NCBI GenBank assembly: GCA_030323885.1
Contig: CM059193.1
Span: 76,329,040-76,393,039, forward strand
Length of the DNA stretch: 64,000 nucleotides
Direction: 5' to 3'
From: Branchipolynoe longqiensis
Lineage: Eukaryota; Annelida; Polychaeta; Phyllodocida; Polynoidae
The notes under the pieces are model-generated. The model was not told where the DNA came from and ran no database searches. It saw only the letters and a list, made by a program, of their open reading frames with translations. Of the stretch, positions 1 to 64,000 are shown piece after piece. The position numbers and the translations under genes are program-made. Every line of letters begins with the position of its first letter. Within the stretch, counting starts at the first letter, position 1.

Positions 1-207
1 CAGTACCATGACGCAATATCCCACACAGTCACATTATCCTGATACTGTGCTAACCAATCCTTGACCTATCCTAGTAATGACAAGCGCAAGGTTAGGTAGT
101 GAGAAGCATCAATTTTACAAGTCATTGATTTGATGCAGTTAGGGTTCGAACCCCTGACCTTCGGGACAGAAAGTCTGTGTTTTACCGATTCGGCCACCGT
201 ATCCGGT
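1..207 (-). mobile_element. SINE-A copy, 3' part lost at window edge
   Basis: Minus-strand copy of the window's main tRNA-derived SINE (full-length example at 60990-61333). The tRNA-like head lies at about 130-207 and reads on the minus strand as a box-A-like GGTGGCCGAATCGG and a box-B GGGTTCGAACCC. The tail side is cut by the start of the window. Confidence 0.75.
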
Positions 208-250
208 GTGTCAGGATCATGTGACTAAGTGGGATATCGGGTCATAGTGT
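208..250 (+). mobile_element. SINE-A body fragment
   Basis: About 40 bp matching the middle of SINE-A (AGGATCATGTGACTAAGTGG), in the orientation opposite to the neighbouring copy. From 251 to 580 the sequence is AT-rich and I see no gene or repeat. Confidence 0.5.
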
Positions 251-582
251 AATTTTGAAATGCGATTGAATGTTGTCTATACAAGAACAACATCAAGAGC
301 CAAAAAATTTAACAAATTATAAACAAAAAATAAACACAATTAAACAAAAACTAAACAAAATATTTATAAGCAACACGTATGTGCATCAGTGTGTTGGATA
401 CATATATAATAAGTCGTTAATCTTACATCCGAATGAAGTTATAATATGTAAGCAACCCTTGCCTGATGCGCAATTCTGTTATTTTGTTGTAGTTATAGTT
501 TATTGAATGGATCATGATTACTTGTGGGTCCACCTCCATTGGGATTTATCTTGAGCGGACTAAAATAAAATACCTTTGGTTC

Positions 583-921
583 AGTTTGTTTGTTTGTTGT
601 TGTTTTACGTCCTAGCAACAAGGTTATATCAGGATGGGTACCAACTTGTGACAGTGCGCACTCATGCCAACTTTATAGTGCTGTCTCACTGGGAAACCAG
701 GCTGCCGGCACCATGACCTGGTATCCCACTCAGTCACATTATCCTGACACTGAGCACACCAGTCCTTGCCCTGTCCTAATAATGTCGAGTGCCTGGCTAG
801 GAAGTGACAAGCACCAATTTTCAAGTCATTGGTTTGACTCGACCATGGTTCGAACCCACGACCCCACGATCTACCAGCACGGGAGACGGACGCTCCAACT
901 CATTCGGCCATCCCGTCTGGT
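583..921 (-). mobile_element. SINE-A, near full length
   Basis: Starts at the TTTGTTTGTTTGTTG tail and ends at the tRNA-like head (minus-strand GGGATGGCCGAATGAGTTGG, then GGTTCGAACC near 848-858). The open frame covering it is a repeat artefact. Confidence 0.85.
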
Positions 922-1029
922 CTCTCTAACTTTGGTTCAAGTTCCTTTGTTTTGCTCCATTCGATCATTATTAAGCCAGCGGAATTTCCATCGTGGAAAA
1001 GTGGTCTTTTTTTTCTCATTCCAATGCTC

Positions 1030-1180
1030 CTTCTCCTACCCTGGTTATGTGCCTGGCGTCAGGCTAGGTAGTGACAAGTATAATATTCTGACGGGATTAG
1101 GCCGAGAATCGAACCCACGACCTGCCACACAGGAAGCAAGTGCACAAATTAGTCGGCCATTCCTTGTGCATTATACACGT
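1030..1180 (-). mobile_element. SINE-A head, diverged fragment
   Basis: Head-half of a SINE-A-like copy with an altered tRNA region. The minus-strand box B GGTTCGATTC is recognisable near 1107. From 1181 to 1700 I recognise nothing beyond unique-looking sequence. Confidence 0.5.
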
Positions 1181-1704
1181 GGAGTACGTTCTATGGAATG
1201 TTTCAGCTATTAAAAAAAAATCAAGATACAAATTTTAAAAACATTCAAGATTAACAAAAACCTAGACATCTGCTTGGAGAGTTGGTATGATCGAAGGCCC
1301 GGTGTCAATCGCAGTCAGGACCGGTGACGTATGCCACGTGAAGAGGTGTCACGTGATGACGTAGCACTTGATGGCAGTCGCAGACTGAGTTTATAGATGG
1401 CGCTACTGGTCATGGATGACAGTCGACAGGTGGCAGCACGTGTCTTAGAAATGCGCGGACTACGCTGAATAATCTGCGTGCGGCAGATGCACCGCCTATA
1501 TATTATGCCCTCTACACGACACCCGTCGCTATGCCTTATTTTGTATTTATTTAGAAGGGGGGTTGGCACATTGGATTGGAGGAAAACCATCCCTAGACTA
1601 ACTAGATTTCAGGGTGGGTGGGGGCATGGAAGTGGGTGGTGGTGGTGTTGAACATGTCCATTCATAGAGTGGCATACTGTACGTGTGTCATACTGTACGC
1701 GTTA

Positions 1705-2153
1705 AGCTAAGATTCCATATACGCGGTATGCGATATGCGAATGCGAATGCGGCAAAAAATCACAAAGCATGTAAAGGCATAGTAGTGCTTCTATACGTCC
1801 GAATGCGAATGTGAATGTGAATGCGAATGCGAATGCGAATGCGAATGCGAATGCGAAGGTGAAGGTGAATGCAGATGCAAATGCGAATGCAGCAAATGGA
1901 TCGACCCATGGACCGATCGGTGCGAATGCGAATACTGCTGCGTTTGCCATAGAAAACAATAGTAACTTTTATCTTCCTTCACAAATTTGAAGCAAAACAA
2001 ACCCCAAAATACCATCGGTATCATTTTTGGTGTGTTTGTTTGTTTAACGACCCCCCAGAACAAAAAGTAAACACCGGCTATTGGCATATATCTATGCCGC
2101 ATATGCCACATTCGCATTCGCATGTTGCATACCACGTATATGGAATCTTAGCT
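1705..2153. mobile_element. TIR element with TTA duplication (hexamer-bearing MITE)
   Basis: The termini are inverted repeats: AGCTAAGATTCCATATACG at the left and its complement at 2135-2153. The flanks are TTA (1702-1704) and TTA (2154-2156), a 3-bp target duplication of the TWA type known for PIF/Harbinger elements. Both arms contain ATGCGAATGCG motifs, and the left arm has expanded into a hexanucleotide array. There is no transposase. The superfamily call is inference from the target duplication. Confidence 0.8.
1799..1885. repeat. (GAATGC)n hexanucleotide array
   Basis: Tandem GCGAAT/GTGAAT hexamers inside the TIR element. They look like an expansion of the element's own terminal motif, which also occurs near 1736-1751 and, inverted, near 2110-2122. 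Confidence 0.85.
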
Positions 2154-2499
2154 TTAGTCAATGCACTGCGAACTAAAACATATTATGGGATGTGAATGAG
2201 CGTAGCGACAAGTAACTGCTATTTGCACAAGCCATGAAGAAGGTGTTGGGTTTTTGTCTTTTGTTTCTTGTCGTTGTTTTTTCGGGGGTGGGGTTGTTGG
2301 ATTTTTTTCAGATCAAATAATTATAGTATATTAATTTCAGTACCCTTTATCTGCAATTTACATAAATTTATCTCAGGTTGTGTTGGGGGTAAGAGATTGG
2401 TGTTCAGTGTTTGCGTTTGACAATAATTTCATAAATAAAGATTTAGGCTGGTGAGGCCATATCTTTGCATATAAGCCTAGTTCAAGGTTACAGTCCTCG

Positions 2500-2712
2500 G
2501 CCTTTGTTGGTGTTTTACGTCGTAGCAACATCGAAGGTCATATCAGGATGGGTACCGACTTGTGACTGCATGCACTCATGGCGACTTCATAGTGCTGCCC
2601 CACTGGGAAAACAGACCACCAGTACCATGACCCGATATCCCACACAGTCACATTACCCTGACACTGTGCTAGCCAGCCATTGTCCTAACCTAGTAATGCT
2701 GAACACCAGCCT
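2500..2712 (-). mobile_element. SINE-A, tail half (split copy)
   Basis: Tail and body of a minus-strand SINE-A, broken at CACCAGCCT by the 723-bp element that follows. The head resumes at 3436. The interval 2157-2494 before it shows no feature I can name. Confidence 0.8.
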
Positions 2713-3435
2713 GGGCCCGTATGCATGGAGCAGTGTTAGCGGCATGTGGTGTTATCCCTCTAACACCGGGTAGCTACCACCGGTTATCGGCGTCGTCATG
2801 CATGGGTGCTTAAACGGTGAGTGTTACTGTTAGCTAAACGTGAATGTATTTATAGATTTGGGAAATCCCTCGAATCGACAATATTAATATCGCTGCCTCT
2901 GCAGCACGAGCATTAATATTGCTTCGAATTTATGGTTAATTTGCTGAAATTTCACTTATTGCGTATGTAATTCTGTTAAATATGATAGCATTGAATAGAT
3001 TTGGGCTTAATATATTGCGGCAGCTGTGGGGATGTGTGTTTTTTTTATATGGGACAGTATGGATATCGACGTCGAAGTGGCGACGGCGATTTGTTTACTT
3101 TACATTCGTCGATTCGACAATATTAATATCACCGCTGATGTGGTGGCAGCGATAATATCGCTTCGTTTTTAGGGTTAATTTGATTAAATTTCACTTATTG
3201 CGTAATTAATTCTGTTAAATATGATAGCATTGAATAGATTTGGGCTCCATTCTGACACTAACCTAACACTAACACCGCTGTAAACCTGTTATGGGCTGGG
3301 GTTAGAATCTCCGACTTTAAGCTTGCGGTGTTAGGCCTAACACTGCTCCATGCATACCGACTTTTCGGCGCTAAACCAGAAATCCCGCCCTAACCATGGT
3401 TTGCCTCGCTAACACTGCTCCATGCATACGGGCCC
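2713..3435. mobile_element. TIR element GGGCCCGTATGCATGG, nested in a SINE
   Basis: Inverted termini of about 29 bp (GGGCCCGTATGCATGGAGCA... and its complement ending at 3435) bound a 723-bp non-coding insert in SINE-A. Inside, a block near 2870-2995 is repeated with changes near 3112-3243 (shared AATTCTGTTAAATATGATAG). A third version of this block occurs at 12475-12600. The target duplication is unclear because the symmetric CCT/AGG flanks could belong to the inverted repeat. Confidence 0.75.
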
Positions 3436-3555
3436 AGGCTAGGTAGGGATAAGTATCAATTTGATAAGTCATTGGTTTGACTCGGCTGGGATTCGAACTC
3501 CCGCCCTTCCACACAGGAAACCTGCGCTCTACTGATTCGGCCACCGCGTCCGGTG
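3436..3555 (-). mobile_element. SINE-A, head half (split copy)
   Basis: Continuation of the copy at 2500-2712. It contains the tRNA-like head with a box B near 3490 and GGCCACCGCGTCCGG at the end. Confidence 0.8.
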
Positions 3556-3629
3556 ATGTTTGTCAGTTGAAGATTTGAATTTGACGGGAAAAAAGAAAAA
3601 GAAAAAGATGACGAAATGGAGAGCGGGAA

Positions 3630-3785
3630 AGAGTTTGTTTGTCGTTATTGTACGTCCTAGTAACAGAAAGGATTGGGCACCGTTGCGCAACAGTGTATAC
3701 TTGTGGCGGCTTTATAGTGCTGCCCCCACTGGAACTTGGAAGACCGTGTCGCCGACAATACATAACACAATATCGGGTTTTGGTA
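3630..3785 (-). mobile_element. SINE-A body, diverged
   Basis: Tail TTTGTTTGTCGTTATTGTACGTCC followed by a heavily diverged SINE-A body. It ends without the tRNA head. Confidence 0.5.
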
Positions 3786-4055
3786 TGTTGCTAGGATATG
3801 AAACCCCAAATAACACAAGCCAATCCGAGCCGTAGTTGTTGCCTTCCGGTCAGTTAGCCGAGTCCGGGTCGTTGACTATTGCTAATTCCGTCCTGATATG
3901 ACCTTGGATGTTACCCGGACCTTAGGGTATCCTGGAACTTAGGGTAACGGCAGACGACATTTGGCCTCAACAAAATATCATGTAATGGCAATAATACTAA
4001 TATCCACTCAAAACTGGGATAGCTGATTATCTTTTTCTCTCACGGTTGTAGCTAA

Positions 4056-4240
4056 GACCCCAGTCACACTACAGCTTGCGCCCACTTAGCGACCACCTTA
4101 GACCAAAGAACCGACACTGACCTGTGACATCCTTGCTACCAAAAACAATGGTTGTCGATGTCTGGGCATCACTGGTGAGTGTGGGTTCTTTGGTCTCAGG
4201 TGCTCGCAAAGTGGGCGCTAGCTGTAGTGTGAATGGGGTA
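4056..4240. mobile_element. 185-bp palindromic MITE, TAA duplication
   Basis: Nearly the whole element is an inverted repeat: GACCCCAGTCACACTACAGC at the left and the complement of TACCCCATTCACACTACAGC at the right, with matching arms of about 70 bp. The flanks are TAA at 4053-4055 and 4241-4243. The CCCAGTCACAC terminus is shared with the elements at 4362 and 12322. Confidence 0.8.
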
Positions 4241-4361
4241 TAAAGGAAAGTCTGCTGTCTTTTTAATCCACTTACACTATAGTTATACTTATAGTAGGTA
4301 CCGGCAGTTATAAGTTATAGTGACAGTTGGCGACATTTGGTGTCACCAATGCATTGTGTAA

Positions 4362-4570
4362 AGCCCCAGTCACACTACGGCTTGCGACCGCTTGCGACCA
4401 CTTTGGACAAAAGAACTCAATCACCGGAAACTTTCTTGCAACCAAAGCAATAGTCACGGACCTCTAGGTGACCATTTTGGTGGCAAGGAGGTTTTTAGTG
4501 CAGGAGCTGCACAGTTTTTTGCGACCATTTTGGTTGCAAGGAGTTCAGCGACCACTGAGGACCAAAAAGG
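4362..4570. mobile_element. Left half of a related TIR element
   Basis: Begins TAA + AGCCCCAGTCACACTACGGC like the 4056 element and carries repeated GCGACCAC-TTTGG syllables. No right terminus follows. At about 4571 it passes into a dispersed repeat. Confidence 0.6.
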
Positions 4571-4815
4571 TTTGGGTAAAATGCATGGTGTTTTCACGTA
4601 TAAATATTCACATTTTCATTATAGCAAAGAAAAATCATACAAGCACATTTCTGATACATTTTGTGAGATAAATCAAATATACGTAGCATTGTTAACCCAG
4701 ACAGACAACCATAATTATTTGACTTGCTACTAAAAAGAAAAAGAAAAAAGACTGAATTAATTATCACCATCGTAACGTGGAAACCAAATGTGTGGTGCCC
4801 AGTTTCAGAGAATGA
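4571..4815. repeat. Dispersed repeat, second copy at 11355-11586
   Basis: Shares AGGTTTGGG-TAAA-TGCATGGTGT at the start and GTAACGTGGA-ACCAAAT...CCCAGTTT-AGAGAA-ACCC at the end with 11355-11586. Identity unknown. The interval up to 4906 has nothing else recognisable. Confidence 0.55.
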
Positions 4816-4906
4816 CCCAAATACATCAAAGCAAATAAAAACCTGTAACTGTTTCATGTGTGGCATCTCCAATGTGGACTGTGTGCTTATTGGACGTCCT
4901 ATACTT

Positions 4907-5382
4907 AAAGGTAGGGTGCTATCCACCCTAGTATACAGAGCCGAGGCCTGGACAGTGTACAGATGACAGGTGAAAAAGCTGCATGCCTTCATGATGCGAC
5001 ATCTGCGTTCAATCCTGAGGCTAACCTGGAAGGACAAAGTGACAAATAAGGAAATACTTGAATGGACTGGGCTGCCCTCTATGGAAGATCTTCTTATCAA
5101 AAAGAATCTCCGGTGGATTGGACACCTCATGAGGATGTCATCAGACAGGCTACCAAAGGAGATCCTCTATTCTCAACTGTCTTCTGGCTACAGAAAGAGA
5201 GCGCGCCCTCGTCTCCGGTTCAAGGATACCATCAAGAGAAACGTGAAGCTGAGAGACATTAAGACCGACTCATGGACGCAACTCTCACAGCAGAGAGCTA
5301 AATGGAGAACGGCAGTCAAGTAATGAAAGCAGTCTTTGTCGCATCGCGACCGACAGCATGATGATGATGATGATGATTATGA
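4907..5382 (+). pseudogene. 5'-truncated non-LTR retrotransposon (LINE), ORF2 C-terminal tail
   Basis: One frame (about 4910-5323) with a single stop at 4964-4966. It reads the familiar C-terminal tail of LINE endonuclease/reverse-transcriptase proteins: an AEAW segment, LHAFMMRHLRSIL, WTGLPSMEDLL, LRWIGHLMRM and a basic RKRARPRLRFKD stretch. The catalytic RT and endonuclease are absent, as expected for abortive 5'-truncated insertion. After the stop codon there is an (ATG)n run at 5358-5377, probably the 3' tail. RTE/L2-like clade is a guess. Non-functional. Confidence 0.75.
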
Positions 5383-5389
5383 TACTTAA

Positions 5390-5714
5390 AGCTGCATAGT
5401 CCGATAGCTTGGAGTTTCTGACATTTTCTGAGATAAATACATTAGGTTGATCGTTATTAATATTATGCACCTTACTTTAGCTTGAAGTCACTTTTATTTT
5501 AAATGGCTAACTTTTGAGGTATTGGAAGTGCAGCCATGCAAAATTAATTTTGGCAAGCATGCCAAAACTCTGACACCATAGCATTCTGCAGTAACAGGTT
5601 CTATTCAAGTTCCTAAGTATTTGTGTGGCGACAAATGTTTAATAAGTGTGCCAGTATCTGAGTTAGAGATGTAAAATCAAATTTAGATAATAGTCTTGGT
5701 TTTGAAAATTTGAA
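5390..5714. mobile_element. TTAA MITE copy, right end lost
   Basis: Preceded by TTAA at 5386-5389, then AGCTGCATAGTCCGAT. The body matches the 347-bp family copies at 6816, 9208 and 47604. The copy stops before the right inverted repeat. Confidence 0.7.
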
Positions 5715-5734
5715 TCTAGAAGATGGTTCTCGTC

Positions 5735-6060
5735 TCCTCCTCCACCACACACACCCATACGCACATGTACACACACACATGCACACACGCACACACACAT
5801 ACACACACGCACACATGCATGCACACACGCATGCACACACGCATACACACACATGCACACACATGCACGCATGCACACACATATGCCCATGCACACATAT
5901 GCACTTGCATGCACACATGCAAACACATGCACATGCACACACACATGCACATGCACACAGACACAGACAGATGCACACACGCACAAATGCATATGCACAT
6001 GCACACAAGCGCACGCACACGTGCACACATTCACATGCACAGACATGCACATGTTGTTCT
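5735..6060. repeat. (CA)n-rich microsatellite with CATG variants
   Basis: Long ACACACGCATGCACAC-type array. All six frames are open through parts of it (His/Thr-rich one way, Cys/Val-rich the other), which is a property of the repeat and not coding sequence. The interval 6061-6335 holds nothing else beyond a poly-A run. Confidence 0.95.
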
Positions 6061-6339
6061 GGCACAGTGTGTACACTCCAACTCAGGATGCAATGAGTTG
6101 GTATACAGACCTCTGCACTTCAAAACACCAGAGTGAATGCCCGGGTGCAAGAGAACATTGTTTATATAAACCATATTCAAAGCACTGTGTTATTAGTGAA
6201 ATAACTAATATCAGTTTTCGTGTACTAGGTCAATTTCTGTGTTATCAATATAGCTCCTCTTTTTTTTAATTAAAAAAAAAAAAAATCTTTGTTCTGCAGA
6301 ATAATACATTTGTCAATGCCTACCCAGCGAGAATTGTAG

Positions 6340-6795
6340 TGTTGCACCGACGCTGGAATCCGTCGGAAGCATCGGAGATCGGAAGTCTGACGTCGGTTAG
6401 ATGTTGCAAAATGATCGGATGTCCAACATCGGAAATCTGACATTGGCCAGATGCTGCAAAATGATCCGAAATCCGAAATTGGACAAATCTTATAATGGCC
6501 ATATGTTGAAAAACGAATGGAAATCCGACATTGTAAATCTGACATAATGTAAATGTTGCAAAATGATCGAAAATCGGATATCGGCCAGAGGCAACAAAGG
6601 GAACGGAACTCTGAAATCGGAAATCTAACATCGTGTAGTTGTGGCAAATTAATCGGACTTCCTACATCGGAAATATGACATTGGGTAATTGTGGCAAAAT
6701 CTGACATCGGGTAAATGTGGCAAAATAATCGGAATTCCGATATCAGAAATCTGACATCGGGGAAATGTGGCAAAATGATCGGAAAATGATCACTT
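6340..6795. repeat. Degenerate minisatellite, units of about 50 bp
   Basis: Tandem units of the form GATCGGAA-TC-GACATCGG-AAATGTTGCAAAAT, repeated about nine times with substitutions and deletions. Confidence 0.8.
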
Positions 6796-6815
6796 TAATG
6801 ATGAATATGAATTAA

Positions 6816-7162
6816 AGCTGCATAGTCTGATGAAGCATCAAATTTTCAAAACCAAAATAATTATATAGATTTGACTCCCCATGTCTAACTTAGATATTAA
6901 TGCACATATTAAGCATTTATTGCCACATAGAAGGGAACACTGAGACAGTTTGATAGAACCTGTTACTGTTGAAGCCTATGGTGTCAGAGTTTTGGCGTGC
7001 TTGCCAAAACTAAGTTTACATGTTTGAATTTCAAATATCTCAAAACTTATCCATTTAAAATCAAAGTTACTTTAAACTGAAATTAGGTAGATTATAATGA
7101 TCAATTTAATATATTTATCTCAGAAAAACTACCAAAACGCAAAACCATTGGACGATGCAACT
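6816..7162. mobile_element. TTAA MITE, complete 347-bp copy
   Basis: Flanked by TTAA at 6812-6815 and 7163-7166. The termini are AGCTGCATAGTC and complement-related GATGCAACT. Non-coding. A 4-bp TTAA duplication is characteristic of piggyBac and Kolobok superfamilies. The termini do not begin with the usual piggyBac CCC, so the superfamily is open. Confidence 0.8.
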
Positions 7163-7246
7163 TTAAAGAATGGGAATGTGATGATGGATGAAAGATGTCG
7201 ATTGGTGTGTTTTGATTGGTGCTGCTGCTGTGGGATGTCATTGTAA

Positions 7247-7519
7247 TGCCTGGTACACACCTACCGTATAGGATTCGCGCACTAAAACTCGCGACTCGAC
7301 CCAACCCGCTTAAAACTGAAAATGGGCCGATTCATTTCGAATTGCGAATCGCAATCGTAATCGGCCCATTTTAGCTCTAAAACTGAGGTTTTATGCGCGA
7401 ATCGCAATCGCTAGGCGTGCGCGGGGAGCGCACAGCGTGCGATTTGTGTGTGCGAAACGGGCAGTTTTAGATCGTATACGGTAGGTGGGTGCGCACAAAC
7501 GGTAGGTGTGTACCAGGCA
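7247..7519. mobile_element. 273-bp TIR element, TAA duplication
   Basis: Inverted termini TGCCTGGTACACACCTACCG / CGGTAGGTGTGTACCAGGCA, flanked by TAA at 7244-7246 and 7520-7522. The interior repeats the syllable GCGAATCGCAATCG and its complement, and has AATGGGCCGATT facing AATCGGCCCATT. Confidence 0.85.
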
Positions 7520-8009
7520 TAAGTAGTCAGCCACATGACGGGTTGGCCTGGTGTAAGTACATTATAGTTAGATTCTGGTATCTGGGGAAGCATGCATCAA
7601 GTCACATGAATTTCTGTACCTTTGTTTGAATTTATGTACTTTTGATTAAATACAAGTAAATATCATGGTATACAGATGCTAAAATATTAGCCTATAATCC
7701 CTTGGAATAGCCTTCAAATACCCCATTAAAAAGATTTCTGGGGGGACGGGCATGCCCCTGGGCCTGGAACACCCAACAAGCCTGTGGCTTCGGCAACTTG
7801 GGTTGCAAACCCGCAACGCAAAACCTCAATGATTCTCAGTATCTCCAGGTTGGCAACACTGAGGAAGAGCTGAGTGAAAGAAGGGAAATTGGGAGGAGAG
7901 GAAGGGGGATGGAAGGAGTAATTATTAATGTGTGTTATAGGAAAGAAAACAGGGGGAAAGGGGATGAGAAAGCGAAAGAGAAAGCTAGAGATAAGGAGGA
8001 GATAATGAA

Positions 8010-9005
8010 GGTAGGAAAGCTATTGTTGGTACATGTTAGAGGAAAGAGAAAGAGATCAAGATGGGTGGAGGGAGGAAGGGGAGGAGAAAGGGGAAAAGGT
8101 TGGGAAAGTTATTGGCATGCATGTTAAGGAAGGACAAAAGAAGGAGGCAGCGAAGTGTGGAGTGAGGGGGGAGGGGGAGGGAGAGGGATGGAGGGTCGGA
8201 AGGCGAGGAAGTTAATACATGTTAAAGGAATGAGAAGGGAAGGAGAAGGAGATGGATGGAGAAAGATAGGAACTGTGAAAGAATGGAGAAAGGAAATAGG
8301 CCGGGGAAGAGAGGAGAGGTTGGGAGCGGAGTCGAGTTGGGCAAGGGGGGGGGGGGGGGACGTTATTGTTGGTGCATTTTAAGGGAATGAGAGGGGAAGG
8401 AGGAAGACGTGGACAGAGAGAGAGAGAGAGCAGATGAGTTGGAAGGAGGGAAAGAGGGTGGGGAAGTTATTGTTGGTGCATTTTAAGGGAAGGGGGAACA
8501 GGTGGACAGGGAGAGAGGACGAGTTTGGAGAGGGGAGGAGGGAGGGTGGAGGAGTTATTGTTGGTGCATTTTTAAGGGAAAGAGAAGAGAAGAGGAAGAG
8601 GTGGACAGACAGAGAGAGAGAGAGAGAGAGAGAGAGGACGAGTTGGAAGGAGTGGAGGAGGGAGGGTGGAGAAGTTATTGCTGGTGCATTTTAAGGGATG
8701 AAAGAGAAGGAGGAAGAGGTGGAAGAGGAGAGAGAGAGAGAGGACGAGTTGGGGGAGGGAAGGAGGGAGGGTGGAGAAGTTATTGCTGGTGCATTTTAAG
8801 GGAATGAGAAGAGAAGGAGGAAGAGGTGGACAGAGAGAGAGAGAGGACGAGTTGGGGGAGGGAAGGAGGGAGGGTGGGGAAGTTATTGTTGGTGCATTTT
8901 AAGGGAATGAGAAGAGAAGGAGGAAGAGGTGGACAGAGAGAGAGAGAGGACGAGTTGGGGGAGGGAAGGAGGGAGGGTGGGAAAGTTATTGTTGGTGCGT
9001 GCTGC
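8010..9005. repeat. Purine-rich minisatellite, units of about 105 bp
   Basis: Units are recognised by GTTATTGTTGGTGCATTTTAAGG at about 8362, 8465, 8551, 8673, 8779, 8881 and 8986, with older degenerate units from about 8020. Between them lie GAGA, GGAGGAAGAGGTGGACAG and GGGAGGGAAGGAGGGAGGG stretches. The open frames are artefacts of the composition. Confidence 0.9.
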
Positions 9006-9207
9006 TGTCTGTGTGGAGATGAGTGATGTGTACGAGGACCCTGGCAGACGCCTGTGTCCGTGTTATTCTTGCATACGGGCACCTCAGGGATCAAATCAAC
9101 ACCACACGGTCAAACACCACATGTTGGTGTGTCAATAATGTGTAGGGCAGGGAGTGGGGAAGTGCGGGAACTATACACATTTGTATGCAAAATATGCATT
9201 TGGTTAA

Positions 9208-9554
9208 AGTTGCATAGTCCGATGGTTTTGAATTTCGGTATTTTTTCTGAGATAAATATATTAGATCGATCACTTGTATCTACTTTACATTAGTTCAAAG
9301 TTACTTTTATTATAAATGGTAAACTTTTGAGATATTTTGAGTGTAAACATGGAAAATTAGTTCTGGCAAGCTGGCCAAAACTCTGACACCATAGACTTCT
9401 ACAGTAACAGGTTCTGTTAAATGGACTCCGTATTGCCTTCTACACAGAAACAAATGCTTAATAAGTGCATCAATATCTAAGTTAGATATGTAAAATCAAA
9501 CCTAGATAATTGGTTTGGTTTTGAAAATTTGATATTTCATCGGACTATGCAGCT
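9208..9554. mobile_element. TTAA MITE, complete 347-bp copy
   Basis: TTAA at 9204-9207 and 9555-9558. Same length as the copies at 6816 and 47604, orientation inverted relative to 6816. Termini AGTTGCATAGTCCGATGG and CATCGGACTATGCAGCT. Confidence 0.85.
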
Positions 9555-9774
9555 TTAATTATAGTTCTCATAATTTTCCCAAATTTATGTACATAAATGC
9601 CTATGTGTAGATATTTGTCTAATTCGCGCGCATAAAGCGATGTACATTGTATGTTTTATGTATTATTCAGATCTAAAAAAAAAACTACTTTGCATTGAAA
9701 TATAGATGCTCCTGCATTTCGAAAATATTTACGCAATGGCTTAATCAGCGCATAGCTGTTTTTATGTAGGAGCT

Positions 9775-10112
9775 GGAACTGCAGAATCCGATGAAACCAT
9801 CATTTACCAAGATTTGATCCGACATATTTAACTTAGATACTGGTGTATTCATTAACCATTTATTGCTACTCAGAAGGTGATATAATGCTAACCCAATTAA
9901 TTAGTGCATGGTAATGGTGTTCATTTAATTATGACATGCTCTCAAAATGGGTTTTTTCATGTTTTCACTTCAAATGTCTACAAACTTAGCCATTTCAAGT
10001 AAAAGTTACTTCCAATTAAAGTAAAATATATCATAGAAAACAAGGTAATATCTATTTCTAAAAAGAATGTGGCAGAGAATTAAAATCAGGTGACGATGAA
10101 ACTGCAATGCTA
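9775..10112. mobile_element. Old diverged TTAA-MITE copy
   Basis: Recognisable order of the family's internal motifs (CAGAATCCGATGAAACC, GATACTGGTGTATTCATTAA, TTCAAATGTCTACAAACTTAG) with many substitutions and no clean termini. The preceding 9559-9774 is AT-rich with no feature. Confidence 0.5.
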
Positions 10113-10113
10113 A

Positions 10114-10362
10114 TTTAGTGGTCTGCACTGACCTCTCAGGCAAGGAGCCGCATAGACAGGTAGGCGTGGGTAGTGTGTTGATATCAGGGAGCCTAGGTGG
10201 TGTAATGGTTAGCACACTGGCCCGGAATGCAAAGAGATGTGGGTTCGAGTCCCATTCTAGGCGCAATATTTCCCATTTTCATCACCCCCATGACACTGGT
10301 GCCATGACCAGGATCCTATACAAGCTACGCGCTGTATAGTTGTAGAACCTACCCTGTGTAAT
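10114..10362 (+). mobile_element. SINE-B (tRNA-derived), full copy
   Basis: The tRNA-like core at about 10192-10263 has a box A GGTGTAATGGTTAGCACACTGG, a box B GGTTCGAGTCC and near-pairing GCCTAG...CTAGGC ends. It is preceded by a leader GTCTGCACTGACCTC and followed by a unique tail ending GAACCTACCCTGTGTAA. The anticodon arm does not pair convincingly and the same unit recurs at 10430, 11703 and 12184, so this is a SINE and not a tRNA gene. Confidence 0.8.
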
Positions 10363-10429
10363 GTGTAAGTGCATTGCCTGTATGTATGTAATTATAAGCA
10401 TTACAAGACTTGCAATTCCAGGGGGACGA

Positions 10430-10614
10430 GTGTAGTGGTCTGCACTGACCTCTTAGGCAAGGAGCCACATAGACAGGTAGGCGTGGGTAGCGTGTTGATA
10501 TCAGGGAGCCTAGGTGGTGTAATGGTTAGGAGACTGGCCCGGAATGCAAAGAGATGTGGGTTCGAGTCCCGCTCTAGGCGCAATATTTCCCATTTTCATC
10601 ACGCCCATGACACT
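10430..10614 (+). mobile_element. SINE-B, second copy without tail
   Basis: Nearly identical to 10114-10290 over leader and tRNA core. It stops at CGCCCATGACAC. The closeness of the two copies suggests local duplication or recent activity. Confidence 0.8.
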
Positions 10615-10879
10615 AATTTAGAAAATGAGGCACTTTAAAATCCTATGGCCAAAATATAACAAAAATGTAATTTCTTTTATAAGCGTTGCCTGGTCACTGA
10701 ATGTTTATGCGTTTAAGATATAATTCCCAATAGACCTTTTTCTATGCAATAACGTCTCGTCGGTGGTAATATTCTGATGGACATTGACATTCGAATGTAC
10801 ATTGTGTTTTCAAATGTTAAAGCATAATAGCCTTACACTGTATGTGACGTAGCCAAAGAAGTGTGTATATCAATGCACA

Positions 10880-10889
10880 TATATATATA

Positions 10890-10926
<37 letters not shown>
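10880..10926. repeat. (TA)n microsatellite
   Basis: Uninterrupted TA run. Confidence 0.95.
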
Positions 10927-10929
<3 letters not shown>

Positions 10930-11090
10930 CATGTCATTCTCTGAAACGTGGCATTAAAGTGTGACATGGAAACCAAAAGTGAAAACCTTCCAAATAATAG
11001 CCAATAACATTCCAAATAATAGCAGAAGGCATGTTTCTTTGAAGGTTTGCATGTTGTGCATATGTCAGAGTTGAACAAGAAAATTCACTA
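10927..11090. repeat. Dispersed repeat, second copy at 58612-58780
   Basis: Shares TTCTCTGAAAC, GTGACATGGAAACC-AAAGTGAAAA, CCAAATAATAGC (twice) and TATGTCAGAGTTGAA with 58612-58780, in the same order. Identity unknown. From 11091 to 11350 there is only AT-rich sequence. Confidence 0.6.
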
Positions 11091-11354
11091 TTTTATTTAA
11101 ATTGCATACAAATTGAGCAATAATAATAATAATAATATATTTTGTTCCACATGATCAATGTACACACAAGTTGATATTTATATCAGTAATTTTTTCACAT
11201 CATTTAATATCACTCATGTAACATGAAAATCAAAGATACACCCAGAAGATAATTTTAACATACACAAGAAAGTCAAACAACATTTTATTGATTACAATTA
11301 AACAAACATGGTTATGCATTACAAGAAAACGTTTAAAGAGAATTGAAAAAAAAA

Positions 11355-11586
11355 GGTTTGGCTAAATGCATGGTGTCAATGTGTAAATTTTCACATTTTC
11401 ACTCTAGCACAACATTATGCAAGTATAATTTTGATATCCTTTGTGGTACTGCTAACATATAGTACTACAAACATGCCTAATAAAGAGAGGCTACAATAAT
11501 TATTTGACTTGCTATCAATAAAATAATTAATTAATTATGAGCAATGTAACGTGGAGACCAAATAGGTGCTTCCCAGTTTTAGAGAA
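11355..11586. repeat. Dispersed repeat, partner of 4571-4815
   Basis: Colinear with 4571-4815 as described there. Confidence 0.55.
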
Positions 11587-11593
11587 AAACCCT

Positions 11594-11703
11594 TATATAA
11601 ATATATAAATATATAAATATATAAATATATAAATATATAAATATATAAATATATAAATATATAAATATATATATATATAAATATATAAATATATAAATAT
11701 ACA
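11594..11703. repeat. (ATATATAA)n microsatellite
   Basis: Perfect 8-bp AT array next to a SINE-B copy. Confidence 0.95.
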
Positions 11704-11922
11704 GGAGTCTGCACTGACATCTCAGGCAAACAGTCACATTGACAGGTAGGTGGGTGTGGATAGGATGATGGTACCAGGGAGCCTATGTGGTGTATTGGTT
11801 AGCACACTATCTTGGAATGCATGAGGTTTGGGTTCAAATTCTGCTCTAGGTGCAATATTCCATATTTTCAGGATCCTGTACAAGCTACACGCTGTACGGT
11901 CGTTGAACTTACCCTGTGTATA
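11703..11922 (+). mobile_element. SINE-B, diverged copy
   Basis: Leader GTCTGCACTGACATCTCAGG, box A GGTGTATTGGTTAGCACACT, weak box B, and the tail CTACACGCTGTACGG...ACCCTGTGTA. Confidence 0.75.
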
Positions 11923-12105
11923 TACAGTAAAACCTTTCTAACCGACCACCTCCACAGATCGGCCACTCCCCCATATCCATTGTTTATTTGGGTCCCAAAC
12001 GATTGCCAATGGTATTATTGTAACGGTAAAAAAAATATCCCTAAACTGACCACCTCCCTAAATGGACCATTTAAAGTCGATCCCATGATCGGTCGATTTA
12101 TGATC

Positions 12106-12107
<2 letters not shown>
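11923..12107. mobile_element. Candidate MITE (CAGTAAAACCTTTCTAACCGACC)
   Basis: Starts TACAGTAAAACCTTTCTAACCGACCACC and carries internal CCGACCACCTCC / CTGACCACCTCCCTAAATGGACC repeats, then runs into an AT array. The start resembles TA-inserting mariner/Tc1-type MITEs of animals. The right terminus was not found. Confidence 0.4.

Positions 12108-12150
<43 letters not shown>
12108..12150. repeat. (AT)n microsatellite
   Basis: Uninterrupted AT run. Confidence 0.95.
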
Positions 12151-12156
<6 letters not shown>

Positions 12157-12183
12157 AAACATAAAATTTATTATGGACTTAAA

Positions 12184-12280
12184 CGAGTCTGCACTAGATC
12201 GCCCAGGAAAGTAGCCACATAGACAGGTGAACGTGGATGGAGTGGTGACACCAGGTGACACTAGGTGCGCTGCTCTGTGA
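12184..12280 (+). mobile_element. SINE-B leader fragment
   Basis: GAGTCTGCACTAGATCGCCCAGG and the following CACATAGACAGGTGAACGTGG match the SINE-B leader. The tRNA core is lost. Confidence 0.5.
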
Positions 12281-12803
12281 ATAACAGCCACCAGGATTAT
12301 TATTAGCCGAGCTGCAACTAAAGCCCCAGTCACACATACCCGGACTAGCCCCGGATTTTAAGCCGGTGTCGTATTTTCAGCGCCCGGTCATTGTCAGCGG
12401 CCTGTCGTGGCTTCTGCGCATGCGCGGATTTTCGCACGTTGCGGCGATCACTGCTATTTGTTTTGTTTACACTCGGCGATTCGACGCTGATCTAGCTGCT
12501 ACGTTAATATCGCTTGTAATTTAAGGTTAATTTAATTAAATTTCATTATTTGAGTATGTAATTCTGTTAAATATGATCGCATTCAATAGATTTCGGCCTA
12601 ATCGGTCCCTAACACTGCCGGGTACCGTGGCTGAGCTTGTAGCCGGCGAGGGCATGGGTGTTTTGCATATGTCTTAAAATCCGCGCATGCGCAGAAGCCA
12701 CGACAGGCCGCTGACAATGACCGGGCGCTGAAAATACGACACCGGTGTAGGACGTTCAAAACACTACCCCGTTGAAAACACTACGGTCGTGTTTTCAACC
12801 TAA

Positions 12804-13251
12804 AGGCCCTGTCACATTACGGCGTATGGCGGGAGCGTATTGAAAACCTACGTAGGTCCTGCGCGTGCCGGCCTATGATGACATTTGGTGACCTTTCGGG
12901 TGGTTTTGAGCGTATGTGGAACCTACGAGGAGCGTACGAGGAGCGTATGAGGAGCGTATGGGAGCGTGCTGTGACATTTTTTGACAGTATGGGCCATACG
13001 CCCTCATAGGTCGAGTTTTTTTAGCATGCACAAAAAAATTTGGACGGACGGATTTATGAAAGCGCATGGCGGCGTATGCCTCATACGCTTCACATAAGCC
13101 GGCATCTGGCGGCATCTGGCGGCGTATGAGTAGCGTATGAGTAGCGTATGCGTAGCGTATGAGTAGCGTATACGGCGTATGCCGACGTATATGACGTAAC
13201 GCGCCTACCCCGCCATACGCTCCCGCAAAAAACCCTAATGTGACAGCCCCT
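12804..13251. mobile_element. TIR element of GCGTATG syllables
   Basis: Termini AGGCCCTGTCACATTACGGCGTATGGCGGGAGCG and complement-related CGCTCCCGC...TAATGTGACAGCCCCT. The interior repeats GAGCGTATG, GGCGTATG and GTAGCGTATG many times. The flanks are TAA (12801-12803) and TTA (13252-13254), so the target duplication is imperfect or the terminus is one base off. Confidence 0.7.
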
Positions 13252-13439
13252 TTAGTTCAAAACACTATGGTAGTGTTTTCTACTTAGGTTGAACACACTA
13301 CTGTTAAGTTCAAAACACTACCCCTACATACGTCCAAACACTACCCAAGTTCAAAACACTACCGTAACACGGCAGTGGGGGTTGTCAGTGTACTGTTGCA
13401 AAATGTAACCTACTGGTACATATTGGTATGCACATACTA

Positions 13440-13752
13440 TTTGGTTTGGTTATTGGGAGTTTTACGTCCTGGGAACATCTAAGGTCATATCAGGACACAC
13501 ATACTAGCAGTATACGCTGATAGCACTGCGGCGTCTGCACCACGTATTAGTATACACTGATTGTGCTGCGGCAACTGTACCACGTATTAGACTACGCTGA
13601 TGGTGCTGCAGTGTTTGGTTGTTTGGTTGTTGTTGTTTTATGTCCTAGCATCATCTATGGTTATCTCAAAACGGGTACTGACTTGTGACAGTGCACACTC
13701 ATGGCGACTTTATAGTGCTGCCCCACTGGGAGACCAGGCTGCCAGCACCATG
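13440..13752 (-). mobile_element. Two SINE-A tail fragments inside the nested element
   Basis: Fragment one at about 13440-13492 (TTGGTTATTGGGAGTTTTACGTCC...TCATATCAGGA). Fragment two at about 13612-13752 (TTGTTGTTTTATGTCCTAGC...CCAGCACCATGA). Neither has a tRNA head. Confidence 0.65.
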
Positions 13753-14696
13753 AGAGTAGTGTTTTGAACTTAAAGGGAGTGTTTTGAACTTAAGGATAGT
13801 GTTTTGAGCGTGGCCATGGTAGTGTTTTGAACCTACGTTTAACTAAGTTGAAAACACTACTGTAGTGTTTTGAACCTAGGTTGAAAACACTACTGTAGTG
13901 TTGTTGTGGGGTAGTGTTTTGAACTTACTACACCGGATCATCCTCGGACCAATCCCCCGGACTGACCCGGACAGCCCCGGACCATTTCGCTATTTTTGCT
14001 GTATTTTGCATCGCAGTCACATATCTAGGGACGAGCCAAGGTCTACCCACAGACCACAGCACGAATCACCCCAGATTGAGCTGGGCGACTCCCGTACAAC
14101 ACCCAGACTACCCAGTGTAGCCCCGGACCAGCCACGGACCATCCCCGGACCACGCCGGATGAGCCTCGGACAACCCCCGAACGACCCCCAGACTACCCCC
14201 AGACTACCCGGACAACCCCCGAACTACTCCCGGATAGCCCGAAGTATAAAAGACGTCGTTTCGCTGGAAAATGTCCCGGACTGCCCTGGACTTGTCCAGA
14301 CGACCCCGGACGAACTCCCGGACAACACATGGACTACCCGGATGAATCACGGATTGCACACGGATGATGCCGGATTAACCCCGGATTGCAATACTCCCCG
14401 GATCGCCCCGGATGTTTTTAACATTTCTAAACTGCCGGGCCGACCCCGGAAGATCGCGGACCACCAAGGACCAGCCACGGATCACCAAGGACCAGCCAAG
14501 GATGAGCCACGGATGAATCCAGATCACCCCGGATTCAGGGTCCGGGCACTGATCCGGGTAGGGGCTTAACCAATCAGCATTTATCATCGCCGTGGGGGCC
14601 GGGGGGCGGGGGGGGGGGGGTAGCTCGATTCCGGTCCATGGCTGTGGACTGTGGCGCATAATCAAGCTAGGGGAAGGGGGCGGCCCTCTGATACTA

Positions 14697-14831
14697 ACTG
14701 TTGAATTGATTTGTTGTGGTTACTGTAGTCGCTGGTGTCACATTTCTTGTCTCGGGTTGACGATTAAACCAAAGACCAACAAATACAAATGTCCCGTGTG
14801 CCATATTGGTGTACAAAACTATACCATTTGA
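14697..14831 (+). pseudogene. PHD-finger-like fragment
   Basis: The frame ending at 14831 reads CCGYCSRWCHISCLGL followed after 13 residues by CPVC. This is the C-x2-C, W-x-H-x2-C, C-x2-C second half of a PHD zinc finger. The first cysteine pair is not present in frame. It may be a final exon piece of a retroelement or host gene, since PHD fingers occur in some animal retrotransposon ORFs. No other part of such a gene is recognised nearby. Confidence 0.45.
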
Positions 14832-14942
14832 AAAGCAGAAAAGAAGTCTTGTGACTATTGCATTCTGACTGGTCATGTATGTGATGTGATATACATGTAG
14901 TAAACATGTATTCCAGTTTATGAGCCTAAATTCACAATCTAT

Positions 14943-15591
14943 AGCCGTGTTCACATGGGAAAAGTTTACGCCGCTTTATACAAGGCGGATAATATGAACC
15001 GAACTAGTGTCGCGTTCAGACGGGCAGTACTTGGACCAATCAATCAATCAGTGTCGCGTTCAGACGGGCAGTACTTGGGCCGGAAATCGATATCAGCGCA
15101 TGAGCAAGTCCATACTAACCAGCGCCAGTTTCTGTTAGTCGACGTCGGCACGAGAGAGTGTGGGTTCGACCTAGATATGTATAGACTGAATCATATTGTT
15201 TTGGAACCGTAAAAACTTCTGCTGGGCAGTGAAAACCTTAAAATAAATCATGAAAAAAATATCTGTGCACCTCTAGCAGGTTCATAGACCAAATTATATA
15301 ATATGCACTTTTGATCGACCGGAAAGTCAACAAACTAAGGTCTCGACTGCGCATGTGTGTAACGTCCTTAATCCGCCTCAAGTAAGTCGGTTGCATTCAC
15401 ACGGGCGATATAAGTCGAATCATAAAATTCGGTTCATATAAACCACCTACACAAGTGGTTTATCAAATCCGAATTATATGAATCGAATCAGCCCTAATCC
15501 GACTTAGTCTCGCGTTCACACGCGAAATGTAACCCGAACTATACAAGTCGATTTTTATGATTCGAATTAACTGCCCCATGTGAACAGGGCT
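14943..15591. mobile_element. TIR element AGCCGTGTTCACATGGG
   Basis: Termini AGCCGTGTTCACATGGG and CCCCATGTGAACAGGGCT. The interior repeats CGAATCATA, AAGTCG and AACCGAA syllables in both orientations. The flanks TAT (left) and TAA (right) allow a mutated 3-bp duplication. A second, half copy in the opposite orientation lies at 50277-50543. Confidence 0.7.
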
Positions 15592-15595
15592 TAAG

Positions 15596-15900
15596 AAGCA
15601 ACAATTATTCTTTTTATATGTCTTCATATTTCTCCGCTACTTTTGAGTTGAAAAATATAATAAAACATACCGTTTAATAGAATTTAAAAGTGAAATCGAC
15701 GGCGTTCTATCACCGGCATATTGTCTTTTTTGCATTCTTTCCCGTTTCACCAAATCTGTGCCGATATAAGTAGCCATTTGATATTGGAACCAGGCATTCT
15801 ACTTCCTGTTCCATACTGAAGTTATTTTCACCCGTATTTAGACTACATTGTCGTTCATCCGTATACTACGAGTACAGGGTGAATCTTTTATCTAGTTTAT
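15596..15900. mobile_element. GATTCACCC-type MITE, partial
   Basis: Matches the right three quarters of the complete copy at 19130-19516 (AAAAGTGAAATCGACGGCGTTCT..., CCATTTGATATTGGAACC, ATTTAGACTACATTGTCG). The left terminus is missing next to the TIR element at 14943. Confidence 0.7.
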
Positions 15901-16059
15901 ACACTGTCCTGGTGTTACGATCTTGTAAATGGGTAGGCCTACTATGCGATAAGCACTTGTAGAAAATACTTGTGTATTGCAACAGATTTATTTTTGTCTG
16001 TTTCTATGCCATTTGCCATATTCATTTATGTATTATTAGGTTTTTGTTGTCAGTAATCT

Positions 16060-16590
16060 GCATAGCAGCTCTGCGAATAATAAACACACTTAAGCTCTGT
16101 GGATAAAAATCACTATTTTGGGAATTAACAGAACACCTCTGCAGTTAATAAGCTATCTATAGGCTTTGAAAGATTTGCAAATATTAAATAGCGGTTTTAT
16201 TTCAAAGTTAAATAAATACAAAAGATGTAATAAATGCGAAGAATTATAATAGTGCTATTTTGGAATGGTGAAAGCAGCTCTGTGAATAATAATCATTCTT
16301 GTACTTTTTTCAATTGAAGATTTATAGTTATACCGCCTATCATGGATAAGTCTGAATAGACTTGTTTTCACCATTAGACAGCTTGTCGGTAGAAAGGCAG
16401 AGCCTACACTTTTACCGACACAAGGGATTTCTTAACCTTCCACACCACATAAACATGGTATGAGATATGCTAATTTGCAGAGCAAAACAGCACTGCAAAT
16501 TATAATAATTCTTGTGCTAATTCACAGAGCAAGGCAGCTCTGCAAATAGCAATCATTCTGCTGCTAATTCGCAGAGCTAAGCTCACCATC
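16060..16590. repeat. Degenerate GCAGCTCTGCGAATAAT repeats
   Basis: Several spaced copies of (A)GCAGCTCTGC(G/A)AAT followed by AATCATTCT, some with the palindrome GCAGAGCTGC-like core. No coding. The preceding 15901-16059 and following stretch to 16655 show nothing else. Confidence 0.5.
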
Positions 16591-16656
16591 GGCTATTGGG
16601 GGGGTGGGGGGGGGTCGCATAGTAGGCCTACTATAAAGTTGCCAGTCAGAAGTGTG

Positions 16657-17012
16657 TATCCAACTTGGTTGGTTGTTGGAGTTTTATGTCCTGGCAACAT
16701 CTAAGGTCATATCAGGATGGGCACCGACATGTGACAGTGCACACCTAAGGCAACTTTATTGTGCTTATCCCCAGTGGGAGACCAGGCCACCAGCACCATA
16801 CCCTGATATCCCACTCAGTCACATTATCCTGACACTGAGCCAAACTACCCTTGCCCTATCCTAATAATGCCGAGCACCTGGCTAGAGAGTGACAAGTATC
16901 AATTTTTACGTCATTGGTTTGACTCGACCAGGGTTCAAAGCCATGGGTTCGAATCCCACGATCTACCAAAATGGGAGATGGATGCTCAACTCATTCAGCC
17001 ATCCCTTCTGGT
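16657..17012 (-). mobile_element. SINE-A, full copy with extended head
   Basis: Tail at the left, tRNA-like head at about 16920-17000. It has an extra segment CAGGGTTCAAAGCCATGGGTTCG not in the 60990 copy but present at 32862. Downstream GTCCTGCTAACATAGCCTTC...CCCGACATGTT (17009-17057) also follows the copy at 32862. Confidence 0.8.
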
Positions 17013-17059
17013 CCTGCTAACATAGCCTTCGGGTTCTCCAGTTCTCCCGACATGTTGGC

Positions 17060-17455
17060 TGCCAGATAAAAGATTCACTCCGTACTTGTAGTAGGGATGA
17101 AACCCAACCCATTAGAAAAACTGGCGAAAAATATCTCCATGCTGGGTAAATGAAATGAACAGATAAATTCTTAATTTAAGAAGCAAAATATATTCTTTAT
17201 ATACGTCTTCATATTTACCCACTATCTTTGAGTTGGATAATATCATAGAACATGTAGTCTAAGGAACTTTAAAAGTGAAATCGACAGCATTCTATCGCTG
17301 CCATCTTGTCTTTTTGCATTCTTTCTCAATTCACCAACTCTGTGCCGATATAAGTAGCCATTTGAGCCTGGATCCAGGAATTCCACTTCCTGCTCCATAC
17401 TAAAGCAGTTTTTGCCAGTATTTAGACTTCGTGTCATTTACCCCTCTACTGCAAC
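17060..17455. mobile_element. GATTCACCC-type MITE copy
   Basis: AAAAGATTCACTCCGTACTTGTAGTA at the left, colinear internal motifs with 19130-19516, and a decayed right end. No clear target duplication. Confidence 0.7.
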
Positions 17456-18250
17456 GCTTGCTCTTGGGTGGTTTGTAACCTTACGATGGTTACCGGCTGC
17501 AGAACTGCAGCAATATAGAAAGGCACCAATAAATCGGTTCGATCTTTGGATTGAAGATTAAGCTTCAGGTGGGATGGTTGTAGAAACAGGGATTTCTTTA
17601 CAACAATTTAACAAAGAGTCCTTGGGGCAGATCCGGATCACTCCGGCCCAGCGGTAGCATTGCACTCATGTCCAGTAGCCAATGGTTCAGGAAGAAGGGA
17701 TGGGAAAAGGCGAGTTCAGCAGCAAGAACAAAGTGAGACAGCGAAAAAGGAAAGAGGCCCCACCCAAGCAAACAACTCCCTTGATCAGGGAGAGGAGTAA
17801 GCCTGGGGGGAAAAGGAAAATGGTAGTAAAGAGGAAAGAGAAATGAGGAGAGTTGAGTCAAAGGGCAGTGTCTCCTTGCTCTGTGGTGACCAGTCGGCGA
17901 GCCAGAGACACAGACGGAGTAAGAGATAGGAAGTGAAATGCCAGCCGGCTCCCCCTCCTGAAACTCTTTTCAGACATAATCAAGGAGGAGCGCAGCAGTG
18001 CGGAGAGGTGATAGAAGAGGTGTGGACGAAGTCCGGTCCGGACAGCAAGTGCTCTCTACTGCAAGTATGGATTAATCTTCTATCTAGGTGCATGCTGCTT
18101 GGTGGTCAGTGCATTCAGATTTGAAGCGGCCAAAGTGGCGCCCTCTGTGAATAAAAGGCTAGAGGACCAGGCTACCACTAACGCATTAGGACCAAAAGGA
18201 ATTTAACAAGGACGATCACCTTTGTTTTAAAAGTATATATTTGGCCTTAC
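17456..18250. other. Unassigned, contains a dispersed repeat at 17945-18075
   Basis: 17945-18075 (CTCCTGAAACTCTTTTCAGACATAATCAAGGAGGAG...GGACAGCAAGTGC) recurs at 46760-46885. The rest is unassigned. A TATATAT near 18233 and ATAAAAG near 18157 could be promoter elements for the Ly6 gene but nothing proves it. Confidence 0.35.
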
Positions 18251-18259
18251 CTACATAAA

Positions 18260-18503
18260 AGCTGGTGCTTAAGCTACAACTCATCAGTACCCGTTCCACA
18301 TGTGCACCTGACGTATACGAATGTGAATGCTACGCTTAATATGTTCAATGTAAAAGAATTACGCAATAGGTGGCGCCACCGATCTCACCGTACCTCAACA
18401 ATCTCCCCGACATCGCGACCTTCGGCCACTCACCAGTCTGACAGCAAAGGTTCCACAGCCATCAAATCAGACGTCCCAAGCACTCCCAGGAATCAAATTT
18501 AAG
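18260..18503 (+). other. Candidate untranslated first exon of the Ly6-like gene
   Basis: A strong donor AAG|GTAAGT sits at 18503/18504, 524 bp upstream of a good acceptor (ATTTTCAG, ending 19027) that opens the signal-peptide exon. The 5' limit is a guess. The sequence has no long reading frame, consistent with 5' UTR. Support is only the donor and its placement. Confidence 0.4.
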
Positions 18504-19049
18504 GTAAGTTGTCTGCTGTTTGCAATGTTACATTGTTGCAATGCTACCCATCACTTCGCCCAAAGGCAAAGTTATGCACATGGGATATGATGTGTGTGTA
18601 GAGAAGTATAATGATTCAGCATCATTTTGTTCAAGAATTGAAGTGGGCGTTGGCCGACATGTGCCAGTGTCGTGACTTCAAGTTCCACGAATCGAAACCG
18701 AGGATGGTCTGTTTGAAAGGCTTCTTTGTTGAATAGGTGAATTTGAACGCGTTCGCTTTGTGAAATACTTCGTTAGTTGATTAATTAAAAAAAGATGACA
18801 TTACTAACTAAACTTAACGGCAAAAGCTGAAAATCGGGGTCAATTTTGTTACACAATTGGTTTCAGAAGCATGGACGCTGTTTGAGGCTGACCGTCCTTC
18901 CAGGTTACCGAACCGAAACCTGTGAGACAAAAATGGCCGTCGGTGAAATAATTTCCTCACCGTTTGCCGGTAATATTACCTTTGCTGCCGACACGCCTTA
19001 ACATCTTTTAATCGCCACCATTTTCAGATTTCTGACTGAAATTGTCGAC

Positions 19050-19098
19050 ATGAAGCTCTTTGTTGCCGCCATCGTCTGTATCGGACTTCTTATGCCAA
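19050..19098 (+). CDS. Ly6/uPAR-like protein, coding exon 1 (signal peptide)
   Basis: The exon starts after the acceptor ATTTTCAG (19020-19027). The ATG at 19050 opens MKLFVAAIVCIGLLMP, a short basic start and hydrophobic core typical of a secretory signal. It ends after one base of the next codon at a GTAGGT donor (19099), phase 1, the usual place for the first coding intron in Ly6/three-finger genes. The one base joins GA of the exon at 33556 to make an arginine codon. The protein would enter the ER and end up on the cell surface. The ATG was chosen because it is the first after the acceptor and leads directly into the hydrophobic segment. Confidence 0.75.
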
Positions 19099-19129
19099 GT
19101 AGGTCAACTGGGAGTTTCCTCTCATCTAG

Positions 19130-19516
19130 ATAAAGGATTCACCTGGTACTTGCAGTACATGGGTGAATACCAACCCAATATAAAAACGGTCGAAAAAGCG
19201 GGTTAATGAAATGAGAGCCTAATTTCACAATCGAAGAAGCAACATTTATTCATTTATTATTGAAGCAACATTTATTAACTGGTACTTTTGAGTTGGAAAA
19301 TATAATAAAACATATACCTTAATGCAATTTAAAAGTGAAATCGACGGCGTTCTCTGGCCGCCATCTTGTCTTTTTGCATTCTCCCATTTCACAATATCTG
19401 TGCCAATATATGTAGCCATTTGATCATGGAACCATACTAAAGCTGTTTTCGCCCGTATCTAGACTACATTGTCGTTCACCCGTGTACTACAAGTACTGGG
19501 TGAATCTTGTATCTAA
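19130..19516. mobile_element. GATTCACCC-type MITE, complete, 11-bp duplication
   Basis: Flanked by CTCTCATCTAG at 19119-19129 and 19517-19527. The inverted termini are AAGGATTCACCTGGTACTTGCAGTACA and the complement of AAGATTCACCCAGTACTTGTAGTACA. An 8-11 bp duplication is typical of MuDR- or hAT-like elements; which one is inference. It sits 31 bp inside the Ly6 intron after exon 1. Partial copies at 15596 and 17060. Confidence 0.85.
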
Positions 19517-19527
19517 CTCTCATCTAG

Positions 19528-20225
19528 CCTGGTAGTGCAGCATATATGTGAAATATTTCAACAGAATTGTGGGTTTGATGATAAAAGCAATGTATTTGGC
19601 ACACAGTTAGGACATACCACTGTAAAATATTCTGATAATGATGCATTGGTGGGGGAATGCAAATGTTCTATTTGTGAAACAGGTGTATAGGGCCAGGTGC
19701 ATAGATGTTTATGTACTTGCTGGTGGTGCTTGATTCATTGGTAAATAGACAGTGTGGTGCCAGTAAGATAGTGTGTAAGGGGCACTTGGAGCTCTACCCA
19801 CTACCCCCTCCCCCCTCTGCTAGTCATGGATCACCACACACTCAGCTCAGGGCAGGTGTTGGCCAAGGGAGCCACACTGTGTGGTGGTGGTGGGCAGATC
19901 ACTGTAACCATGGGGACCGGATTCTCATTGGGAGAATGTGGTCAGGTGATATACTATGCTGGATCCATGTACCATATAAATAATAAACTAGAGGGCTTGG
20001 CTCTCTCTTCTTTCACTCTTTATACTCTTCCTTTCTCTTTTTGCCTGTATTGATTTCACTATAGCCTGCCTACACAACCACAGATTCAAGCCGTGGACTT
20101 TACACCACTACTGCACTAGGAATATTTTTGGATGTAGGGACATCACATATTTGTAACAAGGTAACTGCGGTGACCATTTTACAAAATGGCGGCCACAATT
20201 TCCTATTTTCACCCATAAGCTGAAC
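19528..20225 (+). other. Unassigned intronic sequence
   Basis: No repeat or gene recognised. Short open frames have no family resemblance and lie inside the inferred intron. Confidence 0.4.
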
Positions 20226-20487
20226 AATTCGGACAGGAAAGCCGGAGGGCGATGTCAGTTTTGGGAAATGGAGGTTTTATTCACATAACACTGTTAAGCT
20301 GCGAACACACTGGACGCGTATCTCGCGCGTGCGTCAAGCGTCGCGCGTGCGTAAAAAATCAAAACATATGTAATAAAGAGAACCCGAACACACTGGCGCG
20401 TGCATTTGTCGCGCGTGCGTCAGGCGTGCGTCATGGATCGCTTTTGGAGCGATTATTTACGCTTGACGCGTGGTGACGCGTGGCTTT

Positions 20488-20822
20488 TGCCCGACTTTGC
20501 CCGACTTTGCCTGACTTTGCCCGACTTTGCCCGACTTTGCCCGACTTTGCCCGACTTTGCCCGACTTTGCCCGACTTTGCCCGACTTTGCCCGACTTTGC
20601 CCGACTTTGCCCGACTTTGCCCGACTTTGCCCGACTTTGCCCGACTTTGCCCGACTTTGCCCGACTTTGCCCGACTTTGCCCGACTTTGCCCGACTTTGC
20701 CCGACTTTTCCCGTATTTGCCCGACATTTCCCAACTTTGCCCGACTTTTCCCAACTTTGCCCGACTTTGTCCGACTTTGTCCGACTTTGCTCGACTTTGC
20801 CGACTTTGCCCGACTTTGCCTG
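20488..20822. repeat. (CCCGACTTTG)n tandem array, 10-bp period
   Basis: More than 20 near-perfect 10-bp units at the left of the palindrome, degenerating after 20700. No matching array at the right end, so it expanded after the element formed or the other side was lost. Confidence 0.95.
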
Positions 20823-20824
20823 TC

Positions 20825-22553
20825 TTTCCACTTTCCCCTCTTTCATTCCCTCTTCCATTCCCCCCTCTTCCAATCTCCTCTCTTTCATTCCCGCTCTTTC
20901 ATTCCCCCTCTTTCATTCCCCCTCTTTCATTCCCCCTCTTTCATTCCCCCTCTTTCATTCCCTCTCTTTCATTCCCCTCTTTCATTCCCCCTCTTTCATT
21001 CCCCCTCTTTCATTCCCCCTCTTTCATTCCCCTCTTTCATTCCCCCTCTTTCATTCCCCCTCTTTCATCCCCTCTTTCATTCCCTCTTTCATTCCCCCTC
21101 TTTCATTCCCCTCTTTCATTCCCCCTCTTTCATTCCCCCTCTTTCATTCCCCTCTTATTCCCTCTTCCATTCCCCCTCTTCCATTCCCCCTCTTTCATTC
21201 CCCCTCTTCATTTCCCCTCTTCCATTCCCTCTTCCATTCCCTCCTCTTCCATTCCCTCCTCTTTCATTCCCCCTCTTTCATTCCCCCTCTTTCATTCCCC
21301 CTCTTTCATTCCCCCTCTTTCATTCCCCCTCTTTCATTCCCCCTCTTTCATTCCCCCTCTTCCATTCCCTCCTCTTCCATTCCCTCCTCTCCCATGCCCC
21401 CTCTTCCATTCCCCCTCTTTCATTCCCCCTCTTTCATTCCCCCTCTTCCATTCCCCCTCTTCCATTCCCCCTCTTCCATCCCCCCTCTTCCGTCCCTCCT
21501 CTTCCGTTCCTCCTCTTCCGTTCCCCCTCTTTCGTTCCCCCTCTTCCGTCCCCCCTCTTCCGTTCCCCCTCTTCCGTTCCCCTTCTCCTCTTCCGTTCCC
21601 CCTCTTTCGTTCCCCCTCTTCCGTTCCCCCTCTTCCGTTCCCCCTCTTCCGTTCCCCCTCTTCCGTTCCCCCTCTTTCGTTCCCCCTCTTCCGTTCCCTC
21701 TCTTCCATTCCCCCTCTTTCGTTCCCCATCTTTCGTTCTCCCTCTTCCATTCCCCTCTTTCGTTCCCTCTTCCGTTCTCCTCTTCCGTCCCTCCTTTTTG
21801 TCCCTCTCTTCCATTCCCATTCTCCATCTTCGTTCCCCCTCTTCCATTCCCCTCTCCATTCCCCCTCTTCCATTCCCCCTCTTCCGTTCCCCCTCTTCCG
21901 TTCCCCCTCTTCCGTCCCTCCTCTTCCGTTCCCCCCTCTTTCGTTCCCCCTCTTTCGTTCTCCCTCTTCCGATCCCCGTCTTCCGTCCCTCCTCTTACAT
22001 TCCTCCTCTTCCGTCCCTCCTTTTCTGTCCCTCCTCTTCCATTCCCCATCTTCCGTTCCCCCTCTTCCATTCCCCTTCTTCCATCCCCCTCTTCCATTCC
22101 CTCTCTTCCGTTCCCTCTCTTTCGTTCCCCCTCTTTCGTTCCCCCTCTTTCGTTCCCCCTCTTTCGTTCCCCCTCTTTCGTTCCCCCTCTTTCGTTCCCC
22201 CTCTTTCGTTCCCCTCTTTCGTTCCCCCTCTTTGTTCCCCCTCTTTCGTTCCCCCTCTTTCGTTCCCCCTCTTTCGTTCCCCCTCTTTCGTTCCCCCTCT
22301 TTCGTTCCCCTCTTGTGTTCCCCCCTCTTGCGTTCCCCTCTTGCATTCCCCCTGTTGTGTTCCTCCCTGTTGCTTTCCCCCCTCTTGCGTTCCCCCCTCT
22401 TGTGTTCCCCCATCTTCCGTTCCCCGTCTTGCATTCCCCATCTTCCATTCCCCCATCTTCCATTCCCCCATCTTCTGTTCCCCCCTCTTGCTTTCCCCCT
22501 CTTTCATTCCCCCTTCTTGCATTCCCTTCCTCTTGCATTCCACCCCTTTCTTT
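20825..22553. repeat. Polypyrimidine arm, (CATTCCCCCTCTTT)n
   Basis: A 14-bp unit with CATT variants outside and CGTT, CTTCC variants inside, about 1.7 kb with almost no purines on the + strand except the A/G of CATT/CGTT. It is the left arm of a large imperfect hairpin centred near 22555. Confidence 0.95.
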
Positions 22554-24412
22554 CCCCAAGAGGGGGAACGAAAGAGGGGGAACGAAAGAGGGGGAACGAA
22601 CGAGGCGGAACGAAAGAGAGGGAACGGAAGAGAGGGAACGGAAGAGAGGGAACGGAAGAGAGGGGAATGGAAGAGGGGGAATGGGAGAGGGGGAATGGAA
22701 GAGGGGGAATGGAAGAGGGGGAACGGAAGATGGAGAATGGGGAATGGAAGAGGAGGGACAGAAAAGGAGGGACGGAAAAGGAGGAACGGAAGAGGGGGAA
22801 CGAAAGAGGGGCAACGAAAGAGGGGGAACGAAAGAGGGGGAACGAAAGAGGGGGAACGAAAGAGGGGGAACGAAAGAGGGGGGAGAGAAGGGGGGAACGA
22901 GAGAGGGAGACGGAAGAGGGGGAAGGAAGAGGGGGAACGGAAGAGGGGGGAAGAAAGGGGGGGAACGAAAAGGAGGGGGAACGAAAGAGGGGGAACGAAA
23001 GAGGGGGAACGAAAGAGGGGGAACGAAAGAGGGGGAACGAAAGAGGGGGAACGAAAGAGGGGGAACGAAAGAGGGGAACGGAAGGGGAGGGACTGAAAGA
23101 GGGGGAATGAAAGAGGGGGAATGAAAGAGGGGGAATGAAAGAGGGGGAACGAAGAGGGGGAACGAAAGAGGGGGAACGGAAGAGGGGGGGAAAGAGGGGG
23201 GAGGGGGAACGAAGAGGGGGAAGAAGAGGGGGGACGAAAGAGGGGGGACGAAAGAGGGGGGACGAAAGGGGGGGGACGAAAGAGGGGGAACGAAAGAGGG
23301 GGGACGAAAGAGGGGGGACGAAAGAGGGGGGACGGAAGAGGGGGAACGGAAGAGGGGGAACGGAAGAGGGGGAACGGAAGAGGGGGGACGGAAGAGGGGG
23401 AACGAAAGAGGGGGATGAAGAAGAGGGGGAACGGGGAGAGGGGGGAAGGAAAGAGGGAAGAGGGGGAAAAGAGGGGGAACGGAAGAGGGGGAACGGAAGA
23501 GGGGGAACGGAAGAGGGGGGACAGAAGAGGAGGAACGGAAGAGGAGGAACGGAAGAGGATAGAAGAGGGGGAACGGAAGAGGGGGAAGGAAGAGGGGGAA
23601 CGAAAGAGGGGGAATGGAAGAGGGGGAACGAAAGAGGGGGAACGAAAGAGGGGGAACGAAGAGGGGGAAGCGGAAGAGGGGGAACGAAAGAGGGGGAAGG
23701 AAAGAGGAGGGGGAACGGAAGAGGGGGAACGGAAGAGGGGGAATGGAAAGGAGGGGAACGAAAGAGGGGGAAGGAAGAGGGGGAATGGAATGAGGGGGAA
23801 CGGAAGAGGGGGAATGGAAGAGGGGGAACGGGGGGGATGGAAAGGGGGGAGGAAGAGGGGGAACGAAAGAGGGGGAACGAAAGAGGGGGAAACGAAAAGG
23901 AGGGGAACGAAAGAGGGGGAACGAAAGAGGGGTAACGAAAGAGGGGGAACGAAAGAGGGGAACGAAAGAGGGGGAACGAAGAGGGGGAACGAAAGAGGGG
24001 GAACGAAAGAGGGGGAACGAAAGAGGGGGAATGGAAGAGGGGGAACGAAAGAGGGGAATGAAAGAGGGGGAACGAAAGAGGGGGAACGGAAGAGGGGGAA
24101 TGGAAGAGGGGTGAACGGAAGAGGGGGAATGGAAGAGGGGGAATGGGAGAGGGGGAATGGAAGAGAGGGAATGGAAGAGAGGGAATGGAAGAGAGGGAAT
24201 GGAAGAGAGGGAATGGAAGAGAGGGAATGGAAGAGAGGGAATGGAAGAGAGGGAATGGAAGAGAGGGAATGGAAGAGAGGGAATGGAAGAGGGGGAATGG
24301 AAGGGGGGAATGGGAGAGGGGGGAATGGAAGGGGGGGAATGGAAGAAGGGGAATTGAAGAGGGGGAATGGGGGAATGGAAGAGGGAGGAATGGAAGAGGG
24401 GGGAATGTTTTT
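22554..24412. repeat. Polypurine arm, (GAGGGGGAACGAAA)n
   Basis: Complement-related 14-bp unit, AACG variants inside and AATGG variants outside, mirroring the order in the left arm. The 860-900 residue open frames spanning both arms result from a 14-bp period with no stop triplet, not from selection. Confidence 0.95.
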
Positions 24413-25052
24413 TTTTTATGGGAGGTGTGTTCCGGCCTTAGACGCGTGGCAGATGCGTCCAGTGTGTTCGCTATTTACGCGTGAGAACCGCATGACGCAC
24501 GCTTGTACTTGACGCACGCGCGACGCACGCGTCCAGTGTGTTCGCAGCTTTATACAATCTTAGTCAGTTTTAGGGTAGTTCTAGGTCATAGATAGTTAAT
24601 TCCTTCAGGCAACATCCTACATCTCTGCAGAGGGCAGCGCAGGTCACGGGTTTGAAGCCACTGAGGGGGAGCCCCGAGCCGAGCCTATTTAAAAAGAGGG
24701 TGGGTGGGTGTGGTCAAACAACGGTTACAGGTTGGAGGAACCGGGCCGAGTGCCCGGACAAAGGCGTCCCTCTGAGTGTGCGGAGTAGGACCCAGGGGTC
24801 AGCACTGGCTTTGCCACCAAATTAACCACAATTTGAAAATTATGCGCCAATTCGGACAGGAAAGCCGGAGGGTGGTGTCAGTTTTGGGAAATGGAGGTTT
24901 TATTCACATAACACTGTTATACAATCTTAGTCAGTTTTAGGGTAGTTCTAGGTCATAGATAGTTAATTCCTTCAGGCAACCTCCTACATCTCTGCAGAGG
25001 GCAGCGCAGGTCACGGGTTCGAATCCACCGAGGGGGAGCCCCGAGCCGAGCC

Positions 25053-25743
25053 AAACACAAAGCCAGGGCTCGGGGGGGCGACCGAGGTTACCCCGGGAGG
25101 TAATTGGAGTGAATCGTCATTACTTAGCAATCAGTGGTCAGCGGGCTGCCATCTTGGATTACGAGGACCCTTCCTAGCCATGTTGTAAATGCATGCAGAT
25201 GCAGTAAAACAGAGTTTTCTTGTGTTATGGGATGTTCTGGGAAGTTTACATCCAATGTGTTTACTTACAGCACTTTAGCAACAACTTCTGAGACCAAACT
25301 GCTCAAAACAGTGACAAATAAACCAACAAATCAGTAAATAAGCACAGTGTAGGCAGTTGCGAGCCTTCTGTATGTCATCCAATATGGACACCAAAAGTTG
25401 TCTTGTGACGTCATTACACCCCCTCTATTGGGATCTTTACATGATGTCTTACATCATTTCTGACAGCGACTATGCTCCTCGGCGGATGTCGCTGTCACCC
25501 GCCCAGCCCCACCCCACAGCCAACTCATTCTAAACGCCACTAATTCCTGTCTAAGGTACTTCTAGATCTGCTCTCTCTCATTTAATTACACAGGGGTTGG
25601 GATAAGCACTAGGGTTAGGATAAAGGTTATGTTAGGGTTGTTTCATCTTATGATTGGGTCAAAGGTAGTCATGTGACTACCGCTGTACTAATAAGCCCTC
25701 TGACTATTGATACGATCCCATACGAATAGCCACTGCCTTTGTA
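25053..25743 (+). other. Unassigned intronic sequence
   Basis: The first about 60 bp continue the B1 repeat (CCAGGGCTCGGGGGGGCGACC). The rest shows no family I recognise. Confidence 0.4.
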
Positions 25744-25747
25744 TTAA

Positions 25748-27467
25748 AGTTGCATGGTCCGATGAAATCTAATTTTGTCAAAATTAAAACAACTACTTGC
25801 ATTTGATCCTATATATCCAACTTAGATACTGGTGTATTAGCTAATGATTTGGGACAGCATATACCGAATAACCAGTGAATTTATAAGCTCACCCCTTTAG
25901 ACACTCACTTTGAAACACCCATTATGCAGGGAGGCCATTAACCAACTAGGCCAATCTCGTGACCTCATTAGCCTCCCCCCCCCCAACCAAGTAGGCCTAC
26001 TGTGCAGGGCCATAGAGGGGAAGGGGATATGAGGTGGATGTGTGTGTATGTGTCTGTGTTTCCTGACCTGACTTTACAGAGACACAGAGACAGACCTATA
26101 CACACACAGACATACACACAGACATACATACACACACAGACAGACACCCATAGATAGGCACACACAGACAGGCATGCACAGACACAGAAACACACAGACA
26201 CAGAAACACAGACATGCACACACCCGACATACACAGACACACATACACACAACCTGACTTTGCAGAGAGCCACACAAACATACACACACAAACATACACA
26301 CAAACATACACACAGACATACACACAGACATACACACAGCCATACACACATAGATATACACACATACATACACACAGACACACATAGATAGACACACACA
26401 GACAGACATGCATAGACAGCACACACAGACACACAAACATGCACACACCCGACATACACATACACACATACACCTGACCTGACTTTGCAGAGAGAGATAC
26501 ACACAAATACAGAGACACATAGACAGCCGCAGACAGAGGCAGACACACACATGCATGCCCACACATGAATGCACACACATACATACACAGACACACACAT
26601 ACATACATACATACAGACAGACACACACATACACACACACATATATATGACACACATACAGACAGACACACATAGATATACACACAGAGACAGACATGCA
26701 CAGACACAGACAGACACACATACATACACACAGATATACACACAGACACACATAGACATTACCACACATATATATACACACAGACACACACAGACAGACA
26801 CACATAGACACACACAGACAGACATGCATAGACAGCACACACAGACACAGAAACACACAGACATGCACACACCCGACATACACAGACACACATACACCCG
26901 ACCTGACTTTGCAGAGAGAGACGCACACAGAGACACATAGACAGACGCACACAGATAGAGGCAGACACACACATACATACACACATACAGACACAGACAC
27001 ATACACAGACACACACACACATACATACCATCACATACACAGAAACACACAGATAGACACACACAGATACATACAGACATACATAGATACATACAGACAT
27101 ACATAGACAGACATAAGCAGACAACAGACGCACCTTATATTTTGTTAAAAACCCTAGTGCCATGGGCCTATGGCACTAATCCATTCCCAGAATGTTCCCC
27201 ATCCAAACAGGAATACCTACCTACAGTCCTGTAAGGTTCCAGGTCATCTCACATCACGTGGTCACCGCGAGATGACCATCTGGGTCATAGCCACGGGACT
27301 TTTGGCAAGCTTGTTGAAATTATTTTTGGTTCTTTCAGCTCATATTACTTCAAAACTAATCATCTTTAATCAAATTCACTCCGGACTAATGATTAGTAGC
27401 TTGTAACGATCAATTTGATATAGTTATCTAAAAGATAAAAATTCAAATGCCATCGGACCATGCAACT
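25748..27467. mobile_element. TTAA MITE expanded by internal microsatellite
   Basis: TTAA at 25744-25747 and 27468-27471. Left terminus AGTTGCATGGTCCGATG and right terminus CATCGGACCATGCAACT. Family sequence is recognisable to about 25870 and again from about 27300. The middle, about 1.4 kb, has been replaced by foreign sequence and the CA/GACA array. Confidence 0.75.
26030..27125. repeat. (ACACAGACAT)-type array with higher-order units
   Basis: CACACAGACACACATA-type repeats interrupted at about 26069, 26251, 26477 and 26903 by CCTGACTTTGCAGAG, often preceded by CACCCGACATACACA. This indicates a higher-order period of roughly 200-400 bp. Cys/Val- and Thr/His-rich open frames are repeat artefacts. 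Confidence 0.9.
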
Positions 27468-27840
27468 TTAAGTGACACTCCTAGAAAACAGAATTGGATC
27501 TTAGCAGTCCAAGATTCATTGACATTGTGCTTATTGTTGGTCGTTTTTGTTTTATTAACGTTTGCTTGCGCATGTTGACAGTGACTGGCACTCGCTTGCA
27601 TTTTTCAATTTTAACAATATTTGTATTAAGTCATTAACTTAGAGACCCTCTTCTGGGTGGTCTAGGCCCTGATGGGTCTCTAATGCCAGCTCGTTATGGC
27701 AAAACAAAACTTTTTTTGCACACATATGTGGGCCGACTGTGCCCTGAAGTCATATAATTGTGGGTGTCCTCTCCAATGTCTGTCCAGCCTTCTCTCAATT
27801 GCTTCTACCGTTGGTGCTTCAACCACTTGGTTTATTTAAA

Positions 27841-28113
27841 CCAGGCGGGATGGCCGAATGAGTTAGAGCATCTGTCTCCCGTGTTGGTAGATCATGGGTT
27901 TGAACCCCGGTCAAGTCAAACCGATGACTTAAAAATTTATACTTGTTGCTTCCTATATCCTGGCGCTCAGCATTATTAGGATATGGCATGGGCTGGTTGG
28001 CTCAGTCAGGATAATGTGACTAAGTGGGATATCAGGACATGGTGCTGGCGGCCTGGTCTTCCAGTGGGGCAGCCCTATAAAGTCGCCATGAGTGCACACT
28101 GTCACAAGTCGGT
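27841..28113 (+). mobile_element. SINE-A inside the LINE
   Basis: Plus-strand copy with head GGGATGGCCGAATGAGTTAG and box B GGGTTTGAACCCC. The body ends at CACTGTCACAAGTCGGTA without the oligo tail. LINE coding sequence continues on both sides. Confidence 0.8.
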
Positions 28114-28943
28114 AATGAGAAATGAGTGCTTCCCGACTGGGCTTCTCCTTGAAGATTTTATACCGCTGGCCTCTGGTGTTACTGTTTGTTCTGAGGTTGA
28201 ACAAACTTGTTGCGACATTACGGTCATAGACTCCAGTGATAATCTTATGTCTCTATCATATCTCCCCTGAGACAACGATATGAAAATGTTGGTAGCTTAA
28301 GTCTCCTCAGGTGATCTTCATATGACATCACTCCCAATCCTGGGATCATCCTTGTCGCATGACGTTGTACATTTTCCAGAGCTACAATGTGCTTAAAACC
28401 AGGTGAAGAGCCCAAACCTGATTTGCAAACTCCAAGTGTGGTCTGACCAGAGTCCTCTCATCCTTATATTGTAATGTACAGTGTATCACTCCAAGGATTA
28501 AGTTCGCCTTGTTGACTTTTGCAGTGATGTGGTGTTCAAAGTTTGAGTTGCAGTCAATCACTCCAATATCCTTCTCCTGGTCAAATTGTTGTTAGTGGAA
28601 TATGACCATCTCCCAGTGTGTACACTCTCAGGCATATCCCTAATAGTGTGGTATGTAATGTATTGACCGATTTTCATACTTGAAGTTTCGATTTGTAGGT
28701 TTTCAGGTAAGCTGAGTTGATTTGTAGCACTTATAAAGCAACCGGAAGTTTCCTTCTTGCACTTCCGGTCAGTATAGAGTCTCGCTCCGTATCCTCACCA
28801 TGTATGATCAGATTTTCACAATTTGTGAGACTTTTGTGAAGAACTCTGAGCTGATTCATTGCAAAGTTCCTCTGGGAGTGTTATTGAAGTATTTGCTGGC
28901 AAAACTGGCAAATCCGACATTGAAATTCCGAAGAATCAGTACG

Positions 28944-29420
28944 CTATTCATCGATGTCCATATCTGGAGTATCCTCCCGAATAGTATTTGCACAACCACC
29001 GCCATAGCATTTACAGAGTGGAGTGCAGGGCAGGCCATTCTTCAAGCATCTACACCTAATTCCCCTGCACCCTGCTTTGCAGCCACATTTGACGGGTTCA
29101 GCTATAGCCCATGGGGCAGGCAAGACAAGACATCTCACTGGAACATACACCTCTTTCTCCAATTTCCATCCATTTTCTTCAATTCGAGGAAGGGCGGGAC
29201 AATTATCTGGGTATGATTTGTCCCGCATTGTGATGTAGTTTGCACGGATGATATGTGGAAGCAATGCAGCACGAGTTGGTGGAAGCATCTCGCCTTCCAA
29301 GTTCTTTGACCGGAACAACTCCCACCTGAGTGATGGTAGGGTTGTTGGACCTTTTGAACTGTAGATGTGACACACGAAAGTCTCCAATGCCATCACCTGT
29401 GTGGGAACCTTTGCCACCAA
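28944..29420 (-). pseudogene. CXC (Tesmin/TSO1-like) domain, C-terminal part of uncharacterised protein
   Basis: The frame ends with CGCKAGCRGIRCRC, GLPCTPLCKC and GGGCAN, a cysteine array of the CXC (Tesmin/TSO1) type that binds zinc and in known proteins DNA, followed by a short acidic tail (DTPDMDIDE). Upstream is an uncharacterised segment with VPVRCLVLPAPWAIAEPVKC. I recognise this as the C-terminus of a large multi-copy family in marine invertebrates of unknown function. It continues, with frameshifts, into the N-terminal parts to the right (to 31493). Confidence 0.65.
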
Positions 29421-29497
29421 AGATCATAGGAAGAGCTGCTGATGTGTATTTACCACTTTCAATGGCACATGTATCCAGGCCACTGCCATCGGCCGTT

Positions 29498-31493
29498 TTA
29501 CCAAGAGCATGCAAAGTGGCAAATGCAATGTGGAGAGCTCCTGCTCAAGATACAATTGGTGTTCCCAACTGACTGTTGAATCTTCAACGCACATGAGTAC
29601 AGGTCAAGGTCAAGGGTTATCAAAGTTTTCCTCTGTGGACCAACGACAGTGGCAGAGATTCCCTGGGTTAACCAAAGAACAGTGTAAAGAGTCCTATCGT
29701 CCATGGGCGAGGTCTTGAATAATGGAGCAATCACCTCTACATTTGTCAGTCTTGGGCTCTCAGAAGACTGGGATAACAGAGATTTGGTAGCAACCCAAGT
29801 TGGCATCACATCTTTCTTTACCAATTTCTCTGGTTGGTGTATGTGTTCTTTGACTGAGAGTATAGCATCGTCTGGAGCGCTGTCGTTAGGATACTCTTCC
29901 TGATTTGATTGAACATTACAGCCCTATCTTCATCTTGCTGGAACATAACAATCACTGTTCCATGGAAGGTTCCTTGCCCAGTCGGTGTGTCTTCCAAGAG
30001 GTCAATATTATCTCTCGAAAACCATGTGTTCAGACTCTTCTTGGCAAAGTCTGGAAGACAAAATCCACCAGCCTCCTTCATTCACTGGAGAACACACTGC
30101 TCAACTCGTTTCTCTAAGTCAATGATCTTCAGGTAGTCACTTCTGACATAGACAGCTGAGAGGTTCTCAATGATATTCTTGTCGCGCACTCTAGAGTGAA
30201 CAGCCAGGGGAAGACCGATCGAGAGAGGGGTTTGGACCGTTTGTCAGAATGCACTGTCTTTCTTCAGCTGGTGTTTTACCTGGCGATCAGTCCGAGTATT
30301 CTGAACTAGAAATTGGCTTGTGACGTGGACAGTTTTATCCACCTCCTGGTCCCGTATTCCAGACACTTTGATGACGTCACTACCAAAGAGCAGGTGGCCC
30401 AGAAAAACTGTAGTAAAGACAGATTTTCAAAGTTTCTGAAGTTTCCTGTGAAAGACCAACTGCGTTGTTTGTTACATCATCTCTTCTCGCAGAAGTTTGG
30501 CGACCATCCTGAGGTGACCAACTTTTTCACCATCATCCAACATTGAGTACCTGAGATCCGTGGCCTTGCTGAGAGCAGTGGGGAGAACAACATTGTCAGG
30601 CTCATTTCGTGAGCGACAAACTTAACATCTGGAAGATGCTCGCTGATGAGTCTTTTGAGGTATTTCCAATAGTTCTCACTCTCATTAATATCTATGCGGT
30701 ACCTTTTCAGAATTGACAAGTATTCATTGACCTCAGCCATGCTCAATGTAACATCATCGTCACTAAGGGTGTTCTGAATAGCGAGGAGCAATTGTTCATC
30801 ACATAGTGAGCAAAAAAGCGATACATTACTGCGATACATCTTCAATGATATTCTCTGTGCAGAGGAGAAACATGTCCGATGATAGTGCTTTTCAAGAGCT
30901 GATGTGTCACCCGGTCCCTCAAGATCGGCTACACAAACTCTGACCTGGTCATCCAGGGTTTGCTGCTTGATCTCAAGGAGTGTTTTACCCATCCGTAAGA
31001 TGCATCAGTAAGAACACAGTGCAGTGGCTCTGAGTCAGTCTTGGGGCAAAAGTCACAGGTGGAGAACATACACACTTCTTCCTCTGGGACAGTCTTTGAG
31101 TGCTTTGGCCGTACCGATCCCTCAGCACTTAAAGGTCACCCTCGTCCTCATGGAGCACAAATAGGTGACCTCATGGAGCACAAATAGGTGACCTCATGGA
31201 GCACAAATAGGTGAATCGGTTTGTGGTCGCTTACTAAGGCATTCAATCTTAGTCTTGTTGATGATAGGTTTCCGACATTCACTATGATATCGAATGGATT
31301 TGAGTTCTTCTTCATTCAAGCTGGACAACTGATTCAATAGTTTATGAATGTCACTTTGAGTGTCACCAATAGACACCCTCTCCCGGCAGCATCGTAAAAG
31401 TTCATCTGTCATGGCTGGATTGTTCACCAATCGCCTGTTTGATTTGGCACATTCTTTACAAATCACGCAAACATTATCCTCCCCTGCAGACAT
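29498..31493 (-). pseudogene. CXC-family protein, N-terminal and middle parts, frameshifted
   Basis: Pieces on the minus strand in order: 31493-31194 (start MSAGEDNVCVICKEC, a zinc-ligand-like C-x2-C-x2-C, then EELKSIRYHSECRK), 30992-30477 (LEIKQQTLDDQVRVCVADL, LEKHYHRTCFSSAQR, KRLISEHLPDVKFVAHEMS), 30081-29818 (DNIDLLEDTPTGQGTFHGTVIVMFQQ) and 29824-29498. Stops and frame changes separate them. A 23-bp tandem triplication (ATAGGTGACCTCATGGAGCACAA) at about 31150-31212 disrupts the first piece. The order of conserved blocks agrees with one ancestral single protein of perhaps 700-900 residues, not transposase-like by any motif I can name. Confidence 0.6.
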
Positions 31494-32861
31494 ATCGGCT
31501 GTATGTGATTTACTGATCTCGTTAATAATGCTGGCAAAGAGTATTTCCGACGGGGCTCAAAACTGTTTTAACATCTGAAAAACATAAATGGAATCATGCT
31601 GATGACAATCATTTATATGGTCCATTTTAATTGGAGTATCTGGAATACAAATTTGACGTTCTGGAAGATCTGTAGTGAAGTCTATCACCAAGCTTCAGAC
31701 CTGAAAGAAAAGATAGCGTCATTAGTTTCGGTGTTCGGAGACCCTATATGATGAACCGAGAGTCAGCAAAAATACTTTCTGCTGAAGTGCCCACAATCAC
31801 CTCAGTATGCTTAAATCTCCCAAAACTAAGAAATCAGATCATCCATGATGAGGATACTTGCCGGTGTCCATCCGGAAGGCACATGAGTCAGAGTCAAACC
31901 CTAACTTGTCAACCGGAAGTGAAAACCTACACTTCCAGTTGCTTTGTAAGTGTCATAAATCAACTCAGCATACCTGAAAACCTACAAATCGACACTTCAA
32001 GTATGAAAATCGGTCAATAACTTCCAGAGATAAGTGAATGGTCAGTTGCGGGGGGGGTCTCAAAACAGAAATGACCCCCATGAAGGGGGGGGGGGGTCTG
32101 AAAATTTGGACCCCATCATTTTCTGTTAGCCTGAACCCTATTGAAGCCAGAACTGCAAAAAAAATCATTTTTAGCACAAAAATCCTATGGGAATACATAT
32201 CATACCGCACTATAAGTCCCACTCTCATTTGTTTGCATTTTTCTGGATGAAATCTCAATAGCGATTTTCCAGTCCAATTGTATGATCTGTCATGATCTTG
32301 CTGAAGTACAGTACAATCCTGCTCATCAAAAATGCCTCTAAATAGCTTCATATCGTCTGCAAAGAGACACGAGATTCTAACACCTGGGAAGGCAGATCAT
32401 TTATATAAATAACGAACAACAGAGGTCCAGGTACTGATCCCTGTGGAATCCCACTCAGAACACTCTGCCAATCCGAAAAGGACCGTTGTACCCTGACTCT
32501 TTGTTGTCTGTTTGTGGGAAATCCTTTTATCCAATGAAGTATGTTACCTTATATTCCATAGCTTTGGATTTTGCTCAGTAGGCTTCTGTATGGCACCTTG
32601 TCAAATGCCTTCCTAAAATTACAGTACATGACATTAACAACTTAGTTGATCTCCTCCCCCCCCCCCCCCCCCCCCCCCCCCCCCGCCCCACCAAAAAAGA
32701 TTTTTGTCGCTGAAAAGTTCGTTCTCGTTCATATGACTGATTATTTTTTCTCTGATAACTGATTCTGCCATCTTCACTACCACACCTGTGAGGCTCACTG
32801 GCTGATAATTTCCTGTCTTTTGTTTTGGATCCTTCTTGTAGATGGCTGAAATATCGGAAAG

Positions 32862-33358
32862 TTTGTTTGTTTTATGTCATAGCAACATCTACGGTTATAT
32901 CAGGCCCGGTACCGATGTGACAGTGCGCATTCCTGCCGACTTTATAGTGCTGCCCCACTGGGAGACCAGGTCGCCAGCACCATGACCTGATATCCCACTG
33001 TCACATTATCCTGACACTGAGCCAACCAGTCCTTGCCCTATCCTAATAATGGCTAGGAAGCGACAAGGATCAATTTTTAAGTCATTGGTTTGACTCAACC
33101 AGGGTTCAAAGCAATGGGTTCGAATCCCACGATCTACCAAAATGGGAGACATATGCTCAACTCATTCGGCCATCCCATGTGGTCCTGCTAACATAGCCTT
33201 CAGGTTCTCCAGTTCCCCCGACATGTTATCAATATCAGTGACAAGTGTAAATTTGTACGTCATTGGTTTGACTCGACCAGGGTTCGAACCCACGATCCCA
33301 TAGTCTACCAACACGGGAGACGGACGCTCTAACTCCTTCGGCCATCCCGTCTAGTTCT
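32862..33358 (-). mobile_element. SINE-A double copy in the LINE, 10-bp duplication
   Basis: A full SINE-A (32862-33185, extended head as at 16657) followed by GTCCTGCTAACATAGCC...GACATGTT and a second SINE-A head (33236-33355). The whole is flanked by TATCGGAAAG at 32852-32861 and 33359-33368, so both heads inserted as one unit. LINE coding resumes to the right. Confidence 0.85.
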
Positions 33359-33555
33359 TATCGGAAAGAGTGGCCTATGTGGCGGAAGCGTGTTTCCTCC
33401 AAAGAAATGTCAGAATGACCATATGTTTAACATCTAATAGTCAATGATAAATGTGCCCTAGAAGCATCGTCCCCTGATCCTTAACTTTGTATTACAACTT
33501 ACAAGTAAGTCTAGTATAACTAAAATATTACTTTCACGCTATGATCTATTTTCAG

Positions 33556-33674
33556 GACAACTGGATGCACTGACGTGTTATGCCTGCACATCAGAGATGG
33601 ATGGCTGCAGCAACCCTGGCCTTTTGGCATTCTTTACGTTAAAGAAATGTGAGATTTCGGTCGGCAGCTGCGTA
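33556..33674 (+). CDS. Ly6/uPAR-like protein, coding exon 2 (fingers 1-2)
   Basis: Acceptor TATTTTCAG ends at 33555. After the split arginine codon the frame reads QLDALTCYACTSEMDGC and then a lysine-cysteine pair (KKC) and GSCV. L-x-C-x-x-C near the start of the mature chain is the family signature. The exon gives cysteines 1 to 5 of ten. It ends in phase 0 at the donor GTAGGT (33675). 14.5 kb of repeats separate it from exon 1 and a LINE remnant lies about 125 bp upstream, but the splice signals and frame are intact. Confidence 0.8.
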
Positions 33675-33970
33675 GTAGGTCCTATTAGTTAAATATACTT
33701 TAATTTGATACCACAATTTATTGCTCATAAAGCTCATAATTTTGATACCTAATTGGTTTATGCTTTTACATTTTGTGTAAAAGCGATGGTTGAACAAAAA
33801 TGAACACTTTTCGCCATGACAATGGCCTATGTTGCCAACATGGTGTAAGGAAACCAAGCAATCATTATTTGATTCCACAATAACTAAGAGACGACAGTGG
33901 GGTATGGAACGAGCCGTGAACTCAGGCCAACTGTAAACACCTACTGTGCATTTTATTAAACAAAATGGCG
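33675..33970 (+). other. Intron start; SINE-like GGCCTATG-TGCC tail
   Basis: 33815-33870 (GACAATGGCCTATGTTGCCAACATGGTGTAAGGAAACCAAGCAATC) resembles 44165-44218 (GAATATGGCCTATGCTGCCGACACGGCGTAAAGAAACC followed by CAAT repeats), probably the 3' tail of another SINE or LINE. The rest is unassigned. Confidence 0.45.
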
Positions 33971-33974
33971 AAAA

Positions 33975-34069
33975 TGGTGGCCAAATGGGTAGAACGCAGG
34001 CTTCCCGTTCGGAAGGTTGGGAATTTGAATCCCAGCCGAGTCAAATCAATGCCATATCAGATCCGGACA
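33975..34069 (+). mobile_element. SINE-A head, cut by the Ngaro-like element
   Basis: GGTGGCCAAATGGGTAGAACGCAGGC with box-B-like GGAATTTGAATCCC and the following GAGTCAAATCAATGCC. It stops where the retroelement terminal repeat begins. Confidence 0.6.
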
Positions 34070-34472
34070 GAGGAAGCCCGAGACGGAAGTGGGAGTAAGA
34101 GGGAGGGTTTATTCAAGGAAACACGCTCAGGTAAACAATCGGGGTAGTACATAGGAGGCAATGTTCTTGTTCAGGTCAGTCGACCTCGTCCACGTCCGCA
34201 GAGGGGCCCGGAAGGACCTGAGAGGAGGTGGGCCCGGGAGCCGACCCCCATGCAGTGGGCTACAAAAAGAGGGTGGGTGGATGCGGTAAATCCATGGACG
34301 TGAGAGTCTGGACCCCGAATGCAGGTCAGAGGGGAGGTGGGAAGGATTGGAGGTTCGGTGTGGGCCCGCAATGTGGCATCTCGGGCTTCCCGCCGGATCA
34401 ACCACAATTCGGAATTATGAGCCGAACCGGTCAGAGGAAGCCAGAGACGGAAGTGGGAGTAAGAGGGAGGGT

Positions 34473-35500
34473 TTATTCAAGGAAACAGGTACAGGTAAAC
34501 AATCGGGGTAGTACATAGGAGGCAATGTTCTTGTCCTGGTCAGTCGACCTCGTCCACGTCCGCAGAGGGGCCTGGAAGGACCTGGGAGGAAGTAGGCCCA
34601 GGAGCCGACCCAAAGCATAAGGCCAAGGCTCTCGGGGCACCCGCAGGCACCTGGCGGGGCACATATGCGTGCACTGCATCAGACTCCCAGGTCCCCTGGG
34701 CCATGATGGCGGAAAGGTCCACCCCCTCGAGGCGCAAGCCTGCGCCACACCTCGGCGCAACCCATGCAAGGTGAAGTCGGAGGCACGTCGGCCGCGCCGA
34801 GGGTGGCCCGCAGGAGGTGGGTGACATCCACGGGGTGAGGCGGGTGCTGACGCGGGCGAGGAACGCCGGGGCGTCACCTGGCGCAAGCACGAGGTCCACG
34901 GCGTGCCACCAAGGGCGATCCGGCAAGGGAGGGCACGAAGATCGAGACGGCCTGCGCCGGGGCGCGGATGGTCTTGGATGATGTGATGCGGAGGCGCATG
35001 CCGCCAGGAGCCGGCTGGACGTCATCCCTGCGCAAGGTGAGGCCCCCCCCCCCCCCCATGGGGCGTGTGAGGGGGACAGGAAGCTGAAGAGGGCGATGAT
35101 GGTTGCCGCCCAAGGGGCAACCCCGAGGTGCCCCTGGGCGCGCATGTGCCTGTAGATGAGGGGCAGCATGTCCGGGGTGATGGCGGGGGGGCCGCGAAGA
35201 GCCATTCGCCGCCCCACCTGACCCTAGCCGCGAAGGGGGGCGTCGAAGGGCGCGACGTCTCCCCCGGCCTCCCAGACCCAGGAGGGAACCCCGGAGAAGG
35301 CGTTGGCCACGGAGTCGGGGGGGCAGCAAGCGGTGAAGGTGAGCGATGAATTGGCCGACGTCATATGGGGCGGGGGCCAGGTGGTCGACACACCGCTCGA
35401 CGGCGAACTCCAAGTAGCGCCTGGCATGTCGATCGCGGTTGCGCCAGGTCCTGGGCGCGAGGGCGGCACGGTGGAGCGTTATCAAGTGCTCGTGCACACG
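34473..35500 (-). pseudogene. Ngaro-like tyrosine recombinase
   Basis: N-terminal core-binding part: LAPRTWRNRDRHARRYLEFA and YDVGQFIAHLHRLLPP. Then, in shifted frames, HLGVAPWAATIIALFSF, LRRDDVQPAPGGMRLRI with SSKTIRAPAQAVSIFVP, the HGLRRG (H-x-x-R) box near 34750 and HAYV with the catalytic tyrosine near 34660. The copy at 62853-63609 is the open-frame counterpart for the N-terminal two thirds. Frameshifts, one at a poly-C (35043-35057), separate the boxes, so no active enzyme. Confidence 0.8.
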
Positions 35501-35524
35501 CGGGCCGGGCCGTATTCTGCAATG

Positions 35525-36330
35525 TCAAAGGTCATGGGTGAAGATATCTGGCGAATGGCGCACACTCAACCGACAAAGACCCCTAATACGGCACTCTTTA
35601 CGGTCTATATCAAGGGCGACTGGGGAGTAGTGCGAGCGGCTGAGGGCATCCGCGGGCACCAGGTCGACGCCGGGCTTGTGCTGGACGGTGATCTCGAAGG
35701 ACCCAAGGGCCGCGAGCAGCCATATCTCCTGGGCGCACGCGCCAAGGGTTGTGTCGACGGTGCGTCCAAACTCGAGGGCGCTGGCAGAGGCCGCATTGTC
35801 AGTATTTATGATGAGCTCGTACCCCCCCGGAGCATCGGGCCCAAGGGTGCGGACTGTGAGGACCAGGTTCACGGCCTCGAGTTTGTGAATGGAGGGGTAC
35901 GCCACCATCATCTCCTGGTCGTAAGCCTCGGAGAAGCAGGCACTGGTCGAGAAGGCACGGCCGCCGGTCAGGCAGGAGTCGCATTCGACGACCCACCGCG
36001 GGCGCACGATCAGGGGAAGGAGTCAGACGCCGTTGCCGGCCGCCGCGAAGTCACGGAACCACCTGAGCTCCGGGTCGATGTCCGCGGCGTCCGTGGCGGG
36101 GGCCACTCGGAGGCTCCAGAGGATCCGAGCCATGAACTTGTGCGCCGATGTTATGCATGAGCTCACGTGTGCGAGGCGGCCGACGAGCCTCTGGAGGGCT
36201 TTCCTGGTCAAGGTGGGGTGGACGAGCCAGCGCTCGCACTCCCCCGATGACCTCTTCCATCTTCTGGTCGGGGATGCGGAGGACCATGGCCTCTGTATCG
36301 AAGTCAATGCCCAGCCGCTGGAGGGCAGCA
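35525..36330 (-). pseudogene. Ngaro-like RNase H region
   Basis: From 36007 the frame has VECDSCLTGG (first catalytic Asp), AYDQEMMVAYPSIHKLEAVN, LIINTDNAASASAL (Asp box) and VDLVPADALSR (ADxLSR box). The upstream connection (36331-36023) is in other frames: QRLVGRLAHVSSC, HKFMARIL. The typical DIRS-order RNase H motifs are all present but split. Confidence 0.75.
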
Positions 36331-36900
36331 CTTGTCGGGGGCGAGCGCGAGCCCGAGGGAGGCGCAGATCTCCCGGAGGGCGTCGAACGCTCGCATCGCG
36401 TCAAGGAAGGATGCCTCGGACCCGATGAAGTCGTCCACATAGACGGTCATGTAGAATCCGCGGCGCCCCATGATCCAGGCCACTGCGGCGGTGACTCTTA
36501 CGCAGGCCGCGCCCGAGGTCCTGCATCTGAAGGGCAGGGCTATGTCGAGGTAGGTACGGCAGTCGACCGTGATGCCGAACAGCGGGGTGGAGAGGGGGTC
36601 AGCCCGAAGCTGCCGGTAAGCGCTGGAGACGTCGGCCGACCAGCAGAACGCGCCCCCTTCCCTCCACGACGCTGCGTCGGCCCAGGTCGGCCGTGGACGG
36701 AAGTCTGTAGGTGTGTGGGCGCCCACGGTATTCCCTTCTTGGGATGCCGGCGTTCACGCTGCGGCCCGGGGGGGAAGGACAAGTCGACTATGACTCGGCG
36801 CTTCCCCGGGGTGGACTTGGGCCACGTCATGATGGGGCTACACTGAGCCCAGGGGGTGAACAACGGCGCCGAGGAGCGGCAGAGCTCTTCTTCCGCATAG
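36304..36900 (-). pseudogene. Ngaro-like reverse transcriptase
   Basis: Starts with SPIMTWPKSTPGKRRVIVDLS (about 36840-36780), changes frame, then WSADVSSAYRQLRADPLSTP and the catalytic YVDDF (36427-36441) followed by SEASFLDAMRAFDALREICA. These are RT motifs of the DIRS order: SxAYRxL and YVDD. At least one frameshift near 36730. Confidence 0.8.
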
Positions 36901-37051
36901 TCCGTGACGTGGTGCGTGTAGTCGGGGTCCTCGCAATGGTTCCTATATGTGGGAGTCAGTGGCCCGGCCGCCGTGTAGTTCGCCGGGAACCCAACGGGGG
37001 AAGGGCCGTAGGCAGGCGCCGCCGGGAGGGAGTGCTGAATGTCAATGTCAA

Positions 37052-37884
37052 TTACTTCCTCGACCGGCTCGTTGGTGCCAAGGCCGGGGGCGGGGTTCCC
37101 CCCCCCCCCCCCCGAGTCACGTCGCACAGCAGACAGGAGGCGACGGGGTCCTGGGCCGACGGGGTGGAGCATCTGCCAGGGGGCCGGAGGATCTCCGCGA
37201 AGCTGGCGTAGCACGGCGTGGAGAGGGCCCCCGCGAGGGCCGGGCCAACCGGGAGTCGGGGTGGCGTGACCGCCGGGGCCGTGTGTGTTTCGTTTGTGTT
37301 TACGTCGGTAGTTGTCGGCGTCTCTGCTAGGTGGCACCAGCGGTTCGGCGTGACGTCATCAGGAGGGGGAATCCCCCACGGCTGGGCCATACCTGTGACA
37401 GTGTTGGTGGTAAATATCTCCTCGGAATATCGTCTCACCACTGGCCAAGCCAAGGAGCAGTTATCTTGGGCGACCATCTCCTTATGGGCGGATAGAGCCT
37501 CCAAACCGTAGTTGTCCTCGTCGTGTTGTCGGCGGCGCATGGCGTGCCGCCCGGGCGCGTGCACGGCGTCTCGGTGCCGGGGGTGGTGTGGGGGGAGGGC
37601 GAGGACCATGGGCTGGGCGGGCTCCGGTCGGCGCTGATGGCGGGGTATGAGCCGGTGCGGGCCCTGACGTGGGCAGCCGATGGTGACAGCGGGGAGAATG
37701 AGCGTGCCCGGGTGGGGCGAGATAGCTCAGTGGCTGAAGGCCGGGGCCTGGTCAGCGGGTTGTGTGGTGTTGATGGGGCCCGGCGGCGTGCCGTCGCAGG
37801 GGCCGCCGTGGCAGCGGTGGTGGCTTCGGTCTTAAATCCATGGACGTGAGAGTCTGGAGCCCGAATGGGGGGTGCTAGCCACAC
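37052..37884 (-). pseudogene. Ngaro-like gag-like ORF
   Basis: Low-complexity Pro/Ala/Arg-rich region followed by an extended hydrophilic stretch (ALSAHKEMVAQDNCSLAWPV, SEEIFTTNTVTGMAQPWGIP). A poly-G run at 37097-37112 (C on +) coincides with a frame change. The 5' part runs over the A1 repeat. No zinc knuckle seen. The gag assignment rests on position before the RT. Confidence 0.4.
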
Positions 37885-38009
37885 TCAGTAGAGTGCAGCC
37901 CGGTGGCTAGCATGCCGGCACCTAGTGCAGTTCAGTGTAACTGCGTAGGTGTGCGGCGTAGTGTCTGCCGCCATCGCATGGTAGTGGAGCTCATTAACAG
38001 ATTACTACA
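37868..38009 (-). mobile_element. 3' LTR of a Gypsy-like element, cut by the Ngaro-like element
   Basis: On the minus strand a purine tract (GGGGGGCGGGGGAAAG, 38025-38010) is followed by TGTAGTAATCTGTTAATGAG, the expected PPT-then-TG LTR start. About 142 bp remain before A1 of the Ngaro-like element. The 5' LTR is not in the window, so the LTR call rests on PPT, TG start and position after integrase. Confidence 0.55.
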
Positions 38010-39140
38010 CTTTCCCCCGCCCCCCTAGAGTCTCCCCGGTCGCAGTAGGCGAACCGATGAGAATCAAAAATGACAGAAGGCACGTGTGGCCGTCAACACC
38101 CAATAAAAAATAGACTGCCGTGCGTCTGATTATTTAATGACGTTACCGTATACTCGCGAAAAAGGTATCCGCTACCGAATATTTGCATCCACTTTCTCCC
38201 CCGTCAGTACGTCGAGTACGAAAAGAGTTCCTAGATTAGTAGTCTGGAATAAATTTTCATGATCTGAGAATTCATTATGATTATTACGGTAGTACAAGAA
38301 TCAAGGTTCTGTGTTATGTGGTTTTGGTCCTCCACGGATCCATAGAGTAAGATTTTTGGAACCAGAACAGTCAATACATTCTCAATGATGGGTACCAAAC
38401 AAAAGCATGCAACATCTTTGATTTCTTGCATTCGTCTCCGCATTCAGAGTATCACTTCTTAAACCTGCTTAGTCTACCCCGAAAATGAATCCAGAGCTCA
38501 AAAGTATTAACAGAGCTTTACGGTGTACAGTTTTAGCAAACCAGAGCATTTCCGTCATTCGTGTGACAGTCCAGAGCTTTTCCAGTACAGTTTCAGCTCG
38601 CTCAGCTGAGTAAGACCTTGTGTCTGCCACATTACGTAATACGCCAAGTGGACGCCTGCACTCGCCCTAGCTACAATTAGCCTAGATAAATAGAAAGTCA
38701 ATGAGAAAGAATTGATCTGTTATTTTTTAGTGTGACATCTCGTCCACCACCGGTGTACGTTTTTCAGTCTATGTCACCATAGATTAACAAGATTAATTAG
38801 TACATGGATGTACACAACAATGTCTATACAAATCCTACCATGTTCATACCATTTTTTCCATTTGATACAAATCATCCATCCTGAAATGTAAGCAGAAGCA
38901 TTCGTAAGTAAAAGTGTCAATAATCTCCATCTCCAACATGCCTGTAATTCTATTGAATTAGTAACATATATTAGTGGCGCAACTTACGTTACTACTCATC
39001 ATTTATGGCACAAGTTTAGTTAGGAATATAAATATTTCTTATGACTAAACCTCGCAAACCCTGTCAATCAGTTTTAAAGCTGTTGACTTGCACTATTTTT
39101 AGTTCATGCTTCGTATTAGCGCAATGGTTAGATATGGCGC
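38010..39140 (-). other. 3' region of the Gypsy-like element, non-coding
   Basis: Between integrase and the purine tract. One short open frame (38231-38443) has no recognisable domain. AT-rich elsewhere. Confidence 0.4.
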
Positions 39141-39142
39141 AA

Positions 39143-40445
39143 TCATTCCCAATTAGTGGCGCAAAACAATTCAATTTTTTTCTTGGCTGAGCCAAAGCAC
39201 TCTGCTCGATCGTTCTTAGGCCCTAACACGGTCACTACTGAACCCCGTGATCTAACTACTATGTATCCTGGATCGTATTTCCTCTCCAAAGGTCCAGATT
39301 CATTGACTAATAAAACATTATCACCCGGAGTTAATTTAATTGCATTCGCCTTATCTAGACGAGCAATATTATATTTTCGACTTTCCCATCGATTATCGAC
39401 TGCCTTACTTAAAGTAATAGACAAATCATCTATTCCATAAGCTAAGTTCGAATCCGTTGTACCTGTAGATCGATACAGTAAAGATCTATGCTTCGTACCT
39501 GGATGTCTACCATAAGTTAGAAAGAAAGATGAAAAACCTGTACTATCAGAAGGTACAGTGCAATACGCATATATCACATCAGTTAAAGAACTTTCCTATA
39601 AACTAGCACGAGAATTTACCAATTTCCTCAAAATGCTTTTTAGTGTTCTATGGTGACGTACCATTCCATTAGACTGTATGATATGGTGTTGTATGTCTTA
39701 CTTCTACTCCAAGTTCTTTAAAATGATCCATAATCATTCTATTTTTAAATTCCAACCCATTATCAGAAATAAACATGCAAGGACTTGAATGGTGAGGAAT
39801 ATAATCATTGAATATATAATCATGAACCCCTTTCGATAACTTATCTGGCAATGACTTATATTCTACCCAACCACTACAGTGATCAATTATAGACAATAAA
39901 TATCTATTTCCACTAGTACTAACTGGGTAAGGACCAGAAAGGTCTGCAGCAATTACAATACCAGGTGCAACCGGTAAAGGCATCGACTGTGGATATGCAT
40001 GTGTGCATCTGCTACAGTTAACTACACAATTAGGACAATTGGCAATTACTTTGTGGACATCTGCAGCTATACTAGGCTAATGAAAATGTTCCTGTAATCG
40101 TCTCAGTGTTTTAGACATAGCCATATGACCTAGCTATTTTAATTACAGAATTCCTGTTTTTTTTCGGCAAGACTAGTCTTTTCGCGATGGAGTTATGATA
40201 GAATAGAGATTATCCATGAGTAAATAATTCTTTTCTTCATTCTCCCCTAACGTATATTCCGGCATTTTCTTCTGCTCATTCAAGGCTTCATCAAATGGCA
40301 GTTTATAGTGCTCAAATGGAATTGCCTGTTCTGCCAAAATAGAATCAAATGTTTTTTGCTGGGAGAGAGGAGAATTGTTCATACACCAGAAGTGGAACTC
40401 CCTCAACAGTATGAAGCAATTGCTATAAGGCAGTAGTCGATACAT
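39143..40445 (-). pseudogene. Gypsy-like integrase (copy E)
   Basis: Read leftward from about 40150: GHMAMSKTLRRLQEHFH with CPNC (HHCC zinc finger), IVIAADLSGPYPVSTSGN (first Asp), ISDNGLEFKN (second Asp), a region around 39690-39650 with SNGMVRHHRTLKSILRKL where the catalytic Glu should be and is not clear, then the C-terminal part PSDSTGFSSFFLTYGRHPGT and KLTPGDNVLLVNESG. Upstream 40445-40173 has no domain I can name. Stops and frame changes; dead. The family is distinct from Gypsy A-D at 50-62 kb. Confidence 0.75.
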
Positions 40446-41062
40446 ACGCTGTCATTCGTGAACACAAAGGGGTACTTTTGGCAGTCACGGCCATTGCACC
40501 TATAGCCAACAGGATGTTGGCTGAGAATAAATTCTCATCGCTGTGCGAGAGGAATGGAGGAATTGCACTGCTGGCGGCAACGAGCAACTTCCTTTCCTAC
40601 AGACATTTCGAAAACGTCTTCAAGGCGGTCTGCACGGATGCAGGCTAGGAGGTGACCAGATCAAAGGAGGTCATTGACAACAACGGGAAGGAATATACCT
40701 TATTCCTTGCCCCTAAGCCCATTAAGGGAAAGCCACTGGACAAAACTAAGATGTTTGGTGGACAACTCCAACACTTGTTCAAACAAGTGGAGACTGGTTC
40801 CAAGTGTGGAAACCATATGGAAATGGACAAAAAGAGAATTCCGCAGACACAAATTCTACCCGCTTCAAGAAGACGAGGCAGGATTTTCGAAAGCATTGAA
40901 CCGGACAATGAGGAGTCCGGACAACGAAGAGGCCGGTTCAGAACAAGTTTCAACTTCCAGGCAAGAGGGGAGGGGCCCAAAGGCAGTCATTTGGCTGGAA
41001 CGACGGGAACAGAGCCTTCAAGAGGACTTCAATGCACCGAAGCCATTCCCCCGCCCAAGTAA
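40437..41062 (+). pseudogene. DIRS1-like gag-like ORF
   Basis: One frame with a stop at about 40648: IREHKGVLLAVTAIAPIANR, ATSNFLSYRHFENVFKAV, then a Lys/Arg-rich end (RRRGRIFESIEPDNEESGQR, PAS... basic). No zinc knuckle. Assignment by position. Confidence 0.45.
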
Positions 41063-41071
41063 CAAATAGAG

Positions 41072-41780
41072 GTGGCTATGCAAACACTAGTAAGCATTGT
41101 TCAGGCTGGTAACCTCAATAATTGCCTACCGGAATGGAATAATTTAGCTATCCTTAGTCTAGCGGAAGGTGTAAGATTACCCTTGATAGAGGAGCCTATT
41201 CAAGTTAGCGTACCTTTCCCTTACCAATTTCACGGTTCAGGACGCGAGGCATTAGATAAACAGGTAATTAATTTGTGAAAAATCCTAGAACCATCACTAC
41301 ATGTAGCTGGGGAATTCATATCTAATATTTTCTTGAGACCCAAACCAATTGGGGACGTAAGACTAATTTTAGATCTAACATTATTCAACAAATTTGTAGA
41401 ATACAAACATTTAAAGATGTTTTCATTAGACACAGCTAGAGACTTAGTAACACAAGGCTCTTGGCTAGCCAGTGTGGAGCTCAGAGATGCATACTATACA
41501 GTACCAATCTATAAATCTGATTGTAAATATCTCAGGTTTAGCTGGAATGACCATGATTTTCACAAGGTTACTTAAACCAATATTTTCACAGGTGTCTAGG
41601 GAAGGACATATTAGGTTTCCATATATAGATGACTCATTTATTGTGGCACAAACACAACAACAATGCCAAACAGCAGTAGACAAGTTATGTGAGGCATTTA
41701 AAGAATTAGGGTTCTACATACATGAAACTAAATCAGAATTAACGCCAACAAAGAAGTTAGTTTCTGGGATTCTTTGACAC
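41072..41780 (+). pseudogene. DIRS1-like reverse transcriptase
   Basis: RPKPIGDVRLILDLTLFNKF, LASVELRDAYYTVPI (the V-E-L-R-D-A-Y-Y box with catalytic Asp), RFPYIDDSFIVAQ (YIDD, about 41618-41650), TKSELTPTKKLVSGIL. About 100 bp around 41570 lacks part of the fingers-palm sequence, and frames change there and at 41278. Confidence 0.8.
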
Positions 41781-42049
41781 CACAGAAATGACCGTTTGAT
41801 TAACAGAAGAAAAAGTTGATAAATTTACAACAGCAAACCAATTATTACAATTGAACAAACCAAAAGATACGACAAGTCGCAATACTGGTAGGAATCATGA
41901 TAGCATATGCACCAGCTATCCTTTATGGTAAGGCTCATATCAAATCGCTAGAAATAGATAAGAACTTGGCGTTGGCTTCCACAAAAGGTAATTTTGAACG
42001 TCACAAGACGATTTCGCCAGAAGGTCAAAAAGATATGTGGTGGTTGTCA

Positions 42050-42540
42050 AACATTAACAATTCGCCCAACCCAATTAGAATGGGAGAGCCCAACACTTCA
42101 GTCACAACAGACACTTCACTAGAAGGATAGTAGGCTCACAGAGACCCAACGGGCAACAGGTGGTCGATGGATGGAAGATGAAATCTCCAACCAGAGTTAT
42201 TTATCTAGGATTACGTAGTCTAGTTCACTTACCTAGAAATCATGTAAGGGTATTAACAGATAACACAACAACTATGGCTTACATACGTAATACGGGAGGG
42301 ACACATTCCAAACCATGCAACTATATGGCCAAACTTATTTGGGACTTGGCAGGGGAACACAAGATATAGCTTCCAGCAGTCAAAATACTTTGGCTGACAA
42401 GAAGAGCTGACATTTTCACTGCCATTTAGAATGATCGCTGAATCACAATATTTTCGATCACATTTGTTTTATATAGGGCAAACCCAAAATTGACTTATTT
42501 GCATCACACAATAACAAAAAGTTACCTAAATATGTCTTGT
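42050..42540 (+). pseudogene. DIRS1-like RNase H and linker
   Basis: NTSVTTDTSLEG (first Asp), VRVLTDNTTTMAYIRNTGG (second Asp box), HSKPCNYMAKLIWDL, then PKIDLFASHNNKKLPKYVLS, a segment conserved in DIRS1 polyproteins. Stops interrupt between them. From 42541 to 43029 only weak continuation is visible. Confidence 0.75.
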
Positions 42541-43029
42541 CATCCAGGACCAGAAGCATGGTGAGTAGATGCCTTTTTAATTAATTTGGAATAATAAATT
42601 CTATTACATATTCCCACCATTCAGCATTATCAGCGGAGTGGCCAGGAAGATCAAGATTGATCACTCACATGCAGTACTATAGTACCAGCATCGGACACAC
42701 AACCATGGCTAGCGGCAATAACATTAGCAGCAAAAGATGTGCTCAGGTTCCCATGAGAAAGGACCAACCTACAACATCAGGGACCACTAACAGTCCATGG
42801 AGACATCTCAACAACACCCCTTTTGGCATTCCTTTTCTGAGAAAACATTTAGAACAATATGGTTTCGACAAAATTACGAGACTCATTTCACACGCATAAG
42901 GAAGAGTGAAATTATACACAAGTTATTTAAAGAAATGGGGACTTCATTGTCTGCTTAAAGGGAGTCAAACCATTAAAACCTACAATAGCCCAGATAGTAA
43001 GATTTCTAAAAATATTAGAAGATGAAGGG

Positions 43030-43788
43030 TTGGGATTTGGTGCAATTAATGCAGCAAGATGTGCGCTTTCATTTATTCTACCAAGGATAGATGGACAAAT
43101 GATTGGAAAGCATCAGGTAGTACATTGGTTCATTAGATCGTTGTATGAAAGAAACCCACCCAAGCCCAAATATGATAGGTTTTGGGATGTGACTATAGTA
43201 TTTAAGTTATTTAAGTCATGGCCTAGTAATAGACATTTATCAATGAAGGAACTAGGATTTAAGTTAGCAGCGCTATTACTGCTAGTGATGGGACACAGAG
43301 GCCAAACCATTGTGGCACTCTCACTCGGTGGACTAGAGTTAGATAAGGATGAGGCAACATTCGGTTTAGAGACATTACTAAAGTCGAATCGTACAGGGGA
43401 GCCACTGTCCACAGTACATGTAAATAGTTTTCTGGAAGATAAACGGATATGTGTAGTTTCAGCCATTAGGGCTTATATATCCAAGTCATGTGGAATAAGG
43501 AATTCCAGACAGCTTTATGCGGTTTGATAAAACTGATTAGTAGCTATCTCGAGAGACACACTCGCAAGATGGACCATCAAGGTGCTTAAACAGGCAGGCG
43601 TCAATACTGGATGCTACGCATCCCACTCAATGCATGGAGCCATGGTCTCTAAGGCAAGACAATTAGGAATCTCAGTAAAGAGAATCCTTGCACACACTGG
43701 GTGGAAGATGGCTAGATCGTTTGCAAAACATTACAACAAACGACTAGAAAAGCCAAGCGGCCTTGCGACTCTCCTACTCACCAACTGA
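43030..43788 (+). pseudogene. DIRS1-like tyrosine recombinase
   Basis: Frame 43030-43527: INAARCALSFI, LLLLVMGHRGQTIVALSL (catalytic Arg box HRGQT) and RICVVSAIRAYISKS. Frame 43582-43788: CYASHSMHGAMVSKARQLGI (the H-x-x-R box, with His in place of the expected Arg), RILAHTGWK (H-x-G-W) and FAKHYNK (catalytic Tyr). A frame break separates the two parts and the loss of the second arginine would also inactivate it. Confidence 0.8.
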
Positions 43789-43937
43789 AGATGGGTGGGA
43801 AACAAAATTAATATTTTGCACTAAAAACAATAGTATGATTTCAACATTAAGTATAAAAGGATTTTAAAAAAAATTGGATTACGTAAAATTCTCCCTGGGC
43901 TACGAGTAGCCAGAGGTGTAGTACTGAGGTAAAATAG

Positions 43938-44326
43938 TATAGTTATACGAATCTTACCTGGGTACAGATGATGGATAACTGGTGTTTTCCCGAGGTACTA
44001 GCCTCGGATAGTTAGGGGTCAGGGCCCGCCCTACCCTACCATGACTATCGCGTTTCGCTAGAACCGAAATGAACCGACAACACAAAAGTATCCACACAAA
44101 ACTAAGATAATTTGTTGCCCTGTAAAGGATTGCTGGACCCGGATGTGCTTCCTTCTCCCTGCGCCGTGAATATGGCCTATGCTGCCGACACGGCGTAAAG
44201 AAACCACCAATCAATCAATCAAACCTTCTCTCTGACCCACGACTATCTGAGGCTAGTACCTCGGGGAAACGCCAGTTATCCATCATCTGTACCCAGGTAG
44301 CATTCGTATAACTATGCTATATATAT
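43938..44326. repeat. DIRS1 foldback repeat with SINE-like insert
   Basis: Inverted arms of about 90 bp (43938-44026 and 44227-44326). The loop contains GAATATGGCCTATGCTGCCGACACGGCG and (CAAT)n, a tail seen also at 33815. Confidence 0.8.
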
Positions 44327-44631
44327 ATTAGTATCCGAGGGATGGGTAAATTTGTTTAAAGCCGCGGTGCATTCCTTTTACTTGACGTTTTGCAATGAAT
44401 ATGGCCTTGGTTGTATAATTGTCACCATTTGTTTGTGCAACCAGTCTTGTATTTTTGCAAGTAATCACTCTACATTGTTGAGCGGTTTTTTAAAGGATTT
44501 TGATTCACTATATGGTTAATTGTGAAAGTTTACGTGTCCTTTCTTCAAAAACTAAGAAAATCAATTTGTTTTCAGTTAATGTATTATCCCACTTCATATA
44601 TTATCCCAGTTCATTTTTTTTTTTTACTAGA

Positions 44632-44903
44632 CGTGGTGGCCGAATCGGCAGAGCACAGGCTTCTCATGTGGAAGGATTCTTGGTCTAGTCAAACCAATGA
44701 CTTACATAATTGATAGTTATCGCTCCCTAACCTGGTTCCCGGCATTTCTAGGATATGGCAAGGACTGATTAGCTGAGTATCAGGATAATGTGACTGGGTG
44801 GGAAATTTGGTCATGGTGCCGTACTGTATTACACACATTTACAGTAAAGTCAGTATCCTTCCTGATATGACCTTAGGTGTTGCTAGGATGTAAAACGCAA
44901 GGT
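44632..44903 (+). mobile_element. SINE-A, diverged copy
   Basis: Head GGTGGCCGAATCGGCAGAGC, damaged box B, body CAGGATAATGTGACTGGGTGGG and the end CCTTCCTGATATGACCTTAGG...GGATGTAAAACG. 44340-44631 before it shows nothing else. Confidence 0.75.
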
Positions 44904-45195
44904 CCGTACGGGGCCTGATAAAAAAAATCTTGAACTTCATTTGCCCCATTTCAAGGCCTTGAAAAGTCTTCAATTCCATTAAACTGTCACCATTGATCTC
45001 AATTAGTCCGAAATCATTGTTTTTTGTTTTTCCTGAAATCCAAATGATTGGTTGGTTGTTGGAATTTGTTTAGTCATAATGTCATATCAGGATGGGAAAT
45101 CCAAGAGAAAGGTCTTGAATTCCTTCCCCCCCCCCTTTTTTTTTTTTTAAACACAGCCTTGAAATAGCCTTGAATTCCATATCTTCACATGTGTA
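44904..45195. repeat. Dispersed CCTTGAA-rich repeat, partner of 49740-50005
   Basis: Shares CTTCATTTGCCCCATTTCAAGGCCTTGAAAA, TCCATTAAACTGTC, TAATTC/GTCCGAA and CAGCCTTGAAT with 49740-50005. A short SINE-A tail piece sits at 45045-45090. Ends just before the last Ly6-like exon. Confidence 0.6.
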
Positions 45196-45252
45196 CCGAC
45201 CCTAAAAACAAATATAAGCGGATTTGCATGGTTTCTTTTTTTATCTCAACAG

Positions 45253-45444
45253 AAGGCTGTGGTGGCAGGTTTTGTGACGCGTGGATGTTCCCCCGTCTGC
45301 GTGGAAGTGGGAGCGTTTGGTTCAGGCACCTCTTGCTGCAACTCGGACAGATGTAACGCAAGCACTTCGCTGATGCCCGGTCTACTCAAGCTGCTCCCCT
45401 TCTCCATTGCCTCTCTGCTTCTCGCTATGAAGAACTTCTTCTAA
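45253..45444 (+). CDS. Ly6/uPAR-like protein, coding exon 3 (finger 3 and GPI signal)
   Basis: Acceptor TTATCTCAACAG ends at 45252, phase 0. The frame reads through RGCSPVCVEVG to the hallmark CCNSDRCN (C-C-x3-D-x-C-N, here CCNSDRCN), then a serine/threonine spacer and a hydrophobic tail (LLKLLPFSIASLLLAM) ending at TAA 45442-45444. Cysteines 6 to 10 complete the ten-cysteine three-finger fold. The hydrophobic end without a long cytoplasmic part fits GPI-anchor addition near the Asn/Ala/Ser of CNAS. The assembled protein is 119 residues, normal for single-domain Ly6 proteins such as lynx or CD59 types. Ligand unknown. Not a secreted toxin, because of the GPI signal. Confidence 0.85.
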   Translation, partial: KAVVAGFVTRGCSPVCVEVGAFGSGTSCCNSDRCNASTSLMPGLLKLLPFSIASLLLAMKNFF

Positions 45445-45885
45445 ACGGTTGGGGAAACACCTGGAATGAAGGTCTGTTGATTCAATCGGTTCCGTTGATG
45501 TAATTCAGTTAGGGAACACTCCAAGCATATATATCCAATTTCAATGGGAGAGTGCTGTGAGTCTGAGAGTGTAGTGGCATAAATTTCAAATGCATGCTGC
45601 CACTGACTCCATTTTAATGCTAAATTACCTTCCAAGTTCAGTGGTGCGGTTTAAACAAAAATCCTGATAGCGCCATCATACTTGCTTATTCTTCCTCATA
45701 TGACATGTATGATACGAGTCGACACACCAAGTTCTAGTTCACAAGTGACTTTATTTACTAGTCCCGTTACCATGCATCGTGCCGCGGTTATGTTGCTACA
45801 TCATCATGTGATTGGGTGTTTCACATACATTACATCAGCATGCACCTCTGCCTCCTGCACCGGTCTCCACTCGCTGGGAGGATAT
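45445..45885 (+). other. Probable 3' UTR or flank of the Ly6-like gene
   Basis: Unique-looking, no repeat recognised. Contains no AATAAA before 46156. Confidence 0.4.
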
Positions 45886-45887
45886 AT

Positions 45888-46095
45888 ACATACATACATA
45901 CGTACGTGCGTGCGTGCGTACGTACGTACGTACATACGTGCATACGTACGTACGTGCATACGTACGTGCATACGTACGTGCATACGTACGTGCATACGTA
46001 TGTGCATGCGTATGTGCATGCGTGTGTGCATGCGTGCGTGTGCATGCGTGCGTGTGTGCATGCGTGTATACACCTATGTATATGTATGTATGTAT
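45888..46095. repeat. (CGTA)n / (TGCG)n tetranucleotide array
   Basis: Runs of ACATACGTACGTGCGTGCGT grading into ATGCGTGTGTGC and TATGTATG. Both strands open by composition. Confidence 0.95.
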
Positions 46096-47100
46096 GGAGA
46101 CAAGGAAGCCTGGGAGGGTGCAGGTAACAAGAGGTAGTGACGGCCCCAGACTGATAATAAACAAAGCCAAAAACAGATCATATGAGTGGAGTACCGAGTA
46201 CATGAAGGCAAAGGAATGGAATACACTGGGAGTAGAAGAAAGAAGTACAGGGACAATAGAAACGTATACAAAATTAATCAAGAGAACTAAATGCACTGCT
46301 AGACTAATGACAACAAATAAAATGAATTATAAAAGAAAAAGAAAGATAGATTAATAAATAAATTGAAAGTACACTGATAATTCAAGCAAAGTTTTAGAGG
46401 GTATAGATGCTAGGTATGATACATACAAAAGGTAAACTTTAAACTAAATGAACTATTGGTAACCAAACAATTATCCGATTGTAGAACGAACAAACTGAGA
46501 GGTTTGGAGGATGTGGGAGAATGCTTACAAACAGAAAAAGAATGCATGCAGTAGTTAGCTACACAACTGAAAGAGTCACAAGACTATTATTGTCTGGCGG
46601 CAAAAACAAGTCATTAGAGTTAACTGTTATGGGCAGCATAAATACACCCATCACAATGTATATAATATTAATACTTTCATTTTTTTTAAATTGATACAGT
46701 ATTTATTCTGCGCTTAGCGTGTTAGCTTGTGTTTACATGTAACTAAGCCTGCAACTACTCAACACCCTCCTGGAACTCTTTTCAGACATTATCAAGGAGG
46801 AGCAAGGTCAGCAGAGAGGAGATAGAGAGAGGTGTGGACGAAGTGTGGTCTGGATAGCAAGTGCGCTGCATTTTCCTGCAGTAAAGCATACCAATTAACA
46901 TACATCAACGGAACAGGTGTTTCCTCAACCTGCTAAACGGGTTCCATTGGAACCCCCTGTCTGTGCCTGTTTATGAAGCCTGTCAGATGGGGCTGAGGTT
47001 TTATATGGGTGTACCGATTCATTGGAACTTGGAAGCCGGTGTTGCAGTTTCCGCGGCACACCAGTTTGCGAGGGACACATCACTTCTGCGCATGCGTTAA
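46096..47100. other. Unassigned, with dispersed repeat at 46745-46890
   Basis: 46745-46890 (CTCCTGGAACTCTTTTCAGACATTATCAAGGAGGAGC...GGATAGCAAGTGCGCT) is a second copy of 17945-18075. The remainder is AT-rich and unassigned. Confidence 0.45.
46156..46161 (+). promoter_or_regulatory. Candidate polyadenylation signal
   Basis: First AATAAA downstream of the Ly6-like stop. If used, the 3' UTR would be about 0.7 kb and include the CGTA array at 45890-46090. Weak: position only. Confidence 0.25.
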
Positions 47101-47290
47101 AATCGAACAGCATCGCCACTAACCTTATAAATTTAATATAATGTTTTTGGTAAAGATGTTTTCTATATGTGTACCAAGCGATTTGTTTCTAGGTGGTGTA
47201 GTTTTAGAGATATTTCACTTTTACTGTATTTTCTGTATGCAGATTGCTGACGACCATTGACAATGCCTTGAGTTTGACGGTACACACAGG
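47040..47290. repeat. First copy of the GGGACACCAGTTTGC / GTTTTCTATATGTGTACC repeat
   Basis: GCACACCAGTTTGCGAGGGACACATCACTTCTGCGCATGCG, then AAGATGTTTTCTATATGTGTACCAAGCG and GACAATGCCTTGAGTTTGACGG. The same units recur at 48590-49580. Confidence 0.7.
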
Positions 47291-47603
47291 GCCAGTGCTT
47301 TAGTTTTGTATCCAGTATGGCCGACATCTGGTTGGAAAAGTAAGACTGCAGTTTGAAGACTTTGAAATGATCGTAAAACTTCAGGATTTAAGCGTGTGCA
47401 AAATTAACAATTAAATATAGTTGAAGAGCGCAGATGTACTTAACCATCTCTACAGAGAGAAAAGGGAAAACTTGTGAATGAAATGTAATTTCTGCTTTCT
47501 TTATAATATATCCTACTCAAGAACGTTTGACTCGGCGAAAGCTGACTGCCTTAGCGTAACATGGCTTTGTTAACTGTTTTATGTGTGTTGGTGTGTTGAT
47601 TAA

Positions 47604-47950
47604 AGCTGCATAGTCCATTGAAATATCAAATTTTCCAAACCAAACCAATTATCTAGATTTGATCTTACATATCTACCTTAGATACCAATGCACTTATTAA
47701 GCATTTGTTTCTGCGTAGAAGGCAATACTGAGTCAATTTAACAGAACCTGTTACTGCAGAAATCTATGGTGTCAGAGTTTTGGCAAGCTTGCCAAAACTA
47801 ATTTTCCATGTTTGCACTCAAAATATCTCAAAAGTTTACCATTTGAAATAAAAGTAACTTTGAACTAATGTAAAGTAGATACTAGTGATCGATCTAATAT
47901 ATTTATCTCAGAAAAAATACCGAAATTCAAAACCATCGGACTATGCAACT
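47604..47950. mobile_element. TTAA MITE, complete 347-bp copy
   Basis: TTAA at 47600-47603 and 47951-47954. Termini AGCTGCATAGTCC and CGGACTATGCAACT. Identical in length to the copies at 6816 and 9208. The 47955-48585 stretch after it is unassigned. Confidence 0.85.
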
Positions 47951-48589
47951 TTAATATAATGCTTCACCGGTGATTAATTGCTCCATAATCGTTTTGTTGT
48001 GGGGTTTTTCTTGGTTGATATGTTTATTCTGCTGAATAAGTTCTTTTGTCAGCGCCAAAGCACTGGTCTGCCAGCTGTTTCTGGATTATTTTCACAAATG
48101 GTATATATAGAGTACGGTATGCAATGACTTTGAATACACAATTTGCAACATATAACTTGGTAGTCCAAACCAAGGAGTGGGTGCTGATGTCGACTGGCCA
48201 CTGAGGAATTGGCACTTGTTCTCAGACTACTCCTTTTTGACGATGCTTGCTGCAATGAGTGGATCAAAGTTAAAAATAACTATTGTCACTATATAAAGTA
48301 GAAGTCGCTAGCTTTGGTTTTGTATCCATTATGGTCGACTTCTGGTCGGGAAAAGTAAGACAGGTTTGAAAACTTTAAAACGATCGAAAAACTTCTGGAT
48401 TTAAGCATCTGCAAAATCACGAAAATTATGTGGAAAATTAAGGTTAAATTAAATATTAGAAACAAAATCATGTCCGTGACTAATTGTTGGACTACTATAT
48501 AGATTATACTAATCTCTGCCATGTTTTAGTTAAATATATTAAACTCAAACCTCGTCGGACTGCAACATTAACCACCAGAGATGCATCCC

Positions 48590-49580
48590 GCTGTTGCGGT
48601 TTCCCAGGGACACCAGTTTGCCAGGAACACATTGCTTCTGCGCATGCGTCAAAATCGAACAGCATCGTCACTAACATTATAAATTTAATATGTTTTTGGT
48701 AAAGATGTTTTCTATATGTGTACCAAACAATTTGTTTCTAGGAGGTGTCGTTTTAGAGATATTTAACTTTTCCTGTATTTTATGTATGAAGATTGCTCAC
48801 AGCCATTGACAATGCCTTGAGTTGGACGGTACGTGCAGGGCAAAACATTAGTTTTATTCAAAATTAATAGAAATCAAGAACCCTAACCTTATCAATTTAA
48901 TATAATCTTAATGGTAAATATGTTTTCTATATGTGTACGAAGCGATTTGTTTCTAGGTGGTGTAATCTTAGAGATATTTTATTTTTTCTGTATGAAGATT
49001 TGCTCACGGCTGTTGACAATGCATTTGAATGGAAGTGTCCCTGGCAAACTGGTGTCCCTCGGAATCCGCAACACCACCATTCACATTGCCGGTGTTGTGG
49101 TTTCCCAGGGACACCAGTTTGCGAGGGACACATCGCTTCTGCACATGCGTCAAAATCGAACAGCATCTCACTAACCTTATAAATTTAATATAATGTTTTT
49201 GGTAGAGATGTTTTCTATATGTGTACCAAACGATTTGTTTCTTGATGGTGTAATTTAACAGATATTTGACTTCTGTATTTTCTGTATGAACATTGCTCAC
49301 GACCATTGACAATGCCTTGAGTTTGATGGTACTCGCAGTGCAAAACGTTAGTTTTATTCAAAATTAATAGAATTCAAGAACCCTAACCTTATAAATTTAA
49401 TATAGTCTTTATGGTAAAGATGTTTTCTATATGTGTACCAAGCGATTTGTTTCTAGATGGTGTAATTTGGGAGATATTTGACTTCTGTATGAAGATTTGC
49501 TCACGGCCGTTAACAATGCATTTGAATGGAAGTCTCCCTGGCAAACTGGTGTCCCTCGGAATCTGCATCACCTGTTATCA
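48590..49580. repeat. Partly tandem repeat array with internal palindrome
   Basis: GTTTTCTATATGTGTACC at about 48708, 48919, 49210 and 49426; GACAATGC-TTGA at about 48806, 49015, 49308 and 49514; TTGCGGTTTCCCAGGGACACCAG-type blocks near 48593 and 49096, facing an inverted CTGGCAAACTGGTGTCCCTCGGAATCCGCAACACC at about 49040-49074. It looks like recombined copies of one foldback element with termini GTCCCTGGCAAACTGGTGTC. Confidence 0.65.
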
Positions 49581-49739
49581 CATATGTGAAAGTGTGTCGT
49601 CAGAAGAAATGAGTTGGGTTTTCTTTTTTAGAGGGAGAGGGGTGTCGTCCCACTTGTAAGCGTAATTGTTTAACCAAATTTCATATCCCTTCTGGGTTAA
49701 ATGTTAGAATTTTCACTATAAGTATGTAGATACATACAC

Positions 49740-50005
49740 AGGGTTCATATGCGGCCTGGTAAGTCTTGAAGTCTCAAACTTCATTTGCCCCATTTCAAGG
49801 CCTTGAAAAAGCTGTGAATTTAACCCATTTTGGGTGATCTGGAAAAGCCTTGATTTCCATCAAACTGTCCCTATCGATCTAATTCCGTCCGAATTCACAA
49901 TCCCCCCCCCCCCCCCCTCTTGAAATCCAATCCAATTGACAGTGGTCTTAAATTCCTATCAAAGACAGCCTTGAATTGCATATGTGTACAAGTGTACGGA
50001 GCTTG
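49740..50005. repeat. Dispersed CCTTGAA-rich repeat, partner of 44904-45195
   Basis: Colinear with 44904-45195; contains a C-run at 49902-49917. 50006-50276 is unassigned. Confidence 0.6.
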
Positions 50006-50276
50006 CCTGCATATTATGTCATGTTCTACACAAACATTATATGAATGGTGGTGGGTGTTTTGTAATCATTTTAAATTACTCATTTGTAATAAAAATATAT
50101 ACATTTCTTGAATGGTCTGTCTTGTCATTTATTTTGTCGAATAGGCCAATGGTTTGATGATTGTACGGTTCTTAACAACATGAATGGTAAATGGGGGGAT
50201 TTTCCAGTATGTAATGGTCAAAAACAATTATTCAAAAAGTAGGGAGTCATTTTCTTTATAGAATTGGTATTCTTAA

Positions 50277-50543
50277 GCCGTGTTCACACCCACAAAACTT
50301 GAGTCGGCCTATCTTGCGTGTGTAGACGCAAGCAGATTAGTTGAGGCGGCTTATGTCGTCACACGCATGCGCAGTCGAGAGCTGAGTTTGTTTATTTTCC
50401 GGTCGATCAAAGGCGCATATTATATAATTTGGTCTATGAACCTGCTAGAGGTGCACATATATTTTTTTCATGATTTATTTTAAGGTTTTCACTGCCCAGC
50501 AGAAGTTTTGACCATTCCAAACCAATACGATTCAGTCCATACA
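50277..50543. mobile_element. Half copy of the AGCCGTGTTCAC TIR element
   Basis: Starts TTAAGCCGTGTTCACACCCAC and continues as the reverse complement of about 15170-15380 (GGTTTTCACTGCCCAGCAGAAGTTTT is inverted at 15215-15240). It ends where Gypsy A begins, so one disrupted the other. Confidence 0.7.
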
Positions 50544-51665
50544 TATCTTATTGACGAAAAACGGCAGATGCAAAATATTTGTCAGTTTTAGATGCAAAGA
50601 CAGGATATTGGCAGATAGAGTTAGATGCTTTTGGCATCAAAACAGCCGGTGACATTTTTATTCAGGAAATGCACCGTGTCATGGGCGATATACCCGGTAT
50701 CGGGATAGTCACGGACGATATTTTGGTATATGGGTCAACGGTTGAGGAGCACAACGAGCGGCTCCGAGATGTGTTGGACCGAGCTATGTCGGTTAATCTG
50801 AAATTAAACGATGCTAAGTCTTTGCTATGCAAAACTACAGTGAAATATGTAGGTCATCAACTTACCCAGCAGGGTGTGAAGCCTGATCCAGACAGAATAC
50901 AAGCAATAGTTGACATGCCAAAGCCGCGTGACAAACAAGGCGTCCAAAGGTTCCTGGGCATGGTTGGATATGTACACAAGTTCATACCCAACATGTCCGA
51001 GATAGCTAAACCACTACGCACGCTCCTGGCTAAGGACGTGGCGTGGCACTGGCAAGCCAAACAGCAGGGCGCATTCGATAAGTTGAAGGAGAAGTTAAGA
51101 ACTGCTCCTGTGTTATCATATTATAATGTTAAGAAACCTATTGTGATTCAGGTAGATGCTTGTCAGTCAGGTTTAGGTGCTGTGTTGATGCAAGATGACA
51201 AACCGATCGCACTCGCATCTCGTGCGCTTAACTTAGCGCAGTGTGGTTATGCCACTATCGAAAAAGAAATGCTTGCCATATGTTTCGGATGCCAGAGGTT
51301 TCATAAGTATATCTTTGGCAAAGAAGTTCAAATTCAAACGGATCACAAGCCGTTAGTGGCGATAATGCAGAAACCGATAAATAAACTTTCGGCTAAGATG
51401 CAGAGAATGCGAATGCGATTGCAAAATTACAATATTCAGTTATGTCATGTGAAGGGTTCTTTGATGTTTTTTGCAGACACGTTGTCCAGGGCGCATGGCA
51501 TCAAAGTAGGTCATGATAGCCTGTTCGATGACACGTTCTGCATTGCCGCAGTGGACATGCAGTCGTCGAGTTTGTTGAGTAAGATTGTAAATGAGTATGA
51601 GAAGGATGTATCCATGTCCATGTTGATCTCACACATTGAAGATGGGTGGGACACTACACGCATAC
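50544..51665 (+). pseudogene. Gypsy A RT (partial) and RNase H
   Basis: VLDAKTGYWQIELD passes directly into FGIKTAGDIFIQEMHRV: about 20 residues between the SVLDA and FGI boxes are deleted. VTDDILVYG is the catalytic box (near 50707-50733). GVQRFLGMVGYVHKFIPNMS follows, then RNase H: VIQVDACQSGLGAVL (Asp), YATIEKEMLAICFGCQRF (Glu), QTDHKPLVAIM (Asp) and FADTLSRA. Open from 50579 to the nested element at 51666. The loss in RT and the missing N-terminal half make it inactive. Confidence 0.85.
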
Positions 51666-52936
51666 CCCAGATAGCACACAGCCGTCGGCCCGATGGTGGC
51701 CTCTCCGTCGGGCCAACAGTGGAGATCGTCGTCGGGCCGACATTGTTTTGTCCAACCTCCCGCCGTCGAGCGGACGGCCGACGGTGGCAGCCGCCGTCGG
51801 GCCGACGGTGGCAGCCGCCGTCGGGCCTACAGCGGCAGCCGCCGTCGAGCTGACGGTGGGAGGTTAGACAAAACAACGTCGGCCCGACGGCGGCTGCCGC
51901 CGTAGGCCCGACACAATATATTTGTTAGCGTTCTTGTAATCTATTAATTTTGGATAAAACTAATATTTTGCACCTGTACGTATTGACACTATAGTGACAG
52001 TGTCTTCTCGGAAAAAAACCAAGATGGCGGTCCATCGTCAACATTCCATACCGGGTAGTTCAAATCGTATTAACACGAATAATTCCATTAATACATCGTA
52101 ATAAATTACAAAACTTTCACAAAATAATCTAAACATAATGATAAACAAACCTGTTAAATAATTCCTTAAAATTCCTCCGATTTTTGGAGTTATTTGTAGA
52201 AAAAGAACGCTGCTCAACGATCACACGTGTTCCAGTGGCGATTCGAAGTAAACAAACCGTATCGGATAATTCAAATTGTATTAACACGAATAATTCCATT
52301 AATACTTCGTAATAAATTACTAAACTTTTACAAAATAATCTAAACATATTAATAAACAAACCTGTTAAATAATTCCTTAAAATTCCTGGTATTTCTGGAG
52401 TTCTTGGTAGAAAAAGAACACTGCTCAACGATTGCACATGTTCCGCTGGCGACTCGAGCCGGAATCCAAATTTAAAGAACTGCGCAAGCGCGGCCCACCA
52501 CCGTCGGCTCGACGGTGGCTCGACGGTGGATCAAATGTGGAAAATGAATGCAAACCTGCGGCGGCCCACCACCGTCGGCTCGATGGTGGCTCGAAGGTGG
52601 ATCAAAGGTGGAAAATGAATGCAAACCTGTGGCGGCCCACCACCGTCGGCCCGACGGTGGCTCGACGGTGGACCAAATGTGGAAAATGAATGCAAACCAG
52701 CGGCGGCCCACCACCATCGGCCCGACGGTGGCTCAAATCAGGAAAGGGATTGAAAATCAATGTTGGACCACCACCGTCGGCCCGACGGTAGCCCGATGGT
52801 GGCTAAAATCAGGAAAGGGATTGAAAATCAACCCCGGACCACCACCGTTGGCCCGACGGTGGCCCGATGGTGGAAAGTCGGTGGTGACGGTGCGACCAAT
52901 AGCCGACGTCGGCCCGACGGCTGTGTGCTATCTGGG
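51666..52936. mobile_element. TIR element of CGTCGGCCCGACGG syllables inside pol
   Basis: Inverted termini CCCAGATAGCACACAGCCGTCGG and its complement. The arms (51680-51915, 52490-52930) are built from the palindromic syllable CCGTCGGCCCGACGGTGG. The middle has a 200-bp direct duplication (52063-52255 and 52267-52442, shared AACACGAATAATTCCATTAATAC). Flanked by AC on both sides (51664-51665, 52937-52938), a possible 2-bp duplication. Removing it with one AC leaves the pol frame continuous. No transposase. Confidence 0.8.
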
Positions 52937-54092
52937 ACAGACACCGCCATGTCTGAGACAGTACATCCCATACAAACACGACTTAGCGATAGAAAACAAT
53001 CTTGTAATGAACGGCAATCGGGTGGTGGTTCCTCCGGGTCTTCATGGTGAAATGATTGAGGCGTTACATGAGACACACCTAGTTGTGACAAAGTCCAAGC
53101 AGTTGGCGCAGGACTGTATGTTTTGGCCGAATATGAATAAGCAATTTGAAGATAAGGTCAGTCGGTGTGACACTTGCCAAAACAACCGAAAAAGTTTGCA
53201 TAACGAGCCCTTGATAAATCACCCGATCGCCTGCCAACCGTATGAAAAAGTTGGTGCCGACTTGTTTGAGTTAGGTCATAAGAATTACCTGATAACTGTA
53301 GATTACTACCCCAAGTATCCAGAGGTGACGCTGTTGGGCAATACGTCGTCTGTCACCGTTATTGAAGCGTTGAAGGATAATTTTGCAAGGCACGGTATTC
53401 CTAGTCAGGTCATTTCGGACAACGATCCACAGTTTAAGAGCCATGAGTATAGGGAGTTTGCGCTACACTATGGGTTTAAGGCCGTGTATTCCAGTCCACA
53501 GTATCCTCATAGCAATGGGCAGGTGGAACGGTTTGTGCAGACAGTCAAGGACATGTTAAAGAAGTGCGAGAAAACTGGGTCTGATTTTCAGTTAGCTTTG
53601 CTGAACTATCGTAATACTCCGTTGCCCATCTTAAATGCATCTCCGGCGCAGCTGCTAATGAGCTGGAGGTTGAGGGGTAGGTTGCCTATGGCGAAGGAAA
53701 TGTTGGTGCCCGAAACACAGAATCCGAAGAGAAGCCAGACAGCCAAACGGCAGCGAAGTCAGAAAGTGTTTCATGACCGGAAGTGTGGTAAGCCGCACAA
53801 GCCTATGAAAGTGGCAGATAATGTAAAGTACAAGAATCATGCCGGGGAATGGAAGAAAGGGGTTATTTTGGGACGGACTGGTGTTTCTGGGAGAGAATAT
53901 CAAATTTTGAACGAGTCGGGTAATATGTTGTATCGTAACCGGGTGCAGATTATCAGGGCGCCTGTGGGGGGGCGACCCGAGCTGGTCGGGCAGACACAAA
54001 CTGGGTCAGCGTCAGTGCTGAATGTAAACAGTGCGGCTAATCTAAGTAGGTCAGGTCGGCTGATAAGGCCGGCGAGCAGGTTAGACCTGTAG
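52937..54092 (+). pseudogene. Gypsy A integrase
   Basis: HHCC finger: LHETHLVVTKSKQLAQDC with CDTC. Catalytic core: VGADLFELGHKNYLITVDYY (Asp), VISDNDPQFKS (Asp), SNGQVERFVQTVKDML (Glu). C-terminal part with KVADNVKYKNHAGEWKKGV and YRNRVQIIR. The frame is open from the nested element to the stop at 54090-54092, and all DDE residues are present. It joins RNase H upstream only if the nested element is ignored. Confidence 0.85.
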
Positions 54093-54357
54093 GAGGTCAG
54101 TGTCGATTGAATGTATACACGTATAACATGTGCATGTAGGATTAAGTTTATTTCAGAGGTTTTCGTTAGTATATGATATCTGATGGACATTTTGGCATGT
54201 CAGGCATTACGGCCGGACAGTAAGGACGTAAGTGCATTGAGCACTCAGACATTGCAAGGACTTGTGTTGAAGTTAAGTACGCATATATTTTGTTGTATAG
54301 TGTGTGTTGTTCATGGTTATTTTGATACATTTCATGTTTCAGAAATACTTTGAGGGG
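54093..54357 (+). other. 3' non-coding part of Gypsy A
   Basis: Between the integrase stop and the Gypsy B insertion. It ends ...TTTGAGGGG, the start of the purine tract that resumes after 57913 as AGGGGGGGA. Confidence 0.6.
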
Positions 54358-54484
54358 TGTCTGGATACTTAGTGTAGTGCCACCTGAATGTTTACATCCT
54401 GGAGACCTAATGGAACACTTCTACTGAGTTGCTTGTTGGAGACACATATCAATACATGGTGCCAGGAGTAAAAAGCTGATAATA

Positions 54485-55384
54485 ATGGCAGATCACAAGC
54501 TACAACCACCAGGATATCTTAAGCTGAAAGAGGAGAATGTGGCAGATCATTGGGAAAAGTGGAGGAAGCAACTCAACTGGTATTTTGTGGCAGCAGGGGT
54601 GCCAGAGGATGCAGATAAGAGGAGGGTTGCAATGCTACTCACCTATGGTGGCCCAGATGCGATGGAAGTCTTTGAAACATTTGAATATCAAGAGGGTGAG
54701 TCAGAGGATGATTTCAAATGTGTAATACAAAAGTTTGATGAATTGTGTCGACCACAAAAGAATATCACATATGAAAGATACAAGTTCTGGAGTAGGCGCC
54801 AAGAAGCTGGTGAGACATTGGATGCATTTGTCACAAACTTGCGCACATTGGCAGCCACCTGTGAGCTGGGAAACCTCCGTGACGAACTAGTACGGGATAT
54901 GTTAGTTCTGGGCATCTCAGATGCACGTATGCGTGAGAAGATGTTGAGGGATAGGAATCTAACACTGAGGTCAGCCATAGAAACCTGTCGAGTGGCGGCA
55001 AGAGCGCGATCACAAGCGAAGATCCTGAACCCTGGGGAAGCACGGGAGACTGTAGCTGCCATTAGTCGCCGGCCGAACCAGTTAGGTGGAGATCAAGTGG
55101 GAAGTGGACATGGCCGTCATATTGAGTCACGAAATCATAACAAGCTGGAGACCCATGGAAATGATTACGACTGCCGTTGGTGTGGTCGTAGGCATGGACC
55201 TAGGAACTGCCCAGCATGGAAGTTTAGGTGTGGGAAGTGTTCGATAAAAGGTCACTATACAAAGATGTGTACGGCGAAGGTGAGAGTGGTTGAAGCATTT
55301 GACGACGAGCATGCTGACAGCTCGGGCTATGAACCAGAACTATTTGTGGGTATGGTTGAAACGGTGAAAGTTGCACCGGACTAA
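54485..55384 (+). CDS. Gypsy B gag (299 aa, intact)
   Basis: Starts MADHKLQPPGYLKLKEENVA 28 bases after the LTR. The middle has the retrotransposon gag pattern (ENVADHWEKWRKQLNWYF; YERYKFWSRRQEAGETLDAF; LRDELVRDMLVLGI). The end carries two zinc knuckles, CRWCGRRHGPRNC and CGKCSIKGHYTKMC, for nucleic-acid binding. It stops at TAA 55382. The next frame-compatible sequence begins the protease (KLDIGA at about 55478, active-site Asp kept but Thr replaced by Ile), which then hits a stop at the deletion junction. The gag itself looks undamaged. Confidence 0.85.
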   Translation: MADHKLQPPGYLKLKEENVADHWEKWRKQLNWYFVAAGVPEDADKRRVAMLLTYGGPDAMEVFETFEYQEGESEDDFKCVIQKFDELCRPQKNITYERYKFWSRRQEAGETLDAFVTNLRTLAATCELGNLRDELVRDMLVLGISDARMREKMLRDRNLTLRSAIETCRVAARARSQAKILNPGEARETVAAISRRPNQLGGDQVGSGHGRHIESRNHNKLETHGNDYDCRWCGRRHGPRNCPAWKFRCGKCSIKGHYTKMCTAKVRVVEAFDDEHADSSGYEPELFVGMVETVKVAPD

Positions 55385-56073
55385 ACATCTGTAGTTGGCA
55401 TTCACCATATACAGTTGGGGAAAGACTCACGGTGGGTACATGCAGTTGATATAAATGGAGAGTTAGTCCCTATGAAGCTGGATATAGGAGCATGATCACA
55501 GGCTGACGGAGGTGAAGGCCAGAATTCAGAAATATGGCCTGCTCATGAACTGGAAGAAATGCGAGCTGAAGAAAGATGAGGTGGTATTCATTGGGGAGCA
55601 CCTGAGTGGAGATGGGGTACGTCCCTCAAGTGACCGAATCGCAGCAATACTAGAGATGGAAAGGCCTAAGAATAAGGAGGGCATACAGAGGGCTCTAGGT
55701 TCAATTAACTTTGTGGGGAAATTTGTTCCCAATCTCGCAAGTCGATGCAAGAACCTCAGGGAGTTACTGGGGAAGAGTGTAGTGTGGCAGTGGCAGGCAG
55801 CACACGAAAAGGAGTGGCAGATCAAGTACATTCTGTCCACCATGCCTGTACTAGCATTCTTCGATCCAGTATTAGAGACCAAAGTATCGACAGATGCATC
55901 AAAGGATGGGCTGGGGGCTGTGCTCCTCCAGCTGCATGATAAGGAATGGAAGCATGTGGCATATGGGGCCAGAGGGTTGAGTGAGTGTGAGAAAAGATAT
56001 GCGCAGATTGAGAAGGAGTGCCTGGGCATCGCATACGGGTGTGAGAAGTTCCACATTACATCTTTGGGCTAAA
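55385..56073 (+). pseudogene. Gypsy B protease remnant joined to RT end and RNase H
   Basis: After KLDIGA and a TGA (55493-55495) the sequence jumps to the RT thumb: RLTEVKARIQKYGLLMNWKK, IQRALGSINFVGKFVPNLAS. The RT fingers and catalytic palm are deleted. RNase H follows: VSTDASKDGLGAVL (Asp) and YAQIEKECLGIAYGCEKF (Glu). A frameshift near 56060, in the segment that should read FHxYIFG, separates it from the next frame. Confidence 0.85.
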
Positions 56074-56077
56074 GAGT

Positions 56078-57631
56078 GTGATTCTAGAGACAGATCACAA
56101 ACCCCTCATTGCACTTAGCCAGAAGGCACTCATTGACATGACACCGCGACTCCAAAGGCTGATGTTGAAGCTGCAGAGATACAGCTACATCATGGAGTGG
56201 ACACCTGGCAGGTTACTGTACCTTGCGGACACGCTGTCGAGAGCAGTTGGCAGTGTAGAGATAAAAAGTGAGATCTGTGAAGAAATAGAGGCACATGTCC
56301 TAGCAGTGTATGAGGGCCTTCCTGCTACGAATCAACAGCTGCAGAAGATTGCAGAGGAGACAGCAAAAGATGAGGTGCTCCTCGCTGTTCTGAGATGCAT
56401 CACAGAGGGGTGGAGAGCAGGTGAGTGCATGGCATATGCACACTATGAAGACAAACTATATGTGGTAAAGGGGGTCATTCTGAAAGGTAACCGAATGGTC
56501 ATACCCAGGAGCATGAGGAAGGAGCTACTGGAAAGACTCCATGTTGGGCATCTGGGAATAGAAAAGCAGAAGCGTATGGCTCGAGACTGCTTGTACTGGC
56601 CCAACATAAACAAGGACATTGAAGGGGCTGTGCAAGAGTGTGGAGTGTGTCAGCGGTACCGCCCTGCGCAACCCAAGGAGACCTACCAGCACCTGGAGAA
56701 GCATGGCGCTCGTGGGCCATGGGACAAGGTGGGGCTGGACCTGTTTCACTGGGGTGGAAAGGACTATGTGATCTGTGTGGATTACTGGTCCAACTATCCA
56801 GAGATCGCACTCTTGACACACACAAGCTCGGACCAAGTGATAATACATGTCAAGAGCATGTTTGCGAGGCATGGGATACCACGAGTAGTCATGAGTGACA
56901 ATGGGCCTCAGTTTGCATCGAGTGCATTTAGACGATTCGCCCAGGAGTACGAGTTTGAGCATCTGACGAGCAGTCCAGGATACCCCCAATCAAATGGGCA
57001 GGCTGAGCGTGCTGTGGGAATTATTAAGGGTCTTCTCAACAGAACCTGGGAGGATGGAGGAGATATCTACCTCGCCCTTCTTCAGTACTGGAAGGCTCCC
57101 AGAGAGATGGGTAAGTCCCCGGCTGAATTGCTGATGGGCAGGAAGCTTAGGAGCCAGCTACCGGGTATGACAATGGGGAAGTCCGAGGACAAGAGAGAGT
57201 GTGGAGATAGTAAACGAGAGGAGATGAGGAGCAAACAAAAGGAATGATATGATCAAACAGCGAAAGACTTGCCACCACTGGGCAGACATGAGGTGGTGCG
57301 AGTGAGAGAGAAGCATTGGGACAGAAGAGCAGTAGTGCTAGAGGAGGTGAGACCAAGGTCATACCGAGTCAGAACGGAGGATGTTGGGGAGTACATCCGA
57401 AACAGGAGGCATCTCCTTCAAGTCAAAGAACCCTACCTACCTGAGTATGAGCATCAGGAGGAGGACATAGGAACAGGAGGAATTGGAGAAGAGCCAGAAG
57501 AACCACCCACTCCAAGTGCAGCAAAGGTGGCTGCCCCTCCAGGAGACCCAGGGAACACAGTGAGGGGTGAAACCCTTCCTCTGCGCCGATCGACCAGAGT
57601 ATCCCGACCAGTGATCAGGATGGATCTATAA
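56078..57631 (+). pseudogene. Gypsy B RNase H end and integrase
   Basis: LETDHKPLIALSQ (last RNase H Asp) and LADTLSRAVGS; HHCC finger HVGHLGIEKQKRMARDC with CGVCQRYRP; DDE core VGLDLFHWGGKDYVICVDYW, VMSDNGPQFAS, SNGQAERAVGIIKGLL; then LLMGRKLRSQLPG. A single in-frame TGA at 57245-57247 interrupts before YDQTAKDLPPLGRHEVV and EVRPRSYRVRTEDVGEYIRNR (GPY/F-like C-terminal module) ending at 57629-57631. Long and well kept otherwise. Confidence 0.85.
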
Positions 57632-57922
57632 TAAGACACTAGACTAGCATGTTGAACAACTTAACATTGACCACATATACCTTATATGTATGAGTGTATA
57701 CATATAGATACCTAGCTATCTAATAACCATAACAGACACTATATGCTACTATATTATCATAATACTCTTTATGGAGTGGGAGAGTAACTGTATGTGTATG
57801 TGTGTGTGTGAAGGGGGAAGATGTCTGGATACTTAGTGTAGTGCCACCTGAATGTTTACAGACCTAATGGAACACTTCTACTGAGTTGCTTGTTGGAGAC
57901 ACATATCAATACAAGGGGGGGA

Positions 57923-58113
57923 TGTGATATATGCGTAATAGACGTACAGGTGTGTGGTTAAAATATGTTAACGAGATGCAGAGTTTGAGACAAAGGTATA
58001 TGCTAATGAGATGACGTCATGGAAAGCTTAGCCGGCGGGTCAAGTGTGCCCTAGGCCGTGAATAAACCATTCAGTATCCAGAAGTCAAAGTGTTCAGACG
58101 TCGTACTTTCACA
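57923..58113 (+). mobile_element. 3' LTR of Gypsy A (191 bp)
   Basis: TGTGATATATGCGTAATAGACG...GTACTTTCACA, the same length as and closely similar to the 5' LTR of Gypsy C at 62137-62327. Immediately preceded by the interrupted purine tract. Contains GTGAATAAACCATTC, with AATAAA as a likely polyadenylation signal. Confidence 0.9.
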
Positions 58114-59655
58114 CACAGCCCTGCCAGCACCACTATGTCTATTTACATCTCAATGAGGAACCACCAGCACCTACATATGCACATACATGCACCTAGTCAC
58201 GTATACCCGATCAATAATAGAGCATTTGCATTCCCCCACCAATGCATTAAATCGGAATATTTTACAATATGTCATTAACCATAGGGTATAAATAAAAACA
58301 TTAATAAAATAAGTAAAACTGAATCGGGCTATGGAATTTGTTATATATATTTCTTTAGTTGGTATTCTATGTTTCAAACAAGAGCTGAGATGAGCTGAAA
58401 CTAGCACATTTCATAGCTGCACCCAGTGTATTGGCATGTGCCATGTGCTTCTCGCAGGTTTGTTTTGCTTTGATGCATCCCACAATGCACCAAGGCGCTG
58501 GAACGGTGATCTAGTCTATAGGTATTGTACAATTAATTGACCAATGAAGTGAGGGCTAGGATTCACTTCCCTGGTCTGCGATCCACGCCTCACGGGCTGC
58601 AGCCGATATGGAGGTCGTTCTCAGAAACTGTACCGCTTTTGTGACATAGAAACCCAAAGTGAAAAAATCCAAATAATAGCAGAAAATACTCCAAATAATA
58701 CAATCCATATTCAGATGAAGATTTATATGTTGTGTATATGTCAGAGTTGAAATTAGTATCTTTTTTCACTTTTTGATCTTGTACAAGTTGAGAAACTGTT
58801 AAAATTAAAGGTGTAATATGAATAAGCAATGCTTAAGACCGACCCACCGATATAACTACAGCAAAGTATTTTATGATTTTTGTTTACTCCACTCGCGGTG
58901 TTCGATTTGAAATTCTATCAACCACATGGGACTGCTTTCAGTGGTGCCCATTCAGTGCTGCAGATTTGCAGCCTTCAGCACACCAATGCGACTGAAAACT
59001 CCCCAAAACAACAACTGGGGTGACCCGAATATGGCCATCGTTTCCGCGAAGTAAACTATTAATATTTCATTTGTGCACCCATGTTTATGCCAAATTGTTA
59101 TTTATTTCTTTTAGTTTTGAATAAAATCTAAGTTTTGAACTGCACGTATTGGCAAATTCTATGGCAGCAGGCATTTGTTTTGATATATTATTAACCAATA
59201 GCTGACCCCGAATACCTTCAATTGGGCCTATGGACTGAATGCCTTGACAGGGCCGCTGCAGAGTAGCACGGAGGAACACATACACTGGTCCCAGTGACGT
59301 CATCACACCATATATGGAAGGTCTGTGGGGAGGGACCAGTGTACTTGTTCTTCGATTCAACGTGTGCTACTCTGCGACGGAGCATCATTAGGCCAATTGT
59401 TGTCGTCCATCCTGCTTGCTCCGTACCGAATGGCGATTTCCGTTTCCGTTTGGTGGATTTTTCTCGGTTTCTCGGTACGAGTTTACAAATGGCAGCGCCC
59501 ATACAGTGCTATTTCCGTTTCCGTTTGCTGGATTTTGGTGAAATCATGTTTACAGTAAGAGTATTGTTTATGTATTTGTATATATATCTACATGCGTTAG
59601 TCTTAAGCCTCCCCGTGGGTGGGTCGGTATTATTTATATCGGTCTTGCTGTGCGA
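58114..59655. other. Unassigned, with dispersed and inverted repeats
   Basis: 58612-58780 is the partner of 10927-11090. 59245-59290 (CTGCAGAGTAGCACGGAGGAACACA, ACTGGTCCC) faces 59332-59385 (GGGACCAGTGTAC..., GTGTGCTACTCTGC), an imperfect hairpin. TTTCCGTTTCCGTTTGSTGGATTTT occurs twice (59440 and 59508). No gene recognised. Confidence 0.45.
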
Positions 59656-59991
59656 ACCCATTATATTAGTGGCTTTTAAATTGTGGCTCATTATCCGAAA
59701 TAACTTGCTTTGGAATACCATGTCTAGCAAAATTGTCTTTCAATGCCTCAAGTATGGTAGCAGAAGACGTGTCTTCAAGGTGTGTGTGTGACTTCAGGGT
59801 ATTTCGTGTAGTAGTCTACTGTTATCAGACAATTTTCGTGGTTCAGCTCGAAACGGTCAGCACCCAGTTTTTGTATGGTTTGCATGCTATTTTGTGGCTT
59901 ATGAATGGTTAGTTGTGCAAATCTTTCCTATTCTTTTGGCATGTATCACACTTCAATCTGTTTGTGAACGTTTGGCCAAAACATGCAATCC
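59656..59991 (-). pseudogene. Gypsy D integrase, left part
   Basis: Older copy of the Gypsy A family. On the minus strand it starts with RDCMFWPN at 59990 and continues through decayed finger sequence to ATILEALKDNFARHGIP-like and SDNEPQFKSH (near 59690-59660). Many stops. Its upstream half lies at 62333-62677, separated by Gypsy C. Confidence 0.75.
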
Positions 59992-60063
59992 CTAACTGTG
60001 AAAGTACGACGTCTGAACACTTTGACTTCTGGATACTGAATCCTTTATTCACGGCCTAGGGCC

Positions 60064-60989
60064 GTTGACCCATATACCAAAATGTCGTCCGTGACTATCC
60101 CGATACCGGGTATATCGCCTATGACACGGTGCATTTCCTGAATAAAAATGTCACCGGCTGTTTTGATGCCAAAAGGCAAGCGGATGTACCTGTACCGGCC
60201 CCACGGAGTATTGAACGTGCACAAATATGAACTTTCGTCATCTAATCCTAATCTTGCTTGGTCTTTTTACGATAGTTAACCCACTCGGTAGGTTCATCCT
60301 GCTCAACTATGACACCTAACTCAACCATGCGATCGAGCTCACTACATACCTTACCCTGAATGGCAAACGGAATCCGTCTAGGCGGATCAATGACAGGTTG
60401 AACAGATTTATCGACATGAATGATGACATTTGCCTTGATCAACCCCAAACCCTGAAACACATCTTTGTATTCGCTTACCAGCTTCTCCGCCCCAGCACTG
60501 GAACTGTTCGTCGGCTCGGAAATGTTTGTCGGCCCAGCGCAGTGCACCTCATCCACCCGCACCAGCAGGTTCAACGTCACACAAGCCTGCTTGCCCAAAA
60601 TAGGCTGACAATCCGGTACCACTTGGAACTTGAGCACTCTGTCGTTGACGTCCAGCAGTGCCTCCCCATCAGGAGTGATCCGATGACTGGAGAACGTCAC
60701 CAACGAACACCTGGTGTTCATCAGTCGCCCCGGAGCAACTCTGTCGAAGACGTACCTCGGCAGCACGTTCGCCTCCGAACCGGTGTCGAGCTTGAACTTG
60801 ACAGGACAACCGTTTACCCGAATGATCGCGTGCCACAGCTCGGCATCCTGACCGGCACCGCGGTCGACGGCACCGACGAACAGATCCGTTGCCAGTACGT
60901 TGACCTCTGCCGGATCCGGGTCTTGCTCAGCATTATGAGGGTCGGGCTCTTCCATGGTAAGTTTGTTGACCCTGCCCAACCTGCTCCTG
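60064..60989 (-). pseudogene. Gypsy C protease and RT start
   Basis: VKFKLDTGSEANVLPRYVFD is the aspartic protease active site (D-T-G). GKQACVTLNLLVRV and SEYKDVFQGLG lead to the RT N-terminus VIDPPRRIPFAI and ELDRMVELGVIVEQDEPTEW. After YRKKTK a deletion removes about 40 residues, then in another frame DESSYLCTFNTPWGRYRYIR, LPFGIKTAGDIFIQEMH and VTDDILVYGST end at the LTR remnant. Inactive. Confidence 0.85.
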
Positions 60990-61333
60990 GACCAGACGGG
61001 ATGGCCAAATGAGTTAGAGCGTCCGTCTCCCGTGCTGGTAGATCGTGGGGTCGTGGGTTCGAGTCCCGGTCGAGTCAAACCAATGACTTTAAAATTGATA
61101 CTTGTCGCTTCCTAGCCAGGCGCTCGGCATTATTAGGATAGGGCAAGGACTGGTGTGCTCAGTGTCAGGATAATGTGACTGAGTGGGATACCAGGTCATG
61201 GTGCCGGCGGCCTGGTTTCCCAGTGGGACAGCACTATAAAGGTGCCAAGAGTGCGCACTGTCACAAGTCGGTACCCATCCTGATATGACCTTAGATGTTG
61301 CTAGGATGTAAAACAACAACAAACAAACAAACA
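60990..61333 (+). mobile_element. SINE-A, full-length reference copy, 12-bp duplication
   Basis: Flanked by AACCTGCTCCTG at 60978-60989 and 61334-61345. The head has GGGATGGCCAAATGAGTTAG (box A) and GGTTCGAGTCC (box B, 61056-61066), a tRNA-Leu/Ser-like pol III promoter. The body has CAGGATAATGTGACTGAGTGGG, GCACTATAAAGG and CACAAGTCGGTACCCATCC. The 3' end is GATGTAAAACAACAACAAAC(AAAC)n. The long direct repeats and oligo tail show LINE-type retrotransposition. It splits Gypsy C gag from protease. Confidence 0.9.
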
Positions 61334-61345
61334 AACCTGCTCCTG

Positions 61346-62117
61346 CAGACCTTACCGAAGTGCCCGATCTTCTTACAGGCTATACAAGCCTTTCCTTTCG
61401 CTGGGCAGACTCCCCGGCGGTGTTCATATCCACAGTTCTGGCAGTGGATCTTGAACTCTCCAGCACTGGCACCGCCGGCATTCCAAGTTGGCGATTTCCA
61501 AGATGGCGTCGCCGATGACCGAACCGCCAGTGCACCGGTACGCGCATTAGCATAGTTCCGTATGAAATCAATCTCATTACTTTCCATGTCTGATTTGGTG
61601 TCTTCCAACAGATCAGAACTAAACTCACTCATCTCACATATACTGACACATTTTCCCAATGTTAACTCCATAGTTTGCAGCAGTTTTGCAGTAGTATTGC
61701 GCCAGCCACAATCCGATCGCGCAACAGCGATTCTTCCACGGTACCATATTCACAATCCTTTACTTTGTCTATCAATGACGTGATGTATGTAGCCTGATTA
61801 TGTGAATTAAACTTATACCGTGTGATAATGAGACTGCATTTACCGACACAATATACCCGAAATGCCTCCGTAAGCGGCAGGATCTTATCGTGATCAGCAA
61901 GAGCGATATCCATATCGGCAAAGACCTTTTGCGCCTCCTCGCCAGCAACATGAAGAAACATGCAGCATTGCACTCGTTCTGTCTTCAATACGACACCTGC
62001 CGCAGTAGCGTATATATCATATGCTCTGATCCATGTTTTCCAGTTCGATCTCGCGTTGTGGCTGAGGACAACCTGACCAGGCGGCCGCAATCCCGGCAAC
62101 GTATTAGTGGGCGGCAT
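61346..62117 (-). pseudogene. Gypsy C gag
   Basis: First frame 62117-61662: starts MPPTNTLPGLRPPGQVVLSH and reads WKTWIRAYDIYATAAGV, MFLHVAGEEAQKVFADMDIA, LITRYKFNSHNQATYITSLI, RDRIVAGAI, a gag capsid pattern. The second frame, 61671 on, overlaps by a few bases: LTLGKCVSICEMSEF, then CQNCGYEHRRGVCPAKGKAC and CIACKKIGHFGKVC, cysteine/histidine knuckles. One frameshift joins them. The end is interrupted by the SINE at 61333. Confidence 0.8.
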
Positions 62118-62136
62118 TCTTCCTCATCTGACACCA

Positions 62137-62327
62137 TGTGAAAGTACGACGTCTGAACACTTTGACTTCTGGATACTGAATCCTTTATTCACGGCCTAGG
62201 GCACGCTTGACCCACCGGCTAAACTTTCCATGACGTCATCTCATTAGCATATACCTTTGTCTCAAACTCTGCATCTCGTTAACATATATTAGCCACACAC
62301 CTATACGTCTATTATGCATATATCACA
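62137..62327 (-). mobile_element. 5' LTR of Gypsy C (191 bp)
   Basis: TGTGATATATGC at the right edge, ...TACTTTCACA at the left edge on the minus strand. Same length as 57923-58113. Confidence 0.9.
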
Positions 62328-62332
62328 CTAAC

Positions 62333-62677
62333 TAGTTGCTTAGATTTAGTGATACCCAAATGTGTCTCATGCAATGCTTCTATCATGTTGCCGCTAAGCT
62401 TTGGAGGTACAATGACATGGTTACGTTTCATTACCAGGTTGTTTTCTACCATTGGAACTCATCCTTGTACGGAGCGTACCGTCTCAAAAATGGTTGCGTT
62501 TGTGTTGTGTCCCACCCGCTTTCAATATGTCTTATCAATTGGTGCACCGACTCGTGCGTATTGATTGCAGCAGCACTCAGTGCATCATCGAACAGGTCTG
62601 TCTGACTAACTTCTGTACTGTGCACTCTCAACAATGTGTCTGCAAAGAACATCAGGGACCCCTTAACGTGACACAAC
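62333..62677 (-). pseudogene. Gypsy D RNase H end and integrase start
   Basis: Minus-strand frame from 62676: CHVKGSLMFFADTLLRVHS and HIESGWDTTQTQPFLRRYAP, matching Gypsy A, then with a frame change NMIEALHETHLGITKSKQLV up to the Gypsy C insertion. The right side is cut by a TTAA MITE at 62678. Confidence 0.8.
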
Positions 62678-62681
62678 TTAA

Positions 62682-62852
62682 AGCTGCATGGTCCGATGAA
62701 GCATCAAATTTCCAAATCCAAAATCATTATCTAGATTTGATTTTACATATCTAAATTAGATACTGATGCACTTATTAAGCATTTGTTTCTGCGTAGAAGG
62801 CAATACTGAGTCAATTTAATAGAACCTGTTACTGAAGGAGTCTATGGTGTCA
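62682..62852. mobile_element. TTAA MITE, left half, cut by Ngaro-like element
   Basis: TTAA at 62678-62681, AGCTGCATGGTCCGATGAAGC, body colinear with 47604 up to GGTGTCAGAG. It stops where GC-rich recombinase coding begins. Confidence 0.8.
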
Positions 62853-63609
62853 GAGTCCCGGCCGCCTCGAATGCGGCACGGAGCAGGGGCGTGATGTCGT
62901 GGGGTGTGAGGGCAGTGTTCTTGCGGGCTAGGAAGGCCGGTGCGTCTCCGGCAGCCGGGACGAGGGTGACCGCCCGGTCCCAGGCCCGGACCGGACACAG
63001 GGGTGATCTGGGGAGGGCGGGCACGAAGAGGGAGACCGCCTGGGCGGCGGAGCGTATGGTCTTTGAGGAGGACACCATGACCCTGAGACCTCCCGGGGCG
63101 TGCCGGACGTCGTCGCGGCGGAGGGTGTGTCGACCGCCCCAGGGGGCATGGGAGGGCGAGAGGAGGTTCGACTGCCTCAGGAAGGTGAAGTAGGCGAGGA
63201 CGACTGCGGCCCAGGGGGCGACCCCGAGGTGGCCGAGGGACCTCATGTGAGTGTATATGATGGGCATCATGGCGGGAGTGATGGCGAGTGCCCTCTTGAC
63301 CGGAGCGGCAAAGAGCCTCTCCCTCCCCCCCCCGCCCCCCCGGTGGACGCGGGCCAGAAAGGGGGCGTCAAATGAGGCGGGGTCGCCTCCCGCCTCCCGG
63401 AGCCAGGCGCGTGCGCCCGAGATCACATTGGCCACCGAGGCGGGGGAGGGCAGCTCGCGGTGGAGGTGGGCGATGAACTGGCCCACGTCGTATGGGAGGG
63501 GGCGGAGATGGTCGACGCCCCGCTTCAGCATGAACTCGAGGTAGCGCCTCGCGTGCCGGGTTCGATTCTGCCAGGTTCCCGGGGCGAGGGCTGCCGTGTG
63601 TAGGGTCAT
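62842..63609 (-). pseudogene. Second Ngaro-like tyrosine recombinase, 3'-truncated but open
   Basis: One open frame: LAPGTWQNRTRHARRYLEFM, YDVGQFIAHLHRELPSPASV, ARAWLREAGGDPASFDAPFL, VLAYFTFLRQSNLLSPS (catalytic Arg region), TLRRDDVRHAPGGLRVMVSS, SSKTIRSAAQAVSLFVPALP and DAPAFLARKNTALTPHDITP. It ends at EAAGTLTP against the MITE before the H-x-x-R and tyrosine boxes, so it cannot be a complete enzyme. Closely related to the frameshifted copy at 34473-35500 and helps to read it. GC content far above the flanks. Confidence 0.85.
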
Positions 63610-63651
63610 GAGGTGGTCGTGGTCCCACGGGTCGTACTCTGGGGGAGAGAG

Positions 63652-63987
63652 TTATAGATGGTTAGACAGCAGCTCCGGGGAGTGCGAAACCCTTATTCGA
63701 CCCAGACCCAGATCCCGACAGTAATCCCGTACAATTTGGAGGGCGATCCGGGAGGAGTGGGCCCGGCTGAGTGCGTCCGCCAGGACCAACTCGACGCCCG
63801 TCTTGTGGCAGACGATGATCGTGTATGAGCCCAGTGCTGCGACCAGCCAGAGCTCTCGGGCGCACGCGCCGAGAGTCGGGTCGGAGGCGCGGCCGGACTC
63901 GAGGGTGAGGGCCGAGGCCGTGTTGTCCGTGTTGATCACGAGCTCGTAGCCGCCCGGGGCGGGAGGGCCGATGGTCTTGACTGCCAT
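63652..63987 (-). pseudogene. Second Ngaro-like RNase H, runs off the window
   Basis: GGYELVINTDNTASALTLES (Asp box), CARELWLVAALGSYTIIVCH and VELVLADALSRAHSS. It ends at 63652 shortly before the recombinase ORF. The upstream RT would lie beyond 64000. Confidence 0.8.
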
Positions 63988-64000
63988 GACGAGGTTGACG

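Follow-up and report, generated by a model that had tools for sequence, protein, structure and literature searches.

A dispersed family of palindromic elements filled with tandem arrays, with PIF/Harbinger ends and a probable parent element, in Branchipolynoe longqiensis

The 64,000-nucleotide stretch of the Branchipolynoe longqiensis genome that we analysed (GCA_030323885.1, contig CM059193.1, positions 76,329,040 to 76,393,039; hereafter the window) contains at positions 20297–24549 a large palindrome that is very likely a non-autonomous PIF/Harbinger transposon. We propose that such elements were moved in trans by a two-gene Harbinger of the same genome, that a single palindrome spread, and that its arms then changed largely separately. 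This reading, drawn from sequence comparison, is based on an empty site, dispersed copies, end modules common to these elements and the Harbinger, target sites that read TWA, and a candidate parent.

The terminus of the element, AGCTGCGAACACACTGGACGCGT, is perfect across 23 bp at both ends (20297–20319 on the forward strand and 24527–24549 on the reverse strand), and the inverted termini are 92.9% identical over the outermost 42 bp; the original prediction had rightly described them as perfect but gave their length as 20 bp. A TTA lies on either side, at 20294–20296 and 24550–24552, as had been reported. The insertion interrupts a host repeat whose left portion (20225–20296, forward strand) resumes at 24550–24685 on the same strand, and 300 bp away a sister copy of this repeat (24848–25052, forward strand), ∼97% identical when aligned, lacks exactly the element and one 3-bp TTA. 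This uninterrupted, related empty site in the same window, together with the inverted termini and the TTA flanks, bears out the claim that the palindrome moved as a terminal-inverted-repeat element. The 18-base core of the terminus has three matches in the window, compared to none in 100 dinucleotide shuffles, and the third of these, with one mismatch, is an additional motif copy that lies inside the right end. Each end in fact contains an extra internal copy of the motif GAACACACTGG, a feature absent from the original prediction: on the left, CGAACACACTGG lies 83 bp further in (20385–20396, forward strand), and on the right the second copy lies 74 bp further in (24459–24470, reverse strand). 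The 18-base core also occurs at a single locus in Viral_contigs, which we take as chance because its stretch contains one 18-letter and one 17-letter copy of the motif but nothing else of the ends; the core string has no occurrence in the literature searched.

The interior consists, in order, of a 189-bp left end, a 10-bp array, a pyrimidine arm, a purine arm, and a 142-bp right end. An L-end module of 183 bp (20297–20479, forward strand) is followed by a tandem array of the 10-bp unit TTTGCCCGAC in 33.6 copies (20486–20820, forward strand), which had not been described before. The pyrimidine arm (20833–22558, forward strand; 1,726 bp, 91% C+T) comprises ∼123 copies of a 14-bp unit with the consensus CCCCTCTTTCATTC, and the purine arm (22559–24407, reverse strand; 1,849 bp, 93% A+G) comprises ∼130 copies of a 14-bp unit with the consensus AAGAGGGGGAACGG, in agreement with the lengths and period originally given. 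The two arms abut without a spacer at a palindrome centre (22543–22574, forward strand), and the R-end module (24440–24549, reverse strand) closes the element. These long inverted arms of tandem repeats give the element a foldback-type structure, as had been suggested; a predicted fold of the single-stranded DNA has 89% of the bases in the pyrimidine arm paired with the purine arm, and 39 of the 42 terminal bases are paired as well.

We scanned the genome (1.85 Gb in 1,914 contigs) for the parts of this element. A 22-base terminus with up to 2 mismatches has 1,105 matches (557 forward, 548 reverse), and the reversed pattern, used as a control, has none genome-wide. Among 100 listed terminus matches, all of them exact and located on C1 and part of C2, we chose by eye 19 loci with convergent termini a few kilobases apart and one single-ended locus. 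Eighteen of the 19 pairs, 1,451 to 5,038 bp long, have both arms, with the pyrimidine arm preceding the purine arm, and the exception (L022) has a GTTGG-type minisatellite in place of the arms. Paired termini thus exist elsewhere with tabulated interiors like that of the window element, as the original prediction had proposed to check. The L-end pattern including TWA has 322 matches with up to 1 mismatch (153 and 169 on the two strands), and the 32-bp centre has 151 matches with up to 3 mismatches (73 forward, 78 reverse; none for the reversed control), the window copy differing from this pattern by 2 mismatches. We take the number of palindrome-centre copies as at least 151. We looked for a nearby exact L-end at 51 exact centres, located on C1 to C7 (up to 72.3 Mb). 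At 30 of them there is one on the proper side no more than 6 kb away, and these comprise 28 centres in the standard orientation, 1 inverted, and 1 with L-ends on both sides; the other 21 have none among the matches listed, which are exact only and leave diverged partners outside the lists. Conversely, an exact centre lies at most 6 kb from 34 of the 100 exact L-ends listed but not from the other 66, with the same restriction on diverged partners. These unpaired centres and ends weigh against our preferred explanation. The palindrome had been singled out as unusual, yet it belongs to this family and has a precedent in Medicago PIF/Harbinger elements.

The orientation of the centre relative to the ends is standard in 22 of 28 arm-bearing elements (14 among the first 20 and each of the 8 obtained by exact centre), inverted in 5, and ambiguous in 1 (L018). 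Sampling by exact centre is biased toward the standard form, and 4 of the 8 elements so obtained have one end only within the stretch retrieved. The inverted centres were recognized by pattern in L012, L015, and L025 and by reading the junctions in L017 and L024; L012, L017, and L024 look like one lineage, and the number of inversion events is therefore smaller than five. One element, L014, has L-ends on both sides. Because the centre junction is identical among copies, we read the family as one ancestral palindrome that would have arisen by a single inversion and was then copied across the genome. Identical centres at at least 100 places are also what would be expected if a palindromic satellite had pre-existed in the genome and been captured between transposon ends, and, among the matches listed, there is no exact terminus closer than ∼5 kb to 3 of 13 exact centres on C1 and to 1 of 7 on C2 up to 115.7 Mb. 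We consider this origin unlikely, given that such a terminus is present for the other 10 centres on C1 and the other 6 on C2 even though the matches listed comprise exact termini only, and that the authors describing the Medicago elements attribute the repeats to evolution inside the subfamily, by inference (PMC2213677).

Spread by transposition is in keeping with the target sites. In the first loci, 45 of 46 typed ends read TWA, after 11 untypable end rows, 10 of them the internal second motif, had been set aside; together with TTA on both sides of the window element and TAA on both sides of the candidate parent, this is the 3-bp TTA/TAA duplication of PIF/Harbinger elements. Several flanks read TAA..TTA and would allow TA as the true duplication, against which the 45 TWA ends speak. 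The duplications match in 16 of the 24 elements with both ends typed and do not match in 8, of which 5 have TAA inward from both ends, 1 has TTA inward from both, 1 has GTA, and 1 has ATG. This is more mismatch than simple insertion predicts and counts against our preferred explanation. Ectopic exchange via the arms is a possible cause by analogy, since chimeric copies of the Drosophila element Galileo likewise lack matching duplications (PMC3573991).

The probable parent of the family is a 5,514-bp element (G000:C8:76167603-76173116) ∼156 kb upstream of the window with TAA on both sides. We searched the genome for the DDE_Tnp_4 family (PF13359), scoring 150 of 5,154 candidates, and found an R-end with the double motif in 2 of 30 loci inspected (L044 and L047); the parent was delimited by extending L044. 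Its left end is 94.0% identical to the window L-end over 183 bp and its right end matches the window R-end at 98 of 110 bp (89%). On the left, homology extends to within 7 bp of the 10-bp array; on the right, it ends ∼32 bp short of the purine arm. The element encodes a DDE_Tnp_4 domain (PF13359, E 3.6e-38) in a frame on the strand opposite to frames with a MADF domain (PF10545, E 1.5e-6, covering the first 37 of 84 positions, in a frame that begins within the L-end) and a BESS motif (PF02944, E 2.7e-10); a further 143-amino-acid frame upstream of the DDE_Tnp_4 frame has no Pfam match. It thereby combines a DDE_Tnp_4 transposase with a second gene carrying a DNA-binding domain of the Myb/SANT/MADF type, such as has been described for PIF/Harbinger elements (PMC9710019), and it shares its ends with the non-autonomous copies. 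The expectation that an autonomous Harbinger might have the same termini was upheld to the extent that the end modules recur in a Harbinger element that has coding capacity.

A genome-wide protein search in which 126 of 6,170 candidates were scored gave three close copies of the transposase, the next best match being 53% identical. One is the parent itself (100%), the second, on C18, is 99% identical with an open frame, and the third, on C4, is 98% identical with one in-frame stop. The C18 element does not qualify as a clean copy, as its left end contains an inversion of 368 bp. The top match in the protein database is an unnamed protein (92%); the best-scoring relative with a species name is from Callosobruchus analis (43%) and the most similar one among the 120 matches listed is from Haliotis asinina (59%). 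As a seed of the arrays the parent sequence offers a lead at most: out of 100 first-order shuffles, 5 did as well as its closest match to the 14-bp unit, CCGCCCCTTTCTGCCCCCCCCCTTTC, and the corresponding numbers were 32 for the 10-bp unit and 56 for a second 14-bp variant. We conclude that this element is probably the parent of the palindrome family and that its enzymes probably move the copies, a step that we infer because the right-hand terminal repeat of the parent deviates at 4 of 22 positions.

Under the proposed scheme, the DDE_Tnp_4 transposase and the MADF-type protein of the parent would act in trans on elements like the one in the window by binding both end modules, each with its two copies of GAACACACTGG. 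An ancestor would have shed its coding region while keeping the end modules, and would have acquired both a 10-bp array and a single head-to-head array of 14-bp units, which an inversion would have turned, once, into a palindrome. Transposition would then have dispersed this single ancestral palindrome, with cut-and-paste movement followed by gap repair from the sister or homologue potentially raising the copy number. Each arm would later have changed in length largely by itself, most likely through slippage and unequal exchange during post-excision gap repair, and template choice or exchange between the inverted arms could have produced flipped centres or elements with two L-ends. For PIF/Harbinger elements of the same design in Medicago, abortive gap repair has been argued by the authors (PMC2213677).

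Whether the arms could instead have grown together, each element keeping itself palindromic by hairpin replication or gene conversion, can be judged from arm similarity. We compared arms by local alignment in 27 of 28 elements (L029 was left out, one arm running off the stretch), with automatic arm limits that extend up to ∼155 bp beyond limits set by hand. The two arms of an element are no more alike (0.477) than arms across elements (0.484; permutation p 0.73), and same-side arms of different elements resemble each other more (left-left 0.535, right-right 0.558). This measure has power because related same-side arms reach 0.96. Earlier tests gave 0.496 for own and 0.507 for cross-element arms in 20 elements and a p of 0.82 in 19. 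Against unit-shuffled controls, own arms do align better (z 2.0 to 12.5, 20 elements), as joint growth would have it, but we prefer the cross-element test because a single-unit shuffle also breaks shared higher-order blocks. A mirror-like order of variants had been taken to suggest that the arms grew together. In the window element both arms share only a coarse gradient, with ATT units outside and GTT units inside; the true unit order scores 1130 in alignment, within the range of 11 circular shifts (mean 1108, maximum 1134), and the aligned identity of 88.3% compares with 89.9% after units are shuffled.

Arm lengths within elements do correlate (Spearman 0.59, p 0.001, n=27; 0.43, p 0.04, n=23 without four elements having both arms <500 bp). 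This must be explained by shared growth or shared ancestry and counts against our preferred explanation; we read it as shared ancestry of long and short lineages. The five inverted centres and the element with two L-ends also suggest some sequence exchange between arms. Against joint growth, the L-side arm is the longer one in 22 of 27 elements, and the arms of L025 are tenfold unequal (269 and 2,732 bp). We regard continued joint growth as distinctly improbable, and as far as these alignments go, growth of the arms after dispersal was not joint.

Sea urchin TU and Drosophila FB elements have inverted arms of short tandem units like those of the window element, but with longer duplications, and are not known to be Harbinger elements. 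Long inverted arms of tandem repeats, in an interior of arrays end to end with no space for a transposase gene, might also place the family among the foldback elements of the Mutator or P lineage. Galileo, of the P superfamily, similarly has long inverted repeats with internal tandem repeats, sides that change independently, and chimeric copies with mismatched duplications, but differs in its 7-bp duplications, P-type transposase, and repeats of ∼210 bp (PMC3573991). Tetris, a foldback element of Drosophila virilis, is likewise non-autonomous with tandem repeats in inverted arms, but has 8- to 10-bp duplications and 220-bp repeats and was proposed to belong to Mutator, an autonomous copy not having been found in the account given (PMC4079207). 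Our family shows neither the 7- to 10-bp duplications nor a MULE or P transposase, and its 3-bp TWA duplications and the ends it has in common with a DDE_Tnp_4 element already contradict this superfamily placement, to which we attach hardly any probability. Least probable of all is an assembly artefact: such arrays are hard to assemble, but the centre pattern matches 151 places and 18 of 19 sampled pairs at separate places carry arms, and mis-assembly is very unlikely because the same centre recurs so often.

The non-autonomous PIF/Harbinger transposon that we propose has its closest counterpart in MtPH-A6-4 of Medicago truncatula, which has PIF/Harbinger ends, TTA/TAA sites, and a filling of tandem repeats in opposite orientation with variable copy number and internal inversions; empty sites are also reported there (PMC2213677). 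MtPH-A6-4 differs in its 60-bp units, which 18 of 23 members carry in 2 to 35 copies, and in its plant host, and the sections devoted to it describe neither a conserved spacer-free centre nor a purine/pyrimidine split (PMC2213677). PIF/Harbinger elements filled by facing tandem arrays with inversions thus have a clear precedent (PMC2213677). No animal Harbinger family of this kind was found in the literature searched, as judged from titles and the beginnings of abstracts among the matches listed, and one report (PMC2872659) is, in the part consulted, unrelated to the window element. What looks new is the division into purine and pyrimidine arms of 14-bp units, a centre that is conserved and has no spacer, the copy number, the identification of a probable parent, and the animal host.

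Palindromes of such size are expected to be unstable. The genome nonetheless carries copies of one large palindrome at at least 150 places, and so connects a cut-and-paste transposon with palindromes and with arrays resembling satellites. With many insertions, one shared ancestor, a probable parent, and an empty site for the window copy, the family allows length change, arm exchange, and flipping of long inverted tandem arrays to be measured and the effect of inverted arms on transposition to be tested. Excision of PIF/Pong elements in yeast drops with element size from 430 to 5,166 bp (R2 0.97; PMC10288884). It is conceivable, though improbable, that the arms aid movement by folding on each other and bringing the termini together whatever the length of the element, so that elements of 1.5 to 5 kb would be as mobile as small ones. 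Growth of the arrays would in that case be cheap, and this would account for the presence of at least 151 palindromic copies compared to three close copies of the parent transposase among the 126 of 6,170 candidates scored.

The window element, a non-autonomous PIF/Harbinger insertion, carries an open frame of 913 codons (window positions 20355-23096) that starts in its left end module (L-end) and extends across the 10-bp array into both arms, in the same frame as the MADF exon of the probable parent, a 5,514-bp PIF/Harbinger element. Because the parent's ATG is altered in the window element and low-purine sequence is devoid of stop codons, this frame is probably meaningless.

The host repeat interrupted by the window element is ∼205 bp long and is present in two direct copies, one split (20225-20296 and 24550-24685) and the other intact (24848-25052). 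This repeat is possibly a SINE. We note that the intact copy contains a GGTTCGAATCC motif, which we take to resemble a tRNA B box. Elsewhere in the window, two tRNA matches exceed the Rfam gathering score (10191-10263, 47.9 bits; 10508-10580, 30.7 bits), and two long frames, judged by eye, have the appearance of retrotransposon polyproteins (50555-57631 and 34473-36753).

A matching TWA (TTA or TAA) target site duplication is absent from 8 of the 24 elements (loci L010, L013, L016, L018, L021, L027, L028, and L068). L018 also contains a further inverted-repeat insert (280-1570) between its right end module and arm, with termini that by eye resemble GGTGTGGCAGTAAATCGCAAACCC. Locus L022 (G000:C1:185823410-185828330) is a row of three relatives that share these ends and are filled by a GTTGG-type minisatellite, in which adjacent relatives are separated by only one TTA and the first two have a period of 1,162 bp. 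A single TTA likewise lies between L012 and another, directly adjoining L-end. Such arrangements may have arisen by repeated insertion into the element's own target duplication or by other tandem amplification.

In a second copy of the parent transposase (L061 and L047, G000:C18:20949200-20955476), a 368-bp stretch of the left end is inverted, and the joint shows an overlap of 6 bp. An additional L-end, at G000:C7:62083739, lies ∼400 bp from a different DDE_Tnp_4 match (C7:62082854-62083345).
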